Positions 1 through 64,000 of a stretch of DNA of 64,000 nucleotides are shown piece after piece. Every line of letters begins with the position of its first letter. The stretch's first letter is position 1. This stretch comes from Thermobifida cellulosilytica TB100 (GTDB taxonomy: Bacteria; Actinomycetota; Actinomycetes; Streptosporangiales; Streptosporangiaceae), in the NCBI RefSeq assembly GCF_001517975.1, contig NZ_KQ950182.1, forward strand, positions 344,169 through 408,168, read 5' to 3'. The notes beneath the pieces were generated by a model, which did not search any database, was not told the origin of the DNA, and saw only the letters and a program-made list of their open reading frames with translations. A program made the position numbers and the translations under genes.

Positions 1-108
1 TCCACGGTAGTGCGACGCGGGGGGACGCGGCGGCGCCGGGCAGCGCAGGTCACCAGGCCAGGAGCGGTTACTCTACGGTTCTGGACGTCGGACATGCAGG
101 GAGCCGGT

Positions 109-1269
109 ATGGCCACGGATGGAGAAGCGGAGCCCCGGGCACTCACCGCGGAGTACGGTGCACTCGAATCCACTCCCCTCGTCGGGGAGCCGAAGGACGT
201 GCTGGAGAAGACCCGCGGCGGCGGTGGTCCGGCCGTCGACCTGGCGCTGAGCGGGACGGTCTTCTTCGACATCGTGCTGACCGGGCTGTCCGCGCCGCCC
301 TCCAGCGGTACCGAGGTCGGCGCCCAGGGGATGGGGTCGTGTCCCGGCGGGGTGGCCAACATGGCGGTGGCCGCGTCCCGGCTGGGCCTGCGGACCGCGG
401 TGGCGGCGGCGTTCGGCGAGGACGTCTACGGCGACTTCTGCTGGGAGACCCTGGCGACGCAGGAGATGGTGGACCTCTCGGCGTCGCGGCGGATCCCCAA
501 CTGGCACTCCCCGTTCACGGTGTCGCTGGCCTACCGGGGCGACCGCAGCATGGTCACCCACGAGCACCCCTCCCCGATCCCGCTGCACGACATGGCCCGC
601 GACCTGCCCCGGGCCAGGGCCGCCTTCGTCAGCCTGAGCAGCGACGGCGAGGTGCCGCAGTGGGCCCAGGAGCAGGCCAAGGACGGCACCCTGCTCTTCG
701 CCGACGTGGGCTGGGACGACAGCCAGCGGTGGTCCAGGTCGGTGCTGGAGCAGTTGCGGCACTGCCACGCGTTCATGCCCAACGCGATCGAGGCGATGTC
801 CTACACCCGCACCGGCAGTCCGGCGCTGGCCCTGGCCGCGCTCGCCGAGTACGTCCCGGTCGCGGTGGTCACCGACGGCCCGCGCGGGGCGATCGCGATC
901 GACCAGACCACCGGCGAGCAGGCCGAGGTCGAGGGCATCGTGATCGACGCGGTCGACACCACCGGCGCGGGCGACGTGTTCGGCGCCGGGTTCATCGTGG
1001 GGACCCTGGCCGGGTGGCCCCTGGAGCAGCGGCTGCGCTTCGCCAACCTGTGCGCGGCGCTGTCGGTGCAGCACACCGGGGGTTCGCTGTCGGCTCCGGG
1101 GTGGGCCGACATCGCCGCGTGGTGGGGCCAGTTGTGCGCGGCCCGCGGCAGCGACGAGACCAGCGCGCGGCTGGGCCGGGAGTACCGCTTCCTGGGCGAC
1201 CTCGTTCCGCTGCCGTGGCTGCCCACAGCGCAGCGCCGCGCCAGCGCCACGATCGGGCTGCGGCCCTGA
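109..1269 (+). CDS. PfkB-family carbohydrate kinase
   Basis: Predicted cytoplasmic sugar or nucleoside kinase of the ribokinase/PfkB family, transferring the ATP gamma-phosphate to a hydroxymethyl group of an unidentified substrate. The core begins near residue 44 (VDLALSGTVFFDIV) and includes a glycine-rich substrate loop (CPGGVANMAVAASRLG) and the C-terminal PfkB signature DTTGAGDVFGAGF, whose Asp is the catalytic base. About 40 residues precede the core, which is unusual for the family. I chose ATG at 109 because GGAG lies five bases upstream; ATG at 94 is in frame, and the frame stays open to the window edge, so a longer product cannot be excluded. Stands alone, convergent with the SOD-like lipoprotein gene. 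The substrate cannot be read from the sequence. Confidence 0.8.
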   Translation: MATDGEAEPRALTAEYGALESTPLVGEPKDVLEKTRGGGGPAVDLALSGTVFFDIVLTGLSAPPSSGTEVGAQGMGSCPGGVANMAVAASRLGLRTAVAAAFGEDVYGDFCWETLATQEMVDLSASRRIPNWHSPFTVSLAYRGDRSMVTHEHPSPIPLHDMARDLPRARAAFVSLSSDGEVPQWAQEQAKDGTLLFADVGWDDSQRWSRSVLEQLRHCHAFMPNAIEAMSYTRTGSPALALAALAEYVPVAVVTDGPRGAIAIDQTTGEQAEVEGIVIDAVDTTGAGDVFGAGFIVGTLAGWPLEQRLRFANLCAALSVQHTGGSLSAPGWADIAAWWGQLCAARGSDETSARLGREYRFLGDLVPLPWLPTAQRRASATIGLRP

Positions 1270-1296
1270 CGCCGCGGCGGGCAGCCCGGCCGCGCG

Positions 1297-1860
1297 TCAC
1301 TGCGGGATCGTGACGCAGGCCAGCGGCTCTCCGGCGGTCCCGGCGAGGACGGGCACGGTCTGGGTGCGCTCGGCGTGGATGACCACCGAGTTCGCCTCCC
1401 CGTCGCGGGGCGTCCACGACACCGACGTCTGGGAGTGGGCGCGCCCCTCGGCGTCGGTGTGGAAGTCCAGCCACGCCTCGTTCTGCGGGTTGGCGTAGTC
1501 GGGGTCGGGCGTGGAGGGGTCGGGGGCCGGTTCGTTCTGGTAGTGCGGCCCCGCGTCCTCGGGGTTCTCGCCGCAGGGCTTGGTGTGCAGGTGGGCACCG
1601 TAGTCGCGGTCGCCGACCAGGCCCTCCACGGTGAGGGCGATGTCGGAGCCGGAGTCGACCGGGGTGATCGTGACCTTGACGGTGGCCCCCTCGGGGACGT
1701 TCGCCGGGTCGTAGGTGACGGCCTCCGCGCCCTCGCTCCAGGTCTCGAAGGCCGCCTCGACCTGGTGCGAGGGCTCCGGTGCTTCCTCGCCGAAGGAGCC
1801 GCAGCCCGTCAACAGGAGGAGGGACAGGGCCGCGGCGGCGACGGTTGACGGGGTGCGCAT
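1297..1860 (-). CDS. Cu/Zn superoxide dismutase-like lipoprotein
   Basis: Secreted lipoprotein of 187 residues. The signal peptide ends in the lipobox LLTGC (Cys about 20), predicting lipid anchoring outside the membrane. The body has the SodC metal ligands in the right order: HLH in GAHLHTKPC, the bridging His in GPHYQ, a further FHTDAEG segment and a late VVIHAER His, plus a Cys pair able to form the usual disulfide. Superoxide dismutation at the cell surface is therefore likely but inferred, since some actinobacterial members are divergent. ATG at 1860 is chosen over an upstream in-frame ATG because GGGAGG precedes it and the signal peptide starts there. Single gene. Confidence 0.75.
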   Translation of the reverse strand: MRTPSTVAAAALSLLLLTGCGSFGEEAPEPSHQVEAAFETWSEGAEAVTYDPANVPEGATVKVTITPVDSGSDIALTVEGLVGDRDYGAHLHTKPCGENPEDAGPHYQNEPAPDPSTPDPDYANPQNEAWLDFHTDAEGRAHSQTSVSWTPRDGEANSVVIHAERTQTVPVLAGTAGEPLACVTIPQ

Positions 1861-1963
1861 GGCTGGTGCCTCCCAGAAGGTGACAGGATTCACAGGCTTG
1901 GCCGCATAGATTACTCAAAGTGCTTGAGTCGATGCAGTGCGCCCGGGAGCCTGTGGACAACTG

Positions 1964-2413
1964 TCAGGCGGGGGCGGGGAAGCGGGTGCGGAAGTCGAAC
2001 GCCCGCTCGGTGGGTCCCTCGGCGCGGATCAGGTCCAGGCGGTCGCCCGCCTCCTCCAGGGAGGGGAGGTGCCCGGCCGGCACCCACCACAGCACCAGGT
2101 GGCGCTCGGCCAGCGGGATCATCCACTCGCGGCGGCGCCGCACCAGGTCCAGGTGGGCGCTGCGGTAGGTGAACTCCCACAGTGCCTCGACCGACTCCCA
2201 CACCGAGAGGTTGAGCAGCAGGTCGTCGCCGAAGAAGCGTTCTCCGGTGGCGTCGTCGGACCCCTCGCAGCGGTAGCGCCACACGAAGCCGGGGCTGGCG
2301 TCGGCCAGGGCGTTGATCGGGTCGAGCAGCGCGAAGAACTCCGCGACCTCGGGGGAGTCCATGGGGGCCTTGAGGGTGCCGATGTTCAGTTGGGCGAGGT
2401 GGTAACCGCTCAT
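1964..2413 (-). CDS. DUF3291 domain protein
   Basis: 149-residue cytoplasmic protein matching the DUF3291 family, with an N-terminal HLAQLNIGTLKAPMDSPEVAEF segment followed by WxY-type aromatic positions (GFVWRYRC) and a VWESVEALWEFTY block. The family has a ferredoxin-like, monooxygenase-type fold; no reaction is established. It lies 33 bp downstream of the HTH regulator gene on the same strand, so the two are probably co-transcribed and functionally linked. No signal peptide or membrane segment. Confidence 0.75.
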   Translation of the reverse strand: MSGYHLAQLNIGTLKAPMDSPEVAEFFALLDPINALADASPGFVWRYRCEGSDDATGERFFGDDLLLNLSVWESVEALWEFTYRSAHLDLVRRRREWMIPLAERHLVLWWVPAGHLPSLEEAGDRLDLIRAEGPTERAFDFRTRFPAPA

Positions 2414-2446
2414 GGGGAGGAGTCCACCACGCCCCGGCCTTCTAAG

Positions 2447-3121
2447 TCAATGATTTTTGTTTTTAGAAATGGCGACGCAGCAGTGCCCGGGCCGCGGGGC
2501 CATGCGCGCGGTGAAGCCCTCCGCCCCCGCGCCCGCCAGCAGCCCGCTCAGCAGCTCCAGGTTCATCCCGCAGGCCAGCGGCGGGAAGTCGCGGGCGAGC
2601 GTGTGGAACGGGCAGTTGCGCAGCCGCAGCGTCTCCGGGTCTCCGTCGTCCGCCGCGGGCTCGTAGCCCAGGCTGACCAGGGCCTCGCGGAGCTGCTCCA
2701 GGTCGACCGGGCCTTCGGCGGAGACGGCGCCGCCCCGGCGCCTGCCCTCCGCGCGGGCCGCCGCGTACAGGGGCTCCTCGGCGCCCGCCCGCTGCACCGC
2801 CTCGGCCAGCAGGTGCGCCGCGCTCTCGTAGTCGCGGGGCGGCAGGTGCACGTCCACCTGGCGGTCGGCGCGCCGGTACAGCTTGGCCGGGCGCCCCGAC
2901 CCGGGGCCCTCGCGGCCGGAGAGCTTGCGGCGGCTCGTCGTCAACAGCCCCGCCTCCACCAGCTTGTCCAGGTGGAAGGCGGCCAGGGTACGCTGCACGC
3001 CCACGGCGTCGGCGGCCTCGGCGCGGCTGGTCTCACCGTCCCGGCCCGCCACGTACTCGTAGAGTCGCCGGCGCACCGGGTCGGCCAGCGCGCTGACCGC
3101 GTCGATGTCGGCTTGGCTCAT
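2447..3121 (-). CDS. ArsR/SufR-like winged-helix regulator
   Basis: 224-residue DNA-binding regulator. Residues 1-75 form a winged helix of the ArsR/DeoR type (ALADPVRRRLYEYVAG, then a recognition segment AVGVQRTLAAFHLDKLVEAGLL and a wing with GRPAKLYRR). The C-terminal half carries spaced cysteines and histidines (NCPFH, LACGMN, GHCCV), a layout like SufR-type Fe-S sensing regulators. Metal or Fe-S binding is inferred. It heads a two-gene unit with DUF3291 and is divergent from ptsI, so autoregulation or control of ptsI is possible but not shown. Start ATG at 3121 has a G-rich Shine-Dalgarno sequence. Confidence 0.75.
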   Translation of the reverse strand: MSQADIDAVSALADPVRRRLYEYVAGRDGETSRAEAADAVGVQRTLAAFHLDKLVEAGLLTTSRRKLSGREGPGSGRPAKLYRRADRQVDVHLPPRDYESAAHLLAEAVQRAGAEEPLYAAARAEGRRRGGAVSAEGPVDLEQLREALVSLGYEPAADDGDPETLRLRNCPFHTLARDFPPLACGMNLELLSGLLAGAGAEGFTARMAPRPGHCCVAISKNKNH

Positions 3122-3252
3122 CCCCCCATTGTCGACCAGCAGGGGGACTGGCCGTGGCGCGGCGGGTCCACCACCATGGAGGGAATTCCGCGCCCCGCGG
3201 CCGGCCCGCGGCCGCCGGAGCGCGGTGTGCCGACGGGACGACGGAGGACGGA

Positions 3253-4929
3253 ATGGAACCGAACCGAAGACCCCCTGCCGTCGGGGAGCGGACGCTCACC
3301 GGGGTGCCGGCCAGCCCGGGAAGGGCCGTCGGGCCGGTCGCGGTGCTGGCCCCGCCGCCCGCCCTGCCCGGGGTGCGCCCCGCGGTCGACGACCCCGCCG
3401 CGGAGACCGCCCGCGCCCTGGCCGCCCTGGAGCGCGTCGCCGAACTGCTGCGCGCGCAGGCCGCCTCCCTCGACGGCCCGGCCCGGGAGATCCTGGAGGC
3501 GCAGGCCCTCATGGCCGCCGACCCGCAACTGGCCGCCGCAATCGCCGAACGGGTCCGGGAAGGGCTCGCGGCGGAGTGGGCGCTCGACGCCGCCATCACC
3601 TCCTACCAGGAAGTGTTCCGCTCCATGGGCGGCTACCTGGCCGACCGCGCCGCCGACCTCGGCGACATCCGCAACCGGGCGCTGGCGGTGCTGCTGGACG
3701 CCCCCATGCCCCGCCCACCCGCCCCCGGCCATCCGTTCGTGCTGGTCGCCGAAGACCTCGCGCCCGCCGACACCGTCCGCCTGGACCCCCAGACGGTCCT
3801 GGCGATCGTCACCCGGATGGGCGGCCCCACCGACCACACCGCGATCCTGGCCCGCTCGCTCGGCATCCCCGCCGTCGTCGCCTGCACCGAGGCGCACCGG
3901 CTGTACGACGGCGTTCCGGTCGCGGTCGACGGCGACCGGGGCGAGGTCGTGGTGCGCCCCGCGGCGGGGCAGGCCCCGCCGGTGCGCCCGGCCCGCCCGG
4001 CCGCCGACGCGGAGGTCACCGGGCCGGGGCGTACCGCGGACGGGCACCCCGTGGCGCTCCTGCTCAACCTGGGCGGGGAGGACCCCGAGCGCGCCGCCGC
4101 GCACGACTGCGAGGGAGTGGGGCTGCTGCGCACCGAGTTCCTGTTCCTGGACCGCGTCACCGAACCGACCCAGGAGGAGCAGTACGCCGCCTACGCGCGG
4201 CTGTTCCGGGCCTTCGGCGACCGTGTGGTGACGGTGCGCACCCTGGACGTGGGCTCGGACAAGCCGCTGGCCTTCGCGGCCCAGGGCGACGAGCCCAACC
4301 CGGCGCTGGGGACGCGGGGGTTCCGCACCGTGCGCACCTGCCCCGGGGTGCTGCGCCGCCAGCTCGCGGCGGTCGCGCGGGCGGCCCGGGAGACCGGGGC
4401 GCGCGTCCAGGTGATGGCGCCGATGGTCGCCACTCCCCAGGAGGCCGCGGACTTCGTCGGGATGGCGCGCGAGGCCGGGCTCGCCGAGGTCGGCGTGGTG
4501 GTCGAGGTGCCCTCGGCCGCGCTGCTCGCCGACCGCATCCTGCGGCAGGTGGACTTCGTGTCCGTCGGCACCAACGACCTGTCCCAGTACACCCTGGCGG
4601 CGGACCGCACCCGCAACGCCCTGCCCGACCTGCTGGACCCGTGGCAGCCCGCGCTGCTGCACCTGGTCGGCCGGGTGGGGGCGGCGGGCCGGAGCCTGGG
4701 CAGACCGGTGGGGGTGTGCGGGGAGGCCGCCGCCGATCCCCTGCTCGCCCTGGTGCTCGTGGGACTCGGTGCCACGAGCCTGTCCATGGCCGCCCCCGCC
4801 CTGCCCGGGGTGCGCCGTGCGCTGGCCCGACACAGCCTGCGGGACTGCCGCGACCTGGCGGCCCTGGCGCTGGCGGCGGCGGGACCGCGGGAGGCCCGGG
4901 AGGCCGTCCGCGGCGCGGTCGGGTGGTGA
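3253..4929 (+). CDS. ptsI: PTS phosphoenolpyruvate-protein phosphotransferase (enzyme I)
   Basis: Cytoplasmic enzyme I of the sugar phosphotransferase system: takes phosphate from PEP and passes it to HPr. 558 residues, normal for the family. Order of domains: HPr-binding/phosphohistidine domain with the active-site block GGPTDHTAILARS (His195), then the PEP-binding barrel with LRTEFLFL, GTNDLSQYTLAAD and the active Cys in GVCGEAAAD (Cys489). ATG at 3253 follows GGAGGACGGA and fits the family N-terminus. No HPr or EII gene lies next to it here, so its partners are elsewhere. Divergent from the HTH regulator gene. Confidence 0.93.
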   Translation: MEPNRRPPAVGERTLTGVPASPGRAVGPVAVLAPPPALPGVRPAVDDPAAETARALAALERVAELLRAQAASLDGPAREILEAQALMAADPQLAAAIAERVREGLAAEWALDAAITSYQEVFRSMGGYLADRAADLGDIRNRALAVLLDAPMPRPPAPGHPFVLVAEDLAPADTVRLDPQTVLAIVTRMGGPTDHTAILARSLGIPAVVACTEAHRLYDGVPVAVDGDRGEVVVRPAAGQAPPVRPARPAADAEVTGPGRTADGHPVALLLNLGGEDPERAAAHDCEGVGLLRTEFLFLDRVTEPTQEEQYAAYARLFRAFGDRVVTVRTLDVGSDKPLAFAAQGDEPNPALGTRGFRTVRTCPGVLRRQLAAVARAARETGARVQVMAPMVATPQEAADFVGMAREAGLAEVGVVVEVPSAALLADRILRQVDFVSVGTNDLSQYTLAADRTRNALPDLLDPWQPALLHLVGRVGAAGRSLGRPVGVCGEAAADPLLALVLVGLGATSLSMAAPALPGVRRALARHSLRDCRDLAALALAAAGPREAREAVRGAVGW

Positions 4930-5135
4930 GCGGAACGGGGGAGGAGGCCGTGCCCGCGACCGCAGGCCACAGGAGGAGCGAAAAGTAATTCTCTTATTAC
5001 TGAGAGTAGCTGTCTTGTGCGTGGCGGAAACACGGGCGCGGCTCACCGGAAAAACGCGCTGCGCACCGGAGGCGTCCGGGAAACGCGGGCGCGGCCGTGG
5101 CCCCGGCCGGAGCCGACCGGGACCACGGGAGTCTT

Positions 5136-5153
5136 CCGCCGGCCGCCCGGCGG
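5136..5153 (-). terminator. Hairpin downstream of the STAS gene
   Basis: Inverted repeat CCGCCGG/CCGGCGG with a four-base loop, starting eight bases after the stop codon of the STAS reading frame on the minus strand. No U-tract. Likely transcription end or RNA-stabilising stem between two convergent genes. Confidence 0.4.
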
Positions 5154-5160
5154 TGGGGAA

Positions 5161-5529
5161 TCAGCCGGCCTGCCGGGCCACCAGGGCCTGCATGGCGACG
5201 ACCGCCGCCGCCACCGTGCGGTGCACCGGAAGCTGGCGGTGCAGGCCCACCAGGCGGATCACCTTGGTGACCCGCTCGTTCGGCGCGGCGAGTGCGAGGC
5301 TGCCGCCGCGCTCCCGCACCAGGCGGTAGGCGCTGATGACGGCGTTGAGTCCACTGGAATCCATGAAGTCCAGGGCGGAGAAGTCGAGGATCAGCTACGG
5401 TCCGTGCGCGTCGATCGCGGACTGGACCGCGGAACGCAGATCTCCCGCCGTGGCGATGTCGAGGTCTCCCTCCACCGAAACGATCACGCTGCGGTTCTCG
5501 ACCCGGGTGCTCACCCCAAGCCTGTACAC
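5161..5529 (-). pseudogene. Anti-sigma factor antagonist (STAS), interrupted by an amber codon
   Basis: A complete SpoIIAA-like STAS domain is encoded over 122 codons starting at GTG 5529, with GGGAGGAG ahead of it. The first half reads VSVEGDLDIATAGDLRSAV and the second LILDFSALDFMDSSGL, with the usual phosphorylatable Ser in DSSG. Codon 45 (5395-5397) is TAG, exactly between the halves where homologs have one arbitrary residue after a Pro. The rest of the frame is intact, with normal codon use. An internal ATG at 5364 would give a 67-residue C-terminal fragment, not a full fold. Possible readings: recent pseudogene, sequencing error (C to T from CAG) or translational readthrough. No partner kinase gene adjoins it. 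Confidence 0.75.
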
Positions 5530-5838
5530 GTTGTCACTCCTCCCAGCCTCACGAAATCATGAGGGGTCCCCATCAGCGACCACAGGTCACCTCTCAGACC
5601 GGTTGCCCTCAGCGCGGTCCCTTGTCGCGCCGATACTCCCGCCCCACGGTGTTCATCCGCACCATGCGACGGGGGCGCCTCTCCCCGATCCCCTGGTCGC
5701 TCGTAAGGCTTTGGACACACACGGTATTAGCCAAAACGTCAATCGGGAATGGCTGGAAGCAAGAAATTTTCGAGCCGTCGGTCCCGACCGGTTCGAGCCC
5801 GGCGGAAACCCGGGAATAAAACAGGGTCTGCTGTTTCG
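5530..5838. other. Non-coding gap between meaB and the STAS gene
   Basis: 309 bases, upstream of the STAS gene and downstream of meaB (both minus strand). It holds the STAS Shine-Dalgarno sequence at its left edge and an AT-richer block around 5715-5830 that could hold the STAS promoter. I see no convincing coding frame. A T-loop-like GGTTCGAGCCC near 5790 has no tRNA around it. Confidence 0.5.
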
Positions 5839-6837
5839 TCAGTCACTCTGTGGTGACTCTGTGAATGCGGAGAGTATTTGCTCTGCGGCGAGTGTTGCGG
5901 TGGTCGTCCCCGACCGCACCTCCTCCTCCAGGCGCGGGGCGAGCGCCCGCACCCCCGGAGCGGTGCGCAGGTTCTCCAGCAGCCGGTCCTTGACCTGGCT
6001 CCACATCCAGTCCACCTGCTGGCGGCTGCGGCGCTCGGCCAGCTCGCCGGTCTCCTCCAGGGCCGCGCGGTGGGCCAGCACCTGCTCCCACACCGCGTCC
6101 AGCCCGGTGCCCTCCAGACCGCTGCAAGTGAGCACCGGCGGAGTCCACGACGGGGAGACCGGTTGCAGCAGCCGCAGCGCGCGCGACAGCTCCCGGGCGG
6201 CCCGGCGGGCCTCCGGCTCGTGCGGGCCGTCGGCCTTGTTCACCGCGACCACGTCCACCAGCTCCAGCACGCCCTTCTTGATGCCCTGGAGCTGGTCGCC
6301 GGTGCGCGCCAGCGTGAGGAACAGGAAGCAGTCCACCATCCCGGCCACCGCCACCTCGGACTGGCCGACCCCCACCGTCTCCACCAGCACCACGTCGAAC
6401 CCGGCGGCCTCCATCAGGAGCATCGTCTCGCGGGTGGCGCGGGCCACCCCGCCCAGCGTCCCGGCGGAGGGGGAGGGGCGCACGAACGCGTTCGGGTCCG
6501 TGGACAGGCGGGCCATGCGGGTCTTGTCGCCCAGGATGCTGCCGCCGGTGCGCACCGAGGAGGGGTCCACCGCGAGCACCGCCACCCGGTGGCCCCGCCC
6601 GGTCAGCAGGCTGCCCAGCGCGTCGATGAACGTGGACTTGCCCACCCCCGGCACGCCGGTGATGCCCACCCGGTGCGCCTTCCCGCTGTGCGGCAGCAGC
6701 CGCACGAGGAGCTCCTGGGCCAGCCGGACGTGGTCGGGCCGACGCGACTCCACCAGGGTGATCGCCCGCGCCAGCGTGGGCCGGTGCCCGGCGAGCACGC
6801 CCTCGGCGTAGGCGTCGATGTCGATGGTTCTGCTCAT
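5839..6837 (-). CDS. meaB: Methylmalonyl-CoA mutase-associated GTPase MeaB
   Basis: G3E-family P-loop GTPase of 332 residues that protects and loads methylmalonyl-CoA mutase with adenosylcobalamin. Visible motifs: Walker [10 protein letters not shown] (about residue 60), the switch region with [19 protein letters not shown], the Walker B-like [12 protein letters not shown], and the base-recognition motif AVNKADG. C-terminal helical dimerisation segment rich in Glu/Arg. Lies downstream of the mutase large-subunit gene on the same strand, separated by 103 bp that contain a strong hairpin, so its dosage may be lower than that of the subunits. Confidence 0.93.
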
Positions 6838-6889
6838 GGCTCCTCGATGCTTCCAGATCGGTCCGGTCCGCCGCTTGGCGGGGGAGCGC

Positions 6890-6923
6890 CGCGGGGACCC
6901 CGGGCACGCCCGGGGTCCCCGCG
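6890..6923 (-). terminator. Strong intercistronic hairpin, mutase large subunit to meaB
   Basis: Perfect 16-bp inverted repeat with a two-base spacer, starting 17 bases after the mutase large-subunit stop on the minus strand. No U-tract follows. It may act as a partial terminator or an RNA 3'-end stabiliser that sets the subunit to chaperone ratio. Confidence 0.6.
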
Positions 6924-6940
6924 CTCGACCCGCCGGAGCG

Positions 6941-9163
6941 TCAGTGCCCCAGGCTCTCGCGGAGCCGGTCGAGGAGCTCCAGCGCGGCCTCGGCGATCAC
7001 GGTGCCGGGCGGGAAGATCGCCGCGGCGCCCGCCTCGTACAGGGCGTCGAAGTCGGCGGGCGGGATCACGCCGCCCACCACGATCAGGATGTCGGAGCGC
7101 CCCAGCGCCGCCAGCTCGTCGCGCAGCGCGGGCACCAGCGTCAGGTGCCCCGCGGCCAGCGACGACACGCCGACGATGTGCACGTCGGCCTCCACCGCCT
7201 GCGCGGCGACCTCGGCGGGCGTCTGGAACAGCGGCCCCAGGTCGACGTCGAAGCCGAGGTCGGCGAACGCGGTCGCGATCACCTTCTGCCCGCGGTCGTG
7301 GCCGTCCTGGCCCATCTTGGCGACCAGGATGCGCGGACGGCGCCCCTCCGCCTCCTCGAACTCCGCGACCTTCGCGGCCACCTCGTCCATGGACACCCGC
7401 GCCGCCTCCGAGTTCTGCGCCTCGTTCCGGTACACGCCCTGGATGGTACGGATCTGGCCGGAGTGCCGCCCGAACACCTTCTCCACGGCCTCGGAGATCT
7501 CCCCGACCGTGGCCTTGGCGCGGGCCGCCTCCACCGCGTGGGCGAGCAGGTTGTTCTCCAGCGTCGCGCCGTTCGCGGTCGCGGCCGCCGCCGCGGTGAG
7601 CCGCCGCAGCGCCTCCTGCACGGCCTCCTCGTCGCGCTCGGCGCGCAGCCGCCGCAGCTTCTCGATCTGCTCGGCGCGCACCCGGCTGTTGTCGACCTTG
7701 AGGACCTCGATCTCGTCCATCGCGGCCGGCCGGTACTTGTTGACGCCGATCACCGGCTGCTGCCCGGAGTCGATGCGCGCCTGGGTGCGCGCCGCCGCCT
7801 CCTCGATGCGCATCTTGGGGATGCCCGCGTCGATGGCCTTGGCCATGCCGCCGGCCTCCTCCACCTCGCGGATGTGCCCCCAGGCCCGCACGGCCAGCTC
7901 GTGGGTGAGCCGCTCCACGAAGGAGCTGCCGCCCCACGGGTCGATGACGCGGGTGGTCCCCGACTCCTGCTGCAACAGCAACTGGGTGTTGCGGGCGATG
8001 CGCGCGGAGAAGTCGGTGGGCAGCGCCAGCGCCTCGTCCAGCGCGTTGGTGTGCAGGGACTGGGTGTGCCCCTGGGTGGCGGCCATCGCCTCCACACAGG
8101 TGCGCACCACGTTGTTGAACACGTCCTGGGCGGTCAGCGACCAGCCGGAGGTCTGCGAGTGCGTGCGCAGGCTCAGCGACTTGGGGTTGCGCGGCGAGAA
8201 CTGCTTGACCAGCTTGGCCCAGAGCAGCCGGGCCGCGCGCAGCTTGGCGACCTCCATGAAGAAGTTCATGCCGATCGCCCAGAAGAACGACAGGCGCGGC
8301 GCGAACGCGTCCACCTCCAGCCCGGCGTCCAGCCCGGCGCGGATGTACTCCACGCCGTCGGCCAGCGTGTAGGCGAGCTCCAGGTCCGCGGTGGCCCCCG
8401 CCTCCTGCATGTGGTAGCCGGAGATCGAGATGGAGTTGAACCGCGGCATCCGCTGCGAGGTGTAGGCGAAGATGTCGGAGATGATCCGCATCGACGGCTG
8501 CGGCGGATAGATGTAGGTGTTGCGGACCATGAACTCCTTGAGGATGTCGTTCTGGATGGTCCCCGCCAACTGCTCGGGCGCCACCCCCTGCTCCTCGGCG
8601 GCCACGATGTACAGCGCCATCACCGGCAGCACCGCGCCGTTCATGGTCATCGACACGCTCATCCGGTCCAACGGGATGCCGTCGAACAGTTGCCGCATGT
8701 CGTAGATGGAGTCGATCGCCACCCCGGCCATGCCGACGTCGCCCGCCACCCGGGGGTGGTCGGAGTCGTAGCCGCGGTGGGTGGCCAGGTCGAACGCGAC
8801 CGACAGGCCCTTCTGCCCGGCGGCCAGGTTGCGCCGGTAGAAGGCGTTGGACTCCTCGGCCGTGGAGAAGCCCGCGTACTGGCGGATCGTCCACGGCTGG
8901 TTGACGTACATCGTCGGGTACGGGCCGCGCAGGAACGGCGCCAGCCCGGGATAGGTGTCGAGGAAGTCCAGGCCCTCGCGGTCGGCCCCGGTGTACAGCG
9001 GCTTGACGCCGATGCCCTCGGGGGTCTCCCACACCAGCGCGTCGGGGCCCTTGCCGGTGGCCTCGGCCAGCGCCCGGCGCCACCGCTCGGCCGACTCGGG
9101 ACCGGAGGCGGCCGCGGGGGTGCCCGCGGCGACCTCCGCGAAGTTCGGGATGTTGGCGCTCAT
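6941..9163 (-). CDS. mutB: Methylmalonyl-CoA mutase large (catalytic) subunit
   Basis: Adenosylcobalamin-dependent interconversion of (R)-methylmalonyl-CoA and succinyl-CoA in propionate, odd-chain and branched amino-acid metabolism. 740 residues, typical for the alpha subunit. The N-terminal barrel carries [25 protein letters not shown] and [19 protein letters not shown]; the C-terminal Rossmann-type domain carries the base-off B12 motif MGQDGHDRG, whose His coordinates cobalt, with [10 protein letters not shown] following. The ATG overlaps the small-subunit stop by four bases (ATGA), indicating translational coupling. Frame reading further upstream is antisense noise. Confidence 0.95.
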
Positions 9164-11052
9164 CGGGCTGCTCCCAGGAAGTCGCTGAGGTCGGTCAACA
9201 GGGTCAGTGCGTCGCAGCCGGAGAACACGAAGCCGTCCACTCCGGCGGCGGACAGGTCGTCGGAGGGCTTTCCGGCCAGCAGCACCCGCTCGGCGCCCGC
9301 CTCCCGCAGCGCGGCGACGGTGGCGGCGGCCTGCTCGGCGTAGACCCGGTCGCTGGAGCACACGCAGGCGACGCGCGCCCCGCTCTCCCGGAACGCGGCC
9401 GCGGCCTCCTGCGGACCGGCTCCGCCGCCGCTGACCGGCTCGATGCCGCCGGCCTGGAACAGGTTGGCGGCGAAGGTCGCCCGCGCGGTGTGCACGGCGA
9501 CCGGCCCCAGCGTGGCCAGGAACACCCGGGGCCGCGCCCCCGTCTCGGCCAGGGTCGCGTCGGAGCGGTCCCGCAGCGCCTCGTACTCGGCGGCGTAGCG
9601 GCGCGCCGGCAGCGCGTTGGGGGCGTCGGACACGGGAGCCGCGGGCGCGGGGTCGCGCTCCAGGACCGGCTCGTCCAGGTTGGGGAACTCGCTCACCCCG
9701 GTCAGCGGGTCGCGGCGGTGGGCCAGGTTGACGCGGCGCTGCTGCCAGACCGCGTCGACCCGCTCGGCCACCAGGCCGCAGGCCAGCGCCTCGGCCAGGC
9801 CCCCGGCGGCCTCCAGCTCCTGGAAGAACGCCCACCCCCGCTGGTACAGCTCGGCGGTGAGGCGCTCCACGTAGAAGGAGCCCCCCGCGGGGTCGATGAC
9901 CCGGGCGATGTGCGACTCCTCCAGCAGCAGCGACTGGGTGTTGCGGGCGATGCGGCGGGCCAGCGCGTCGGGCAGGCCCAGGGCCGTGTCGAAGGGGCGG
10001 ACGGTGACGGCGTCCGCGCCGCCCACTCCCGCCGCGAAGCAGGCCAGGGTGGTGCGCAGCATGTTCACGTACGGGTCGCGGCGCGTCATCATCGCCGCGG
10101 AGGTGACCGCGTGCTGGCGCATGCCGCGGCGCTCCTCGGGCAGACCGCACACCTCGGTGACCCGGTTCCACATGGCGCGGGCGGCGCGCAGCTTGGCGAT
10201 GGTGAGGAACTGGTCGGCGTCGGCGGCGAACCGGAACTCGATCCGCGCCGCCGCGTCGGCCAGGTCCAGCCCGGCGTCGGTCAGCGCGCGCAGGTAGGCC
10301 ACGCCCGCGGCGACGGCGGCGCCCAGCTCCTGCGCCTCCGAACCGCCGGCCTCGTGGACCGGGGTGCCGTCGGCGACCACCAGGCGCAGGCCGGGGCGGG
10401 CGGCGGCGAGCCCGGCCGCGAACCGCGCGGCCGCGGCGACGTCGGCGCGCTCACCGGTGCGGGCGGCCAGGCCGAGCGGGTCGATGCCCAGGTTGCCGGA
10501 GACCGCGCTGTCCGGCAGGTCCCGGTCGGCGTACGCGGTGAACAGGGCCGCCGCGGCGGCCTCGTAGTCGGCTCCGGCGTCCAGGACGACCGGGGCCAGG
10601 TCCAGGTGGACGTCGGCGAGCACCTCGCCGATCCGGTCCACCGGCACCCCGGCCGCGCCCACGCCCAGCCAGATCGAGGTGACCCCGTTCTCCAGGTCCT
10701 CCAGGACCGCCCGGCGCGCGGCGGCGGCGTCGGGGTGGGCGTGGTACTGGCGCACGTCCCAGCCGTCGGCCACCGCGCCCTGGGGCCGCGCTCCCCGGAT
10801 GAACGGTGCGATGCCGGGGAAACCGGACTCGATGTCGTCGTCACGGTCGTACAGCGGCTGGATGGTGATTCCGTCGTAGGTGGTGGTGGACAGGAGGCTC
10901 TCGGGTGCACCGGACGCCGCGTCGACGTCCACACCGCTCTTGCGCAGCACTCCTGCGACCAGGTCGCGCCACTGCTCCTTCGACACCGAGGGGAAGTCGG
11001 CGGCCAGGGTCAGGGCACCGGTGGTCGTGGCTGTGTTCTCCGGCACGCTCAT
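9160..11052 (-). CDS. mutA: Methylmalonyl-CoA mutase small subunit
   Basis: Non-catalytic beta subunit of the heterodimeric mutase, 630 residues. It keeps the barrel ([58 protein letters not shown]), but the C-terminal B12-like domain lacks the DxHxxG cobalt ligand motif (the region reads [18 protein letters not shown]), as expected for this subunit. First gene of the mutA-mutB-meaB operon. ATG at 11052 is chosen by family length; no good Shine-Dalgarno sequence is seen and an ATG 24 bases upstream is in frame. Confidence 0.92.
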
Positions 11053-11114
11053 ACTTCGGATGGTAGAGAACGGCATTCGGTTTGGAGCGCACCAGGGTTC
11101 GGTGACGGTGCACC

Positions 11115-12572
11115 TCAACCACGCTCTGTGGGCGACAGTGACGGAGCGGCGGTGGGCTTCGGCGGGGTCTCGGGGGCGAAGACGAAGCGCTGCCGGTCCT
11201 GCACGACGAGGGCGTGGCCGTTGTCGGTGACCGCCTCCACGTAGCCGGTCAGGTCGTCGGCGACGACGTCCTTGGTCGTGGCCTCGAACACCACCTGGGA
11301 GCCGTCGTCGTCGGCGCGGGAGTCGCCGTAGACGTACCCGGCCAGGGCGAAGCGCGGCGACACCGACCGTTCCGCGACGCTGTCGAACGACCACAGCCGT
11401 TCGCCCGCGGCCAGGTCCACGGCGATCACCGTGGTCGCGGCGTCGGCCTGCGGCACCAGGAGGGTGCCGGTCGCGCCGTCCCAGACGGTGCCGGGGACCG
11501 GCGTGGCGCCGAACGAGTCGCCCAGGGGGTTGCTGCCCGGTTCGCCGAGCGTCCACAGCGTCGTCCCGTCGCGCAGGTCGTGCAGGGAGAGCAGGGAGGA
11601 CTCCTCGGGGCTGCTCCAGCGGACCAGCACGGTCCACCGCGGTTCGGCGGTCTCGTCCGGCTCCGCGGACTCCTCGGCGCCGGTCGGCGCGTCCTCCTCC
11701 TTCTCCGCGGCGGGCAGCGTGTAGAAGCCGACCAGGTGCGGCCGGGGGGTGGACAGCGTCCGGCCGTCCGGGGCCTCCACGGAGTCGCCGGAGACGCGCC
11801 ACAGCAGTGCCCCGTCGTCGGCGAGGTCGCGGGCCTGGAGCAGCCCGGCGCCGTCGTCCAGCAGCACCACCTCGTCCCGCGCGCCCACCGGGACGCCCAG
11901 GTGCGCGGCGGCCTCCTCGTCCTCCGCGTCCTTGTCCCCGTCCTCCTGCGCGTCCCCCCGGGCGGGGTCCTCGGGCGCGGTGAACTCGTAGGACCACTCG
12001 ACGCCGCCCTCCGCGGGCTCGCGGATCACGAACTCGCCGTACGGCTCGCTCGCGCTCCAGTCGGCGGGGGCGCGCACGACCAGCCCGTTGAGGTAGCTCT
12101 CGCGGGGGTCGGAGCTGGTCCACACCGTCCGGCCCGCCGCGTCCACCACGCTGCGGGTGACCCGGTCCCCCTCGCGCGTGCTCACCTCGAACACGTCCGC
12201 CCCGGTCCGGTCCTGGGTGAACCGCTCGACCCGCGACTCGCCCCGCCACAGGACGCGGCCGTCGGCGGCCTCCTGCAACAGGTGCCGCTCCTCGCTGTTG
12301 GAACTGATGAGGAAGGCGTCGCCGACCGCGTGGATGCGCACGCCGCGGGGGTCGTCCAGGATCTCCTGGGCGGGCTCCTGCGGGTCGTGCAGGTAGCGCA
12401 GCGGAGTGTCCGCCAGGCCGGGCGGGGCCTCCCCCTCGTAGACCGTGGGGAGGGGCCGCGGCGAGGACGGCGCCGGTTCGGGAGGGGCGTCCCGGTCCGT
12501 GCAGGACACCGCGGCGGACAGCAGGATCACGCCGGTCACCAGCGTCCAGAGGCGTCGCCGTCCGCTGCGCAT
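11115..12572 (-). CDS. PQQ-like beta-propeller lipoprotein
   Basis: 485-residue secreted lipoprotein. Residues 1-24 form a signal peptide (RSGRRRLWTLVTGVILLSAAVSC) with a lipobox Cys. The rest has repeating WD/PQQ-like blades, recognisable by repeated Trp-containing strands such as DGRVLWRGES, AGRTVWTSS, DGALLWRVSG, DGTTLWTLG and AGERLWSFD. Such proteins usually act as extracytoplasmic scaffolds; no enzyme residues are recognisable. A Glu/Asp-rich insert near residues 205-225 is low complexity. Upstream of the mutase genes on the same strand but 60 bp away; a functional link is not implied. Confidence 0.7.
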   Translation of the reverse strand: MRSGRRRLWTLVTGVILLSAAVSCTDRDAPPEPAPSSPRPLPTVYEGEAPPGLADTPLRYLHDPQEPAQEILDDPRGVRIHAVGDAFLISSNSEERHLLQEAADGRVLWRGESRVERFTQDRTGADVFEVSTREGDRVTRSVVDAAGRTVWTSSDPRESYLNGLVVRAPADWSASEPYGEFVIREPAEGGVEWSYEFTAPEDPARGDAQEDGDKDAEDEEAAAHLGVPVGARDEVVLLDDGAGLLQARDLADDGALLWRVSGDSVEAPDGRTLSTPRPHLVGFYTLPAAEKEEDAPTGAEESAEPDETAEPRWTVLVRWSSPEESSLLSLHDLRDGTTLWTLGEPGSNPLGDSFGATPVPGTVWDGATGTLLVPQADAATTVIAVDLAAGERLWSFDSVAERSVSPRFALAGYVYGDSRADDDGSQVVFEATTKDVVADDLTGYVEAVTDNGHALVVQDRQRFVFAPETPPKPTAAPSLSPTERG

Positions 12573-12724
12573 GTCGCTACCTACTTCTTCCTCGGCCGGA
12601 CTGATCTGTGCCCGATCCTAGGGCTCCGACCGGGGGCGGACACGCGAGTCGCCGCAACCGTCACCGAGAGTGTTCGCGGGATCGGGTGCCCGGCGGCTGA
12701 GGCGGATCGGGTTAGGCTCCGGGC

Positions 12725-13207
12725 ATGAAGATCTACCAGAGCGAGTTGCGCACCCTGGAGGGCGAGCCGTTCCGACTGCCGCACAACCAGTTGCTGCTGA
12801 TCGTCAACGTCGCCTCCAAGTGCGGTTACACCCCGCAGTACAGCGGGCTGGAAAGACTCCAGGAAGCGTACGCCTACCGCGGGTTCTCCGTGATCGGCGT
12901 GCCCTGCAACCAGTTCGGCGGACAGGAGCCGGGGGACGCCGCGGAGATCCGGCTGTTCTGCGCCACGACCTACGGGGTCAGCTTCCCCATCCTGGAGAAG
13001 ATGGAGGTGAACGGTCCCAACCGGCACCCCCTCTACGCCGAGCTGACCAAGGCCCGCGACACCCGGGGCCTGGCCGGGGACGTCGAGTGGAACTTCGAGA
13101 AGTTCCTCGTCGCGCCCGGCGGAAGGGTGCTCTACCGGTTCCGGTCCGCGGTGGAGCCGGAGGACCCCGAGGTCATCAGCGCGATCGAGGAGAACCTGCC
13201 GAACTGA
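12725..13207 (+). CDS. Glutathione peroxidase family protein
   Basis: 160-residue cytoplasmic thiol peroxidase that reduces H2O2 or lipid peroxides. It has the GPx tetrad: Cys in NVASKCGYTPQYSGLE (cysteine rather than selenocysteine), Gln in PCNQFGGQEPG, and Trp-Asn in VEWNFEKFLV. Because this is a mycothiol-using organism (mshD in this window), the reductant is probably thioredoxin or mycothiol rather than glutathione; this is inference. ATG at 12725. Divergent from the beta-propeller lipoprotein gene. Confidence 0.93.
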   Translation: MKIYQSELRTLEGEPFRLPHNQLLLIVNVASKCGYTPQYSGLERLQEAYAYRGFSVIGVPCNQFGGQEPGDAAEIRLFCATTYGVSFPILEKMEVNGPNRHPLYAELTKARDTRGLAGDVEWNFEKFLVAPGGRVLYRFRSAVEPEDPEVISAIEENLPN

Positions 13208-13312
13208 CCGGGACCGGTCCGGCCGCACCGAATCACCCGCCCCGACGCGGTCGCGGCAGGCGGGTCCGCCGCAGCGCGGACACGCCGTGCCGGGAGCGGG
13301 GGCGGGTACGGG

Positions 13313-13804
13313 TCAGGGCTCGCGCCACGGCCCGTCGCGGAGGTCGAACCAGCCGACCGTGCCCGACAGCGCGTGGTCGATGCGGCGCATGATGCGCCCC
13401 GGCATCGGCGGCAGGTCGGCGTAGGCGAACCAGCGCACCTCCAGGGACTCGTCGTCGTTGACGCGAGCCTCGCCCGACACCGGTCGGCAGCGGAAGGTCA
13501 GGTCGAGGATCTGCACCAGGTCCCCGTTCGGGTAGGTGTAGGGCTCCTCCATGACCGCGCTGACCAGCGCCTCGGGGTGGACGCGCAGCCCGGTCTCCTC
13601 CTCCAGTTCCCGCACCAGGGTGGCGGCGGGCTGCTCGCCGGGCTCCACGAGGCCGCCGGGGGTGCACCAGCGTCCGTCGTCGGCGCGGCGGTGCAGCAGG
13701 ATGCGCCCGTCCGGGGCGACGACCACCGCCGTCACTCCGACGAGGGGCAGCAGGGCGTGGCCCACGTGCTCGCGCAACCGCAGGACGAATGGGGGTGTCG
13801 GCAT
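13313..13804 (-). CDS. NUDIX hydrolase
   Basis: 163-residue hydrolase that cleaves a nucleoside-diphosphate-linked substrate. The Nudix box is complete: GGLVEPGEQPAATLV followed by RELEEETGL, giving the metal-binding Glu cluster. Core beta strands VTAVVVAPDGRILLHRRADDGRW precede it, as in MutT/ADP-ribose types. The substrate is not predictable. ATG at 13804 is preferred to upstream in-frame starts because the fold begins there; the gene is divergent from yigZ with 61 bp between starts. Convergent with the peroxidase gene. Confidence 0.88.
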   Translation of the reverse strand: MPTPPFVLRLREHVGHALLPLVGVTAVVVAPDGRILLHRRADDGRWCTPGGLVEPGEQPAATLVRELEEETGLRVHPEALVSAVMEEPYTYPNGDLVQILDLTFRCRPVSGEARVNDDESLEVRWFAYADLPPMPGRIMRRIDHALSGTVGWFDLRDGPWREP

Positions 13805-13865
13805 GGCACCGACCCTACAGAGGGCCGCGGCGGCGTCCGGTGCGGCGCATACGATCGGAGGCGGC

Positions 13866-14507
13866 ATGAGAACGATCAGACGCGGCGGCGAGCACCGGAT
13901 CGACATCAAGAAGTCCCGTTTCATCTGCGCGCTCGCCCGGGTGGCGGACGAGGACGAGGCGCGGGCGTTCATCGCGGAACGGCGCAGGCTGCACTGGAAC
14001 GCCACCCACAACTGCACCGCCTACGTGGTGGGCGAGGACGGCGGGGTGCAGCGGTCCAGCGACGACGGCGAGCCCGCGGGGACCGCGGGGATTCCCATGC
14101 TGGAGGTGCTGCGCCACCGCGGGCTCACCGACACCGTCGCGGTGGTGACCCGCTACTTCGGGGGGATCAAGCTCGGCGCGGGCGGACTGATCCGCGCCTA
14201 CGGGGCCGCGGTGGCGGAGGCGGTCGACGCGGTGGGGGTGCTGGAGCGGCGCACGCTGCCGGTGATGGCGGTGCTGGCCGACTACCAGCAGGCCGGGCGG
14301 CTGGAGAGCGCGCTGCGGGAGTCGCCGCACCGGGTGCTGGACGTGCGCTACGGGGCCGACGTCCAGTTGGACGTCGCGCTGGTCGGGACCGGCCCGGCGG
14401 AGTTCGCGGCCTGGATCGCCGAGATCACCGCCGGGCAGGCCCTCTGCGAGCCGCAGGGAGAGACGACCGTGGAGGTCGAGGTCGAGGCGGGCGGGGCCGC
14501 GTCCTAG
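13866..14507 (+). CDS. yigZ: IMPACT/YigZ family protein
   Basis: 213-residue cytoplasmic protein of the UPF0029/IMPACT family. The N-terminal domain carries the family signature (TRYFGGIKLGAGGLIRAYGAA) and the HNCTAYVVGEDGGVQRSSDDGEPAGTAG region; the C-terminal domain is the DUF1949 ferredoxin-like fold. Family members have been linked to ribosome or protein-turnover quality control, but the molecular role is unsettled. Ends four bases before the stop of the convergent DUF6504 gene. Confidence 0.88.
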   Translation: MRTIRRGGEHRIDIKKSRFICALARVADEDEARAFIAERRRLHWNATHNCTAYVVGEDGGVQRSSDDGEPAGTAGIPMLEVLRHRGLTDTVAVVTRYFGGIKLGAGGLIRAYGAAVAEAVDAVGVLERRTLPVMAVLADYQQAGRLESALRESPHRVLDVRYGADVQLDVALVGTGPAEFAAWIAEITAGQALCEPQGETTVEVEVEAGGAAS

Positions 14508-14511
14508 GAGC

Positions 14512-14754
14512 TCAGTGCCACAGCCGCCGCATCGTCCAGTGGTTGGTCTCGGGGTCCAGGGCGATGTCGGCGATGCCGGGGTGGCCGTGGTCGGACTCGG
14601 CCGCCACCCGGACCAGTCGCCCCTCGGTGGGAGCCGTGTCGCCCCAGGTGCCGATGACCCGGCGTACCCGGTAGAGGGTGCCGCGCCAGGCGAACAGGGC
14701 GGGGGTGTCGCCTACGGTGGAACGGACGTCGATCTGTTCGTTGTAGAGACTCAC
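14512..14754 (-). CDS. DUF6504-like small protein
   Basis: 80-residue protein with the pattern of a short actinobacterial family (I believe DUF6504): PALFAWRGTLYRVRRVIGTW followed by GIADIALDPETNHWTMRRLWH. The FAWRGxxYxV core suggests a small beta-barrel. Function unknown. GTG start at 14754 with no strong Shine-Dalgarno sequence. Convergent with yigZ. Confidence 0.6.
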   Translation of the reverse strand: MSLYNEQIDVRSTVGDTPALFAWRGTLYRVRRVIGTWGDTAPTEGRLVRVAAESDHGHPGIADIALDPETNHWTMRRLWH

Positions 14755-14923
14755 CCGCGCACCCTACCGAACACAGGTTCGGGTCGGGGTCTTTTGCCAC
14801 GGTGTGCCGCGGTCGTTCCGGTGCGAGAATTGTCGCCGCCTGTTCCGGAGGGAATTCGGTGCCCGGTTACCGCTCGGTCACCGATATCGTCGGAAACTGC
14901 CGTCCCGGAGGGGACTGGACGGT

Positions 14924-14943
14924 GACATACTGGTTGGTATGTC
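14924..14943. promoter_or_regulatory. Candidate TetR operator
   Basis: Perfect palindrome GACATAC-TGGTTG-GTATGTC, 20 bp, 78 bp upstream of the TetR-family gene. Size and symmetry fit a TetR dimer site and imply autoregulation. Confidence 0.65.
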
Positions 14944-15021
14944 CCGTGTCCTATGCTTGGACCGGCACACCCGGGGACGGCGGCGCCACGGACAGGCGGT
15001 GGACGCGAGAGGCAGAGGAAC

Positions 15022-15624
15022 ATGACGCAGTCAGTCGAGTCGAAGACGGTCTCCCCCTCCGTGCCGGATCGCCTGCTGGCCGAGGCCACCCGGCTGTTCG
15101 CCCAGCGCGGTTTCGACCGGGTCTCGGTCCAGGAACTGGTCGAGGCCGCCGGGGTCACCAAGGGGGCGATGTACCACTACTTCACCTCCAAGGACGACCT
15201 GCTCTTCGCGGTCTACCAGCGCGTCCTCAAATTGCAGATGAGCCGGCTGCGCCAGGTCGTCGAGGGCGGCGGGGACGTGACCGAGCGGCTGCACGCGGCG
15301 GCCGCCGACGTCGTGCGCACCACCGTGGACAACCTCGACGACATGGTCATCTTCTTCCGGTCGCTGCACATGCTCTCCCCCGGGCGACAGCGCGAGGTGC
15401 GCAGGGAGCGCCGCAAGTACCACGAGCTGTTCCGCTCCCTGATCGAGGAGGGGATGAGCGAGGGCGTCTTCCACGACAAGATCCCGGCGGACATCGTGGT
15501 CAACTACTTCTTCGGCGCGGTCCACCACCTGAGCATGTGGTACCGGTCCGACGGCGAGCTGAGCGGCGCCCAACTGGGCGCCCACTACGCCGACCTGCTC
15601 CTGGCGAGCCTGCGGACCGACTGA
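15022..15624 (+). CDS. TetR/AcrR family regulator
   Basis: 200-residue one-component repressor. N-terminal HTH: LLAEATRLFAQRGFDRVSVQELVEAAGVTKGAMYHYFTSKDDLLFAVY, the classic TetR fold. The C-terminal ligand domain is all-helical and resembles regulators of fatty-acid or acyl-CoA metabolism, but the ligand is unknown. ATG at 15022 has an AGAGG Shine-Dalgarno sequence. A 20-bp palindrome lies 78 bp upstream. Convergent with the DivIVA-motif gene, 16 bp between stops. Confidence 0.88.
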   Translation: MTQSVESKTVSPSVPDRLLAEATRLFAQRGFDRVSVQELVEAAGVTKGAMYHYFTSKDDLLFAVYQRVLKLQMSRLRQVVEGGGDVTERLHAAAADVVRTTVDNLDDMVIFFRSLHMLSPGRQREVRRERRKYHELFRSLIEEGMSEGVFHDKIPADIVVNYFFGAVHHLSMWYRSDGELSGAQLGAHYADLLLASLRTD

Positions 15625-15640
15625 CCCGCCGCGGGCGCGG

Positions 15641-16273
15641 TCAGTGCAGCCCGTAGCGCTCCAGCTCGTCGGCGATCTCGTCGAGGAAGGCGTCCACCTC
15701 GGCCTCCACGTAGCCGGAGCGCAGCCGGGTGCTGGAGAACCGGGCCTCGCGCACCTGCGACGCGGTCAACTGGGCGTCGGAGACCCGGCCCGCCACCAGT
15801 GCGGCGATGGTGGCCTCGGCGCGGTCGAGGAAGGCGTCCACCTCCTCCTCCGCGTAGCCGACCCGCAGCCGGGTGGTGTTGAAGCCCTTGTTGCGGATGT
15901 CCTCGGGACGCATGCGGGGACTGACGGGCTCGCGGGGAGGCGGCGCGGTGCGGCGGAAGTACTCGGCGCTGTGCTTGCCGGTGCGCAACTGCTGCGAGTA
16001 GAGGCCGAACCCCCGCAGGGTCTCGGCGATCTCGTCGAGGAAGGCGTCCACCTCTTCCTCGTCGTAGCCCGGGCGCATCACGGTGGTCCGGAACTGGGAC
16101 CGCATCACGTCGGAGGCGGTGATGACCTTCGTCGGGCGGGTGCCCTGTTCGAGCGCCCGGAGGGTGGCCTCGACCCTGCGCAGCAGCGCGTCGACGTCCT
16201 CCTGGACGTACCCCAGGCGCATGCGGGAAGGGCTGAACCGCTTGTCGCGCACATCACTGGAAGTCAGTGGCAT
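15641..16273 (-). CDS. DivIVA-motif repeat protein
   Basis: 210 residues built from four copies of a DivIVA-type N-terminal motif. Each copy has the form R-x-x-x-F-x-x-T/S-R-x-R-x-G-Y-x-x-x-x-V-D-A-F/L-L followed by a short helix. Copies start near residues 9, 54, 112 and 167 (RDKRF, RSQFR, RNKGF, REARF). DivIVA/Wag31 normally has one copy plus a long coiled coil, which is absent here. In DivIVA this motif senses membrane curvature, so a membrane-associated, multivalent role in polar growth or septation is inferred. ATG at 16273 is preferred to an upstream start because the first repeat begins there. Confidence 0.8.
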   Translation of the reverse strand: MPLTSSDVRDKRFSPSRMRLGYVQEDVDALLRRVEATLRALEQGTRPTKVITASDVMRSQFRTTVMRPGYDEEEVDAFLDEIAETLRGFGLYSQQLRTGKHSAEYFRRTAPPPREPVSPRMRPEDIRNKGFNTTRLRVGYAEEEVDAFLDRAEATIAALVAGRVSDAQLTASQVREARFSSTRLRSGYVEAEVDAFLDEIADELERYGLH

Positions 16274-16377
16274 AGCACCATTGTGCCGACTGAGCGTGAG
16301 CGGCACCACACACGGGGAAAGCGGAGTGTCCCGAAGGACAGGGGTCTTCGGGACTCAGGACGCTTCCCGGCCGCCTT

Positions 16378-17247
16378 TCACCTCCGGACGGACTCCTCCA
16401 GGAAGCGGGTCAGCCCGGCGGCGATGCCGTCCGCGGCGAGCTCGCGCCACTCGGGGTCGGTGAGCTTGGCCGCGTCCTCGGGGTCGCGCATGTTGCCGAC
16501 CTCCAGGAAGACCTTGGGCACGGTGGACAGGTTCAGGCCGCCCAGGTCGGTGCGGACGTCGATGCCCTCCTCGCCGAGGTAGTCGGAGTAGGGGTGGCCG
16601 GTCACCGCGTGGAACTCGTCGCGCAGGGCCTCGCCCAGCGCGTAGGAGGACTCCAGGATGGGCTCGGTGAACCCGGGGACCTCGCCGGGGACGATCACGT
16701 GGAAGCCCCGGGAGCCCGGGGCCGCCCCGTCGGCGTGGACGGACAGCGCGGCGTCGGCTCCGGCCTCGTTGCCGATCCGGGCGCGCTCGTCGATGCACGG
16801 GCCGACGCCGCCGTCGCTCTGGCGGGTCAGGACCACGGTGGCGCCCGCCTCCTCCAGACGGTCGCGCACCAGCAGCGACAGCTCCCAGGTGAACTCGTGC
16901 TCGTAGTAGCCGTCCGCGGTCCGGGCGCCCACCGTGTCGCACTCCTTGGTGCCCGGCCCGGCCGGGACGGAGCGGCTGATCCGCTCGGCGGCGTCGGCGT
17001 TGCCGCCGTTGTGGCCGGGGTCGAGCACCACGACCCTGCCCTCCAGGGGCAGCGGGCCGGCCGGAGAGGGGGAGGAGGACGCGGTCGCGCCGCCGTCGGG
17101 GGAGGGCAGCGGGGACTCGGCGGCCACCCCGATGCTGGGGCGGGCGCCCGGCGGGGGCGACCAGCAGGCGGCGGTCAGCAGCAGCCCGGCGGCGGCTGCG
17201 AGCAGCCGGACCGCGCGGGAGGGCTCGGACGGACGGGGGGCGGTAAT
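16378..17247 (-). CDS. N-acetylmuramoyl-L-alanine amidase (Amidase_3) lipoprotein
   Basis: Zinc amidase that cleaves the MurNAc-L-Ala bond of peptidoglycan. Zn-ligand and catalytic blocks are present: VVLDPGHNGGN, the Glu in YYEHEFTWELS, SVHADG, and EVGNMRD. With a start at ATT 17247 the product is 289 residues with a lipoprotein signal (RLLAAAAGLLLTAAC) and an exported enzyme, as expected. No ATG, GTG or TTG exists in frame upstream before a stop at 17311-17313; the first GTG (17127) would delete the signal peptide. ATT is preceded by GGAGG with four bases between. ATT initiation is rare, so the start is uncertain; the enzyme identity is secure. Confidence 0.8.
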   Translation of the reverse strand: MTAPRPSEPSRAVRLLAAAAGLLLTAACWSPPPGARPSIGVAAESPLPSPDGGATASSSPSPAGPLPLEGRVVVLDPGHNGGNADAAERISRSVPAGPGTKECDTVGARTADGYYEHEFTWELSLLVRDRLEEAGATVVLTRQSDGGVGPCIDERARIGNEAGADAALSVHADGAAPGSRGFHVIVPGEVPGFTEPILESSYALGEALRDEFHAVTGHPYSDYLGEEGIDVRTDLGGLNLSTVPKVFLEVGNMRDPEDAAKLTDPEWRELAADGIAAGLTRFLEESVRR

Positions 17248-17483
17248 GCTTCCTCCGGTGACGGGGTGTCGTGGCGGTCGGTCGTCGGATCGGGACGACC
17301 GATCCCAAACTTATGACACGTCGGTCGCGGAGCGTGAATCCGGTGCGGCGGTGCAGAGATTGTCACTCCGCCCGGCGCTTAAGAGCTTTCGACACGGGGG
17401 AACAGAAAAGCACCACGGCACGTCAATATGGCCAGGCGCCCGGAACCGCTCCGGGCGTGCCGACCCCGTTTCGAGGTGGAGGA

Positions 17484-17846
17484 ATGCGCAAGTCGAACCG
17501 CGCCGCTGCCGGCGCCGCCGCCTGGAAGATGGTCTACGACAGCACGCAGAACGGAAAGCCGTCCCTCGGCGCCCGGATCAAGGCCCTGCCGCGCATGCTG
17601 GGGGCGCGGATGCGCGGGCAGTACCGGGAGCTGACCACCTCGAAGATCGTGCTGCTCCTCGCCGCCCTCGCCTACGTCGTCTCCCCCGTCGACCTCGTCC
17701 CCGAACTGTTCGTCCCGCTCTTCGGGGTCGCCGACGACGTGGGCGTCGCGGTCTGGCTGACCGCCATGCTGCTGGGGGAGACCGAGCGCTTCATCAACTG
17801 GGAGCGGATCGGGACCGACCACATCGAGGGTGAGGTGGTGTCCTGA
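17484..17846 (+). CDS. YkvA family (DUF1232) protein
   Basis: 120-residue protein. The C-terminal half contains the DUF1232 signature: a membrane-inserting hairpin KIVLLLAALAYVVSPVDLVPE followed by LFGVADDVGVAVWLTAML. The N-terminal half is basic. Function unknown; likely membrane-associated. ATG at 17484 sits five bases or fewer after GGTGGAGGA, a strong Shine-Dalgarno sequence, so the upstream extension of the frame is not used. Confidence 0.82.
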   Translation: MRKSNRAAAGAAAWKMVYDSTQNGKPSLGARIKALPRMLGARMRGQYRELTTSKIVLLLAALAYVVSPVDLVPELFVPLFGVADDVGVAVWLTAMLLGETERFINWERIGTDHIEGEVVS

Positions 17847-17887
17847 ACCGGCCGCACCCGGCGGGCGCCTCGGGCCGGACATGCTGA

Positions 17888-17915
17888 GGGGTGGGCCGCT
17901 GCAGCGGCCCACCCC
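17888..17915. terminator. Bidirectional hairpin between DUF1232 gene and bldC
   Basis: Perfect 28-bp palindrome (14-bp arms, no spacer) in the gap between two convergent genes. No U-tract in either direction. Best read as a shared transcription end; the perfect symmetry could also bind a dimeric protein. Confidence 0.55.
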
Positions 17916-17975
17916 GGACTTTCGGGTGGTGGGCGTCCCCCCGACGTCCCGCCGAAACCGTGTGGGGCGAGGAGG

Positions 17976-18179
17976 TTACTCGCTGCGCTGGCTGGGGATT
18001 CCGGCCAGGAGAGCGCGGACCTCGGTCTCCCGGTAGCGGCGGTGGCCGCCGAGGGTGCGGATCGAAGTCAGCTTGCCGGCCTTCGCCCAACGGGTGACGG
18101 TCTTGGGGTCCACGCGGAACATGGTGGCGACCTCGGCAGGGGTCAACAGGGGCTCCGCCTCGGGCGTGCGAGTTGACAT
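17976..18179 (-). CDS. bldC: Developmental regulator BldC (MerR-like DNA-binding protein)
   Basis: 67-residue protein that is nearly the whole of Streptomyces BldC: LLTPAEVATMFRVDPKTVTR followed by WAKAGKLTSIRTLGGHRRYRE, a MerR-type winged helix without effector domain. BldC binds DNA cooperatively and times the vegetative-to-reproductive switch in streptomycetes. Its presence indicates a mycelial actinomycete. ATG at 18179 with GGGAGGAG about 11 bases upstream. The long upstream region contains a dyad (18252-18278). Confidence 0.95.
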   Translation of the reverse strand: MSTRTPEAEPLLTPAEVATMFRVDPKTVTRWAKAGKLTSIRTLGGHRRYRETEVRALLAGIPSQRSE

Positions 18180-18251
18180 GTGTACGGCCTCTCCTCCCGG
18201 ATCTCTGTCTGATCCTTAGAGACTTTCAATCCTGGCGCTTGGTCCGGATGT

Positions 18252-18278
18252 CCAATATTGCCCTGAGGTCTATATTGG
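18252..18278. promoter_or_regulatory. Dyad upstream of bldC
   Basis: Inverted repeat CCAATAT/ATATTGG with a 13-base centre, about 75 bases upstream of the bldC start in an AT-rich stretch. A candidate operator or promoter element; no factor can be named. Confidence 0.4.
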
Positions 18279-18771
18279 CATCACCCGAGGTGATTGTGCG
18301 ACCACTTAACGCGACTTTGTCAAATGGGACCGCAAAGCCGCACATGTAGCGCGTCACGCTGAGTGATTCTAGCGACACGTTTAGTGGCATGTGGCGTATT
18401 CGGTCAAAACTTCGTTCTCGGACTCTGGTTTTCTCGATCCGGCGGGCCGAAAGTGCGGGGAGGATGGGGACCCAAACCGGCTGTTCCCGCCGTGGAAGGG
18501 GCGGTTCCTGGGTAGTGGTCCGACCCCCTCGTGCCCCCGGGTCGAGTGGTCGCTGCGCTGGCCGGTGTCGGCCACCGACCCGTGCAGACGGTGGGGAACC
18601 CCTTGCTGTCCGGGGCTCCGAGGCCTCCTCGGTGCGCTCGGTGACGGTGCCAACACAGTCTATATCGCTACCTATCGGATGTTATGCCCACTTTCAGTAA
18701 GGTTGGCGTCAACTGAGTGGCTCGTCCCTGACTATCCCGTCCCTACCCGCACGGAAACCGAAAACACATCG

Positions 18772-18794
18772 GCAAAAACCTGGTTGACCAGGTT
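18772..18794 (-). terminator. Rho-independent terminator for the 18874 gene
   Basis: On the minus strand, AACCTGGT-CA-ACCAGGTT is followed at once by a T-run (complement of 18774-18778). Lies 80 bases after the stop codon of the minus-strand gene. Confidence 0.7.
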
Positions 18795-18873
18795 CGGAGG
18801 TGCCGGGAGCGGGGACGGAAGCTCTGCTGACGGGCGCGATCGTCCCCGCGTTGGGCAAAGGCGGCGCAGGGGC

Positions 18874-19803
18874 CTAGTTGGCGTGCCGCAGGGCGCGGAC
18901 CGCGTCCCAGCGCTCCCGCAGCCGCATGCGCATCGCCGCCACCAGTTCCGGGCGTCCCCGCTCCATCGCGGTGAGCGCCGTGTGCACCTCGGCGGCCGAT
19001 TGGTCGGACTGAAGGGCCGCGTCGTCCAGCAGGTGCACCAGACCGCCGTAGTCGAGCTCCAGGAGCGCGCGCGGGTGCGCCACCGCGCCCACCCACTCCT
19101 CCAGGCGCTCCAGGGCGTACAGGAACGAGGAGCCCGCCGGGGAGCAACCGCTCACCACGCGGACGGCCCGGGCCAGCCGGGGAAGCGCGTCGGCCGCCTG
19201 GGTGACGTAGAGCAGCGTGCGCACGGGCGCGTGCTCCGGGACCGGCAGCGCGGTCCCGCACTGCGGGCACGCCCCGCCCTGCGAGGCGTGGGCGAACGGC
19301 TCGCCCTCCGGGGCCCCGTCGCCGTGCTCCAGGACCAGGTGCCGCTCCCCGGGGTCGAACGGCACGAACCAGGCGAGCGGCACCTCCCAGGTGCTCGTCA
19401 GGATCTGGACCCGGGTGTTCCCCGTCCGCTCGCGCCACCGCTCGAAGTCGCGCTGGGTCTCCTGGACCACCAGGTCGGGGAGGAACGCCTGGCGCAGCCG
19501 CTGCGAGGCCGTGGTGCGCAGCGTGGCGAAGGCGAGCCAGGAGCGCAGCCGGGTCTGCCAGGGGCAGACGAACAGCTCGCCGCCGACCCGGCGCACGTAG
19601 GCGTCCCCGCTCTCCGCCAGGGGCGCGGCCAGCGGCGGGTCGCAGAGCAGCCGCTGGAGGCTCTCCTCGTGTTCGGCCGCCATCGCCTCGATCCGCCCTC
19701 GGCAGCGCGGCGAGTCCGCATACGACCTCCAGTACTCCCGTTCCCGGCTGGGGAAGGCCACGAGAGGCTGGTAGAGGCGGAGATAGGCGATATACGGGAG
19801 CAC
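18874..19803 (-). CDS. Conserved actinobacterial protein of unknown function
   Basis: About 309 residues from GTG 19803. I recognise only a general actinobacterial pattern (YIAYLRLYQPLVAFPSREREYW at the N-terminus) and cannot assign a function. Visible: one zinc-knuckle-like CPQCG pair in the middle, many Trp/Arg segments, ELFVCPWQTRLRSWLAF and VPLAWFVPFDPGERHLVLE blocks, no signal peptide or membrane segment. The frame is open to 20109, but the extension is low-complexity Arg/Pro and looks non-coding. The GTG start lacks a clear Shine-Dalgarno sequence. Terminated by the hairpin at 18772. Confidence 0.65.
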   Translation of the reverse strand: MLPYIAYLRLYQPLVAFPSREREYWRSYADSPRCRGRIEAMAAEHEESLQRLLCDPPLAAPLAESGDAYVRRVGGELFVCPWQTRLRSWLAFATLRTTASQRLRQAFLPDLVVQETQRDFERWRERTGNTRVQILTSTWEVPLAWFVPFDPGERHLVLEHGDGAPEGEPFAHASQGGACPQCGTALPVPEHAPVRTLLYVTQAADALPRLARAVRVVSGCSPAGSSFLYALERLEEWVGAVAHPRALLELDYGGLVHLLDDAALQSDQSAAEVHTALTAMERGRPELVAAMRMRLRERWDAVRALRHAN

Positions 19804-20246
19804 GCTCGCATAGTGACACAGAACAACCGCGAAACGTGGGATTTTGGCTGGGTATGGCAACTGTTTTCGGTCATCGTCGCCGCGGCGGCGGGAACCGGCG
19901 GGAGAGAGCAACCTCACAGGGGGTCGCGGGCGGGAACCGGATCCGGCCGCCCGGCGGTCCGCGCCGTACCCGCGCGGACGGCGGACGACGTGTACGGCCG
20001 AGGTTTGTGCCCTGTGGTTCTGTAGGATTTCGGTTTCCGAAATCCCCCTCCGGGGAGGTGTGGAGGGGAAGGCACGACCGCTTGGACGTGGGCGGCGTAG
20101 GCAGGTCACCTCTGAACGGGGTACGGTTGTATCCGTACGTAAAGCTGGTGCCTGTCGTCAGTGCGGTGATGGCCGCCAGCCCGGCAATGCGGTTTTGCTA
20201 GTGAACTGGGGTTTGCGAGAACCCAATCGTTGAGGGGGTCGAGCCA
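19804..20246. other. Divergent intergenic region upstream of the DUF3073 gene
   Basis: 443 bases between the divergent 18874 gene and the DUF3073 gene. It must contain promoters for both. It holds a GTACGG/CCGTAC dyad at 20121-20138. I see no gene. Confidence 0.5.
20121..20138. promoter_or_regulatory. Dyad upstream of the DUF3073 gene
   Basis: GTACGG-TTGTAT-CCGTAC, 18 bp, about 110 bases ahead of the DUF3073 start. Candidate operator; could be chance. Confidence 0.35.
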
Positions 20247-20486
20247 ATGGGGCGCGGCCGAGCCAAGGCCAAGCAGCAGAAGGTCGCCCGGCGGTTGAAG
20301 TACAGCACCGGTAACACGGACCTTGATCGGCTTCGGTCAGAGCTGGGTGTCGGTGAGCGTGCGTCGAAGTCCTCGGATTCACCGGAAGACACGTACGGTG
20401 ACCCTTACGACGACCTGATCGAACGCTACGCGGACTACGCCGAGAAGTACCCGGGGGGCGACGACTCCGACTCGGACCGTCGCTGA
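20247..20486 (+). CDS. DUF3073 domain protein
   Basis: 79-residue protein with the family's basic N-terminus MGRGRAKAKQQKVARRLKY, followed by TDLDRLRSELG and an acidic, Tyr/Asp-rich tail. Widespread and highly conserved in actinobacteria next to purine genes, as here; function unknown. The basic head suggests nucleic-acid or ribosome association, which is inference. Convergent with purM. Confidence 0.9.
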   Translation: MGRGRAKAKQQKVARRLKYSTGNTDLDRLRSELGVGERASKSSDSPEDTYGDPYDDLIERYADYAEKYPGGDDSDSDRR

Positions 20487-20626
20487 CCCCGCTGCCTTCA
20501 CCGTCGACCAGAGATGTCAACCGCACGGAGCCGGGCCTTTCTGCCGGATTACCGCGCGGCAGTCGATCTGTTCGAAGAGCTCTGAGCGACGGAGACGCAG
20601 CCGCCGAACCACACAGGAACAGGGTC

Positions 20627-20666
20627 GAAACCCGGGGCTGTCTCACCGACGAGAAGCCCCGGTTTC
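20627..20666. terminator. Bidirectional terminator between the DUF3073 gene and purM
   Basis: GAAACCCGGGGCT pairs with AGCCCCGGTTTC (one bulged C) across a 15-base loop, with A-rich and T-rich stem ends. Sits 10 bases after the purM stop on the minus strand and 140 bases after DUF3073. Confidence 0.6.
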
Positions 20667-20675
20667 GCATGTCCG

Positions 20676-21725
20676 CTAACGGTGGTCTCCGGTGAGGACG
20701 GCCCGTCCGGAGCCGGGGACCACCGAACCCAGAACCCAGGAGGGCACGCCCCGCTCCGCGAGCACGGCCAGGGCGCGCTCCGCGGCGTCCTCGGCGACCA
20801 CCGCCACCATGCCCACGCCCATGTTGAACGTGGCCTCCATGTCCTCGCGGGAGATCGAACCGTGCTCGGCGATGAAGCCGAAGACGGGGTCGGGCGTCCA
20901 GGTGGCGCGGTCCAGCACCGCGTCGACCGTGTCCGGCAGCGAACGGGCCAGGTTGGCGGCCAGCCCGCCGCCGGTGATGTGCGCGAACGCGTGCACCTCG
21001 ACGGCTGCGGCGAGCGCCAGGCAGTCCCGGGCGTAGATCCTGGTCGGGGTGAGCAGGACCGCGCCGAGCTCGCCGCCCAGCTCGGGGACCTCGGCCCGCA
21101 GGTCCAGCCCGGCGTCGGCGACGACACGCCGGATGAGCGAGTAGCCGTTGGAGTGCGGCCCCGAGGAGGCCATCGCGACGACCACGTCGCCGGGGCGGAC
21201 CCGGTCGGGGCCGAGGATCGCGTCGGCCTCGACGATCCCGGTGCCCGCGCCGGCCAGGTCGTACTCGTCCGGCCCCATCGCGCCGGGGTGCTCGGCGGTC
21301 TCCCCGCCGATCAGCGTGCACCCCGCCTGGCAGCAGCCCTCGGCGATCCCGCCGACGATCTCGGCGATCCGTTCGGGCACCACCGAGCCGCAGGCGATGT
21401 AGTCGGTCAGGAACAGCGGCTCGGCCCCGCTGACCACGAGGTCGTCCACCACCATCGCGACCAGGTCGATGCCGATCGTGTCGTGCCGGTCCAGCTCCTG
21501 GGCCAGCATGACCTTGGTGCCCACCCCGTCGGTGGAGGTGGCCAGCACCGGGGCAGTGTACTTGGCGAGGTCGAGCCGGAACAGCCCGGAGAAACCGCTG
21601 GCGTCGGGGACGAGCTCGGGCCGGCGGGTCCGTGCCACGTGCCTCTTCATCAGTTCCACCGCGCGCTCGCCGGCGGCGATGTCGACTCCGGCGGCGGCGT
21701 AGGCGGTGGTGGCGCCCTCTGACAC
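20676..21725 (-). CDS. purM: Phosphoribosylformylglycinamidine cyclo-ligase
   Basis: AIR synthetase: ATP-dependent ring closure of FGAM to aminoimidazole ribonucleotide in purine synthesis. 349 residues. Typical blocks: YAAAGVDIAAGERAVELMK, STDGVGTKVMLA, HDTIGIDLVAMVVDDLVVSGAEPLFLTDY, GGETAEHPG, SSGPHSNGYSLIRR, HITGGGL and FNMGVGM. GTG start at 21725 with GAAGAGG eight bases upstream. Last gene of an operon after purF (80 bp gap). Confidence 0.95.
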   Translation of the reverse strand: MSEGATTAYAAAGVDIAAGERAVELMKRHVARTRRPELVPDASGFSGLFRLDLAKYTAPVLATSTDGVGTKVMLAQELDRHDTIGIDLVAMVVDDLVVSGAEPLFLTDYIACGSVVPERIAEIVGGIAEGCCQAGCTLIGGETAEHPGAMGPDEYDLAGAGTGIVEADAILGPDRVRPGDVVVAMASSGPHSNGYSLIRRVVADAGLDLRAEVPELGGELGAVLLTPTRIYARDCLALAAAVEVHAFAHITGGGLAANLARSLPDTVDAVLDRATWTPDPVFGFIAEHGSISREDMEATFNMGVGMVAVVAEDAAERALAVLAERGVPSWVLGSVVPGSGRAVLTGDHR

Positions 21726-21805
21726 GAGAGAAACCTCTTCTGTGGTGGTCGGGAGCGCGGCGCGGCGGTCGCGCCGCTGGACGGCGACTGGGGACGGGAC
21801 GGCGG

Positions 21806-23260
21806 CTAGGTGCGCTTGGGCGTGCCGCAGGACTTCTCCAGCAGGTACTTGCCGCGGGAGTCCTCGTCGACCTCGATCGGGTAGGCGCCGTCGAAGCAGG
21901 CCCGGCAGAGCCGGTTCTTCGCGACCCGGGTGGCCGCGACCAGCTCGTCCAGGTCGATGAATCCGAGCGAGTCCGCGTCGATGGAGCGGCAGATCTCCTC
22001 GACGGAGAGGTTGCCCGCGATCAGTTCCGCCTTGGTGGCGAAGTCGATGCCGTAGTAGCAGGGCCACATGACCGGCGGACTGGAGATGCGCACGTGCACC
22101 TCGGCGGCGCCCGCCTCGCGCAGCATCCGTACGAGCGCGCGCTGGGTGTTGCCGCGGACGATCGAGTCGTCCACCACCACCAGCCGCTTGCCCTCGATGA
22201 CCTCGCGCAGCGGGTTCAGCTTCAGGCGGATGCCGAGCTGGCGCAGCGTCTGGCTGGGCTGGATGAAGGTGCGGCCCACGTAGGAGTTCTTCACCAGGCC
22301 CTGGGCGAACGGGATGCCGCTGCCCTCGGCGTAGCCCACCGCGGCCGGGGTGCCCGACTCGGGGACCGGGATGACGATGTCGGCGTCGGCCGGGTGCTGC
22401 TCGGCGAGCCGGCGCCCCACCTCGACGCGGGTGCTGTTGACGTTGCGCCCGGCGATGGTGGTGTCGGGGCGGGCCAGGTAGACGTACTCGAACAGGCAGC
22501 CCTTCGGCTCGGCCGGGGCGAACCGCCGGGACACCACACCGTCGGCGTTGATGAGCAGCAGCTCCCCTGGCTCGACCTCGCGCACCACGTGGGCGCCGAC
22601 GATGTCCAGGGCCGCGGTCTCGCTGGCGACCACCCAGCCGCTGTCGAGCCGGCCCAGCACCAGCGGGCGGATGCCCTGCGGGTCCCGGGCGGCGTACAGG
22701 GTGTGCTCGTCCATGAAGACCAGCGAGAAGGCGCCCTTGACCTTGGGCAGCACCTCCAGCGCGGCCTCCTCGGTGGTGCGGTGGGGGGCGGCGGCCAGCA
22801 GGCTGGTCAGCACCTCGGTGTCGGTCGTCGCGTTGAGCCGGTCCGAGGGCAGCATCGCGGCGAGTTCCGGGGTGTTGATGAGGTTGCCGTTGTGGCCGAG
22901 CGCCAGTCCGCCCTCACGCGCACTGAAGAAGGTCGGCTGTGCGTTCTCCCACACGGGCGACCCCGTGGTGGAGTAGCGGCAGTGGCCGATCGCCAGGTGC
23001 CCCTTGAGGGAGTCGAGGGTCACCTCGTTGAAGACCTGGGAGACCAGTCCCATGTCCTTGTAGACGACGATGCGCTCGCCGTCGCTGAGGGCGATGCCCG
23101 CGGACTCCTGGCCCCGGTGCTGGAGTGCGTAGAGACCGAAGTAGGTCAGCTTGCTTACTTCTTCGCCTGGAGCCCAGACTCCGAACACTCCGCAGGCGTC
23201 CTGCGGTCCGCGTTCCAGGGGATCGATGTCCAGGCTGAGACGGCCGTCGGGTTGCGACAC
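21806..23260 (-). CDS. purF: Amidophosphoribosyltransferase
   Basis: First committed enzyme of purine synthesis: PRPP plus glutamine to phosphoribosylamine. 484 residues. A propeptide of about 20 residues precedes the catalytic N-terminal Cys in DACGVFGVW, so the Fe-S, Ntn-type processed form is expected. Glutaminase domain HRGQESAG and GHCRYSTTG; PRTase motif LVVVDDSIVRGNT; late cysteines LCRACFDGAYP for a 4Fe-4S cluster. GTG start at 23260, ten bases after the stop of the SCP-like gene, which suggests co-transcription. Confidence 0.95.
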   Translation of the reverse strand: MSQPDGRLSLDIDPLERGPQDACGVFGVWAPGEEVSKLTYFGLYALQHRGQESAGIALSDGERIVVYKDMGLVSQVFNEVTLDSLKGHLAIGHCRYSTTGSPVWENAQPTFFSAREGGLALGHNGNLINTPELAAMLPSDRLNATTDTEVLTSLLAAAPHRTTEEAALEVLPKVKGAFSLVFMDEHTLYAARDPQGIRPLVLGRLDSGWVVASETAALDIVGAHVVREVEPGELLLINADGVVSRRFAPAEPKGCLFEYVYLARPDTTIAGRNVNSTRVEVGRRLAEQHPADADIVIPVPESGTPAAVGYAEGSGIPFAQGLVKNSYVGRTFIQPSQTLRQLGIRLKLNPLREVIEGKRLVVVDDSIVRGNTQRALVRMLREAGAAEVHVRISSPPVMWPCYYGIDFATKAELIAGNLSVEEICRSIDADSLGFIDLDELVAATRVAKNRLCRACFDGAYPIEVDEDSRGKYLLEKSCGTPKRT

Positions 23261-23270
23261 GTGATCCAGC

Positions 23271-23780
23271 TTAGTGGCTGTTCCCGAGACCGGAGTCACG
23301 CGGGGGCACCCCGTCCTGCCTGGGCCACAGCGGCAGCACCGGCGCCAGATCGGCGCGTACGCCGCTGGCCGAGACGCGGTGGGAGGCGACCGAGTCGGCC
23401 CAGGTGACTTCCCCCACAACCAGCGCGGTCCAGGTGAGCGGATCGGTCTCGACCACGCCCGGCGGGGTGCCGCGGGTGTGCCGGGGGCCCGCCATGCACT
23501 GCACGGCGCCGTACGGCGGGACGCGGACCTCCAGGGCCTGCCCGGGGTGGCGGGCGGAGAGTTCGGCGAGGGTCGCGCGCACCACGGCCTTGACGGCCGG
23601 GCGGTGCGGCTCCAGGCCGCTGCGGTCGGCGCGCAGCACGGCGCGGGCGCACTCCTCCAGGACCGGTCCGGTCAGGTCGGGGCCGCCGTAGGGCGGCTCG
23701 CCCAGAGCGGCGAGCTGCTCGTCGAGCGCGGAGCGCAGCGCGGCGTGGCGGCGCTGTGCGGCGGTGGATCGGGAAGCCAT
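23271..23780 (-). CDS. Sterol carrier family protein
   Basis: 169-residue protein of the SCP-like family found upstream of purF in many actinobacteria. Recognisable block: VRVPPYGAVQCMAGPRHTRGTPPGVVETDPLTWTALVVGEVTW, ending in SASGVRADLAPVLPLWP. The fold binds lipids in its eukaryotic relatives; the bacterial ligand is unknown. Likely first gene of the purF-purM operon; divergent from the PhoU-like gene across 446 bp. Confidence 0.75.
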   Translation of the reverse strand: MASRSTAAQRRHAALRSALDEQLAALGEPPYGGPDLTGPVLEECARAVLRADRSGLEPHRPAVKAVVRATLAELSARHPGQALEVRVPPYGAVQCMAGPRHTRGTPPGVVETDPLTWTALVVGEVTWADSVASHRVSASGVRADLAPVLPLWPRQDGVPPRDSGLGNSH

Positions 23781-23940
23781 GACTTAGATCACGATCAGAG
23801 AACGATTGTCGCGCTGTGCCGCGGGGAGCGGCGCCGGCCGGGACGCCGGTCCGGACGGCCGGGCGAACGGGCGGTGGACAGTGGGTTAACCTTGCGTTTC
23901 GGAAAGATGACCGGTCGGTGAAGCCTCCTCGGGTTGCAGA

Positions 23941-23973
23941 GTTCTCCACCGGTTCGTCTCACGTTTACGAAAC
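23941..23973 (+). promoter_or_regulatory. Candidate PHO box (three 11-bp units)
   Basis: GTTCTCCACCG, GTTCGTCTCAC and GTTTACGAAAC follow each other with exact 11-base spacing, the periodicity of PhoP sites in Streptomyces (consensus unit beginning GTTCACC). Only the GTT core is conserved, so the match is degenerate. It precedes the PhoU-like/pit genes by about 250 bases. Confidence 0.4.
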
Positions 23974-24108
23974 CCTATCTCCGAGAACGAGTGGGACAGC
24001 GGTCCACTTCGCCGCCTTCGTGTCTGAGGTGTGGCGGCTAGGATGGAATTGCTCCACTACGTCGGCATTTTGGCGACGCCGGGGTAGCTGTAACTGAACA
24101 TCGAGTGA

Positions 24109-24144
24109 CGCACCCCGCGCCGTGAACCGGGGGGTGCGGCGCGG
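24109..24144 (+). promoter_or_regulatory. Alternative hairpins in the DUF47-pit leader
   Basis: CGCACCCC (24109-24116) can pair with GGGGTGCG (24131-24138), while CCGCGCC (24115-24121) can pair with GGCGCGG (24138-24144). The two share bases and cannot both form, which would allow a switch. It could also be a GC-rich coincidence. Confidence 0.35.
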
Positions 24145-24226
24145 TCGCGCCCAGACGGGGACTACCGCGGGACAGGGCCCGACAGCCCAGAGGACACGAG
24201 CCTTACCGCACTCATGGGAGAAAGAT

Positions 24227-24844
24227 GTGCGTCTTCGCCTGACACCGCGCGATGACAGCTACTACGAGATGTTCGCCGACTTCGCGAACGAACTGGTCGT
24301 GGCCTCCGGGCTCCTGGTGGAACTGATCAGCGAGGACGCCGACCGCGAGGCCATCGTCGAGAAGATGCGGCAGTGCGAGCAGACGGGGGACGAACGCACC
24401 CACGCCATCATGCGCCGCCTCAACGGAAGCCTGGTCACCCCGTTCGACCGGGAGGACATCTACCGGCTGACCTCCAGCCTCGACGACGTCATGGACTCCA
24501 TGGAGGCCGCGGTCGACTTCATCGGGCTGTACCAGTTGGAACGCCTCCCCAAGGGCATCATCGACCAGGTCGGGATCCTGGAGCGCGCCGCCGAGCTCAC
24601 CGCACAGGCCATGCCGCGGCTGCGCTCCATGCGCAACCTCTCCAGCTACTGGATCGAGATCAACCGCCTGGAGAACCAGGCCGACCACATCTACCGGCGC
24701 CTGCTGGCGCACCTGTTCAGCGGGGCCTACGACGCACTGACGGTGCTCAAGCTCAAGGACGTCGTCGACCAGTTGGAGGCCGCGGCCGACGCCTTCGAAC
24801 ACGTGGCCAACACGGTCGAGAGCATCGCGGTCAAGGAAGCCTGA
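24227..24844 (+). CDS. PhoU-like (DUF47) phosphate transport accessory protein
   Basis: 205-residue all-helical cytoplasmic protein of the DUF47/PhoU-related family: YYEMFADFANELVVASGLL, RQCEQTGDERTHAIMRRLN and the PFDREDIYRLTSSLDDVMDSMEAAVDF core, with repeated Glu/Asp-x-x-x-Asp metal-binding patterns. Family members are encoded directly ahead of Pit transporters and are thought to gate them. GTG at 24227 is six bases after GGGAG. Stop is 42 bp before pit, so the two form an operon. Confidence 0.85.
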   Translation: MRLRLTPRDDSYYEMFADFANELVVASGLLVELISEDADREAIVEKMRQCEQTGDERTHAIMRRLNGSLVTPFDREDIYRLTSSLDDVMDSMEAAVDFIGLYQLERLPKGIIDQVGILERAAELTAQAMPRLRSMRNLSSYWIEINRLENQADHIYRRLLAHLFSGAYDALTVLKLKDVVDQLEAAADAFEHVANTVESIAVKEA

Positions 24845-24886
24845 CCGCCCCTTCCACCCCCCGACCCCGGAACCGGAACACCCCCC

Positions 24887-25885
24887 GTGCTCCTCGAATC
24901 CGCCCTGCTCGCGGTGGTCGCGGCGGCCCTGGTCTTCGCGTTCACCAACGGCCTCCACGACGCCGCGCACACCATCGTCACCTCCGTCGCGTCCAGGGCG
25001 CTCACCCCCCAGGTGGCGATCGCCCTGGCCGTGCTGATGAACCTGCTGGGCGCGTTCCTCGGCGAGGGCGTGGCCCGCACCATCGGCCAGGACATCATCA
25101 GCCCCGTCCACGGCGGGGACGGCCTGGCCGTGCTGTTCGCGGCGCTGTGCGGCGCGGTCGTCTGGAACGTCTTCGCCTGGTACCGGGGCATGCCCTCCTC
25201 GGCCTCGCACGCGCTGGTCGGGGGGATGGTCGGGGCCGCGCTGGTCTCGTCGAGCAGCGTCGACTGGCGCGGGCTCGCCACCAGCTTCCTGGTGCCCATG
25301 GTGGTGGCGCCGCTGCTGGGCTGGCTGCTCGGCTACCTGATCATGCTGGCGATCCTGTGGCTGTTCCGCAACACCGCCCCGCGCTCGGTGAACCGGGGCT
25401 TCAAGCTTGCCCAGAGCGTGTCGGCGGCGACCCTGGCGCTGGGCAACGGGCTCCAGGACGCGCAGAAGACCATGGGCATCGTCGTCCTGGCCCTGGTCAC
25501 CGTCGGCCACCAGAGCGACTACACCGTTCCGAAGTGGGCGGTGGCCTGCGCGGCGGTGGCGGTCTCGCTGGGCACCGCGACCGGCGGCTGGCGCATCGTG
25601 CGCACCCTGGGGCGGCGGGTGAGCCGCATCGACCCGGCCCGGGGGTTCGCCGCGGAGGCGGCCGTCTCGCTCATCACCGGCTTCACCTCGCTGGTCTGGC
25701 ACGCGCCGATCTCCAGCACCCACACCACCACCTCGGCCATCGTCGGCGCGGGCACGGCCCGGCGGCTGGCGGAGGTGCGCTGGCCGGTGTTCGTCGACAT
25801 CGTGAAGTTCTGGCTGCTCACCGTCCCGGCGTCGGGGGCGGTCGCCGCCTGCGTCTACGGGCTGCTGCGGCTGACCGGGCTGTGA
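24887..25885 (+). CDS. pit: Low-affinity inorganic phosphate transporter (Pit family)
   Basis: 332-residue membrane protein with about 10 hydrophobic segments that imports metal-phosphate using the proton gradient. Both halves of the internal repeat are visible: FTNGLHDAAHTIVTSV with GMPSSASHALVGGMVG in the first half, and LGNGLQDAQKTMGIV with HAPISSTHTTTSAIVG in the second; these are the PF01384 signatures. GTG start at 24887. Translated with the PhoU-like protein. Convergent with pstB. Confidence 0.92.
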   Translation: MLLESALLAVVAAALVFAFTNGLHDAAHTIVTSVASRALTPQVAIALAVLMNLLGAFLGEGVARTIGQDIISPVHGGDGLAVLFAALCGAVVWNVFAWYRGMPSSASHALVGGMVGAALVSSSSVDWRGLATSFLVPMVVAPLLGWLLGYLIMLAILWLFRNTAPRSVNRGFKLAQSVSAATLALGNGLQDAQKTMGIVVLALVTVGHQSDYTVPKWAVACAAVAVSLGTATGGWRIVRTLGRRVSRIDPARGFAAEAAVSLITGFTSLVWHAPISSTHTTTSAIVGAGTARRLAEVRWPVFVDIVKFWLLTVPASGAVAACVYGLLRLTGL

Positions 25886-25945
25886 GCCGCGCCCGCGCCG
25901 CCCGGCGCCGAGGAGCGGCGGCGGGGCGCGAAGTCCGGCGCAGAC

Positions 25946-25983
25946 GGCTGCGGCCCGCCCGGAGGACCGGGCGGGCCGCAGCC
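25946..25983. terminator. Bidirectional terminator between pit and pstB
   Basis: Perfect 17-bp stem with a four-base loop, 60 bases after pit and 16 bases after pstB in the opposite direction. No U-tract. Confidence 0.65.
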
Positions 25984-25999
25984 GCGGGCCGGGGACGGC

Positions 26000-26779
26000 C
26001 TAGCCGAAGCGGCCGGTGATGTAGTTCTCGGTCTCCTTCTTCTCCGGCTTGGTGAAGATCTTGTTGGTCTCGCCCATCTCGATGAGCTTGCCGGGCTTGC
26101 CGGTGCCCGCCAGGTTGAAGAACGCCGTCACGTCGCTGACCCGGGCGGCCTGCTGCATGTTGTGCGTGACGATGACGATCGTGTAGTTCTCCTTCAACTG
26201 GGCGATCAGGTCCTCGATCGCCAGCGTCGAGATCGGGTCCAGCGCCGAGCACGGCTCGTCCATGAGCAGCACGCTGGGCTCCACCGCGATGGCCCGCGCG
26301 ATGCACAGGCGCTGCTGCTGGCCGCCGGACAGGCCCGCGCCGGGACGGTCCAGGCGGTCCTTGACCTCCTCCCACAGGTTCGCGCCGCGCAGGGAGCGCT
26401 CCACGATGTCGTCGGCCTCGGACTTGCGCAGCCGCCTGTTGTTGAGCTTGGCCCCGGCGATGACGTTGTCGTAGATGGACATGGTGGGGAACGGGTTGGG
26501 GCGCTGGAAGACCATGCCGACCTCGCGGCGCACCTCCACCGGGTCCACGTCGGGGGAGTAGATGTCCTGGTCGTCCAGGAGGACCTTGCCCTCCACCCGG
26601 GCGCCGGGGGTGACCTCGTGCATCCGGTTCAGGGTGCGCAGGAAGGTGGACTTGCCGCAGCCGGAGGAGCCGATGAAGGCGGTGACCGACCGGGGCTCGA
26701 TGGTCATCGAGACGTTCTCGACGGCGAGGAAGTCGCCGTAGTAGACGTGCAGTCCGGAGACGTCGATTCGCTTGGCCAC
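26000..26779 (-). CDS. pstB: Phosphate ABC transporter ATP-binding protein
   Basis: ATPase of the high-affinity Pst importer, 259 residues. Walker [11 protein letters not shown]-loop region [15 protein letters not shown] signature LSGGQQQRL, Walker [13 protein letters not shown], and the switch His in [15 protein letters not shown]. All match PstB. Last gene of pstSCAB, 48 bp after pstA. Confidence 0.97.
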
Positions 26780-26827
26780 TGTGTTTCCTAAGACCGTGTT
26801 CGGTGGTGGGGACGTCGGGGTTTCGGG

Positions 26828-27910
26828 TCAGCGCGTCTTCGGAGCGAAGAAGTGCGAGACCAGACGGGCGGCGAGGAACAGGAGCATCACGATGATGATC
26901 AGCGTCAGCGCGCCCGCCCAGGCACGCTCGTAGTTGATGGCGCCGCCCATGCGGACCTGCGAGTAGATGAACACCGGCAGGCTCATCATCTGCCCCTCGA
27001 AGAGGTTGGCGTTGATGGAGACGGCCGAGGAGCCCGCGGTGAGGATGAGCGGGGCGGTCTCGCCGATGACCCGGGCCAGCGCCAGCATCACGCCGGTGGT
27101 GAGCCCGGAGAGGGCGGTCGGCAGGACCACCTTGAGCACGGTCAGCCACTTGGGCACGCCCAGCGCGTAGGAGGCCTCCCGCAGCTCGTTGGGCACCAGG
27201 CGCAGCATCTCCTCGCAGGAGCGCACCACGACCGGGATCATCAGCACCGACAGCGCGATCGCGCCGGCCGCGCCGTTGGTGTGGCCCGGGCCGAACAGCA
27301 GGATCCACAGCGCCACCACGAACAGGCCGGCCACGATGGACGGAATGCCGGTCATGACGTCCACGAAGAACGTGATGGCCTGCCTGAGCCGTCCCCTGCC
27401 GTACTCCACCAGGTAGACGGCGGTCATCAGGCCGATGGGGACCGAGATGACCGCGGCCATCAGGGTCATCAGCAGGGTGCCGACGATGGCGTGGTAGACG
27501 CCTCCCGCGTCCATGCTCGGGGTGACCCCGTTCATGGACACGCTCAGGAAGTAGCCGTCCAGCCGGACCAGGCCCCGCGACAGCACCGTCCACAGCAGCG
27601 ACACCAGCGGCACCATGGCGACGGTGAAGCAGACGTAGACGACCGAGGTGACCAGCCGGTCCACGGCCTTGCGGCGGTTCTCCACGACGGCCGACAGCAC
27701 GGTGACCGCCGCCGTGTACAGCACGGCGGCGAGGATCGCCCACACCGCGGGGTTCCACCGGTCGAGCAGGTACAGGGCGGCCGCGCAGACGACGGCGGAC
27801 CCGCCGAGCAGCGCCGGCGGGAGGTACTTGGGCAGCGTCCTGCCCCGCAGCGAGGGCGTGGGGCGGGGCGGCACGGTCTGCTCCGGGGCGGACAGTTTGG
27901 TGGCGGACAT
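26828..27910 (-). CDS. pstA: Phosphate ABC transporter permease PstA
   Basis: 360-residue inner-membrane permease. An extra N-terminal pair of membrane segments (from PALLGGSAVVCAAALYLL) precedes the conserved transport domain; the EAA loop for PstB contact is REASYALGVPKWLTVLKVVLPTALSG. ATG at 27910 shares its A with the pstC stop codon (TGATG), so the two are translationally coupled. Confidence 0.95.
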   Translation of the reverse strand: MSATKLSAPEQTVPPRPTPSLRGRTLPKYLPPALLGGSAVVCAAALYLLDRWNPAVWAILAAVLYTAAVTVLSAVVENRRKAVDRLVTSVVYVCFTVAMVPLVSLLWTVLSRGLVRLDGYFLSVSMNGVTPSMDAGGVYHAIVGTLLMTLMAAVISVPIGLMTAVYLVEYGRGRLRQAITFFVDVMTGIPSIVAGLFVVALWILLFGPGHTNGAAGAIALSVLMIPVVVRSCEEMLRLVPNELREASYALGVPKWLTVLKVVLPTALSGLTTGVMLALARVIGETAPLILTAGSSAVSINANLFEGQMMSLPVFIYSQVRMGGAINYERAWAGALTLIIIVMLLFLAARLVSHFFAPKTR

Positions 27911-28872
27911 CACGCGAACTCCTTGCGGCGGGAGACGACGAAGCGCGCTGCCATGTTCACGACCAGGGTGATGGCGAAGAGGACCAGGCCTGCCGAGATC
28001 AGCGCGGAGACGCCGTAGCCGGTGGCCTCGGGGTATTGCAGGGCGATGTGCGCGGCGATCGTCTGGTTGCCGCTCTGCAACAGGAACCAGGAGATGACCA
28101 GCGAGGGGGACAGGATCATGGCCACCGCCATGGTCTCGCCGAGCGCGCGGCCCAGGCCGAGCATCGCGCCGCCGATGATGCCGGGGCGGCCGAACGGCAG
28201 CACCGCCATGCGGATCATCTCCCAGCGGGTGGCGCCCAGCGCCAGGGCGGCCTCCCGGTGGGCCTGCGGCACCTGGAGGAAGACGTCCCGGGTCATGGCG
28301 GTGATGATCGGCAGGATCATGACCGCCAGCACGATGCCCGCGCTGAGCATGGTGCGCCCGGTCGTGGAGACCGGACCGGCGAACAGCGGGATCCACCCGA
28401 AGTAGGTCTCCAGCCAGGCGTAGAACGGCGCCAGTTGCACGACGAGCCAGCCGATGCCCCACAGGCCGTAGACGACGCTGGGGATCGCGGCGAGCAGGTC
28501 CACCAGGTAGCCCAGGACCGCGGCGATGCGGCGCGGCGCGTAGTAGACGATGAACAGGGCGATGCCGATCGCCACCGGGGTGGCGAGGACGAGGGCGATC
28601 GCCGCGGCCAGCACGGTGCCGAAGGCCAGGGCGGCCACGCCGAAGGCGGGCTCCTCCCTGGTGTTGGCGTGCCACTCGGACGTGGTGAAGAAGTTCGCGG
28701 TGTTCGCGGCCAGGGAGTCGAAGGACTGCAAGATCAGGAAGGCGGCGACACCGGCGAGGATCGCCAGGATCAGGATGCCCGATCCCTGGGCTCCACCGGC
28801 GAAGAGGACGTCGCCGAGACGACGTCTGCCCCGTGGCGCTCGGGTCGTCGTGGACGGGTCCGTGGTGGTCAT
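27910..28872 (-). CDS. pstC: Phosphate ABC transporter permease PstC
   Basis: 320-residue permease with six predicted membrane segments. Characteristic blocks: AVPSVVYGLWGIGWLV-like IPSVVYGLWGIG after the second segment, and the EAA loop HREAALALGATRWEMIRMAVLPFGRPG. Partner of PstA. Separated from pstS by 321 bp with a hairpin, which would let pstS be expressed in excess. Confidence 0.95.
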   Translation of the reverse strand: MTTTDPSTTTRAPRGRRRLGDVLFAGGAQGSGILILAILAGVAAFLILQSFDSLAANTANFFTTSEWHANTREEPAFGVAALAFGTVLAAAIALVLATPVAIGIALFIVYYAPRRIAAVLGYLVDLLAAIPSVVYGLWGIGWLVVQLAPFYAWLETYFGWIPLFAGPVSTTGRTMLSAGIVLAVMILPIITAMTRDVFLQVPQAHREAALALGATRWEMIRMAVLPFGRPGIIGGAMLGLGRALGETMAVAMILSPSLVISWFLLQSGNQTIAAHIALQYPEATGYGVSALISAGLVLFAITLVVNMAARFVVSRRKEFA

Positions 28873-29193
28873 GTGAGACTCCGGTCAGATGATGCGGGGT
28901 ACACCCGGTGGGAGCAGCATCCGCGCTCGACGTGGTTCCGCCAGGCGAGGGCAGGGCCTGGGACGGTGTGGAGTGCACCCCCGACCAGAACGGAAGGAAC
29001 CCGGGCGTCGTTCCGGGGATACCCCCGGAAGGAGAAAAATCTCTGGTCGGGGCAGCGTGGCGGCGGCCGGTCGGGCGGGGCGCGCCCGGGGGGTGCGGAG
29101 CCCTCGGGGCGGACGGGTGGACAACGCAGCCAAGGGCGGGGGCCACAGCGGTCCTGTGGCGCCCCACCCTCAGTGCGGTAGGAGCGGTGCGGT
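28873..29193. other. pstS-pstC intercistronic region
   Basis: 321 bases with no supported gene on either strand. Contains a hairpin at 29011-29030. The long gap in an otherwise tight operon suggests RNA processing or a second promoter for pstCAB. Confidence 0.5.
29011..29030 (-). promoter_or_regulatory. Stem-loop in the pstS-pstC gap
   Basis: TTCCGGGG and CCCCGGAA with a four-base loop, about 165 bases downstream of the pstS stop on the minus strand. Candidate partial terminator or mRNA-end stabiliser. Confidence 0.5.
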
Positions 29194-30309
29194 TCAGCTC
29201 GCGACCCGGATCTTGTCGAGGACGGACTGGATCTTCTCGCGCGTCTCCGCGGAGAGCGGTGCGGACCCGGCCTCGGCGGCCGCGGCCTCCTGGCCCTCCT
29301 CGCTGACGACGTAGCCGATGAAGCTCTTCACCAGGTCGGCCTGGGACTGTTCGGGGTACTCCAGGCAGACGATCTCGTAGCTGACGAGCACGATCGGGTA
29401 GACGCCGGCCTCGTCGGTGGCGTAGTCGAGGGTGACGGCCAGGTCGTTCTCGGTGCTGCCCTCGCGCGGCTGGGCGGAGTCGACGATCGCGGCGGCGGCC
29501 TCCGGGCTGTAGGGGACGAACTCGTCGCCGACGCCGACGGCCACGGTGCCGAACTCGCCGGCGTGCGAGGCGTCCACGTAGCCGATGGTGCCGGTGCCGC
29601 CCTGGACGGCGGAGACCACGCCGGAGGAGCCCTGGGCGGCCTCGACCGGCTCGATCGGCCAGTCGCCGCTGACCTCGTGCGGCCAGTGGTCCGGGGCGGC
29701 CTCGGACAGGTACTGCACGAAGTTCTCGGTGGTGCCGGACTCGTCGGAGCGGTTCACCGGGACGATCTCGGTGTCGGGCAGGTCCACGTCGGGGTTGTCC
29801 GCGGCGATCGCCTCGTCGTTCCACTTGGTGATCTTCTGGTTGAAGATGTCGGCGATCACCTCGGGGCGCAGGTTGAGCGAGTCGACGCCCTCGAGGTTGA
29901 AGACGACGGCGATCGGACTGATGTAGGCGGGGAGGTGGACGACCTCGGAGCCGCAGCGCTCGGTGGCCTGCTGGATCTCCTCGTCGTCCATGGCGGAGTC
30001 GGAGCCGGCGAAGGACACCGCCCCCTCGATGAACTGGGAGCGTCCCGCTCCGGAGCCCACCGAGTCGTAGTTGACGGTGGTGTTCGCGCAGGCGCTGGTG
30101 TATGCGGCGACCCACGCCGCCATCGCGTTCTCCTGGGAGCTGGCACCGGCTCCGGCCAGGGTTCCGCCGCCCTGGACGCAGTCGACGTCGCCCGCGGCCG
30201 CGCCGCCGTTCTCGCCGGGACTGACGGCCTGGTCACTGCCGCAGGCAGAGAGCGCGAGGACGCCGGCGAGAGCGGCGCTCGCGATCGTGCCGTACCTAGA
30301 GAGCTTCAC
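29194..30309 (-). CDS. pstS: Phosphate ABC transporter substrate-binding lipoprotein
   Basis: 371-residue phosphate-binding lipoprotein of the Pst system. Signal peptide with lipobox LALSACGS (Cys about 23). Phosphate-site loops are visible: GAGASSQENAMAAW, VSFAGSDSAMDDEE, and NRSDESGTTENFVQYL. First gene of pstSCAB; a PHO-box-like repeat lies about 105-126 bases upstream of the start. Confidence 0.96.
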   Translation of the reverse strand: MKLSRYGTIASAALAGVLALSACGSDQAVSPGENGGAAAGDVDCVQGGGTLAGAGASSQENAMAAWVAAYTSACANTTVNYDSVGSGAGRSQFIEGAVSFAGSDSAMDDEEIQQATERCGSEVVHLPAYISPIAVVFNLEGVDSLNLRPEVIADIFNQKITKWNDEAIAADNPDVDLPDTEIVPVNRSDESGTTENFVQYLSEAAPDHWPHEVSGDWPIEPVEAAQGSSGVVSAVQGGTGTIGYVDASHAGEFGTVAVGVGDEFVPYSPEAAAAIVDSAQPREGSTENDLAVTLDYATDEAGVYPIVLVSYEIVCLEYPEQSQADLVKSFIGYVVSEEGQEAAAAEAGSAPLSAETREKIQSVLDKIRVAS

Positions 30310-30413
30310 AGCCCGGGGGTTCCTTCCTGTGGCTACTCACCATTCGTGCGGGGGAACGGTCAGCGCTCCCGCCGAAGCCCAAGGTAGGGAGCGCAGGTGG
30401 CCAGCCGTACCAA

Positions 30414-30435
30414 AGAAGGTGAACGGGCAGTGAAC
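30414..30435 (-). promoter_or_regulatory. Candidate PHO box upstream of pstS
   Basis: On the minus strand, GTTCACTGCCC is followed directly by GTTCACCTTCT: two 11-base direct repeats that match the Streptomyces PhoP unit (GTTCACC core) closely. Position fits activation of pstS under phosphate limitation. Confidence 0.75.
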
Positions 30436-30587
30436 GTCATGATGAGTGACACTGAAAGTGCTTCGTCCGCATAGTGGACTTTAGGGAAACAAGGTGTCTT
30501 GCGGGTATTTTAACGACATTTTACCTGCGGCGATGTCGCGGAGTGACGGACTGTCGCTCACGGTGAACGCCGTGGTCCGCCGCCCGC

Positions 30588-31553
30588 TCAGCGGGTCGTG
30601 TGCCCGTACATGACGTCGCTCTCCCACAGCTCGAAGCCGAGCGAGCGGTACAGCCACACCGCGGGGCGGTTGTCCTCGTCCACGTACAGCAGCACCCACG
30701 GCAGCCCCCGGTCGCGCAGGTGGCGCAGGCCGACCAGGGTCAGCGCGCGGCCCAGTCCGCTGCCCTGCCAGGCGGGGTCGACCCCCACCACGTAGACCTC
30801 GCCCACCGGTTCCCCGTCGGTCAGCCCCGCACCGTCGGCGTGCACCTTGGTCCAGTGGTAGCCCGCGATCCGGCCGTCGCGCGGATCGGCCGCGACGAAG
30901 AAGCCCGTCGGGTCGAACCACTCCTCCTGCTGGCGCTGGCGCAGGTCCTCCAGGGTGATGGCGCCCTGCTCGGGGTGGTCGGCGAAGGCGAGGGCGTTGA
31001 CGCGCAGCCACTCCTGCTCGTCGGAGCCGACCCGGAACGTCCGGATCTCCAGCTTCCCGGCGGCCTCGGGGGACAGCCGGGGCTCGGGCAGGTCCGGTAC
31101 CGCGGCCCCCTCGGCGGCGCGCAGCGGCAGCCGCATCTTCCACAGCCCCCGCATCCGCTCCAGGCCGGCCGAGGCGGCCAGCGCCCGGGCGGCCGCCAGG
31201 TCGCCGTGCGCCCACACCCGCAGGCCGCGCGCGCTGGCATTGGCGAACAGGTCGTCCAGCAGGCGTCGGCCCAGCCCGCGCCGCCGCCACGACGGCGCGA
31301 CCGCCAGCTCCGCCGCGTCCGGCTCCGCCGGGGAGAGCTCGGCGAACGCGAAGCCGCCGAGCTCCGTGCCGCGGTCGCCCTCGACGTAGGCCAGGTGGAA
31401 GCGGGCCCGGCCCAGCGCCCCGTGCCGGACCCGCAGCAGGGTCTGCTCCGACAGCGCGGCCACGCCGTCCGCCTCCCGCACGGCCTCGGCCAGCGCGAGC
31501 ACCGCCGACGCCTGCGCAGAGTCCAGCGTGTCAGTGGTGAGGATGTGGCTCAT
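30588..31553 (-). CDS. mshD: Mycothiol synthase
   Basis: Final step of mycothiol synthesis: acetylates Cys-GlcN-Ins with acetyl-CoA. 321 residues forming two GNAT domains, as in MshD. The N-terminal copy has ELAVAPSWRRRGLGRRLLDDL; the C-terminal, active copy has GEVYVVGVDPAWQGSGLGRALTLVGLRHL and VLLYVDEDNRPAVWLYRSLGFE. Marks the organism as a mycothiol producer, which is confined to Actinobacteria. Upstream of pstS on the same strand but with its own gap of 278 bp. Confidence 0.93.
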   Translation of the reverse strand: MSHILTTDTLDSAQASAVLALAEAVREADGVAALSEQTLLRVRHGALGRARFHLAYVEGDRGTELGGFAFAELSPAEPDAAELAVAPSWRRRGLGRRLLDDLFANASARGLRVWAHGDLAAARALAASAGLERMRGLWKMRLPLRAAEGAAVPDLPEPRLSPEAAGKLEIRTFRVGSDEQEWLRVNALAFADHPEQGAITLEDLRQRQQEEWFDPTGFFVAADPRDGRIAGYHWTKVHADGAGLTDGEPVGEVYVVGVDPAWQGSGLGRALTLVGLRHLRDRGLPWVLLYVDEDNRPAVWLYRSLGFELWESDVMYGHTTR

Positions 31554-31588
31554 GGCACGAGCCTACTGAGCCGCCTGTGCGAGGCCGT

Positions 31589-32611
31589 TCACTGCCTGCG
31601 GCGACGGCCGACGTACGCCTGCTTGACGCGCACCCGCCGGGCCGGTCCCAGGGGGGCGGCCAGCAGCAGGAGCAGCATCAGCACCAGCAGCAGGATGAAC
31701 GGGGTGACGAGGGGGTCGACCCGGTCCTCCTCCCGGCCGACCGGGGCGGCGCCCGGCTCCTCGTCACCCGGGGTGACCATCGGGAGGTCGGCGTACTCCT
31801 CGGTCGGGGCGGTCAGCGCCGGGAGGTCGGCCGCGCCGGTCGGCAGCGGGTCGGACGGCGGGCCGCCGGGGGCGGCCGTCGACACCGGGCTGTGCGGGGC
31901 CGCGGAGCGCGTGGGCGAGGACGGGCGCGACGGGGAGCGCGGCGGCGAGGAGGAGCGGGTGGGCTCGGGGGAGCCGCCGGCCGTGGCAGGTGCCGACGGA
32001 GTCGTGGTGGCCGGGGGCCGCTCCGGCGGGACCGACGCCGTCGGGGGCCGCTCCGAGGGGGTGGGGAGCGGTGTCGGGGACGCCGTGGGCGTCGGGGAGG
32101 GCTGGACCACCGCGAGCACGGCGCTGACCCGAGCCGTGCCCGTGGTCTCGGGGCAGTCCTCCCCGTCGGGGGAGTCCTGCGCCGAGGGGGACGGCGTCTC
32201 GCACGGGGTCTCGTGGTAGGAGTAGGCGATCTCGACCTCGACGCGGACCCGGGAGTTCGGGGCGTCCTCCGCCACCTCCCCGGTGACCTGGGCCTCGGTG
32301 AGGCTCTCGGGCTCCAGGGTCTCGGACAGGCCGACGACGTCCAGTTCCACCACGTCGGCGGAGGCGGTCGTGGCGGTCGCCTCGGTCACGGTGACCTCGA
32401 CCGAGTCGAGCGTGTTGCGGACCGACAGCGGAAGGGAGAACGAGGCGCCCGGGGCCGCGGTGCCGTGGTCCAGGCCCAGTTCGAGCGTGGCCTGGGCGGA
32501 GGCGGGCAGCACGGGGACCAGGGCGCTGCCGACGAACACCGCGCCCAGCGGGATCGTCAGCCACGCGCGCCGCAGCGGGCGGGAAGCGTGTGCCTCCATC
32601 CCAAGGGGCAT
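31589..32611 (-). CDS. Secreted PT-rich membrane-anchored protein
   Basis: 340 residues. Signal peptide (PLRRAWLTIPLGAVFVGSAL, cleavage near PASAQA), then a beta-rich domain of about 120 residues with two Cys (TPCETP, GEDCPE) that could form a disulfide, then about 110 residues rich in Pro, Thr and Ser (cell-wall-spanning linker), and a C-terminal membrane helix (PFILLLVLMLLLLLAAPLG) with a basic tail. No LPxTG motif. Function unknown; surface display is inferred from topology. ATG at 32611 follows GGAGGG by about eight bases. Downstream of glnR. Confidence 0.7.
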   Translation of the reverse strand: MPLGMEAHASRPLRRAWLTIPLGAVFVGSALVPVLPASAQATLELGLDHGTAAPGASFSLPLSVRNTLDSVEVTVTEATATTASADVVELDVVGLSETLEPESLTEAQVTGEVAEDAPNSRVRVEVEIAYSYHETPCETPSPSAQDSPDGEDCPETTGTARVSAVLAVVQPSPTPTASPTPLPTPSERPPTASVPPERPPATTTPSAPATAGGSPEPTRSSSPPRSPSRPSSPTRSAAPHSPVSTAAPGGPPSDPLPTGAADLPALTAPTEEYADLPMVTPGDEEPGAAPVGREEDRVDPLVTPFILLLVLMLLLLLAAPLGPARRVRVKQAYVGRRRRQ

Positions 32612-32703
32612 AGGGATGGCCCTCCTCGATTCCAGGTGATTTCCGAGCCGCCGGAAGGTCGGCCGGGCGGACCCGATCAGCGTCCGGCCGACAGGAAAGC
32701 AGC

Positions 32704-32735
32704 GTGCGACCGGGCCGCTGGGCGGCCGGTCGCAC
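32704..32735 (-). terminator. Hairpin downstream of glnR
   Basis: 15-base and 14-base arms (one bulged G) around a three-base loop, 123 bases after the glnR stop. Probably ends the glnR transcript; no U-tract. Confidence 0.55.
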
Positions 32736-32857
32736 GGCAACCGGTAGCAATATCCTAGATGTTACGGATGCGAAATACGACCCCTGGGTGTCCGTTCGGT
32801 GACACAGCGGAGGCGCCGGGTGTGCGGACGGCTCCGTCCGCCTGTTCCCCGCCGAGG

Positions 32858-33622
32858 TCAGGCCCGGTGGTGGGCCAGCGGCTGGGCGGCCTGGTCGGCC
32901 TGCGGCGCCGGAGGGTCCGCGGGGGGCTTGGTCATGGAGTCCATGACGAAGCGGTAGCCCACGTTGCGCACGGTTCCGATCAGGGACTCGTACTCGGGGC
33001 CGAGCTTGGCGCGCAGCCGCCGCACGTGCACGTCGATCGTGCGGGTGCCGCCGAAGTAGTCGTACCCCCACACCTCCTGGAGCAGTTGGGCGCGGGTGAA
33101 GACGCGTCCGGGGTGCTGCGCGAGGAACTTGAGCAGCTCGAACTCCTTGAAGGTGAGGTCGAGGATGCGGCCGCGCAGTCGGGCGATGTACGTGGCTTCG
33201 TCGATGACGAGGTCGCCGCGGCGGATCTCGTCGGGGTCGTCGGCCGCGCTGTCGGCCTGGCCGATCGACAGCCGCAGTCGCGCCTCCACCTCGGCCGGAC
33301 CGGCGGTGGTGAGCAGGAAGTCGGTCACCTGCCAGTCGGGGGTGAGAGCAGCGACTCCTCCCTCGGTGAGGACGGCGATGAGCGGGCAGTCCAGGCCGGT
33401 GGTGTTCAGCAGGCGGCACAGGTTCCGGACTGCGGCGAGGTCGGTGCGGGCGTCCACGAGGATCGCGTCCACCGGGAGTCCCGCCGCGCGGTCGTGGCCG
33501 GGGGTCAGCAGGGCGCTCGGCTCCGCCGGTGCGACGCGCACCGAGTGCAGCAGCAGGCCCAGGGCCGGCAGGATCTGATCGGACGGTTCGTTGGAGTTGG
33601 TCAGTAGCAGAAGGTGGCTCAT
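32858..33622 (-). CDS. glnR: Nitrogen-response regulator GlnR (OmpR type)
   Basis: 254-residue atypical response regulator, very close to Streptomyces Gln[21 protein letters not shown] at the start, a receiver-like domain lacking the normal Asp/Lys phosphorylation set, and an OmpR winged helix ([51 protein letters not shown]). GlnR activates nitrogen assimilation genes and cross-talks with PhoP in streptomycetes, so its position beside pstSCAB is of interest, though neighbourhood proves nothing. ATG at 33622 fits the family N-terminus. Divergent from the MoaD-like gene. Confidence 0.93.
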
Positions 33623-33729
33623 GTGCCTCTTCCCGTCACCCGCGAACGGCGTGTACGAAGGCCCCATTGCCCCCGACAAGAATGCTCACTGGAAAAATTG
33701 CCTCCGAGTAACACAAGGATAATCCGTTG

Positions 33730-33990
33730 ATGTCCCATGGAACCATCAGGTACTGGGCTGCGGCCAAAGCGGCCGCGGGTCGGGCCGAGGAAGCCTTCGC
33801 CGCAGGCACTCTGGAGGACCTGCTTGGGCAGGTTCGTCGGAGATATGAGGGAAACGCCACTTTTCTTAAAGTTCTTGATCGTTCGTCGCTTTTGGTGAAC
33901 TCCACCGCGGTGGGTCGGCGCCCGCACGACCAGGTCGTGCTGGAACCCGGGTGGACCGTCGAGGTCCTGCCGCCCTTCGCGGGCGGCTGA
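33730..33990 (+). CDS. MoaD/ThiS family sulfur carrier
   Basis: 86-residue beta-grasp protein ending in the diglycine PPFAGG, which becomes adenylated and thiocarboxylated in sulfur transfer. Early TIRYWAAAKAAAG resembles MoaD, but no molybdopterin genes adjoin it, so MoaD versus another sulfur carrier is open. ATG at 33730 is preferred over the TTG just before it. Followed 48 bp later by the glutaredoxin-like gene. Confidence 0.82.
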   Translation: MSHGTIRYWAAAKAAAGRAEEAFAAGTLEDLLGQVRRRYEGNATFLKVLDRSSLLVNSTAVGRRPHDQVVLEPGWTVEVLPPFAGG

Positions 33991-34038
33991 TCCGTCGGCG
34001 AAGGCGGGGGAGTGTGACGGAAGGGGAGGGAGAGAGCA

Positions 34039-34314
34039 GTGGTGCCGGAGCCGGAATATCCCGGAAAAAGTGACAATCCTCACGTGGTGACCCTGCTGGG
34101 CAAGCCGGGGTGCCACCTGTGCGACGAGGCGTTCGCCGTGATCGCGCGGGTCTGCGCCGAGCTGGGCGTGCGCTACGAGGTCCGCGACATCACCATGGCC
34201 GACGACGAGGAGAAGGAGGAGTACTGGGACAAGATCCCGGTCACCTTCGTCGACGGCAGGCAGCACGACTACTGGCGGGTGGACGAGCGCCGGCTGCGCG
34301 AGGCGCTGCGCTGA
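34039..34314 (+). CDS. Glutaredoxin-like protein (DUF836)
   Basis: 91-residue thioredoxin-fold protein with redox motif CHLC in VTLLGKPGCHLCDEAF and the cis-Pro in KIPVTFVDG. Family members sit ahead of rex or hemA in many actinobacteria, as here, and probably exchange thiols with mycothiol or thioredoxin. GTG start at 34039 after GGGAGGG. Confidence 0.85.
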   Translation: MVPEPEYPGKSDNPHVVTLLGKPGCHLCDEAFAVIARVCAELGVRYEVRDITMADDEEKEEYWDKIPVTFVDGRQHDYWRVDERRLREALR

Positions 34315-34347
34315 CGGGCGTTCTCACGTGTGACACTCGGCCCCACT

Positions 34348-34365
34348 TTGTGCGTGCTTTCACAA
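34348..34365. promoter_or_regulatory. rex: Rex operator (ROP)
   Basis: TTGTG-CGTGCTTT-CACAA, 18 bp, has the outer half-sites and length of the ROP consensus (TTGTGAANNNNTTCACAA); the inner AA/TT are not kept. It lies about 129 bases upstream of rex, where autoregulation by Rex is known in Streptomyces. Confidence 0.7.
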
Positions 34366-34493
34366 GGGCGTAACCTGAGGGCAAATTCTTTCCGGTCGAA
34401 CCGTGACGGGTACCACAGAGTTTCCTCGAACCTGGTTCCCGTACCGGCCTGGAGATGGCCCACAACGCCGATGTCGCCCAGGAGCGCGCACCT

Positions 34494-35186
34494 GTGACCA
34501 GCCGCCCGTCACGGCCTCGGGATAGGGGAATCCCGGAGGCGACAGTCGCCCGACTCCCCCTCTACCTGCGTGCGTTGCAGGGACTGAGCGAACGCGGAAT
34601 CCCCACGGTATCGTCCGGGGAACTGGCCGCGGCCACGGGGGTCAACTCCGCCAAGCTCCGCAAGGACCTCTCCCACCTGGGCTCCTACGGGACCCGCGGG
34701 GTGGGCTACGACGTCGAGTACCTCATCTACCAGATCTCCCGTGAACTCGGTCTCACCCAGGACTGGTCCGTGGCCATCATCGGCGTGGGCAACCTGGGGC
34801 GCGCACTGGCCAACTACGGGGGATTCGGCACTCGCGGCTTCCGGATCGCCGCCCTGCTCGACGCGGCCCCCGAAGTGGTGGGCCGCCGGGTGGCCGGTCT
34901 GACCGTACGGCATATTGACAGCTTGGAGGACGTTGTCAGCAATGAGGACGTCTCCATAGGGGTCATCGCCACCCCGGCGAAAGCCGCTCAGGGGGTCTGC
35001 GACCGGCTCATCGCGGTCGGAGTCACCAGCATCCTGAACTTCGCCCCAGTGGTACTCAATGTGCCCGACCACGTCGATGTGCGTAAGGTCGATCTGTCCA
35101 TCGAACTCCAGATCCTGGCCTTCCACGAGCAGCGCAAGTCCGCTGGCCGACAGGGATCGGACTGGGTGGACGTTCTGGATGCCTGA
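34494..35186 (+). CDS. rex: Redox-sensing transcriptional repressor Rex
   Basis: Repressor that senses NADH/NAD+ and controls respiratory and other redox genes. Winged helix: PEATVARLPLYLRALQGL and VNSAKLRKDLSHLGSYGTRGVGYDVEYL. Rossmann fold: VAIIGVGNLGRALANYGGF with the NADH-binding glycine motif; C-terminal domain-swap helix LQILAFHEQRK. GTG at 34494 has AGGAG nine bases upstream and gives 230 residues; ATG at 34455 is in frame but without a usable Shine-Dalgarno sequence. Heads the rex-hemACDB cluster; its operator lies upstream. Confidence 0.95.
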   Translation: MTSRPSRPRDRGIPEATVARLPLYLRALQGLSERGIPTVSSGELAAATGVNSAKLRKDLSHLGSYGTRGVGYDVEYLIYQISRELGLTQDWSVAIIGVGNLGRALANYGGFGTRGFRIAALLDAAPEVVGRRVAGLTVRHIDSLEDVVSNEDVSIGVIATPAKAAQGVCDRLIAVGVTSILNFAPVVLNVPDHVDVRKVDLSIELQILAFHEQRKSAGRQGSDWVDVLDA

Positions 35187-35266
35187 GCCGACCGCCGGGG
35201 CGGGCGCCCTCCGCGGGCGCGCGAGGAAGGGAGCGTTGCGAAGAAGATGGCTGCATTGGAGTGCGG

Positions 35267-36709
35267 ATGAGTGTCCTCGCCCTGGGAGTGAGCCACCGGA
35301 GCGCGCCGGTGGCGCTGCTCGAACGCGTGGCGCTGAGCGGTGAGACCCGCCTCAAGCTCATGACGGAGATGACCGCCACCTCCGCCGTGAACGAGGTGAT
35401 GATGGTCTCCACCTGCAACCGGACCGAGGTCTACGCCGACGTCGACCAGTTCCACCCGGCCGTGGCCGCCATCTGCGACCTGCTCTCCCAGTACACCGGC
35501 GTCTCCCAGGACGAACTCACCCGGCACTGCTACGTGCACTACGAGGAGCGCGCCGTCCAGCACCTGTTCTCCGTCACCTGCGGCCTGGACTCCATGGTCG
35601 TCGGAGAGGGCCAGATCCTCGGCCAGGTCCGCAACGCCCTCAAGGACGCCCAGTACGTCGGCACCCTCGGCCGGGTCCTCAACGACCTCGGCCAGCGCGC
35701 CCTGCGCGTCGGCAAGCGCGCGCACACCGAGACCCGCCTCGACCGGGCCGGCGCCGACATGGTCAGCTTCGGGCTGTCCGTCGCCGGACGCCACCTGCCC
35801 ACCGCCGCGGCCTCCGCAACCGCCACGCCCTCCGCCGCCTGCCCCGTCGGCGACGTCGCCGAGGAGGTCAGCGCCGCGCTGCCCGACCCCCAGCCCCTCA
35901 CCGGACTGCGCGTCATGGTGCTGGGCGCGGGCTCCATGAGCGCCCTCTCCGCCAACACCATCGCCCGCCGGGGCGCCAGCACGGTCCTCGTCGCCAACCG
36001 CACCCCCGAGCGCGCCGAACGGCTCGCCGAGTGCCTCGCCGAGGGCTACGACTCGGTGCACAGCCGCGCCGTGCCCTTCGAGGAGGCCGCCGCCCACCTC
36101 GACGAGGTCGACCTGGTCGTCTCCTGCACCGGGGCGCAGGGCGTCGTCCTCACCGCCGAACAGGTGGCCGCCGCCGTCGGCGACCGCACCTCCCGGCCCC
36201 TCGTCTTCCTCGACCTCGCGCTGCCGCACGACATCGACAAGGCCGTACGCGACCTGCCGGGCGTGTACCTTGTCGGCATCGAGGACCTGCGCTCCGCCGT
36301 GGCCGAAGAGGACGCCACGGGCGTGCAGGCGGCCGACCTCACCGCGGTGCGCGAGATCGTGGCCGAGGAGGTCGCCGAGTACCAGGCGGTGCGCAGTGCC
36401 GAGCGCGTCGCACCGACCGTGGTCGCGCTGCGCAGCAAGGCCCGGTCGGTGATGGAGAGCGAGCTGGAGCGTCTGCACGGCCGGCTGCCCGACATCGACG
36501 ACCGCACGCGGGCCGAGATCACCCGCACCGTGCGCCGGGTCGTCGACAAGCTGCTGCACCAGCCCACCGTGCGGGTCAAGCAGTTGGCGACCGGCCCCGG
36601 CGGGGCCGCCTACGCCGAGGCCCTGCGCGAGCTGTTCGACCTCGACCCCGCGATCCCCGACGCTGTCGTCACACCCGGCGCCGCGTCCGGTGAGGAGAGA
36701 AGAAGATGA
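35267..36709 (+). CDS. hemA: Glutamyl-tRNA reductase
   Basis: NADPH-dependent reduction of Glu-tRNA to glutamate-1-semialdehyde, the first step of C5 tetrapyrrole synthesis. 480 residues. N-terminal catalytic domain with Cys in VSTCNRTEVYA and GVSHRSAPVALLERVAL; NADPH domain VMVLGAGSMSALSANTIARRG; C-terminal dimerisation helix. A Pro/Ala-rich insert (about residues 176-205) lengthens the region between domains, as in other actinobacteria. ATG at 35267 follows GGAG. Overlaps hemC by four bases. Confidence 0.95.
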   Translation: MSVLALGVSHRSAPVALLERVALSGETRLKLMTEMTATSAVNEVMMVSTCNRTEVYADVDQFHPAVAAICDLLSQYTGVSQDELTRHCYVHYEERAVQHLFSVTCGLDSMVVGEGQILGQVRNALKDAQYVGTLGRVLNDLGQRALRVGKRAHTETRLDRAGADMVSFGLSVAGRHLPTAAASATATPSAACPVGDVAEEVSAALPDPQPLTGLRVMVLGAGSMSALSANTIARRGASTVLVANRTPERAERLAECLAEGYDSVHSRAVPFEEAAAHLDEVDLVVSCTGAQGVVLTAEQVAAAVGDRTSRPLVFLDLALPHDIDKAVRDLPGVYLVGIEDLRSAVAEEDATGVQAADLTAVREIVAEEVAEYQAVRSAERVAPTVVALRSKARSVMESELERLHGRLPDIDDRTRAEITRTVRRVVDKLLHQPTVRVKQLATGPGGAAYAEALRELFDLDPAIPDAVVTPGAASGEERRR

Positions 36710-37668
36710 CCACGACCGCGGCCAGACTCGGCACCCGCCGCAGCACCATGGCCACCAGCCAGTCCCAACGGGTCGCAGACACCATCACCGCGCGCACCGG
36801 GGTGCCGGTCGAACTGGTGCTCATCACCAGCTTCGGCGACGTCACCCGCGCCCACCTGACCCAGTTGGGCGGCACCGGAGTCTTCGTCAACGCGCTGCGC
36901 GACGCCCTGCTCGCCGGAGACGTCGAGTTCGCCGTCCACTCCCTCAAGGATCTTCCCACCGCCCCCGCCGACGGCCTCACCCTCGCCGCCGTCACCGAGC
37001 GCGACGACCCCCGCGACGCCCTGTGCGCCCGGGACGGGCTGAAGTTCGCCGACCTGCCGCCCGGCGCCACCGTCGGCACCGGCTCGCCGCGCCGGGTCGC
37101 CCAGCTCGCCGCGCTCCGCCCCGACCTGCGCTACGTGCCGATCCGCGGCAACGCCGAGACCCGCCTGGGCAAGGTCGCCTCCGGCGAACTCGACGCGGTC
37201 GTCCTCGCCTACGCCGGACTGGACCGGGTGGGCCGCCTCGACGACGTCACCGACGTGTTCGAGGTCGAACAGGTCCTCCCCGCCCCCGGACAGGGCGCGC
37301 TCGCCGTGGAGTGCCGCACCGCCGACGCCGCCGGCGCCCTGAGCTACCTCGGCACGGTCGACCACGGACCCACCCGGGCCGCGGTCACCGCCGAGCGCGT
37401 CGTCCTGGCCGAACTGGAGGCCGGCTGTGCCGCGCCGGTCGGGGCGTACGCAGAGTTCACCGCCGACGACCGCCTCCGCCTGCGCGCCGCGGTCGTCGCC
37501 CCCGACGGAAGCCAGGCCGTGCGCGCCGAGCGGACGGTCACCGTCACCGACTACCCCGACACGGTCCAGGCGGCCGCCGCACTCGGCCGTCAGCTCGCCC
37601 GCGAGATGATCCGGCAGGGAGCCGATCGGATCGTGGCCGACGCCGCGGTGGGAAGGGGAGAGATCTGA
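36706..37668 (+). CDS. hemC: Porphobilinogen deaminase (hydroxymethylbilane synthase)
   Basis: Polymerises four porphobilinogens to hydroxymethylbilane. 320 residues. Dipyrromethane cofactor Cys in LEAGCAAPVGAY; catalytic Asp block VHSLKDLPT; anion-binding GSPRRVAQL and RGNAETRLGK; APGQGALAVE. ATG overlaps the hemA stop (ATGA), a sign of translational coupling. Confidence 0.96.
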   Translation: MTTTAARLGTRRSTMATSQSQRVADTITARTGVPVELVLITSFGDVTRAHLTQLGGTGVFVNALRDALLAGDVEFAVHSLKDLPTAPADGLTLAAVTERDDPRDALCARDGLKFADLPPGATVGTGSPRRVAQLAALRPDLRYVPIRGNAETRLGKVASGELDAVVLAYAGLDRVGRLDDVTDVFEVEQVLPAPGQGALAVECRTADAAGALSYLGTVDHGPTRAAVTAERVVLAELEAGCAAPVGAYAEFTADDRLRLRAAVVAPDGSQAVRAERTVTVTDYPDTVQAAAALGRQLAREMIRQGADRIVADAAVGRGEI

Positions 37669-37721
37669 CCAGCGCGTCCCACGCTGGACCAGGGACGCGG
37701 ACAGGTGAGAAGAGGAGCGAA

Positions 37722-39407
37722 GTGAACCCGCAGACTGAGACCCCGGCCCCCCGGGCCGAGGAAGCCGCCAAGCCCGCCGTCGGCCACATCGCGCTGGTCG
37801 GCGCCGGACCGGGCGACGCCGAGCTGCTGACGCTGCGGGGCGCCGCGCTGCTGGGGCAGGCCGACGTCGTCCTCACGGTCGGCGAGACCGGACCGCTCGC
37901 CCGGCACCGGGAGGGGCTGCTGCGCCACTGCCGTCCCGACGCCGAGATCGTCGGCCCCGAGGAGTACGGGGACAAGGCCGACGCGTTCGCGGTGGCCAAG
38001 GCGGCCCAGGGGCTGCGCGTGGTCCGGCTCTACGCCGGGGACCCGCTGCTGGCCTCCCAGGGCGCCGACCTCGCCGAGGCCGCCCGCGACGCGGGCATCG
38101 AGTTCGAGATCGTGCCCGGGCTCTCCGCGATCACCGCGGTCCCCGCCTACGCGGGAACCGAGCTGACGCCCGCGGGTACCGCCGAGATCCGGGTGATCGA
38201 CGCCTCGAACACCGACGTGGACTGGGTCAACGCCGCGCAGAGCGGCGCCACGCTGGTCGTGCTGGCCGCCGACGCGCCCACCGAGGACGACCCGGAGGCC
38301 AGGGGGCCCGGGCTCGACCGGGTCTGCAAGACCCTCATCGCGGGCGGGCGCCCCGACACCACCCCGGTCACGGTCACCCGCATGGGCACCACCACCCAGC
38401 AGACCACCGTCACCTCCACCCTGGCCCGCCTGGCGGCCGACCTGAAGGCCGCCGACGCCAAGGGCCACACGGTCCCGCGGCCGTCGCTGCTCGTCGTCGG
38501 CGAGGGGGCGCGCCGCCAGAAGAAGCTCTCCTGGTTCGAGACCAAGCCGCTGTTCGGCTGGCGGGTCCTGGTGCCGCGCACCCGCGAGCAGGCCGCCGCC
38601 CTCTCCGAACAGTTGCGCGGCTACGGGGCGGTGCCCGAGGAGGTGCCCACCATCTCGGTGGAGCCCCCGCGCACCCCGCAGCAGATGGAGCGGGCGGTCC
38701 GCGGCCTGGTCACCGGCCGCTACCAGTGGGTGGCCTTCACCTCCGTCAACGCGGTCCGGGCCATCCGCGAGCGCCTGGAGGACTACGGCCTGGACGCGCG
38801 CGCCTTCGCCGGGGTGAAGGTCGCCGCGGTCGGCGAGCAGACCGCCGCCGCGCTGCGGGCGTTCGGCATCCACCCCGACCTCCAGCCGCCCGAGGACCGG
38901 CAGTCCGGGGCCGGACTGGTCGAGGTGTGGCCGCCCTACGACGCCGAGATCGACCCGATCGAGCGGGTGCTGCTGCCGCGCGCCGACATCGCCACCGAGG
39001 TCCTCTCCGAGGGCCTGACCAGACTCGGCTGGGAGGTCGACGACGTCACGGCCTACCGCACCGTGCGCGCCGCGCCGCCGCCCGCGCCCATCCGCGAGGC
39101 CATCAAGGGCGGCGGGTTCGACGCGGTGCTGTTCACCTCCTCCTCCACGGTCCGCAACCTCGTCGGCATCGCGGGCAAGCCGCACGCCACCACGGTCATC
39201 GCCGTGATCGGGCCGGAGACCGCCAAGACCGCCGAGGAGTTCGGGCTGCGGGTCGACGTGCAGGCGCCGAAGGCGTCCGTGGCGGCGTTGGCGGAGGCGC
39301 TCGCGGAGTTCGGCGCGGCCCAGCGGCAGGCCGCGATCGAGGAGGGCAAGCCGGTGCTGCGGCCCAGCCAGAAGCGTCGGGGCCGCCGCCGCAAGAGCAT
39401 GATGTGA
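37722..39407 (+). CDS. hemD: Fused uroporphyrinogen-III C-methyltransferase / uroporphyrinogen-III synthase
   Basis: 561-residue two-domain enzyme. Residues 20-260 are a tetrapyrrole methylase fold (LVGAGPGDAELLTLRGAALLGQADVV, LYAGDPLLASQG, VVPGLSAITAVPAYAG-like IVPGLSAITAVPAYAG) that would send uroporphyrinogen III toward sirohaem and B12. Residues 275-540 are the HemD domain (GWRVLVPRTREQAAALSEQL, FTSVNAVRAIRERL, TAYRTV, FTSSSTVRNLV). The methylase half is divergent, so its activity is less certain than that of HemD. GTG at 37722 after GAGGAG. Ends in an Arg/Lys-rich tail. B12 supply ties to the mutase operon in the same window, a loose link. Confidence 0.9.
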   Translation: MNPQTETPAPRAEEAAKPAVGHIALVGAGPGDAELLTLRGAALLGQADVVLTVGETGPLARHREGLLRHCRPDAEIVGPEEYGDKADAFAVAKAAQGLRVVRLYAGDPLLASQGADLAEAARDAGIEFEIVPGLSAITAVPAYAGTELTPAGTAEIRVIDASNTDVDWVNAAQSGATLVVLAADAPTEDDPEARGPGLDRVCKTLIAGGRPDTTPVTVTRMGTTTQQTTVTSTLARLAADLKAADAKGHTVPRPSLLVVGEGARRQKKLSWFETKPLFGWRVLVPRTREQAAALSEQLRGYGAVPEEVPTISVEPPRTPQQMERAVRGLVTGRYQWVAFTSVNAVRAIRERLEDYGLDARAFAGVKVAAVGEQTAAALRAFGIHPDLQPPEDRQSGAGLVEVWPPYDAEIDPIERVLLPRADIATEVLSEGLTRLGWEVDDVTAYRTVRAAPPPAPIREAIKGGGFDAVLFTSSSTVRNLVGIAGKPHATTVIAVIGPETAKTAEEFGLRVDVQAPKASVAALAEALAEFGAAQRQAAIEEGKPVLRPSQKRRGRRRKSMM

Positions 39408-39426
39408 CGCGAGACCAGGAGGACCC

Positions 39427-40410
39427 ATGACCGCCCGTTTCCCGCTGGCCCGGCCGCGGCGGCTGCGCGCCACCCCCGCGATGCGGCGGCTGGTCGCGGA
39501 GACGCGCGTCCGGCCGGAGAACCTCATCCTGCCGATGTTCGTCAAGGAGGGCATCGACGAGCCCCAGGAGATCGGCTCCATGCCGGGCGTCTACCAGCAC
39601 ACCCGGGACAGCCTGCGCAAGAGCGCGGAGGAGGCGGTCGAGGCGGGCGTCGGCGGGATCATGCTGTTCGGCGTCCCCGCGGCCAAGGACGAGCGCGGCT
39701 CCGCCGCCGACGACCCCGACGGGATCGTGCAGTCGGCACTGCGCGACCTCGCCGCCGACCTCGGCGACGCCACCGTGCTGATGACCGACCTGTGCCTGGA
39801 CGAGTACACCTCGCACGGCCACTGCGGGCTGCTCACCGACACCGGCGACGTGGACAATGACGCCACCCTGGAGCGCTACGCCTCCGTCGCGGTGGCCCAG
39901 GCCGAGGCCGGGGCGGCCGTGGTCGCCCCCAGCGGCATGATGGACGGCCAGGTGGCGGCGATCCGCGCCGCGCTGGACGGGGCCGGGCACACCGGCGTCG
40001 CGATCCTCGCCTACGCGGCCAAGTACGCCTCGGCGTTCTACGGGCCGTTCCGCGACGCCGCCGAGTGCGCGCCGCAGTTCGGTGACCGCTCCACCTACCA
40101 GCAGGACCCCGCCAACGCCAGGGAGGCGCTGCGCGAGGTCGAGCTGGACCTGGCCGAGGGAGCCGACATGGTCATGGTCAAACCGGGCCTGGCCTACCTG
40201 GACGTCGTGGCCAGGGTCGCCGAGGCCGTCACCGTGCCGGTCTCCGCCTACCAGGTCAGCGGCGAGTACGCGATGGTCGAGGCGGCGGCCAGGAACGGCT
40301 GGCTGGAGCGGGAGCGGGTGATCCTGGAGACGCTCACCTGTTATCGGCGGGCGGGAGCCGCACAGATCCTCACCTACTGGGCCACCGAGGCAGCGCGGAT
40401 GCTTCGGTAA
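39427..40410 (+). CDS. hemB: Delta-aminolevulinic acid dehydratase (porphobilinogen synthase)
   Basis: Condenses two aminolevulinates to porphobilinogen. 327 residues. Two Schiff-base lysines visible: AYAAKYASAFYGPFRDA and MVMVKPGLAYLDV. The cysteine-rich zinc site of animal enzymes is replaced by DLCLDEYTSHGHCGLL, the Mg-type/mixed pattern of bacteria. ATG at 39427 follows AGGAGG. Last gene of the cluster, 19 bp after hemD. Confidence 0.96.
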   Translation: MTARFPLARPRRLRATPAMRRLVAETRVRPENLILPMFVKEGIDEPQEIGSMPGVYQHTRDSLRKSAEEAVEAGVGGIMLFGVPAAKDERGSAADDPDGIVQSALRDLAADLGDATVLMTDLCLDEYTSHGHCGLLTDTGDVDNDATLERYASVAVAQAEAGAAVVAPSGMMDGQVAAIRAALDGAGHTGVAILAYAAKYASAFYGPFRDAAECAPQFGDRSTYQQDPANAREALREVELDLAEGADMVMVKPGLAYLDVVARVAEAVTVPVSAYQVSGEYAMVEAAARNGWLERERVILETLTCYRRAGAAQILTYWATEAARMLR

Positions 40411-40539
40411 CCGGGAACCACACAGCACCCCGGCAGCCCAGGCGGGTGCCGGGAGCAGGAAACAGCCCCGACACCCGCGGGCCCGGCCCCAGGGCACCGC
40501 ACCCGGTGTCGGAGGCCGGCACGAGAGCAAGGGGGACAC

Positions 40540-41202
40540 ATGGTCGGTGTGTTGGGTGGCAGGCGCCGGCGCCGTCGGCAGAAACCGGCCGCCACGGTGG
40601 ACGCCGCGCTGGAGTACGCGGCGCTGGGATGGCCGGTGTGCAGGGGAGCGCATCCCGACCGCGAGGGGCCGCGCTCCTGTACCTGCGACCGGTTGGGATG
40701 TCCGGCCCCGGGGGTGCACCCGGTCAGCGCGGCGTGGGCGGTGGAGGCCAGCACCGACCCCGACACCATCAGACGCTGGTGGTCGGCCGCGCCGGAGGCG
40801 AACATCATCCTGCCCACCGGGCGTGTGTTCGACGTCTTCGACGTGCCCGCGGAGGCCGGGGTGATGGCCATGGCCCAGGTGGACCGGGCGGGCCTGCGCC
40901 TGGGGCCGGTCGCGGCCCTGGACGCCCAGCGCTACCTGTTCTTCGTGGCCACCCGTTCCCCCATCGACGAGGACGAGTGGTGGTCCTGCCGCCTCGACTG
41001 CTTCCCCGAGACGGTCGAGGACACCCCGGGCCTGCGCTGGCACTGCCGCGACAGCTACGTGCCCGCCCCGCCGTCGCTGCTCCCCTCGGGACGCACCGTC
41101 GAGTGGATCCGCTCCCCCTTCAGCACGGAGGGCCCCGTCCACCTGCCCGACCCGATCGCGATGCTGAGCATCCTGGTCGACGTGTGCGGGACCCCCTCCT
41201 GA
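40540..41202 (+). CDS. Prim-pol N-terminal-like protein
   Basis: 220 residues with the fold signature of the bifunctional DNA primase/polymerase N-terminal domain: AALEYAALGWPVCRGAHPDREG, CPAPGVHPVSAAWAVEASTDPDTIRRWWSAAPEANIILPTG. The catalytic carboxylates of true prim-pols (DxD after the glycine loop) are altered: the site reads VFDVFDVPAEAG, which keeps an Asp pair but the rest is divergent. It has a basic head (RRRRRRQ). A similar small protein follows hemB in streptomycetes, so this is probably a conserved chromosomal gene, not phage-derived. Function unknown. Convergent with pglX, ten bases between stops. Confidence 0.7.
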   Translation: MVGVLGGRRRRRRQKPAATVDAALEYAALGWPVCRGAHPDREGPRSCTCDRLGCPAPGVHPVSAAWAVEASTDPDTIRRWWSAAPEANIILPTGRVFDVFDVPAEAGVMAMAQVDRAGLRLGPVAALDAQRYLFFVATRSPIDEDEWWSCRLDCFPETVEDTPGLRWHCRDSYVPAPPSLLPSGRTVEWIRSPFSTEGPVHLPDPIAMLSILVDVCGTPS

Positions 41203-41212
41203 GCGGACCGGA

Positions 41213-44200
41213 TCAGGCGGGCCGCCAGGTGCTGAGGTGGTCGTCGGTGAGGTCGTGGCGCTCCTGCTGCGCGGCGAGCCAGTCGGCGATCCGCGCCGCG
41301 TCGGCCCCGTCGTACCACTGGCGCAGCCACGGCAGGAGCTCGCGCACCCCGGCGAGCAAGGGGGCGACCTCCTCCCGGCTCCACGCCTCGGCGGGACGGG
41401 CCTCGACGAGCCCCACGAGGGCCTCGGCCCGCTGCAGGTGGTCCCACCCGGCCCAGCCCAGCACGACCGCGCCGTCGTGCGGCGGCTCCGTCCGCGGATA
41501 GGACACGAACCGCTCGCCCGGCAGGTCGAGCCGACCGCGGTTGGCCCAGTACGAAGGCCTGCGGAAGTCCGCGGAGGCGTAGCGGGGCGGCACGGGGACG
41601 TCCAGGACGCGCCCGGTGCGGTCCTCCTCCCGCTGCAACTGCCACACCTCCTCCCAGCGCGCGTACTTGCGCAGCCCCGACGGCCGGTACCGGTAGGCGG
41701 CCAGGAAGGGGACGTGCTGGTCGGCGACGACCTGTTCGAGCACCTCGACCAGACCGGCGCCGGGACGCCCCAGGTGCTCGGCGGCGTACCACCCGGCCAC
41801 CGCGACCACGTCCTCCCCGTCCGGCGCGCGGGTCAGGGCGTCGGCCAGTTCGGCGAGGGTCAGCGTGCGGGGCACGGCCGTGCCGTCGCGGTCCGCGAAC
41901 CACAGGTCGCGCCGTTCGCACCGGTCCAGCAGCCAGGACCGCAGCGCGGCGGCCTGGCGCTCCTCCCACGGCTCGCACCACCAGCGCCGCTTGCACTCGG
42001 GGCGCTCCACCAGGGCCAGGTCGCTGCGCTTCTCCAGCAGGTCGATCCGGGCCTGCACGACCCTGCGGTACTCCTCGGGCCAGTGCCGGGGCAGCTCGGT
42101 GACGGGGGTCGTGCCGTGCCGGGCGAACCAGGCGGTCATGGAGTCGCCGACCGCGATCTGACGGGCCAGGACGATCTCGAAGGCGCGCTCGCCCGGGGCG
42201 ATCCCGGGCACCTCGACGGGGTCGGGGGAGAGCACCGCGGCGGCCTCGGAGTCGGAGAGCAGCCCGTAGAGGCCGTACACCTGCCAGTCCAGCTCTTCCT
42301 GGAGCGCGACCATCCGGCGGCGCAGCGCCTCGGCGGCCTCCCGCGCCTCGGCCAGGCGCTGCCGGGAGGGCACGCCCCGGGCCACGACGGCGGCGGGTTC
42401 GTGGTCGGCGACCTGCCGGGCCAGGGAGTCCAGGGTGCGGGCGGGTTCGAGCGGCAGCCGGGCGGGCAGCGGCAGGCCGGACAGCCGCGCCGGCGCGAAC
42501 TGGTGGCGCTCCTGCCACGCCTCCTCCCCGCTGCGGCCCGGTCTTCCGGCCCTGGACGGGTTGACCTGCTTGAGCCAGAAGCACGCCGCGGCGGAGTTCA
42601 GCACCCCCAGCAGCCGCAGGTGGTCCTCCTCGGTGGCCCCCTCGGGGAGGCGCAGCGCCGGGGAGCCCTGCCCGAACACCGTCCCGTCCCGGTCCAGCGC
42701 GAAGTGGGTGTGCGTGGCCGTCTCCGCGTAGGCGATGGCGAGCGGGCCGCGGCGCCGGTCGGCCTGGAACGCCGGGTAGCCGTACCAGGGCTGGCCGGGG
42801 GCGGCCCGACCGCGCAGGAGGGTCCGGTAGGCCCACAGGAGGCGCTCCGCCTCCGGCGGGAGGTCCGGGGCGGGCGGCTCACCGGAGTACGGCCACAGCG
42901 AGACGACCGGAGCGGCGACCCGGAAGTCCCGGACGGCGCCGCCCGCGGCCACCGGCCGCCGGTGCGGCGCGCCGACCCGGGCGCGCACCAGGACGCCCTC
43001 GCCCACCGCGTGGACGCCGTCCTCGCGCAGCAGCGTGTCGCAGCCGACCTCGGCGACGCGGTCGCCGAGGCGCTGCGGGGCGCCCTCCAGGTGCCGCCGC
43101 AGCTCCTCCCCGCCGCCCCCGCTGAGCGACCAGGGATGGCAGGCGCGCAGGTCGCGGTCGCCGTTGCGGACGCTCACCCAGGCGGTCTCGATGCCGGGGC
43201 GGCCGACGTTCTCCACGATGGAGCGCCACACCGCGCCCCGGGCCGGGTCCGCGGGCGGGGCGGGCTCGGCGCGCGTGCCGAGGACCTCGCGGATCGGGTC
43301 GGCCCAGCCCTGGACGGTGTTGCGGCCGACGAGGACGACGGTCGGGGCGCTGCGCCCGGGCAGGAACGCGCCGGAGGTGTCGACGATGTGGGTGAGCTTC
43401 ACCTTCCGGCCCAGGAAGTCCTCGACGAGCTTGCGGCCGAACTCGCGCTTCAGGAACGCGTTGGCGGTGATCTGCCCGGCGAAGCCCGCGTGCTCGCGGG
43501 TGGCCAGCCGGAAGAGCCGCTGGGTGAACGGCACGGACAGCGGGTAGGCGCCCGAGCAGACGTCGTAGACGGAGCGGTAGTTGGCGTTCTCCTGGCGGTC
43601 CCGCACCACCGCGTGGGGCGGCTCGGTCACCACCGCGTGGTAGCTCTCGCGGCCCAGCAGGTCCACCCGCCGGACGTGGTCCGCCACGTCCTCGGTGGCG
43701 TAGGTGAACACCTGCCGGTCGGCGGTGGGCGGGCCGTCGGCGGAGCTCCACGCGTCCCGGCCGTGCAGCAGTGCGTCCCCCACCGCGATGTGGAGGGGGA
43801 AGTCCGGCGCCTGGTCCAGGCGGCGCGCGCCGGTCTCGCGCAGCACGCAGACGAGCAGGCGGAACCGGGCGATGCTCACCGCGAGCGGGTCCCGGTCGCA
43901 GCCGTGGACCGAGTTCAGGGCCTTGCGGACCAGTTCCCAGAGGTCGGCCTGCGCCCCCGCCGCCGCGCGGTGCCGGGCGAGGAGGCGGGTGAACATCCCG
44001 AGCAGGAACTCGCCGCTGCCGCAGGCGGGGTCGATGGCCCGCAGTCCCCTGTGCTGCCAGACGGCGCCGCCCGAGCCGCTGCGCACCTCCAGTTCGGGCT
44101 CCAGCCCGAACTCCTCGATCGCCGGCTCCAGGGTGAGGTCGAGCAGGAAGTCCACGACGAAGGCGGGCGTGTGCAGCGGGGCGTGGGCCGTGCGCGCGGA

Positions 44201-44785
44201 CTCGTGCAGCCCCTGGTACAGGTCGGCGAGGAAGCCGGTGTCCAGGTCGGGGTCGGTGAAGTCGTGCACCGGGGCGCCGTCGGGGCCGCGGCGGCGCCAG
44301 AATTCCAGCAGCGCGCCGGCGGCCTCGGCGCTGGGGGTGAGCTGCCACAGCGGGTTGTAGGAGCGGTTGAACAGCCCCTCGGTGGTGCGGTGGCACTTGG
44401 CGAGGTGGACGAAGGCGGAGACCAGCCAGTCGCGGTCGTTCAGGTTGGGGGTGGTGGCGAAGAACGCCTGCTGACGCGCCTCGGCGGCCTCCGCCCGGTC
44501 GCCGGGACCGGTGATCCAGGGCTGCTCGACCAGTCCGTTGTCCTCGCAGAACCGGACGAACAGCGTGCCCAGCACCCAGGCGGCGGCCGCCTGGGCGACC
44601 CGCTCGTCCCGCCAGGCCGGGTAGGAGGCGCCGGTGCGCCGCGCCTCGCGAGCCGCGCGGTACTCCGCCTCCAGGACGGCGGCGAACTCCTCCTCCGCAC
44701 TGCGGGCGCGGAGGTCCTCCTCCAGCAGCACGGCCTGTCGGCCCAGCTCCGCCAGCAGGTCACCTCGGTCCTTGCAACCGGCCAC
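41213..44785 (-). CDS. pglX: BREX-2 type PglX adenine methyltransferase (orphan, altered catalytic motif)
   Basis: 1190-residue protein that matches PglX of type 2 BREX (Pgl phage-growth-limitation) in length and order: N-terminal LLAELGRQAVLLEEDLRAR and LGTLFVRFCEDNGLVE; SAM motif I DPACGSGEFLLG (residues 252-258); target-recognition blocks GQITANAFLKREFGRK and VDTSGAFLPGRSAPTVVL; C-terminal RPSYWANRGRLDLPGERF and WAGWDHLQRAEALVGL. The catalytic tetrad NPPY is replaced by EPPH (43613-43624), which argues against normal N6-adenine methylation. No pglW, pglY, pglZ or helicase gene lies in the window; neighbours are housekeeping. GTG 44785 is used, after GGGAGG; an upstream GTG at 44821 is possible. 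Confidence 0.8.
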   Translation of the reverse strand: MAGCKDRGDLLAELGRQAVLLEEDLRARSAEEEFAAVLEAEYRAAREARRTGASYPAWRDERVAQAAAAWVLGTLFVRFCEDNGLVEQPWITGPGDRAEAAEARQQAFFATTPNLNDRDWLVSAFVHLAKCHRTTEGLFNRSYNPLWQLTPSAEAAGALLEFWRRRGPDGAPVHDFTDPDLDTGFLADLYQGLHESARTAHAPLHTPAFVVDFLLDLTLEPAIEEFGLEPELEVRSGSGGAVWQHRGLRAIDPACGSGEFLLGMFTRLLARHRAAAGAQADLWELVRKALNSVHGCDRDPLAVSIARFRLLVCVLRETGARRLDQAPDFPLHIAVGDALLHGRDAWSSADGPPTADRQVFTYATEDVADHVRRVDLLGRESYHAVVTEPPHAVVRDRQENANYRSVYDVCSGAYPLSVPFTQRLFRLATREHAGFAGQITANAFLKREFGRKLVEDFLGRKVKLTHIVDTSGAFLPGRSAPTVVLVGRNTVQGWADPIREVLGTRAEPAPPADPARGAVWRSIVENVGRPGIETAWVSVRNGDRDLRACHPWSLSGGGGEELRRHLEGAPQRLGDRVAEVGCDTLLREDGVHAVGEGVLVRARVGAPHRRPVAAGGAVRDFRVAAPVVSLWPYSGEPPAPDLPPEAERLLWAYRTLLRGRAAPGQPWYGYPAFQADRRRGPLAIAYAETATHTHFALDRDGTVFGQGSPALRLPEGATEEDHLRLLGVLNSAAACFWLKQVNPSRAGRPGRSGEEAWQERHQFAPARLSGLPLPARLPLEPARTLDSLARQVADHEPAAVVARGVPSRQRLAEAREAAEALRRRMVALQEELDWQVYGLYGLLSDSEAAAVLSPDPVEVPGIAPGERAFEIVLARQIAVGDSMTAWFARHGTTPVTELPRHWPEEYRRVVQARIDLLEKRSDLALVERPECKRRWWCEPWEERQAAALRSWLLDRCERRDLWFADRDGTAVPRTLTLAELADALTRAPDGEDVVAVAGWYAAEHLGRPGAGLVEVLEQVVADQHVPFLAAYRYRPSGLRKYARWEEVWQLQREEDRTGRVLDVPVPPRYASADFRRPSYWANRGRLDLPGERFVSYPRTEPPHDGAVVLGWAGWDHLQRAEALVGLVEARPAEAWSREEVAPLLAGVRELLPWLRQWYDGADAARIADWLAAQQERHDLTDDHLSTWRPA

Positions 44786-45353
44786 CGCGCCTCCCTCATC
44801 CGATCCGGCTCTCCGGGGCACACGCGCCTCTCATCCTGCCAGGCGGCATCCCGCAGACAGGGCCGGAACGGGAGATCCGTCCAGGTGGTACCGGAGTCGG
44901 TCGAGACGGGCGGGCCGGGAGGCCGGAAGACGCGCGACCGCGGGGAGCGCGGCCGGAGGCAGCCGGAACGGGGAAAATCGCGAATCGACCCACGCTTCTG
45001 CGTCAGGGGGGTAACATTCTGAAGCAGAGCACTCACCGAGCGTTGACTGTGGTGTTTGCGGGCCTCGCGGTACCGCAGGACGTTCGGGCGGTGACGCGGC
45101 CGTCCCCTGCGGCTGCGGCGGCCGTAGGAGTGCGTCCGGACTCGGGTGGGCGGGCATCCCGACATGTCCGCCCACCCGTTGCAGACGGGCCGCGTTCCGG
45201 CGTACCAGGGGGAGATGGAAAAAGGGGGGCACGTCGGGACGCGGCCTCCACCGGTACCGTCGGCGCCCGCCGACGGGGTCGAGGCTCCTGCCTGCGGAGC
45301 GGTGGACGCCGCTCCGCAGGCAGCGGGGCCCGGCCGCGCCCCGGTGGCGGCGC
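44786..45353. other. Non-coding region between pglX and rraA
   Basis: 568 bases. The left part is the pglX promoter/leader on the minus strand, the right part is the rraA 3' region with a strong terminator (45288-45323). Near 45000 there is a short A/T-richer stretch. Reading frames here run antisense to rraA or are Arg/Pro-rich noise; I see no gene. Confidence 0.5.
45288..45323 (-). terminator. Terminator downstream of rraA
   Basis: Perfect 15-bp stem with a six-base loop beginning 30 bases after the rraA stop codon. No U-tract. Confidence 0.65.
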
Positions 45354-45845
45354 TCAGCCCAGCGCCAGTTCCCGGTCGCTCACCACGATCCCGTCCTCGT
45401 CGCTGTACAGCCACGCCCCCGGCGTGAACACCACCTGGCCGAAGGCGACCGGGCCGTCGACCACGCCCGCGCCCGCCTTGGCGGACTTGCGGGGGTTAGA
45501 CCCCAGCGCCTTGATCCCCAGCGACAGCGTGGCCAGCTCGGCGACGTCGCGCACCGCGCCGTTGATCACCACGCCCGCCCAGCCGTTGCGCTCGGCGGCC
45601 CTGGCGATCATGTCGCCCATCAGCGCCGACCGCAGCGAGCCGCCGCCGTCCACCACCAGGACCCGGCCCTCGCCGGGCTGGTTGAGGACCTCCTTGACCA
45701 GGGCGTTGTCCTCGTGGCACTTGACGGTCCGGATCGGGCCGAAGAACGCCCGGACGCCGCCGAACTGGCGGAACTGGGTCTCACAACTGGCGAGTTCGTC
45801 ACCGTGGGCGTCGATCAGGTCGGCGGTGGTGAAGTCCGTGGGCAT
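45354..45845 (-). CDS. rraA: RraA family protein
   Basis: 163-residue trimeric-type protein of the RraA/HMG aldolase family: [29 protein letters not shown], the [22 protein letters not shown] loop, and [15 protein letters not shown] with the Asp-Arg pair. In E. coli RraA inhibits RNase E; many homologs are instead class II 4-hydroxy-4-methyl-2-oxoglutarate aldolases, and both carry these residues. Which applies is not decidable from sequence. Divergent from hemL. Confidence 0.88.
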
Positions 45846-46010
45846 CGGTCGCTCCGTGGGTGTCGGTGGCGGGAACCGGGGCCCGTGCGGGGGCGCCCCG
45901 GGAGCGCGGACGCGCCCCAAGTTACCGACCGGTCCGCCACGGTCCGCGACCAGGGGGCGCGAACCGCGTCCCGGAACCGGGGCGGTGCCGACGGCTGACA
46001 GACTGGGCGT

Positions 46011-47303
46011 GTGGCTACTCAACAGACATCACGTGAGCTGTTCGAACGCGCCCGGGCCGTGATCCCCGGCGGGGTGAACTCCCCGGTCCGGGCCTTCAAG
46101 GCGGTCGGGGGCACGCCCCCGTTCATGGCGTCGGGCAGGGGCGCCTACCTCACCGACGTCGACGGGAACACCTATGTCGACCTCATCTGCTCGTGGGGGC
46201 CGCTGATCCTGGGCCACGCCCACCCGGCCGTCGTGGAGGCGCTGGCCCAGGCGGCGTCCCGGGGCACCTCCTACGGCGCGCCCACCGCCGCCGAGGTGGA
46301 GCTGGCGGAGGAGATCGCGGCGCGCACCCCGGTGGAGAAGGTGCGGCTGGTCAACTCCGGCACCGAGGCCACCATGTCCGCGATCCGGCTGGCCCGCGGC
46401 GCCACCGGCCGCAGCAAGGTGGTCAAGTTCGCCGGGAACTACCACGGCCACGTGGACGCGCTGCTGGCCGCCGCCGGGTCGGGGGTGGCCACCTTCGCCC
46501 TGCCCGACTCGCCCGGGGTCACCGGGGCCAGCGCGGCCGACACCATCGTGCTGCCCTACAACGACGTGGCCGCCGTCGAGGCGGCCTTCGCCGAGTCCGG
46601 GGACGACATCGCCTGCGTCATCGCCGAGGCGTGCCCCGCCAACATGGGCGTGGTGCCCCCGCGCGACGGCTTCAACGCCAAGCTGCGGGAGATCACCGCC
46701 CGGCACGGCGCGCTGCTCATCCTGGACGAGGTCCTCACCGGCTTCCGGGTGAGCCCGTCGGGCTGGTTCGGGCTGGAGGGCGTCACCCCCGACCTGATGA
46801 CCTTCGGCAAGGTCATGGGCGGCGGGCTGCCCGCGGCCGCGTTCGGCGGCCGGGCCGACCTCATGGACCAGCTCAGCCCGAGCGGCCCCGTCTACCAGGC
46901 GGGCACGCTGTCGGGCAACCCGCTGGCCACCGCCGCCGGACTGGCCACGCTGCGCAACGCCACGCCCGAGGTCTACGCGCACATCGACGCCGCCGCCGCG
47001 CGGGTCTCCGCGGCCGTGGGCGAGGCGCTGTCCGCCGAGGGCGTGCCGCACCGCATCCAGCACGGCGGCAACCTGTTCACGGTGTTCTTCACCGACGAGG
47101 AGGTCGTCGACTTCGACGGCGCCCGCGCCCAGAACACCGCCCGGTACGCGGCGTTCTTCACCGCGATGCTGGAGCAGGGCGTCTACCTGCCGCCCGCGGC
47201 GTTCGAGGCGTGGTTCTTCTCGGCCGCGCACGACGACGCCGCCCTGGACCGGATCGTCTCCGCCCTGCCCGCCGCGGCCAAGGCCGCGGCCCAGGCGGCC
47301 TAG
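46011..47303 (+). CDS. hemL: Glutamate-1-semialdehyde 2,1-aminomutase
   Basis: PLP enzyme converting glutamate-1-semialdehyde to 5-aminolevulinate, following HemA. 430 residues. PLP Lys in [19 protein letters not shown]; also [40 protein letters not shown] and [22 protein letters not shown] start at 46011 fixed by the family N-terminus ([19 protein letters not shown]); no Shine-Dalgarno sequence is evident. Physically separate from the rex-hemACDB cluster by about 6 kb. Confidence 0.96.
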
Positions 47304-47306
47304 CCG

Positions 47307-47340
47307 GGGCGGCTCCGGGCTCCGGCCCGGGGCCGCCCCC
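47307..47340 (+). terminator. Terminator after hemL
   Basis: GGGGCGGC/GCCGCCCC outer stem and CCGGGC/GCCCGG inner stem, separated by one mismatch, four bases after the hemL stop. No U-tract. Confidence 0.6.
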
Positions 47341-47375
47341 GCGCACACGCAGCCGGGCTACGGATTTCGCTGGCC

Positions 47376-47400
47376 CATCGTTAAAGAGATCTTTACGATG
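47376..47400. promoter_or_regulatory. Dyad overlapping the LysR gene promoter
   Basis: CATCGTTAAAGA and TCTTTACGATG form an inverted repeat with one extra T. The TACGAT at 47394-47399 has the -10 form TANNNT and lies six bases before the GTG start, so the transcript is probably leaderless and the dyad sits on its promoter. Likely autoregulatory site. Confidence 0.55.
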
Positions 47401-47405
47401 GGATA

Positions 47406-48350
47406 GTGCTTGATCTCGACCGATTAAGAGCGCTGCACGCGATCGCCGAGTACGGCTCGGTGAGTGCGGCGGCCGAGGTACTGGGCATCACCACCTCCGC
47501 GGTCTCCCAGCAGATCGCCAAGCTGGAACGGGAGACCTCCTGCCGGCTTCTGGAGCGCAGCGGGCGCGGGGTCCGGCTCACCGACGTGGCGCTGCTGCTG
47601 GCCGGGCACGCCGAGCGCATCCTCAGCCTGGTCGCCGAGGCCGAGGCCGACCTGGAGGCCAAGCGCGGCAGCGTCGTGGGCAAGCTCAAGATCGCCTCCT
47701 TCGCCACCGCCTCGCGCGGGCTCATGCCGCAGATGCTGCGCCGGGTCGCCCAGGAGCACTCCCAGCTCACCGTGGAACTGCACGAACGCGACCCCAAGGC
47801 CGCACTGCCGCAGGTCCTGCGCGGAGAGTTCGACCTCGCCGTCGTGCACGACTGGCGGGGGTCGCCGCTGTCCTTCCCCGCCGGGCTGGAGAAGCTCCAC
47901 CTCATGGACGACCCGGCGGAGATCGCGCTGCCGAGCACGCACCCGCTGGCGGGCCGCGAGGCGCTGTCCCTCACCGAACTGGCCGACGAGGAGTGGGTGG
48001 GCGCCCCGCCGACCGACATCTGCCACGCCTGGCTCTGCCACACGCTGCGGTCCCACGGGATGGAGCCCTGCATCGTGCACTTCTCCCAGGAGTACTCCAC
48101 CCAACTGGCCCTGGTCGCCGAGGGCCACGGCATCGCGGTGCTGCCGCGGCTCGGCAGGGGGCCCCTTCCCCCGGGAGTGGCGGCGGTCCCGGTCCGGCCC
48201 CGCCTGGAGCGCCACCTCTACCTGGTGTGGCGCTGCGAGTCGCGCCACCGCCCGGCTGTGCAGGCCGTGGTGCGGGCGCTGCAAGAGGCGGTCGATACGG
48301 TGGGGGATACGCGGAAGGTCCACCTCCGCCCCGGTTCTGTCACGGTGTGA
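47406..48350 (+). CDS. LysR-family transcriptional regulator
   Basis: 314 residues. N-terminal HTH (LRALHAIAEYGSVSAAAEVLGITTSAVSQQIAKLE) and a periplasmic-binding-like effector domain (GKLKIASFATASRGLMPQML, HERDPKAALPQVLRGEFDLAVV). Target genes unknown: the next gene, a histidine phosphatase, follows 43 bp downstream and could be co-transcribed. GTG start at 47406 appears leaderless. Confidence 0.9.
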   Translation: MLDLDRLRALHAIAEYGSVSAAAEVLGITTSAVSQQIAKLERETSCRLLERSGRGVRLTDVALLLAGHAERILSLVAEAEADLEAKRGSVVGKLKIASFATASRGLMPQMLRRVAQEHSQLTVELHERDPKAALPQVLRGEFDLAVVHDWRGSPLSFPAGLEKLHLMDDPAEIALPSTHPLAGREALSLTELADEEWVGAPPTDICHAWLCHTLRSHGMEPCIVHFSQEYSTQLALVAEGHGIAVLPRLGRGPLPPGVAAVPVRPRLERHLYLVWRCESRHRPAVQAVVRALQEAVDTVGDTRKVHLRPGSVTV

Positions 48351-48393
48351 ACCGGGCCAGGCACGAACCCCGAAGGAAAGCGGTCCCGCCGTC

Positions 48394-49029
48394 ATGTCCA
48401 CGACCACCGTCATCCACCTGCTGCGCCACGGCGAGGTGCACAACCCCGAAGGGATCCTCTACGGGCGGCTGCCCGACTTCCACCTCAGCGAGCGGGGGCG
48501 CAAGATGGCCGAGCTCGCGGCGGAGTGGTTCTCCGGACGTGACGTCGCGGCGCTGTACTCCTCCCCGCTGGAGCGGGCCCAGGAGACCGCCGAGCCGGTC
48601 GCCGCCGAGTTCGGCCTCCAGATCCAACTGGACGAGCGGCTGGTGGAGGCGGCCAACCACTTCCAGGGCAGGCCCTTCACCTCCCGTTCGATCGCCGACC
48701 CGCGCACCTGGAGCAGGCTGTACAACCCGTTCCAGCCCTCCTGGGGCGAGCCCTACCGCGCGATCGTGCGGCGCATGAGCGAGGTGATCCGCCACGTGCG
48801 CAAGGTGGCGTGGGGGCGGGAGGCGGTGTGCGTCAGCCACCAGCTTCCGATCTGGATCATCAGACGCGCCGCCGAACGGCAGCGCCTGTGGCACCGGCCG
48901 GACCGGCGCCAGTGCAACCTGGCCAGCGTCACCTCGCTGATCTTCAGGGACGAGCAGTTGGTCGAGATCTCCTACGCCGAACCCGCGGCCTCCCTGTACC
49001 CCGGAAGCTCCCCGGTGCCGGGAGCCTGA
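48394..49029 (+). CDS. Histidine phosphatase (phosphoglycerate mutase) family protein
   Basis: 211-residue phosphatase of the RHG branch: the catalytic LLRHGEVHNPEGILYGRLPDFHLSERG with its His, the YSSPLERAQETAEPVA arginine block, and the second His in VCVSHQLPIWIIRR. Long insert between them suggests a specific, unknown phosphomonoester. ATG at 48394; weak upstream GAAGGAAAG Shine-Dalgarno sequence. Follows the LysR gene. Confidence 0.88.
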   Translation: MSTTTVIHLLRHGEVHNPEGILYGRLPDFHLSERGRKMAELAAEWFSGRDVAALYSSPLERAQETAEPVAAEFGLQIQLDERLVEAANHFQGRPFTSRSIADPRTWSRLYNPFQPSWGEPYRAIVRRMSEVIRHVRKVAWGREAVCVSHQLPIWIIRRAAERQRLWHRPDRRQCNLASVTSLIFRDEQLVEISYAEPAASLYPGSSPVPGA

Positions 49030-49252
49030 GCCCCGGCGCGGCGGGGCCGCAGGCGCCGCCACTGCGTTCGTCCCGCGGCCGGAGAGGGTACCCTAGCTTG
49101 TTGGGCACCGCCTCGGTCGGGGCGGCTCGCCCGGGTGCCGGGCCGCACGCCATGTGTCGCCCCACCTGCCCAGACGGCGGGCCGGTCCCCTGTCCAGTGT
49201 CGCGTCGTCGTGTTTTTCTCCACTGACACATCTGTGCAACCGAGGTGATCCT

Positions 49253-49351
49253 ATGGGTTCGGTGATCAAGAAGCGCCGCAAGCGCATGGCCAAGAAGAAG
49301 CACCGCAAGCTGCTGAAGAAGACCCGCATCGCGCGCCGCAACAAGAAGTAG
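49253..49351 (+). CDS. Small ribosomal protein bS22 (AURKAIP1/COX24 domain)
   Basis: 32-residue, extremely basic peptide ([20 protein letters not shown], then [12 protein letters not shown]). This matches the actinobacterial bS22 found on the 30S subunit of mycobacteria, related to the mitochondrial AURKAIP1/COX24 domain. ATG at 49253 follows GAGGTGATCCT. The longer upstream frame is not used. Confidence 0.92.
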
Positions 49352-49470
49352 GCTTGCCTCTCCGCGGACGTTCCGCGAGACCCAGCCCCCCAAGCGCAGG
49401 TGCGGCGGCTGCGGGCGACGCGGACAAGGACCTCTCTCCCGCAGCTTCCGCCCGTCGAAGGAGTGTCGAC

Positions 49471-50454
49471 ATGGCCCGCGTCGTGCTCGTCACCGGGGTC
49501 TCCGACTACCTGGGAGCCAGAGTCGCCGCCGCCCTGCAGGACCATCCCGAGGTCGAACGGGTCATCGGCGTCGACTCGACGGCCCCCGAGCACTCACTGG
49601 GGCGGGCCGAGTTCGTCCGGACCGACCTGCGCGACGGCAGCGTCGCCGCGGCGGTACGGGACTCGGGGGCCGACACCGTCCTGCACCTCCGGCTGGCCGT
49701 GGCGGACGGCCGGGGCCGGGAGGCGGAGAACGGCGTCCTGGGCACCATGCAGGTGCTGGCGGCCTGCCAGCGGTCCAGCACCGTGCGGCGGCTGGTCGTG
49801 CGCTCCACCGCCGCGGTCCACAGTTGCGTGCCCGAGGACCCTCCGGCGGGAGCGGTCCCGGCCCGCAGCCGCAGGGCGGCGCGGGCCCGGCTGAGAGAGG
49901 TCACCGAGGCCGCCAAGGCCGAGCGCTACGTGCGCGGCCTCGCCCGCCGCCGCCCCGACCTGTCCATCGCGGTGCTGCGCTTGACCGACCTGATGGGGCC
50001 GTCGGTGGAGTCCCCCTTCACCCAGTACCTGGAGCGGCGTCTGGTGCCGGTGCTGCGCGGCCACGACCCGCGGCTACAGTTCCTCCACGAGGACGACGGC
50101 GTCGAGGTCATCCGCCGCATGGCGCTCGTCGACCGCGCGGGGGTCTTCGACGTGGCCGCCCCCGGGGCGATCCCGCTGTCGCAGTGCCTGCGCCGGACCG
50201 GCCGCTCCGTGGCGCTGCCGATGCCCGAGTCGGGGCTGCGCGTGCTCGGCAGCCTGGCAGGCCGCAGGAAGCTCGACTACTCCCCGGAGCGGCTGCGGCA
50301 GTGGGGGACTCCCCGCCCCCTGGACTGCGCCGAGGTGCAGCGGGCGCTCGGCTGGTCGCCGACCTACACCTCCCAGGAGGCGTTCGACAGCTACGTGGCC
50401 GGGTGCGCCGTGTCGTCGCCGCGGCGGCGCCGCCGTCCGCAGCGCAGCGCCTGA
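49471..50454 (+). CDS. NAD-dependent epimerase/dehydratase family protein
   Basis: 327-residue Rossmann-fold protein of the extended SDR type: VVLVTGVSDYLGARVAAALQ (dinucleotide loop, with TGVSDYLG instead of TGGxGxxG), then DLRDGSVAAAV and VRRLVVRSTAAV. The canonical catalytic YxxxK is not evident (the region is RLREVTEAAKAERYV), so it may be a non-catalytic or divergent member. Arg-rich tail. ATG at 49471 after GGAG. Follows bS22, as in other actinobacteria. Confidence 0.8.
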   Translation: MARVVLVTGVSDYLGARVAAALQDHPEVERVIGVDSTAPEHSLGRAEFVRTDLRDGSVAAAVRDSGADTVLHLRLAVADGRGREAENGVLGTMQVLAACQRSSTVRRLVVRSTAAVHSCVPEDPPAGAVPARSRRAARARLREVTEAAKAERYVRGLARRRPDLSIAVLRLTDLMGPSVESPFTQYLERRLVPVLRGHDPRLQFLHEDDGVEVIRRMALVDRAGVFDVAAPGAIPLSQCLRRTGRSVALPMPESGLRVLGSLAGRRKLDYSPERLRQWGTPRPLDCAEVQRALGWSPTYTSQEAFDSYVAGCAVSSPRRRRRPQRSA

Positions 50455-50471
50455 GCCGCGCAACCGGCCCT

Positions 50472-50492
50472 GCGCGGGCGGCGTGCCCGCGC
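50472..50492. terminator. Hairpin between convergent epimerase and HAD genes
   Basis: GCGCGGGC and GCCCGCGC with a five-base loop in the 44-bp gap between convergent genes. Confidence 0.5.
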
Positions 50493-50498
50493 CCCGCT

Positions 50499-51395
50499 TC
50501 ACAGGCGCCTACGGCGCCGCAGCACCCCCACCAGGACCCCGCCGGCCACCGCACCGGCCACGGCGGAGGGCAGCCCCACGGTCAGCGCGGTGCGGTGCTT
50601 GCGGAAGTCGTGCACCGGCCAGCCGTGCGCGTGCGCGTGCCGCTGTAGTTCGTCGTCGGGGTTGACCGCGTTGGGGTTGCCCACCAGGGACAGCAGCGGC
50701 AGGTCGTTGTAGGAGTCGCTGTAGGCGGTGCACCGGGAGAGGTCGAGCCCCTCCTCCTCCGCGAGCACGCGGACCGCCTCGGCCTTGGCCGGACCGTGCA
50801 GCAGATCGCCCACCAGGCGTCCCGTGTACACCCCGTCCACCGACTCGGCGACCGTGCCCAGCGCGCCGGTGAGGCCCAGGCGGCGCTTGATGATGTCGGC
50901 GAGCTCCACCGGGGTCGCGGTGACCAGCCAGACCCGCTGCCCGGCGTCGAGGTGGCGCCGGACCAGCCGCCGGGCGCCCTCCCAGATGCGGTCGGCCATG
51001 GTCTCGTCGTAGATCTCCTCGCACAGCGCGACGAGGTCGGAGACCTTGTGCCCGGCCACGAACGCCAGGGCGGCCTCGCGCGCGGCGTTGATGTGGTGGT
51101 GCCGCTCCAGCCCGCTGATCCGGAAGAGGATCTGCCCCCAGCCGAAGCGGATGAGGTCACGGGTGGTGAACAGGTTGCGCGCGGCCAGCCCGCGCGCGAA
51201 GTGGTAGATGGAGGCACCGCGCATGAGCGTGTTGTCGACGTCGAAGAAGGCGGCGCTGCGGCTGGGATCGCCGGAGCGCTGTTGGGGGGCGTGCGCGTCC
51301 GCCGGGTGGGAGGGGGCGTTGGCGGCTGCCGTGACGGAGGCCGCTCCGGTGAGCGCGGTGCGGCCGTGGTCACGGTCTTGGAGACGGCTCCACAT
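50499..51395 (-). CDS. HAD-IB family phosphatase
   Basis: 298-residue HAD hydrolase of the SerB-like IB subclass: motif [16 protein letters not shown], motif [12 protein letters not shown], motif III Lys in GPAKAEAV, motif [14 protein letters not shown]. The C-terminal [20 protein letters not shown] is a membrane segment followed by RRRRR, so the enzyme is membrane-tethered. The substrate is unknown. ATG at 51395 is my choice; an upstream GTG-type extension to 51506 exists. Divergent from the membrane/ABM gene. Confidence 0.85.
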
Positions 51396-51580
51396 GGGAA
51401 CGAGCCTACGGCCCGTGACGGCACGGGGGTCCCCTCTGAGGAACCCGAAGCCGAGGTGAGTGAGGTAAGTCACATATACCTGTCGAATGTGGTCCTTATG
51501 TCGCAATGATCACCCTGTTGGGGGATCGGCTTCATGCCCGAAGGCGCGTTCCGTCCGGAAAGTGCAGCATCATTGTCGAG

Positions 51581-52789
51581 ATGGTCGAAGTAGGACTTGC
51601 AGTCGTCTGCGCCCTGGTGGCCTGGAGCGCCGCCGCGGCGCTCGGCGCGCGTGCGTACCGCTACCCGGGCTTCGCCGTCATCGTCTGGGTGGGGTCCGCG
51701 GCGGCCGCCGTGATCGCGCTCAGCGCGGCTTTCCCGGCGTCGCTCCTGGACTTCTCCGAAACCACGTTCCGGCTCTTCCAGATCGGTGTCGGCCTGCTGG
51801 GGCCGCTGCTGCTGGGCTGGGGCGCCGTCGAGTACGCGGTGGAGTCCCCGCGGGGGCGCTTTGGCACCCGCCTGGTGGTCACCACGCTGACCATCGTCCC
51901 CCTGGTGATCCTCACCATGGACCGGCTGCGCGGGCGCTACGACACCGACTACCCGGCCGCCTCCGAGCACTACGACGTCATCCCGATGGCCGTCCTGGCC
52001 CTCGTGCACGTGTTCGTCCTGGTGGCAGTGGTCTGGGGGGCGGCCGCAGCCGGGCTGCGCATGTCCCGGAGACCGGAGCAGAGCCGCCACGAGCTGGGCG
52101 TGCTCGGGCTGGTGGGGCTCGCGGCCCTGCTGGAGATCCTGGTCAGCAGGTTCGGCCTGGGCACCCTCGGCCAGTTCATGATGCTCGGGGCGGTGGCCTC
52201 GCTGTGGGTCGCAGTGGTCAGGGCGAGCGCGCCCCCGCGCCGCGGCGGGCGGCGCCGGGGGAGGGGCCGCGACGACGAGGACGACTTCTTCGACGACGAT
52301 CTCGACGAGGACGAAGACGAGGAGGAGCCGGTGCGGCGCAGACGGCGCAGGGGCGACCACGACGACTTCGACGAGGAACCGGTACGGCGTCGGCGGCGCA
52401 GGGGCAGCCGCGACGACTACGACGAGGAGCCGGAGCCTCCGGCGCGCAGGCCCTCCCGGGTGCAGGGCATCATCACCATCTACACGCTCAAGGAGGGGCA
52501 CGAGGACCTCTTCGACGAGTGCGTGGAGGAGGTGGTCGACGAGGTCTCCCGCCGGGAGCCCGACACCCTCCTGTACGCCTGCCACACCGTGCCCAGCTCC
52601 CCGCAGCAGCGCATCGTCTACGCGATCTACCGCGACCGGCTGGCCTACGAGGAGCACGAGCAGCAGCCGCACATGATCGACTTCATGCGGCGCTCCGTCC
52701 GGCACGTCGTGGCCACCAACGTCATCGAGCTCTCCCTGGCCGGAGCGGCCGCGGCCGACGCCCTGCCCGACATGCTGATGCCGAGGTGA
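51581..52789 (+). CDS. Membrane protein fused to an ABM-like domain
   Basis: 402 residues from ATG 51581 (an upstream ATG at 51506 is in frame). Residues 1-215 contain about six membrane helices. Then an intracellular linker of about 90 residues that alternates acidic runs with Arg blocks; the unit EEPVRRRRRRG occurs at least twice. The last 100 residues (QGIITIYTLKEGHEDLFDECVEEVVDEVSRREPDTLLYACH) are a dimeric alpha/beta-barrel, antibiotic-biosynthesis-monooxygenase type. Such domains often bind haem or quinones; here the partner is unknown. Function not assigned. Confidence 0.75.
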   Translation: MVEVGLAVVCALVAWSAAAALGARAYRYPGFAVIVWVGSAAAAVIALSAAFPASLLDFSETTFRLFQIGVGLLGPLLLGWGAVEYAVESPRGRFGTRLVVTTLTIVPLVILTMDRLRGRYDTDYPAASEHYDVIPMAVLALVHVFVLVAVVWGAAAAGLRMSRRPEQSRHELGVLGLVGLAALLEILVSRFGLGTLGQFMMLGAVASLWVAVVRASAPPRRGGRRRGRGRDDEDDFFDDDLDEDEDEEEPVRRRRRRGDHDDFDEEPVRRRRRRGSRDDYDEEPEPPARRPSRVQGIITIYTLKEGHEDLFDECVEEVVDEVSRREPDTLLYACHTVPSSPQQRIVYAIYRDRLAYEEHEQQPHMIDFMRRSVRHVVATNVIELSLAGAAAADALPDMLMPR

Positions 52790-52959
52790 CGCCGGCCCGC
52801 CCACGAGCCCGCGGTGGAAAGTTCCTCAGAGTTCACTGGGATACCGCACCGCACACCCGGATCAATCGGACGATTGCAGTAATCTCCTAGCGATACCCGC
52901 GTTCGGTGCGTCTCAAGCGCGGCGCGGCTCGCCGACCTACGGAGTGTGCTGGAAGCCCG

Positions 52960-53646
52960 ATGAGAAAAGTCCTCGTCCTCCTGATTTTCCTCCTGGTTCT
53001 GCTGGTGGCCGCCGACAGGGGAGCGCACTACGCGGCGGAGAGCGAGATCGCCAAGCGGATCTCCCAGCAGTACGACATGGCCTCCGAACCGGAGGTCACC
53101 ATCGGTGGCTTCCCCTTCCTCCACCAGGCCATCGGCGGCGAGTACCAGGAGATCCACGTGGTCACCGGTGCCATGACCGTCGAGGAGGTGCAGGTCGACC
53201 GGGTCGACGTGACGCTGACCGACGTCCGCGCGCCCTTCTCCGACCTGCTGACGGAGCCCAACGTGGTGGCCGGAGGGGTCGAGGGCACGGTGCTGCTGCC
53301 CTACAGCGAATTGCAGAAGCGGCTGCCCGAGGGCGTGGTCATCGAAGCCGCGAACGGTGCGCCCCGCATGTCCGGCGACCTCGCCTACCAGGGCTTCAGC
53401 GCCTCCCTCTCCAGCGGCTTCACGATCGAGGTGGACGGCGACGAGCTCACCGTCACCCCCCAGGACATCGAGCTGGGCGAGGACCTGGTGCCGACGAGCG
53501 TGGTGGAGAGCATGCTCACGCTCACCATGAAGCTGCCCCGCCTCCCCTTCGACCTCGAGGTGACCGACGTCGAGCTGCTGCCCAACGGCATCCAGGCGAC
53601 CGCGGTCGGCAGCAACGTGCAGATCGTCGGCTCCGCCGACAAGTAG
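52960..53646 (+). CDS. DUF2993 (LmeA-like) protein
   Basis: 228 residues. N-terminal membrane anchor or signal (KVLVLLIFLLVLLVAADRGA), then the DUF2993 fold: IAKRISQQYDMASEPEVTIGGFPFLHQAIGGEYQEIHVV, VDVTLTDVRAPFSDLL, and TVTPQDIELG. Mycobacterial LmeA of this family binds phospholipids and helps mannan elongation; a lipid-binding periplasmic role is inferred. Strong terminator directly after. Confidence 0.85.
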   Translation: MRKVLVLLIFLLVLLVAADRGAHYAAESEIAKRISQQYDMASEPEVTIGGFPFLHQAIGGEYQEIHVVTGAMTVEEVQVDRVDVTLTDVRAPFSDLLTEPNVVAGGVEGTVLLPYSELQKRLPEGVVIEAANGAPRMSGDLAYQGFSASLSSGFTIEVDGDELTVTPQDIELGEDLVPTSVVESMLTLTMKLPRLPFDLEVTDVELLPNGIQATAVGSNVQIVGSADK

Positions 53647-53656
53647 GCCCCCGCAG

Positions 53657-53689
53657 GCCGCCCCGCCGGACCGGCGGGGCGGCTTTTTT
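53657..53689 (+). terminator. Rho-independent terminator after the DUF2993 gene
   Basis: 13-bp perfect GC stem (GCCGCCCCGCCGG and its complement, one base between) followed by six T at 53684-53689. Textbook form, 10 bases after the stop. Confidence 0.92.
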
Positions 53690-53711
53690 CATGCTGTGAA
53701 CCAAGCCACCC

Positions 53712-53740
53712 GTGACATCCGAAGAATGAGCACGTAACAT
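53712..53740 (+). promoter_or_regulatory. Promoter of the cysteine leader peptide/sulfurtransferase operon
   Basis: GTGACA at 53712-53717 and TAACAT at 53735-53740 with 17-base spacing fit a vegetative promoter. GTG of the leader peptide lies seven bases after the -10 box, so transcription probably starts at the GTG itself. Confidence 0.7.
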
Positions 53741-53747
53741 CTTCTCC

Positions 53748-53837
53748 GTGACTCTCCTGACAGACGCGCTTTTGACGAAGCGACGCGCCGTCGACTTCTG
53801 CCGTGTCGCCACGGCGCTCTGTCACGCTGCCCGTTAG
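53748..53837 (+). CDS. Cysteine leader peptide (probably leaderless)
   Basis: 29-residue peptide with the family pattern LLTKRRAVDFCRVATALC followed by HAAR, as in the short putative leader peptides found ahead of sulfur genes in actinobacteria. Two Cys codons lie in its second half. In mycobacteria similar Cys-containing leaderless peptides act as cysteine-responsive attenuators, so here it probably controls the sulfurtransferase/DUF1416 operon that starts 240 bases downstream. Confidence 0.78.
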   Translation: MTLLTDALLTKRRAVDFCRVATALCHAAR

Positions 53838-53902
53838 AGCGATCCCGCTCACGGAAGTGCGGCTGTTTCTGCGCCGCAACCCTCCTCACGCGCCATACGA
53901 AC

Positions 53903-53933
53903 GGAACTCCCGCACCCCTCCGGGGCGAGTTCC
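53903..53933 (+). promoter_or_regulatory. Candidate attenuator stem-loop
   Basis: GGAACTC pairs with GAGTTCC, and inside it CCCC with GGGG. It lies 65 bases after the leader peptide stop, where an attenuation structure would be expected. No U-tract. Confidence 0.45.
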
Positions 53934-54076
53934 CTCCCGCACCGTGCACCGCACCCCGTCTCCGTAGAACACAGCCACGGGTGCGCCCCGAGCAACAACT
54001 TTCCGTTCCTGCCGACTCGCACGCTGTGCCAGAGCCAGAACAGCAGAGAAGAGAACACACAACAAGGAGGTTCCCC

Positions 54077-54916
54077 ATGAGCCGCTCCGACGTCCTGGTG
54101 GACGCCGACTGGGTGGAGGCTCACCTGGATGACCCGGAGGTCGTGATCGTCGAGGTCGACGAGGACACCTCGGCCTACGACAAGGGTCACATCCGCAACG
54201 CGGTCAAGATCGACTGGAAGAAGGACCTCCAGGACCCGGTCCGTCGCGACTTCGTCGACAAGGCCGGCTTCGAGGCGCTGCTGTCCGAGCGCGGCATCTC
54301 CAACGACCACACCGTCGTCCTCTACGGCGGCAACAACAACTGGTTCGCGGCCTACGCCTACTGGTACTTCAAGCTCTACGGCCACGAGAAGGTGCGCCTG
54401 CTCGACGGCGGCCGCAAGAAGTGGGAGCTCGACTCCCGCGAGCTGGTGGCGGAGGTCCCGCAGCGCGAGCGCACCAACTACACCGCCAAGGAGCAGGACA
54501 CCTCCATCCGGGCCTTCCGCGACGAGGTCGTCGCCGCGATCGGCAACAAGGCCCTGGTCGACGTCCGCTCGCCCGACGAGTTCAGCGGCAAGCTGCTGGC
54601 CCCCGCCCACCTGCCGCAGGAGGTCTCCCAGGTCCCCGGCCACATCCCCACCGCCCGCAACATCCCGTGGGCCAAGGTCGCCAACGAGGACGGCACCTTC
54701 AAGTCCGACGAGGAGCTGCGGAAGCTGTACGAGGAGGCCGGCGTCGACCTCAACAAGGAGATCATCGCCTACTGCCGGATCGGTGAGCGCTCCTCCATCG
54801 CCTGGTTCGCGCTGCACGAGCTCCTCGACGTCCCGAACGTGAAGAACTACGACGGCTCCTGGACCGAGTACGGCTCGCTGGTCGGCGTCCCGGTGGAACT
54901 GGGGGAGGCCAAGTGA
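54077..54916 (+). CDS. Thiosulfate sulfurtransferase (rhodanese family)
   Basis: 279-residue tandem rhodanese protein. N-terminal inactive domain (VLVDADWVEAHLDDPEVVIVEVDED, AYDKGHIRNAVKIDWKKDLQD), C-terminal active domain with Cys in IIAYCRIGERSS and the VDVRSPDEFSG block. Transfers sulfane sulfur to an acceptor such as cyanide in vitro; the biological acceptor is unknown. ATG at 54077 with a perfect AAGGAGG. Translationally coupled to the DUF1416 gene (overlap), and under the leader peptide. Confidence 0.93.
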   Translation: MSRSDVLVDADWVEAHLDDPEVVIVEVDEDTSAYDKGHIRNAVKIDWKKDLQDPVRRDFVDKAGFEALLSERGISNDHTVVLYGGNNNWFAAYAYWYFKLYGHEKVRLLDGGRKKWELDSRELVAEVPQRERTNYTAKEQDTSIRAFRDEVVAAIGNKALVDVRSPDEFSGKLLAPAHLPQEVSQVPGHIPTARNIPWAKVANEDGTFKSDEELRKLYEEAGVDLNKEIIAYCRIGERSSIAWFALHELLDVPNVKNYDGSWTEYGSLVGVPVELGEAK

Positions 54917-55215
54917 GCACCTGCGCTGCCCCGGTCGGGGGCGTGGCCCTCGCCGGCGTCGACGCCGGAAACCAGGCGGTCATCCAGGGCACGGTGACCC
55001 GGGACGGCCAGCCGCTCGCCAGCGCCTACGTGCGCCTGCTCAGCGCCTCCGACGACTTCGTCGGCGAGGTCGTGACCGGTGAGGAGGGCACCTTCCGCTT
55101 CTTCGCCGCCGACGGCCAGTGGAAGGTCAGGGTCCTGGCCTCCAAGGGCTTCACCGCCGAGTACGCGGTGAACGCCGAGGTCGGCAAGGTCATCGACTTG
55201 CAGGTGCAGGCCTAG
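54913..55215 (+). CDS. DUF1416 protein
   Basis: 100-residue protein of an actinobacterial family always encoded after this sulfurtransferase. Contains a beta-sandwich, transthyretin-like core (IQGTVTRDGQPLASAYVRLLSASDDFVGEVVTGEEGTFRFFAADGQWKVRV) with a single early Cys in STCAAPVGG. Function unknown; a sulfur-carrying role is speculation. GTG start at 54913 overlaps the previous stop. Confidence 0.9.
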   Translation: MSTCAAPVGGVALAGVDAGNQAVIQGTVTRDGQPLASAYVRLLSASDDFVGEVVTGEEGTFRFFAADGQWKVRVLASKGFTAEYAVNAEVGKVIDLQVQA

Positions 55216-55240
55216 TCCGCAGCCGTCCGCCACAGCGCAC

Positions 55241-55288
55241 AAGTCCACCGGCGGCGACGGGGACCACCCCGTCGCCGCCGGTGGACTT
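55241..55288 (+). terminator. Terminator after the DUF1416 gene
   Basis: Perfect 22-bp stem with a four-base loop, starting 25 bases after the stop; short T-run (TTT) follows. Closes the sulfurtransferase operon. Confidence 0.85.
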
Positions 55289-55405
55289 TCGTGTCCTGCG
55301 GACCGCGGAAGAAATTTCTGGACCGGTCGCCGAAAAATCGTTGTCCCCGCCGCGGTCGGCGGCTCTTACCGGTGAACGCGCACGACGCACACCGAGGAGT
55401 CCACG

Positions 55406-56164
55406 ATGACGACCACGCCTCTCGCCCGGCGGCTGCTCGCCGCCGCCGTCCTCGCCCTGGGCCTGGGCGCCGCCTCCCTGGCCCAGGCCCCCGCCGCGCT
55501 GGCCGACTCCGAGGTCGGCCTCACCACCGGCGGCCCGCTGCTGGAGGCCCCGCCCTCCGCCCCCGGCACGGGGGAGCCCTCCCCCGCGGAGCCGGTCCTG
55601 CCCGAGGCGGAGCCGGTCCTGCCCGCCGAGGAGGAGCTGCCGATCGACGGCTGCATCGGCGACGCGTGCAGCCCCGACGAGGGGGACGGCGAGTGGACCG
55701 AGCTCGACAGCGGATGCTTCTCCTACAGCGGCAACCCCGGCTACGTGTACTGCCCGGGCGAGGAGCACCCCGTGCCGCTCGACGAGGACGGCTGCTACTT
55801 CCACGACGACCACGTCTACTGCCTGGACGAGCCCCCGGGCGGCCACCCCGAGCCGTGCGTCACGGAGGAGGGCGACCCCTGCCCGGTCACCGACGTCCCC
55901 GACTGCCCCGTCACCCACGTCTCCGAGGACTGCCTGCGCCCCACCCCGGACGACGAGCCCGGTGACCGGCCGGACGACGAACCCGGCGACACGCCCGCAG
56001 ACGAGCCCGCCGACAAGCCGCGACCGGCGGGCGGACTGCCGCTGACCGGCCCCGGCCTGGCCCTCGTCGCGGGCACGGGAGTACTGCTCACCGCGGTCGG
56101 CGCGGGCGGTCTGCTGCTGTACCGGCGCCGCACCCCCGACGACGACACCGGGAGCGCCGAGTAG
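55406..56164 (+). CDS. Cys-rich cell-wall protein with LPLTG sorting signal
   Basis: 252 residues. Signal peptide (LARRLLAAAVLALGLGAASLAQA), a Pro/Glu-rich stretch, a central region with about ten Cys (for example GCIGDAC, SGCFSYS, YCPGE, GCYFHDDHVYC), a spacer of DDEPGD-like repeats, then the sorting signal LPLTG, a hydrophobic helix and RRR at the C-terminus. Predicted substrate of a class E or class A-like sortase, displayed on the cell wall. The pattern of paired Cys suggests disulfides or metal binding. Function unknown. Confidence 0.78.
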   Translation: MTTTPLARRLLAAAVLALGLGAASLAQAPAALADSEVGLTTGGPLLEAPPSAPGTGEPSPAEPVLPEAEPVLPAEEELPIDGCIGDACSPDEGDGEWTELDSGCFSYSGNPGYVYCPGEEHPVPLDEDGCYFHDDHVYCLDEPPGGHPEPCVTEEGDPCPVTDVPDCPVTHVSEDCLRPTPDDEPGDRPDDEPGDTPADEPADKPRPAGGLPLTGPGLALVAGTGVLLTAVGAGGLLLYRRRTPDDDTGSAE

Positions 56165-56288
56165 TCGGCGGCCGGACGACCGGACGGAGACCGCGGCGGG
56201 GCGCGGCCGGCAGGACCGCCACCGCGCCCCCCGCTGTCACGGTTCACGGGACTATGCCGGAAACGGCGGCGAGGCTAGGCTTTTGGCC

Positions 56289-57812
56289 ATGCGTGACGCA
56301 GACATCGTGCACGCGATCGCGAAAGGCGAGCGGGACGGGCTGAGTGCGGCGTACCGGGCCTACGCCGATCGCCTCTACGACTACAGCCTGAGGATGCTCG
56401 ACGACGCCGAGGCGGCAGCCGACACGGTGCACGACGTCTTCCTCATCGCACGCGAGCGGATCTCCCAACTGCGCGATCCCGACGCCCTGCGCCCGTGGCT
56501 GTACGCGATCGCGCGCTCCCAGTGTCACCGGATCCTGCGCGGTCGCCACCGGTACGCCCCCCTCGACGAGGCGACGGACATGAGCGACGAGACCCTCTCC
56601 CCTCCCGAGACCGGCATCCGCCGGGAGGAGGCACGCGACCTCGTCCACGAGGCGATGAAGGGCCTCAACCCGCGTGAGCACGAGGTCATCCACCTGACCC
56701 TGCGCCACCAGCTCGACGGCCCCGGACTGGCCGCCGTCCTCGGCGTGGGCGTCAAGCAGGCCAACGCGGTGGCCTCCACCGCGCGCGCCCAGCTCGAACG
56801 CTCCATCGGCGCCCTGCTGGTGGCCCGCACCCGGGGGCGCGACTGCCCGGTGCTGCGCACCCTGCTGCGGGGGTGGGACAGCCAGTTCAGTCCGCTGTGG
56901 CGCAAGCGCATCAACCGCCACCTGTCCACCTGCGAGAACTGCGAACGCGAGCGCGCCGCCCTGGTGGCCCCCGCGTCGCTGCTGAGCGCGCTGCCCATCG
57001 CCGCGGCCCCCGCCTTCCTGCACGACCAGTTGCTGACCAACGCCTTCGATCCGGAGCTCGTCGCCCACCACGCGGAGTTCGCCGCCCAGGCCGGCCCCTA
57101 CCGTGCCGACGGCTTCCCGGAACAGGACCATGGGAGCGATCCCGAGGCCCTCGCCGACAGCTCCCGCCGACTGTCCACCGCGCTGAGCCTGGCCGCCTCG
57201 CTGCTGCTCGTGGCCCTGGCCGGGTGGGTCGGGCTGCCGCTGCTGTCGGAGGTCGCGGCGGGCGGCAACGGGGTCGAGGCGGTGCCCGTGGTCTCCCTGC
57301 AACCCGTCGAACCCCCCACCGCCCACCGCCTCCCGGAGCCCTCGGCCGGTGAGGCCGCCAGGAGCGAGGACTCCCCGGCCCCGGTCCGCGACGGGGACCC
57401 CGAGACGTCCCCACCCTCCGACGACCCCGACCCCGGCACCCCGGACCTGGACACCCCGGACCTCGCCCAGCCCGGTGCCGACCCGGGCACCTCCCCCGAA
57501 GGCCCGCTGACCCTCACCGCGGGGGCGCAGGACGCCACCGCGGAGGAGTGCCCCCAGACCTGGACCCTGGCGGTCTCGGCCCGGACCCAGGGGGAGGCCA
57601 CCTCGGTCACCCTGACCGTCACCAGCCCGTCCGGCACCCAGCAGACCGCCATGGCCCCCGGCGGCGCTCCGGGGGACTGGCAGGCCAGCGTCGGCGGGCT
57701 GCCCCTGGACTCCCCGGTCACCTGGAGGGTCACGGCCGGCGCCGCCGACGGCTCCACCGCGACCAGCAGCGGCAAGGCGTACCGGGCGGGGTGCACCCCC
57801 ACGCCGGGCTGA
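56289..57812 (+). CDS. ECF sigma factor fused to zinc anti-sigma-like motif and membrane segment
   Basis: 507 residues. Residues 5-80 form sigma region 2 (LSAAYRAYADRLYDYSLRML, AADTVHDVFLIARERI, PWLYAIARSQCHRIL) and 115-175 region 4 (LNPREHEVIHLTLRHQLDGPGLAAVLGVGVKQANA). Then His211, Cys215 and Cys218 in HLSTCENC form an H-x3-C-x2-C zinc anti-sigma motif, followed by a membrane helix at about 296-318 and a Pro/Asp-rich exterior that ends in a beta-rich domain with two Cys. Sigma and anti-sigma functions are thus in one chain. ATG at 56289; TTG at 56283 is in frame. The signal is unknown. Confidence 0.85.
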   Translation: MRDADIVHAIAKGERDGLSAAYRAYADRLYDYSLRMLDDAEAAADTVHDVFLIARERISQLRDPDALRPWLYAIARSQCHRILRGRHRYAPLDEATDMSDETLSPPETGIRREEARDLVHEAMKGLNPREHEVIHLTLRHQLDGPGLAAVLGVGVKQANAVASTARAQLERSIGALLVARTRGRDCPVLRTLLRGWDSQFSPLWRKRINRHLSTCENCERERAALVAPASLLSALPIAAAPAFLHDQLLTNAFDPELVAHHAEFAAQAGPYRADGFPEQDHGSDPEALADSSRRLSTALSLAASLLLVALAGWVGLPLLSEVAAGGNGVEAVPVVSLQPVEPPTAHRLPEPSAGEAARSEDSPAPVRDGDPETSPPSDDPDPGTPDLDTPDLAQPGADPGTSPEGPLTLTAGAQDATAEECPQTWTLAVSARTQGEATSVTLTVTSPSGTQQTAMAPGGAPGDWQASVGGLPLDSPVTWRVTAGAADGSTATSSGKAYRAGCTPTPG

Positions 57813-58035
57813 CCGGGAGCGGACGCCGACTCCTCCCACCGGGCGGCCGGGGAGCGGCGTCCCGCGGCCCGAGCCGGGAACCCCAGGCCCCGGGATACGG
57901 GGCCGCACAGGGCCGATCCGGTGCCCCGGTTTCCCAAAACTCGTGACACGATGGCGACAGATTGGCCACAATCGTGTCTATCGCCTGAGGATTCGCCGGT
58001 CTGTCCCCTCGTGGCCGGGTGGGAGGTTGTGAGCG

Positions 58036-59967
58036 GTGCCCGACGAACGATCGGAGCGCAGACGGCCGGGCAGGCCCTTTCTCGGTTGGCGTTACGAGAC
58101 CCTCGTGCCTCCTCCGGGACCGCCGCCGCGCCGCCCCACCCCCGCCGAACGCGCCGACGTCGACGCCGAGTGGGAGAGGAACAAGCGCCGCTCGGAAGCG
58201 GAGACCAACCGCCCCCTGTTCGTCGGGCTGTGCCTGCTCGTCCTCATCAGCACGGTCCTGCTCCTGCTGACCATGGTCGGGGCGATGCCGCTGCTGCTCG
58301 CCGTGCTCGGCTGCGCCGCCTGCCTGGTCGTGGCGTTCCCGGTGCTGCTCGTCCTCGCGCAGAGCCGCAGCGACATGGGCGCGCTGCTGGCCCGCGAGCG
58401 CACCAGGCGCCGCACGGAGCAGGAGAAGCGGGAGCAGGAGCTGCGCAAGCGGCAGGAGGAGCACGCCGCCCGGTACTCCGAGTGGCAGCACCGCAAGCGC
58501 GTCTACGAGTCCCAGCCCTGCTGGCACGCCGTGGAGATCCCCGAGGAGGCCCGCCGGATCGCCGTCGTGGGCGGCACCGAGGCGGGCTGGTCGGCGCTGC
58601 TCACCACCCTGGGAGCCGCGCTGATCAAGGACGGCGGCGACCTCACCGTCGTCGACCTGTCCGGGCGCGCGGTCGCCGGGCAGTTCGTCTCGCTCACCCA
58701 GCGCTGCGGCCTCATCCCCCGGGTGTGGGTGCTCCCCGCCGACCTGCCCCGGATGAAGATCGGCGCCACCCTCAACTCCCGCCGCCGCGCCGCGATCCTC
58801 GCCGCCACCGCCCAGGCGGTCGAGCCCGGCGACGCCGCCACCGACCGGAGCATCCTGGAACGGGTCTTCGCGGTGCTGGGCGGCGACGTCGAGATCGTCC
58901 GGGTCGTCGCCGCGCTCGGACTGATCGGGCTGCCGGGCGAGGACGACGCCCGGGACGACCCGGCGCTGGTCCTGCTGACCCGCAGCGAGCGCGAGCAGTT
59001 GCGCGAGGCGTTCGCCGCCGACCCCGAGATCGCGGCGCGGGCCTCCGCGCTGCGCCGCGCCCTGCTGCCCTTCGAAGGGCTGGGCAGCCGGGCCGAGCAG
59101 GAGCCCTACGCCCAGGTGAAGATCATCGCCACCGACCGCACCGCCGGGGAGTTCGCCGAACGGGCCTACGGCACCTACACCGTCGAGGCGCTCAGCACAC
59201 TGCTGGACCTGCGGGCGGCCCGGAGGGGGCCGGGACGGCCGTGGGGGCGCATGATCGTGCTCTGCGGCGCCGACGCGCTGCCGGAGTGGGCGGTGCGCCG
59301 CCTGACCGAGTCCGCCGAGCGCCTGGCCACCGGGGTGGTGCTGCTGTACCGGCGGGCGGGGGAGAACGCCCTGGCCCAGTTGCGCGCCGAGGGCAGCTTT
59401 CCCGTGGTCATGCGCCAGCCCGACGCCGAGTCGGCCGCCGCCGTCGCCGGACTGCTCGGAACGGGGAAGCGGGGGCGGATGCACCGGCTCACCGAGATCA
59501 TGGGCGCCGCGCTGCACGGCACCACCCCCGACGGCTACGCCACCGACACCTCCGAACAGGTCACCGCGGCCTCCCCGGTCCGCTACGCCGCCAAGTCGAT
59601 CGCGCCGCTCACCCTGGTCCGGCACATCCGCGCCGCCACCGCGTGGGGCAAGGCCACCAGCCAGGCGTCCGAACAGGACACGCTGTCGGCCGAGAACGGC
59701 GTCGACCCGCTCACCACGCAGCGGTTCGACGTCTACGGCCTGCAACGGCTCCCGCACACCGCCGTGATCGTCCCCGGCTCGGGGGACGATCCGGTGGTCG
59801 CCGACGCCAACCCCGGCATCCTCGCCCTGCCCACCGCGACCCTGAAGACCGTGGAGGAGGCCGCCGTCCCGGCCGCGGAGGGCGGGGCCGCGCCGCCCGA
59901 GGAGACGACGGAGGCCCACGTCGGCCCGCCCCCGGAGCGCCTGGACTGGCGGCGGCCCGTGGCCTGA
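58036..59967 (+). CDS. EccC/FtsK-like membrane protein with degenerate P-loop
   Basis: 643 residues. A basic head, two membrane helices (residues about 60-110), a charged coiled coil (RTEQEKREQELRKRQEEHAARY), then an ATPase-like Rossmann domain. The layout (two helices, basic coil, ATPase fold) is that of EccC/FtsK/VirD4 proteins. The nucleotide loop, though, reads VVGGTEAGWSALL, lacking the Walker A GKT/S, and no Walker B is obvious, so ATP binding is doubtful. Function unassigned; a structural or regulatory relative of a secretion ATPase is inference. GTG start at 58036 after GGGAGG. Confidence 0.65.
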   Translation: MPDERSERRRPGRPFLGWRYETLVPPPGPPPRRPTPAERADVDAEWERNKRRSEAETNRPLFVGLCLLVLISTVLLLLTMVGAMPLLLAVLGCAACLVVAFPVLLVLAQSRSDMGALLARERTRRRTEQEKREQELRKRQEEHAARYSEWQHRKRVYESQPCWHAVEIPEEARRIAVVGGTEAGWSALLTTLGAALIKDGGDLTVVDLSGRAVAGQFVSLTQRCGLIPRVWVLPADLPRMKIGATLNSRRRAAILAATAQAVEPGDAATDRSILERVFAVLGGDVEIVRVVAALGLIGLPGEDDARDDPALVLLTRSEREQLREAFAADPEIAARASALRRALLPFEGLGSRAEQEPYAQVKIIATDRTAGEFAERAYGTYTVEALSTLLDLRAARRGPGRPWGRMIVLCGADALPEWAVRRLTESAERLATGVVLLYRRAGENALAQLRAEGSFPVVMRQPDAESAAAVAGLLGTGKRGRMHRLTEIMGAALHGTTPDGYATDTSEQVTAASPVRYAAKSIAPLTLVRHIRAATAWGKATSQASEQDTLSAENGVDPLTTQRFDVYGLQRLPHTAVIVPGSGDDPVVADANPGILALPTATLKTVEEAAVPAAEGGAAPPEETTEAHVGPPPERLDWRRPVA

Positions 59968-60174
59968 GCGCCGCCCGCGTCCCGGCGGACGTCCAGCTCC
60001 GACCGCCGGGACGCGCCGCGAGCAGCCCCGTGTTAACCGGGTACTCCAGAAATATGAAGAAGGCGCAACCCGAGGCGCAGTGACGGTTTACTCCCCCGAA
60101 GGGGCAATAGGCTTGGGCTGCCGCCTGTAGCGAAGGCGTCATGCACTCTCTTCCATCGAACGTTGTGGGGATCA

Positions 60175-61431
60175 ATGAGCGAACTTCCCTTGCGTGCCCA
60201 GCTCGCTGCTGCGCTGGGCAAGGGCGCGGCCTCGTTGTCCCGGGCTACCGGGCGCGGCGACGGCTCGGTCATCGGGGGGCGAATCGCGCTCAAGGTCGAA
60301 CCGAACCTGCTCGCCGAACTCGCCCGCGGACGCCGGATCGCCCTGGTCAGCGCCACCAACGGAAAAACCACCACGACCAGGCTGATCGCCTCGGCACTGC
60401 GCGAGATCGGGGAGATCGCCACCAACGAGCATGGCGCGAACATGCCGACCGGCCACATCACCGCGCTGGCCAACCATCCCAAGGCGCGCATCGGGGTACT
60501 GGAGACCGACGAGAAGTACCTGCCGCAGGTGCTCCGCGAGACCAACGCCGTCGTGGTCGTGCTGATGAACCTGAGCCGCGACCAGATGGACCGCGCCTCC
60601 GAGATCAACCTGCTGGCCAAGAAGTGGCGGGACGCCCTGGCCAACAGCCAGGCGCACGTCGTCGCCAACGCCGACGACCCGCTGGTGGCCTGGGCCGGCC
60701 TGGGTGCTCCCCACGCGACCTGGGTGGCGGCCGGCCAGCGGTGGAAGGAGGACTCGTGGTGCTGCCCCGAGTGCGGCGGCCACCTCAAGCGTGAGCCCGA
60801 CCCGCACTGGGAGTGCCCCGAGTGCGGACTGCGCAGGCCGCACACCACGTGGTCGGTGAACACCGCCGCCGACACGGTCACCGACCCCCAGGGCGTGGAG
60901 CACAAGCTCCAACTGCGGCTGCCGGGCGACGCCAACCGCTCCAACGCGGCGATCGCGCTGGCCACGGCCGCCGCCTACGGCATCCGCCCCGAGCAGGCGC
61001 TGCCCCGGATCCGCCAGATCGAGTCGGTCGCCGGGCGCTACACCTCGATCGTCACCCGGGGCGTCGAGGTCCGGCTGCTGCTGGCGAAGAACCCCGCGGG
61101 GTGGCTGGAGTCGTTCGCGGTCCTGGACCCGCCGCGGGTGCCGGTGATCCTCTCGGTGAACGCTCAGGTGCCCGACGGCCGCGACACCTCCTGGCTGTGG
61201 GACGTGGACTACACGGTGCTGCGCGGGCGCCGGGTCTTCGTGATGGGAGAGCGCCGCACCGACCTCGCGCTGCGCCTGGAGACCGACGAGGTGGCCTTCG
61301 AGGTGGCCGACAGCGTCGAGCAGGTCCTCACCCGCCTGAAGGCGGAGCAGCCCGACATCACCAAGGTCGACGTGATCGCCAACTACACCGCGTTCCAGCA
61401 GATCCGCACGGCCTACGGCCGCGTCCAGTAG
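60175..61431 (+). CDS. murT: Lipid II isoglutaminyl synthase, MurT subunit
   Basis: Mur-ligase-like subunit that, with GatD, amidates the D-Glu of lipid II. 418 residues. ATP loop SATNGKTTTTRL, Mur middle domain with ETDEKYLPQ and MNLSRDQMDR, zinc-ribbon cysteines CCPECGG and CPECGL (inserted, typical of MurT), and C-terminal DUF1727 domain. ATG at 60175. Followed by gatD 11 bp later. Confidence 0.95.
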   Translation: MSELPLRAQLAAALGKGAASLSRATGRGDGSVIGGRIALKVEPNLLAELARGRRIALVSATNGKTTTTRLIASALREIGEIATNEHGANMPTGHITALANHPKARIGVLETDEKYLPQVLRETNAVVVVLMNLSRDQMDRASEINLLAKKWRDALANSQAHVVANADDPLVAWAGLGAPHATWVAAGQRWKEDSWCCPECGGHLKREPDPHWECPECGLRRPHTTWSVNTAADTVTDPQGVEHKLQLRLPGDANRSNAAIALATAAAYGIRPEQALPRIRQIESVAGRYTSIVTRGVEVRLLLAKNPAGWLESFAVLDPPRVPVILSVNAQVPDGRDTSWLWDVDYTVLRGRRVFVMGERRTDLALRLETDEVAFEVADSVEQVLTRLKAEQPDITKVDVIANYTAFQQIRTAYGRVQ

Positions 61432-61442
61432 AGGGGGAGCCC

Positions 61443-62153
61443 GTGAGCGACACCAGCAGCACACTGCGGATCGTGTGGATCTACCCCGACCTGCTCAGCA
61501 CCTACGGGGACCAGGGCAACGTGCTGGTCCTGCGGCGCCGCGCCGAACTGCGCGGCATCCCCACCGAGGTGGTGCGCGTCCACTCCAGCGACCCGGTGCC
61601 CGTGGAGGGCGACATCTACCTGCTCGGCGGCGGTGAGGACCGGCCGCAGATCCTGGCGGCGCAGCGGCTGCGCGCCGACGGCGGGCTCAAGCGGGCGGCC
61701 GAGCGGGGAGCTGCGGTCTTCGCGGTCTGCGCCGGCTACCAGATCATCGGCGAGACCTACGGCGACGACGCGGCCAACCCGCTGCCCGGGGTCGGCATCC
61801 TCGACGTGCGCAGCGGACGCGGCGACACCCGGGCGGTCGGGGAGATCGTCGCGGACGTCGACCCGGCGCTGGGCGTGGGCCGGATCACCGGCTTCGAGAA
61901 CCACCAGGGCCGCACCTCGGTCGGACCGTCGGCCAAGCCCTTGTCGACCACGGTGCTGGGCATCGGCAACGACGGCGCCACCGAAGGGGCCTACCAGGGG
62001 CAGGTGCTCGGCACCTACCTGCACGGCCCGGCCCTGCCGCGCAACCCGGCCCTGGCCGACCTGCTGCTGCGCTGGCGGGTGGGCGACATCCAGCCGCTGC
62101 CGCCGTCCTGGGGCGAGCGGCTGCACGACGAACGCCTGGCCGCCGTGCTGTAG
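61443..62153 (+). CDS. gatD: Lipid II isoglutaminyl synthase, GatD subunit
   Basis: Glutamine amidotransferase subunit supplying ammonia to MurT. 236 residues, class I GATase: nucleophile Cys in AVCAGYQIIGE, catalytic His in GTYLHGPALPRNP, N-terminal WIYPDLLSTYGDQGNVLVL. GTG at 61443 after GAGGGGG. Convergent with the cellulase gene, with a shared terminator. Confidence 0.95.
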   Translation: MSDTSSTLRIVWIYPDLLSTYGDQGNVLVLRRRAELRGIPTEVVRVHSSDPVPVEGDIYLLGGGEDRPQILAAQRLRADGGLKRAAERGAAVFAVCAGYQIIGETYGDDAANPLPGVGILDVRSGRGDTRAVGEIVADVDPALGVGRITGFENHQGRTSVGPSAKPLSTTVLGIGNDGATEGAYQGQVLGTYLHGPALPRNPALADLLLRWRVGDIQPLPPSWGERLHDERLAAVL

Positions 62154-62167
62154 CCGAGGACCACGGA

Positions 62168-62200
62168 AGGGGCCCGCGCCGCCGAGCGGCACGGGCCCCT
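62168..62200. terminator. Bidirectional terminator between gatD and the cellulase gene
   Basis: AGGGGCCCG and CGGGCCCCT outer stem, inner GCCGC/GCGGC stem, one C-A mismatch between and a three-base loop. Ends 25 bases before the cellulase stop on the minus strand. Confidence 0.75.
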
Positions 62201-62225
62201 CTGGTCTTCAGGACCGGCAGACGCC

Positions 62226-64000
62226 TCAGGCGGGCGGGGTGCCCCAGACCAGGGTGCTGCCGATGTGGGCGGTCACCGCCGGGTTAGCCGCCCAGTCGGT
62301 GTTGCTGCCGCGGCTGTAGTCGTCGCTCTCGTCGAAGTTCGACCAGTTCGACGAGTGGATGCGGCCCTGGATCTCGGTGCTGGAGCCCGGGGCCAGGGTG
62401 CCGCTGAGGGTGAGCGACAGGTAGGTGTCGGCGCCCGGGGCGTTCAGCGAGCCGAAGGACGCGCTGACGTTGGAGCAGCCCACCTGCGCCCAGTCGCAGG
62501 CGTACTGTAGGGAACCGCTGGACTCGTTGCTGAAGTAGTAGCGGATCCGCACGGTGGACAGGTCGATCGGGCTGCTTCCGGTGTTGACCAGGCGCAGGCC
62601 CGGAGCGATCTGGTTGTCGTTGGTGGCAGCGCTGTTGTTGCGGTAGTGGACCTCCAGGTCAGCCGTGGGGTCGGCCGGGTCGGTCGGGTCCGTCGGGTCG
62701 GTGGGGTCCGTCGGGTCCGTCGGGTCGGCCGGGTCGGTGGGGTCGGTCGGGTCCGTCGGGTCCGTGGGGTCGACGGGCGCGCCGCCGTAGTACTGGTTCA
62801 GCGACAGGCCGGTGGTGGAGCCCCTGCCGCCCAGCGGGACCTCGTGGTCCAGGCCGATGTAGCGGCCGTTGTTGTCCTGCCAGAGCGCGGCCTCGAGGAA
62901 CGCGTACTTCTGCTCGTCCCAGGTCATCCAGTCGTAGCCGAGCAGGCCGCCGGTGTCGCCCGAGTTGGGGTTGAGCGCCCAGAAGGTGTGGTGCAGGCGC
63001 TCCTCGATGATGAGGGAGCGCAGCGCCGTCATCCACTTCTGGTTGTCGCCGCCGTCGAGGAAGCCGCCCCACTCGCCGATGAGCAGCGGCGCGGTGTTGT
63101 CCTCGTGGATGTAGAGCCAGTTGGGCCGCCAGACGTCGGTGGTCAGGGTCTCCTTGTTCCAGTTCCCCTCGAACCAGGGCTGCTGCCAGACGGTGGGCCC
63201 GTAGTCGTGCGGCGAGTAGACCAGTTGGTCCTGGTGGGGACCCAGGTCGACGGGGTGGTCGGCGACGCCGCGCAGGTTGCCGCCCCACCAGGTGGAGTAG
63301 TAGTCCCGGCCGTTGGTGGAGGACCAGTTCTCCCCGTCCTTCGGGTAGATCTCCACACCCTCGCACAGGATGAGCATGTTCGGGTTGATGGCCAGGATGC
63401 GCTTGCCCGCCGTCTCGCAGACGTGCTTGAAGTTGTCGACGTCGGTCGAGTCGTCCCACTTGGCGCGCGGCGTCTCGCTGGCCTTGCCGTGGGGCTCGTT
63501 CTTGATGTCGGCGGCGATGATGGTGTCGTTGTTCTTGTAGCGCTCGGTCACCCACTCCCAGGCCTCGTAGAAGTCCTCGGTGGTGATGCTGCCCTTGTAC
63601 CAGACCGGGTAGACGTGACCGGAGTTGTCGGCCTCGGCGCTGTGCACGTCGAGCATGACCTTGAGGCCGTACTTCTCGCACAACTGCAACCAGTAGTCGA
63701 AGACCTGGAGGTTGTTCTTGCCCGCCAGCTCGGGGTTGACGTACTCGTTGACCCCGTTGGGGGAGGTCTGGCCGTTCTTCCACTCCAGGAGCAGTTGGGT
63801 GCTGATGGGTACCCGGACGATGTTGAGGCCGCGCTCGGCCATCTCCCGGGTGACGTCCTCGATGTTGGCGGCCCACAGCCCGTGGAACATCCGCTCGCTG
63901 GTGTTGAAGCCGAACCAGTTGACTCCGGTGAGCCACACCTCGTTGCCCGCGGCGTCCACGATCCTGTTGCCGTCGGTGTGCAGCCAGTCGCCGCTGTTGG
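62226..64000 (-). CDS. GH5 endoglucanase with C-terminal CBM3 (5' end outside window)
   Basis: Secreted cellulase, 591 residues visible; the 5' part with signal peptide lies past the window edge. Order: GH5 domain from NSGDWLHTDGNRIVDAAGN, catalytic acid in ADIKNEPHG and nucleophile in LLIGEWGGF; then a linker of 12 Asp-Pro-Thr/Ala units; then a cellulose-binding module that looks like CBM3 (VHYRNNSAATNDNQIAPGLR, LVNTGSSPIDLSTVRIRYYF). Hydrolyses beta-1,4-glucans outside the cell. The gene resembles Thermobifida Cel5B in architecture, from memory. No CelR operator can be seen because the promoter is outside the window. Confidence 0.9.
   Translation of the reverse strand, partial: NSGDWLHTDGNRIVDAAGNEVWLTGVNWFGFNTSERMFHGLWAANIEDVTREMAERGLNIVRVPISTQLLLEWKNGQTSPNGVNEYVNPELAGKNNLQVFDYWLQLCEKYGLKVMLDVHSAEADNSGHVYPVWYKGSITTEDFYEAWEWVTERYKNNDTIIAADIKNEPHGKASETPRAKWDDSTDVDNFKHVCETAGKRILAINPNMLILCEGVEIYPKDGENWSSTNGRDYYSTWWGGNLRGVADHPVDLGPHQDQLVYSPHDYGPTVWQQPWFEGNWNKETLTTDVWRPNWLYIHEDNTAPLLIGEWGGFLDGGDNQKWMTALRSLIIEERLHHTFWALNPNSGDTGGLLGYDWMTWDEQKYAFLEAALWQDNNGRYIGLDHEVPLGGRGSTTGLSLNQYYGGAPVDPTDPTDPTDPTDPADPTDPTDPTDPTDPTDPADPTADLEVHYRNNSAATNDNQIAPGLRLVNTGSSPIDLSTVRIRYYFSNESSGSLQYACDWAQVGCSNVSASFGSLNAPGADTYLSLTLSGTLAPGSSTEIQGRIHSSNWSNFDESDDYSRGSNTDWAANPAVTAHIGSTLVWGTPPA
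62664..62773 (-). repeat. Tandem nonamer repeat coding the Asp-Pro-Thr linker
   Basis: Twelve 9-bp units (Asp-Pro-Thr, two of them Asp-Pro-Ala) between GH5 and CBM3. Synonymous variation between units is low, so copy number may vary between strains. Confidence 0.85.

What the first reader, a model, noticed from the sequence alone, without database searches (positions are those of the whole stretch)
41213..44785. Orphan BREX-2 PglX methylase with a broken catalytic tetrad
The protein matches type 2 BREX PglX over its full length, including an intact SAM motif (DPACGSG), but NPPY, where the target adenine is handled, reads EPPH. None of pglW, pglY, pglZ or the helicase gene is nearby; the neighbours are prim-pol-like, hemB, rraA and hemL, a stable core locus. 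It may be a decayed remnant or a repurposed SAM- and DNA-binding protein without methylation. A whole intact 3.5-kb frame argues for selection.
Basis: partly seen in the sequence, partly recalled or inferred. Interest (0 to 1): 0.85.

Follow-up and report, generated by a model that had tools for sequence, protein, structure and literature searches.

The report
Likely inactive second BREX-2 methylase paralog
All four Thermobifida genomes examined carry, at the same spot among their heme-synthesis genes, a second copy of a phage-defence DNA methylase whose active site has eroded while the rest of the protein is still kept by selection, which suggests it survives for something other than marking DNA.

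Summary
It is not the genome's only BREX component: PglW, PglX (NPPY), PglY, PglZ and BrxD lie on another contig. All four Thermobifida genomes held have the gene at one hem site and BREX-2 elsewhere; six outgroup hem loci lack it. The motif reads EPPH, SPPH, DPPY and SPPA, against NPPY in 94 of 102 PglX surveyed; DPPY may be active. Breaks concentrate in the methylase core (24 of 70 near-invariant columns, versus 9 of 70 C-terminally). The frame is under purifying, somewhat relaxed selection. I read it as a retained pseudo-methyltransferase, probably a BREX-2 modulator or scaffold; that role is inferred. In tested PglX proteins, replacing the motif tyrosine abolishes, or nearly abolishes, methylation and abolishes defence. 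An independent Streptomyces clade (EPPF/EPPS/EPPY) stands beside HEC-01 ATPase/DUF4276 genes; most of its members keep an aromatic residue.

The parts
41213..44785 (-). degenerate second BREX-2 PglX (pseudo-methyltransferase candidate), GTG start, 1190 aa
   Evidence: NF033451 1537 bits; start and ribosome site; orthologues in 3 of 3 other Thermobifida genomes at the same site
43613..43624 (-). motif IV reads EPPH (residues 388-391) instead of NPPY
   Evidence: orthologues SPPH, DPPY, SPPA
44012..44032 (-). motif I DPACGSG (residues 252-258), intact; the next residue is E where 92 of 92 canonical PglX kept for that count have H
43376..43915 (-). Eco57I-type methylase domain (residues 291-470)
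   Evidence: PF07669 34.5 bits
42716..43075 (-). target recognition domain, approx. residues 571-690; one TRD family in all four orthologues
   Evidence: TRD comparison; boundaries approximate, from the alignment
41219..42313 (-). C-terminal DUF7008 (residues 825-1189), intact
   Evidence: PF22654 464.5 bits; 61 of 70 near-invariant C-part columns unbroken in all four orthologues
44790..44797 (-). ribosome-binding site GAGGGAGG before GTG
45143..45252 (-). conserved structured element upstream of the gene (two hairpins, C-rich loop); relation to the gene unknown
40540..41202 (+). flanking Prim-Pol domain gene (context, not part of the feature)
   Evidence: PF09250, syntenic
45354..46022 (-). 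flanking rraA frame (context)
   Evidence: syntenic in 4 of 4 Thermobifida; name by reading of the sequence

Best explanation
A lineage-specific paralog of BREX-2 PglX entered the hemB/prim-pol - rraA/hemL interval, most likely in the ancestor of Thermobifida, and was kept there while its methylation site eroded (shown by comparison of four genomes). In the window's species (EPPH), and in those with SPPH and SPPA, it most likely cannot methylate adenine (inferred from motif chemistry and from the tested Y-to-A mutants of two PglX proteins). Most likely role (inferred): a non-catalytic partner of the genome's own BREX-2 system. It would keep the fold, the SAM motif, a recognition domain and the conserved N- and C-terminal parts, and so bind PglZ/PglY or the active PglX and tune or scaffold the complex, much as METTL14 serves METTL3. 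Confidence: about 0.75 that it is a retained non-methylating paralog in at least three species; about 0.3 for the specific BREX-partner role.
For: 4 of 4 Thermobifida genomes carry it at one site; the orphan protein finds no match (E 1e-8) in 6 of 6 outgroup hem loci read (6 of the 8 located). Among 250 family genomes only these four score 2476-2532 bits against the orphan profile; the next is 1742. Motif IV is broken in 4 of 4 orthologues against 94 NPPY of 102 PglX surveyed. Breaks concentrate in the methylase core (24 of 70 columns) versus the C-terminal part (9 of 70) (Fisher p 0.005). Purifying selection: omega 0.17-0.40 (1x4) or 0.09-0.17 (3x4) over six pairs, against neutral simulations of 0.65-0.87 and 0.35-0.48 made for two of the pairs; 6.5-15 stops expected on average in the pairwise nulls, none seen. 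TRD 57-68% identical in the four orphan pairs compared, versus 30-41% between orthologous active PglX whose other parts are 78-87% identical. AlphaFold model mean pLDDT 86, pTM 0.67, with the CamA/BseCI/BrxX fold. All four genomes have BREX-2 for it to partner. Y381A in S. coelicolor PglX leaves methylation almost undetectable and does not restore phage resistance; Y511A in E. coli BrxX abolishes methylation, defence and DNA binding. METTL14 has EPPL and is inactive but needed.
Against: One orthologue (G001) has DPPY and keeps most methylase-core residues (5 of 70 broken), so it may be active; the clade is not uniformly dead. Its TRD also scores higher against some active PglX (60-63% to L041, L106, L072) than against the other orphans. 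Omega is 1.2-3.5 times that of hemB and 1.6-4.3 times that of the prim-pol gene, pair for pair, so constraint is relaxed and slow decay is not excluded; against the active BREX-A PglX (G000-G001) it is similar (0.29 to 0.21 under 1x4, 0.12 to 0.14 under 3x4). In one pair (G001-G002) the shuffled null also reached zero stops. In E. coli the motif-IV tyrosine is needed even for DNA binding, which argues against a plain DNA-binding role. No physical, expression or methylation evidence links the protein to BREX.
Confidence: 0.5

Rival explanations
1. Slow decay: a redundant PglX copy losing function from its catalytic site outward, intact in frame only because stops are rare in G+C-rich DNA and too little time has passed.
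For: Omega is raised 1.2-3.5 times over hemB, most in the G000-G002 pair (0.40 under 1x4). The replacements of N and Y differ between species. In one of six pairs the shuffled null also reached zero stops. In the T. fusca pglY locus a 72-residue PglX fragment shows that PglX copies do decay in this genus.
Against: All four frames are intact, omega is well below the neutral simulations made for two pairs, 6.5-15 stops are expected on average and none seen, C-terminal invariants are mostly kept, and ribosome site and upstream blocks are conserved.
Confidence: 0.2
2. Still a working methyltransferase with altered motif IV or altered target base.
For: SAM motif intact in 4 of 4; one orthologue is DPPY, a form known from other N6-adenine methylases such as Dam (recalled).
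Against: EPPH, SPPH and SPPA lack tyrosine, and SPPA any ring. SPPA contains the same Y-to-A change that inactivates S. coelicolor PglX. Residues Q205 and H259, invariant in 92 canonical PglX, are changed in 4 of 4, N442 and K446 in 2 of 4 but not in the window's copy.
Confidence: 0.12
3. A chromosomal DNA-binding protein with a role unrelated to BREX, for example at host promoters.
For: Fixed site in a core locus in 4 of 4 species; TRD not swapped; conserved upstream elements suggest regulated expression.
Against: No partner or target is known; the C-terminal DUF7008 is kept; loss of the motif-IV tyrosine abolished DNA binding in E. coli BrxX.
Confidence: 0.15
4. A store of recognition-domain sequence for recombination with active PglX genes.
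For: Active PglX orthologues in the genus have swapped TRDs, and the orphan TRD family is shared with active PglX such as G002's (G001 orphan to G002 BREX 56%).
Against: The orphan TRDs of G000, G002 and G003 each have an orphan as nearest match and no near-identical TRD was seen in a resident active PglX; a silent store would not need an intact frame.
Confidence: 0.03

Closest known systems
BREX-2 (Pgl) PglX, NF033451 / S. coelicolor SCO6627
   Same: Full-length architecture, motif I, Eco57I domain, TRD, DUF7008; 56% identical to the genome's own BREX-2 PglX
   Different: Motif IV EPPH instead of NPPY, further core losses, not next to pglW/Y/Z/brxD, fixed core-genome site, TRD not swapped
METTL14 (pseudo-methyltransferase partner of METTL3)
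   Same: Motif IV EPPL in place of DPPW, intact methylase fold without activity, kept for complex integrity and substrate binding (PMC5023411, passages seen); an analogy only
   Different: RNA m6A enzyme of eukaryotes; METTL14 lacks bound SAM, whereas the SAM motif here is intact; no heterodimer has been shown here
Streptomyces EPPF/EPPS/EPPY PglX beside HEC-01A/HEC-01B
   Same: PglX with N of NPPY replaced and some of the same core residues changed (Q205, H259, N388 in all four compared, Y391)
   Different: Separate clade, next to AAA_21 ATPase and DUF4276 genes, found in one genome without BREX-2 PglZ (S. durocortorensis); most members keep F or Y in motif IV, so they may not be inactive
Catalytic mutants PglX Y381A and BrxX Y511A
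   Same: Loss of the motif-IV tyrosine
   Different: Laboratory mutants of active proteins; they do not support defence, so the natural variants cannot simply replace PglX

Membership tests
BREX-2 PglX protein family | full-length match above the NCBIfam cut-off | tested here: met
   1536.9 bits, cut-off 400, profile 2-1181 of 1185
BREX-2 PglX protein family | SAM-binding motif I DP[AT]CGSG | tested here: met
   DPACGSG; in all 102 PglX surveyed
BREX-2 PglX protein family | catalytic motif IV NPPY | tested here: not met
   EPPH; NPPY in 0 of 4 orthologues, 94 of 102 overall
BREX-2 PglX protein family | encoded with pglW/pglY/pglZ | tested here: not met
   those genes lie on another contig with their own PglX; active PglX of G001 system B and G002 is also far from pglWYZ, that of G003 on another contig
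BREX-2 PglX protein family | N6-adenine methyltransferase activity | not testable with these tools
   needs assay or long-read modification data
BREX-2 system (whole genome) | PglW, PglX, PglY, PglZ, BrxD present | tested here: met
   PglW 1560, PglX 1775, BrxD 680 bits, PglZ 800 bits; PglY full length but 1015 bits, under its 1700 cut-off
BREX-2 system (whole genome) | BrxH helicase | not tested
   no family search was run for it
pseudo-methyltransferase paralog | catalytic residues lost, gene retained under selection in several species | tested here: met
   3 of 4 orthologues lack N and Y, one (DPPY) lacks N only; omega below neutral simulation
pseudo-methyltransferase paralog | shown lack of activity and shown non-catalytic role | not testable with these tools
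   needs biochemistry

The most novel reading that the evidence does not exclude
Pseudo-PglX is a recurrent invention: at least twice, in Thermobifida and in Streptomyces, a BREX-2 PglX copy lost its catalytic motif (in the Streptomyces clade and in the window's species through the METTL14-like change to E-PP) and was kept as a non-methylating subunit, in one lineage as a trans-acting partner of BREX-2 and in the other as the DNA-sensing arm of a HEC-01 ATPase/DUF4276 defence module that can exist without BREX.
Probability: 0.3. Interest if true: 0.75.

Novelty: new variant of a known kind. Interest (0 to 1): 0.6.

Why it matters
How PglX couples recognition, methylation and restriction in BREX is unsettled, and the two tested motif-IV tyrosine mutants lose methylation and defence together. 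Natural PglX proteins that lost motif IV yet are kept offer a way to separate these functions: they show which surfaces selection keeps when methylation is gone. Thermobifida gives a series within one genus (DPPY, SPPH, SPPA, EPPH beside a working copy), and the Streptomyces clade suggests that PglX recognition can be coupled to a different effector.

Tried and rejected
Considered and rejected: a sequencing error (four species differ from NPPY at this motif in four ways); the + strand frame 41237-45022 as the gene (the homology, codon-position GC and conservation sit on the minus frame); a genome without BREX (refuted); the orphan clade elsewhere in the family (only Thermobifida among 250 family genomes drawn). 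HEC-01A relatives in Thermobifida: no close copy, best 34 bits in G002 and none in G000. Rfam on the region and on nine related loci: nothing at gathering score; one sub-threshold plant miRNA match, rejected as chance. Sigma-70-type promoter and terminator scan: none. phmmer against the PDB gave only weak BrxX/PglX matches (E 0.03-0.05), a weak type I M-protein match and PPR proteins, the latter taken as chance. Papers: 'pseudo-methyltransferase' does not occur in the 8 of 29 papers listed; 'inactive MTase' and 'orphan' do not occur in the main text of PMC12839542; the one paper is unrelated; of 3 papers with Thermobifida and BREX the 2 listed have unrelated titles; none has Thermobifida and PglX; none of the 10 of 1,093 listed for names T. 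fusca. Subscription papers are not held, so this is weak evidence that the thing is not in print. Codon fits for two BREX-B pairs gave omega near 0, a failed fit from saturation, not used. NG86 estimates for the orphan were higher (0.34-0.64; hemB 0.13-0.24); the codon models were preferred because of the G+C bias. For one search two canonical rows (L115, L111) with 40 and 26 odd columns were dropped; one search gives the count with them (120 columns; orphans break 17, 5, 16, 21; leave-one-out canonical median 0, next largest 5). In the tree (quick method, TRD columns included) three orphan rows, G011 and L084 were flagged for odd letter make-up; no AU test was run.
Full report
What is there. 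Window 41213-44785, minus strand, encodes 1190 residues from a GTG at 44783-44785 preceded by GAGGGAGG. It matches NCBIfam BREX-2 PglX with 1537 bits against a cut-off of 400 and has the Eco57I methylase domain and DUF7008. Motif I is DPACGSG; motif IV is EPPH at 43613-43624. An AlphaFold model from 43 aligned PglX (mean pLDDT 86.3, pTM 0.67) has the fold of the adenine methylase CamA (Z 28 over 534 residues), M.BseCI and BrxX/PglX. The catalytic motif is degenerate; the predicted fold is not.

The genome. PglZ was found on another contig. That locus encodes PglW (1560 bits), a PglX with NPPY (1775 bits; motif), PglY, PglZ and BrxD; PglY is full length but under its cut-off in this and most genomes (4 of 20 over). 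The finding is therefore a second PglX, 56% identical to the first. The other three genus members also have W, Y and Z and one or two NPPY PglX. The genus is read from T. fusca: G003 contig 37 and the named record of L102 have the same length. In G001 (second system) and G002 the active PglX lies hundreds of kilobases or more from pglWYZ; in the draft of G003 it is on another contig, at least about 25 kb away, and G003 keeps a 72-residue PglX fragment, 87.5% identical to that copy, upstream of pglY. Lack of linkage is thus not special to the finding.

Conservation. All four genomes carry the gene between the prim-pol gene and rraA in the order rex-hemA-hemC-hemD-hemB-primpol-PglX-rraA-hemL. 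In six other genera of the family the orphan protein has no match in the hem locus (6 loci read of 8 located). Of 250 family genomes only these four score in the orphan range (2476-2532 bits; next 1742). In a quick tree of 102 PglX the four form one clade (support 100), sister to the BREX PglX of G000 and G001 (support 97).

The motif. NPPY is found in 94 of 102 PglX surveyed. The exceptions are the four Thermobifida copies (EPPH, SPPH, DPPY, SPPA) and four Streptomyces copies (EPPF three times, EPPS once). In further loci L135-L207, some of them repeats, 53 of 59 frames with motif I have NPPY; the other six are again these two clades, four of them the Thermobifida copies again. Among 173 columns near-invariant in 92 canonical PglX, breaks in at least one Thermobifida copy hit 24 of 70 columns in the methylase core, 9 of 70 in the C-terminal part, 3 of 23 in the N-terminal part, 0 of 6 in the TRD and 0 of 4 in the linker (core against all the rest p 0.0005). 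Per copy the core has 14, 5, 14 and 18 breaks for G000, G001, G002 and G003. G001, with DPPY and few breaks, may still be active.

Selection. Pairwise codon models over six pairs give omega 0.17-0.40 or 0.09-0.17 by frequency model; neutral simulations with the same changes, made for two pairs, give 0.65-0.87 and 0.35-0.48; hemB gives 0.10-0.17 and 0.05-0.08, the prim-pol gene 0.07-0.11 and 0.03-0.06, the active BREX-A PglX (one pair) 0.21 and 0.14. Random placement of the observed changes makes 6.5-15 stops per pair on average, though in one pair the null also reached zero; there are none in the genes. So the gene is kept, under constraint weaker than its neighbours' and not clearly weaker than that of an active PglX. 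Active PglX orthologues in the genus differ by swapped recognition domains (TRD 30-41% identical, the rest 78-87%); the four orphan pairs compared share one TRD family (57-68%, the rest 64-80%). The G001 orphan TRD scores higher against some active PglX of other genera than against its orthologues, so the TRD family itself is an ordinary one. My inference is that the orphan has left the specificity race.

What a broken motif IV does. In S. coelicolor PglX, Y381A leaves methylation almost undetectable in vitro and fails to restore phage resistance (PMC4365076, section 6 read). In E. coli BrxX, Y511A abolishes DNA binding, methylation and defence without harming stability (PMC11842806, passages). 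T. fusca's SPPA contains the same Y-to-A change. METTL14, with EPPL, is an inactive but needed partner of METTL3 (PMC5023411, passages). PglX is toxic without PglZ in S. coelicolor (PMC4365076, passages), so a non-methylating PglX that binds PglZ or PglX could tune the system. That step is inference.

A second clade. In Streptomyces the EPPF/EPPS/EPPY PglX is transcribed away from an AAA_21 ATPase (HEC-01A by PADLOC, 312-344 bits in six of six loci) and a DUF4276-type gene (HEC-01B: PADLOC for L088 and L089; by similarity in the other four, cut by the locus end in L176). The loci are L084, L088, L089, L117, L175 and L176; L084 and L175 are near-identical by score and frame length. In L089 and L117 the unit lies about 1.2 kb beyond pglW (1666 and 1661 bits) of a BREX-2 locus with its own NPPY PglX; in L176 too it lies near pglW (1684 bits) and an NPPY PglX. 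S. durocortorensis, a draft genome, has the unit without a PglZ or other PglX match. By score 4 of 295 Streptomyces genomes have it. The two clades are separate in the tree, so change of NPPY with retention happened at least twice. Against reading this clade as inactive: most members keep F or Y at the last position (EPPF in L088, L089, L117; EPPY in L176; EPPS in L084 and L175), and no activity is known. On rechecking I lowered the novel case from 0.35 to 0.3 for this reason.

Judgement. A retained, probably non-methylating PglX paralog is well supported for three of four species; its job is not. Decay is the main rival.

Noticed in passing
window 45143-45252 (-); L038:6267-6379, L039:5769-5881, L040:6748-6860: A 110-113-nt element between rraA and the PglX copy, 96% mean column identity in four Thermobifida, folds into two hairpins with a nearly invariant C-rich loop and 3 of 38 pairs with changes on both sides. 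No Rfam family at gathering score; a covariance model finds it in 4 of 80 genomes, only Thermobifida, once each (four near-identical sequences and strict filters, so low sensitivity). Possible unannotated RNA or terminator.
   Followed up: partly
L084, L088, L089, L117, L175, L176: PglX with altered motif IV (EPPF/EPPS/EPPY) divergent from HEC-01A/HEC-01B genes in Streptomyces, a candidate hybrid defence module, in one draft genome without BREX-2 PglZ.
   Followed up: partly
L208:12881-13096 (-): T. fusca BREX-2 locus keeps a 72-residue C-terminal PglX fragment upstream of pglY, 87.5% identical to its intact PglX on another contig.
   Followed up: no
L034:163-465: A short frame by the BREX-2 locus of G001 reads like Cas2 by eye, suggesting a CRISPR array nearby; not searched.
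   Followed up: no
L171 between 5879 and 10114; L174 between 5861 and 8486: In two other family genomes the same hem/rraA interval is wider and holds other DNA (between rraA and hemL, and between prim-pol and rraA), so it may be a mild insertion spot.
   Followed up: no
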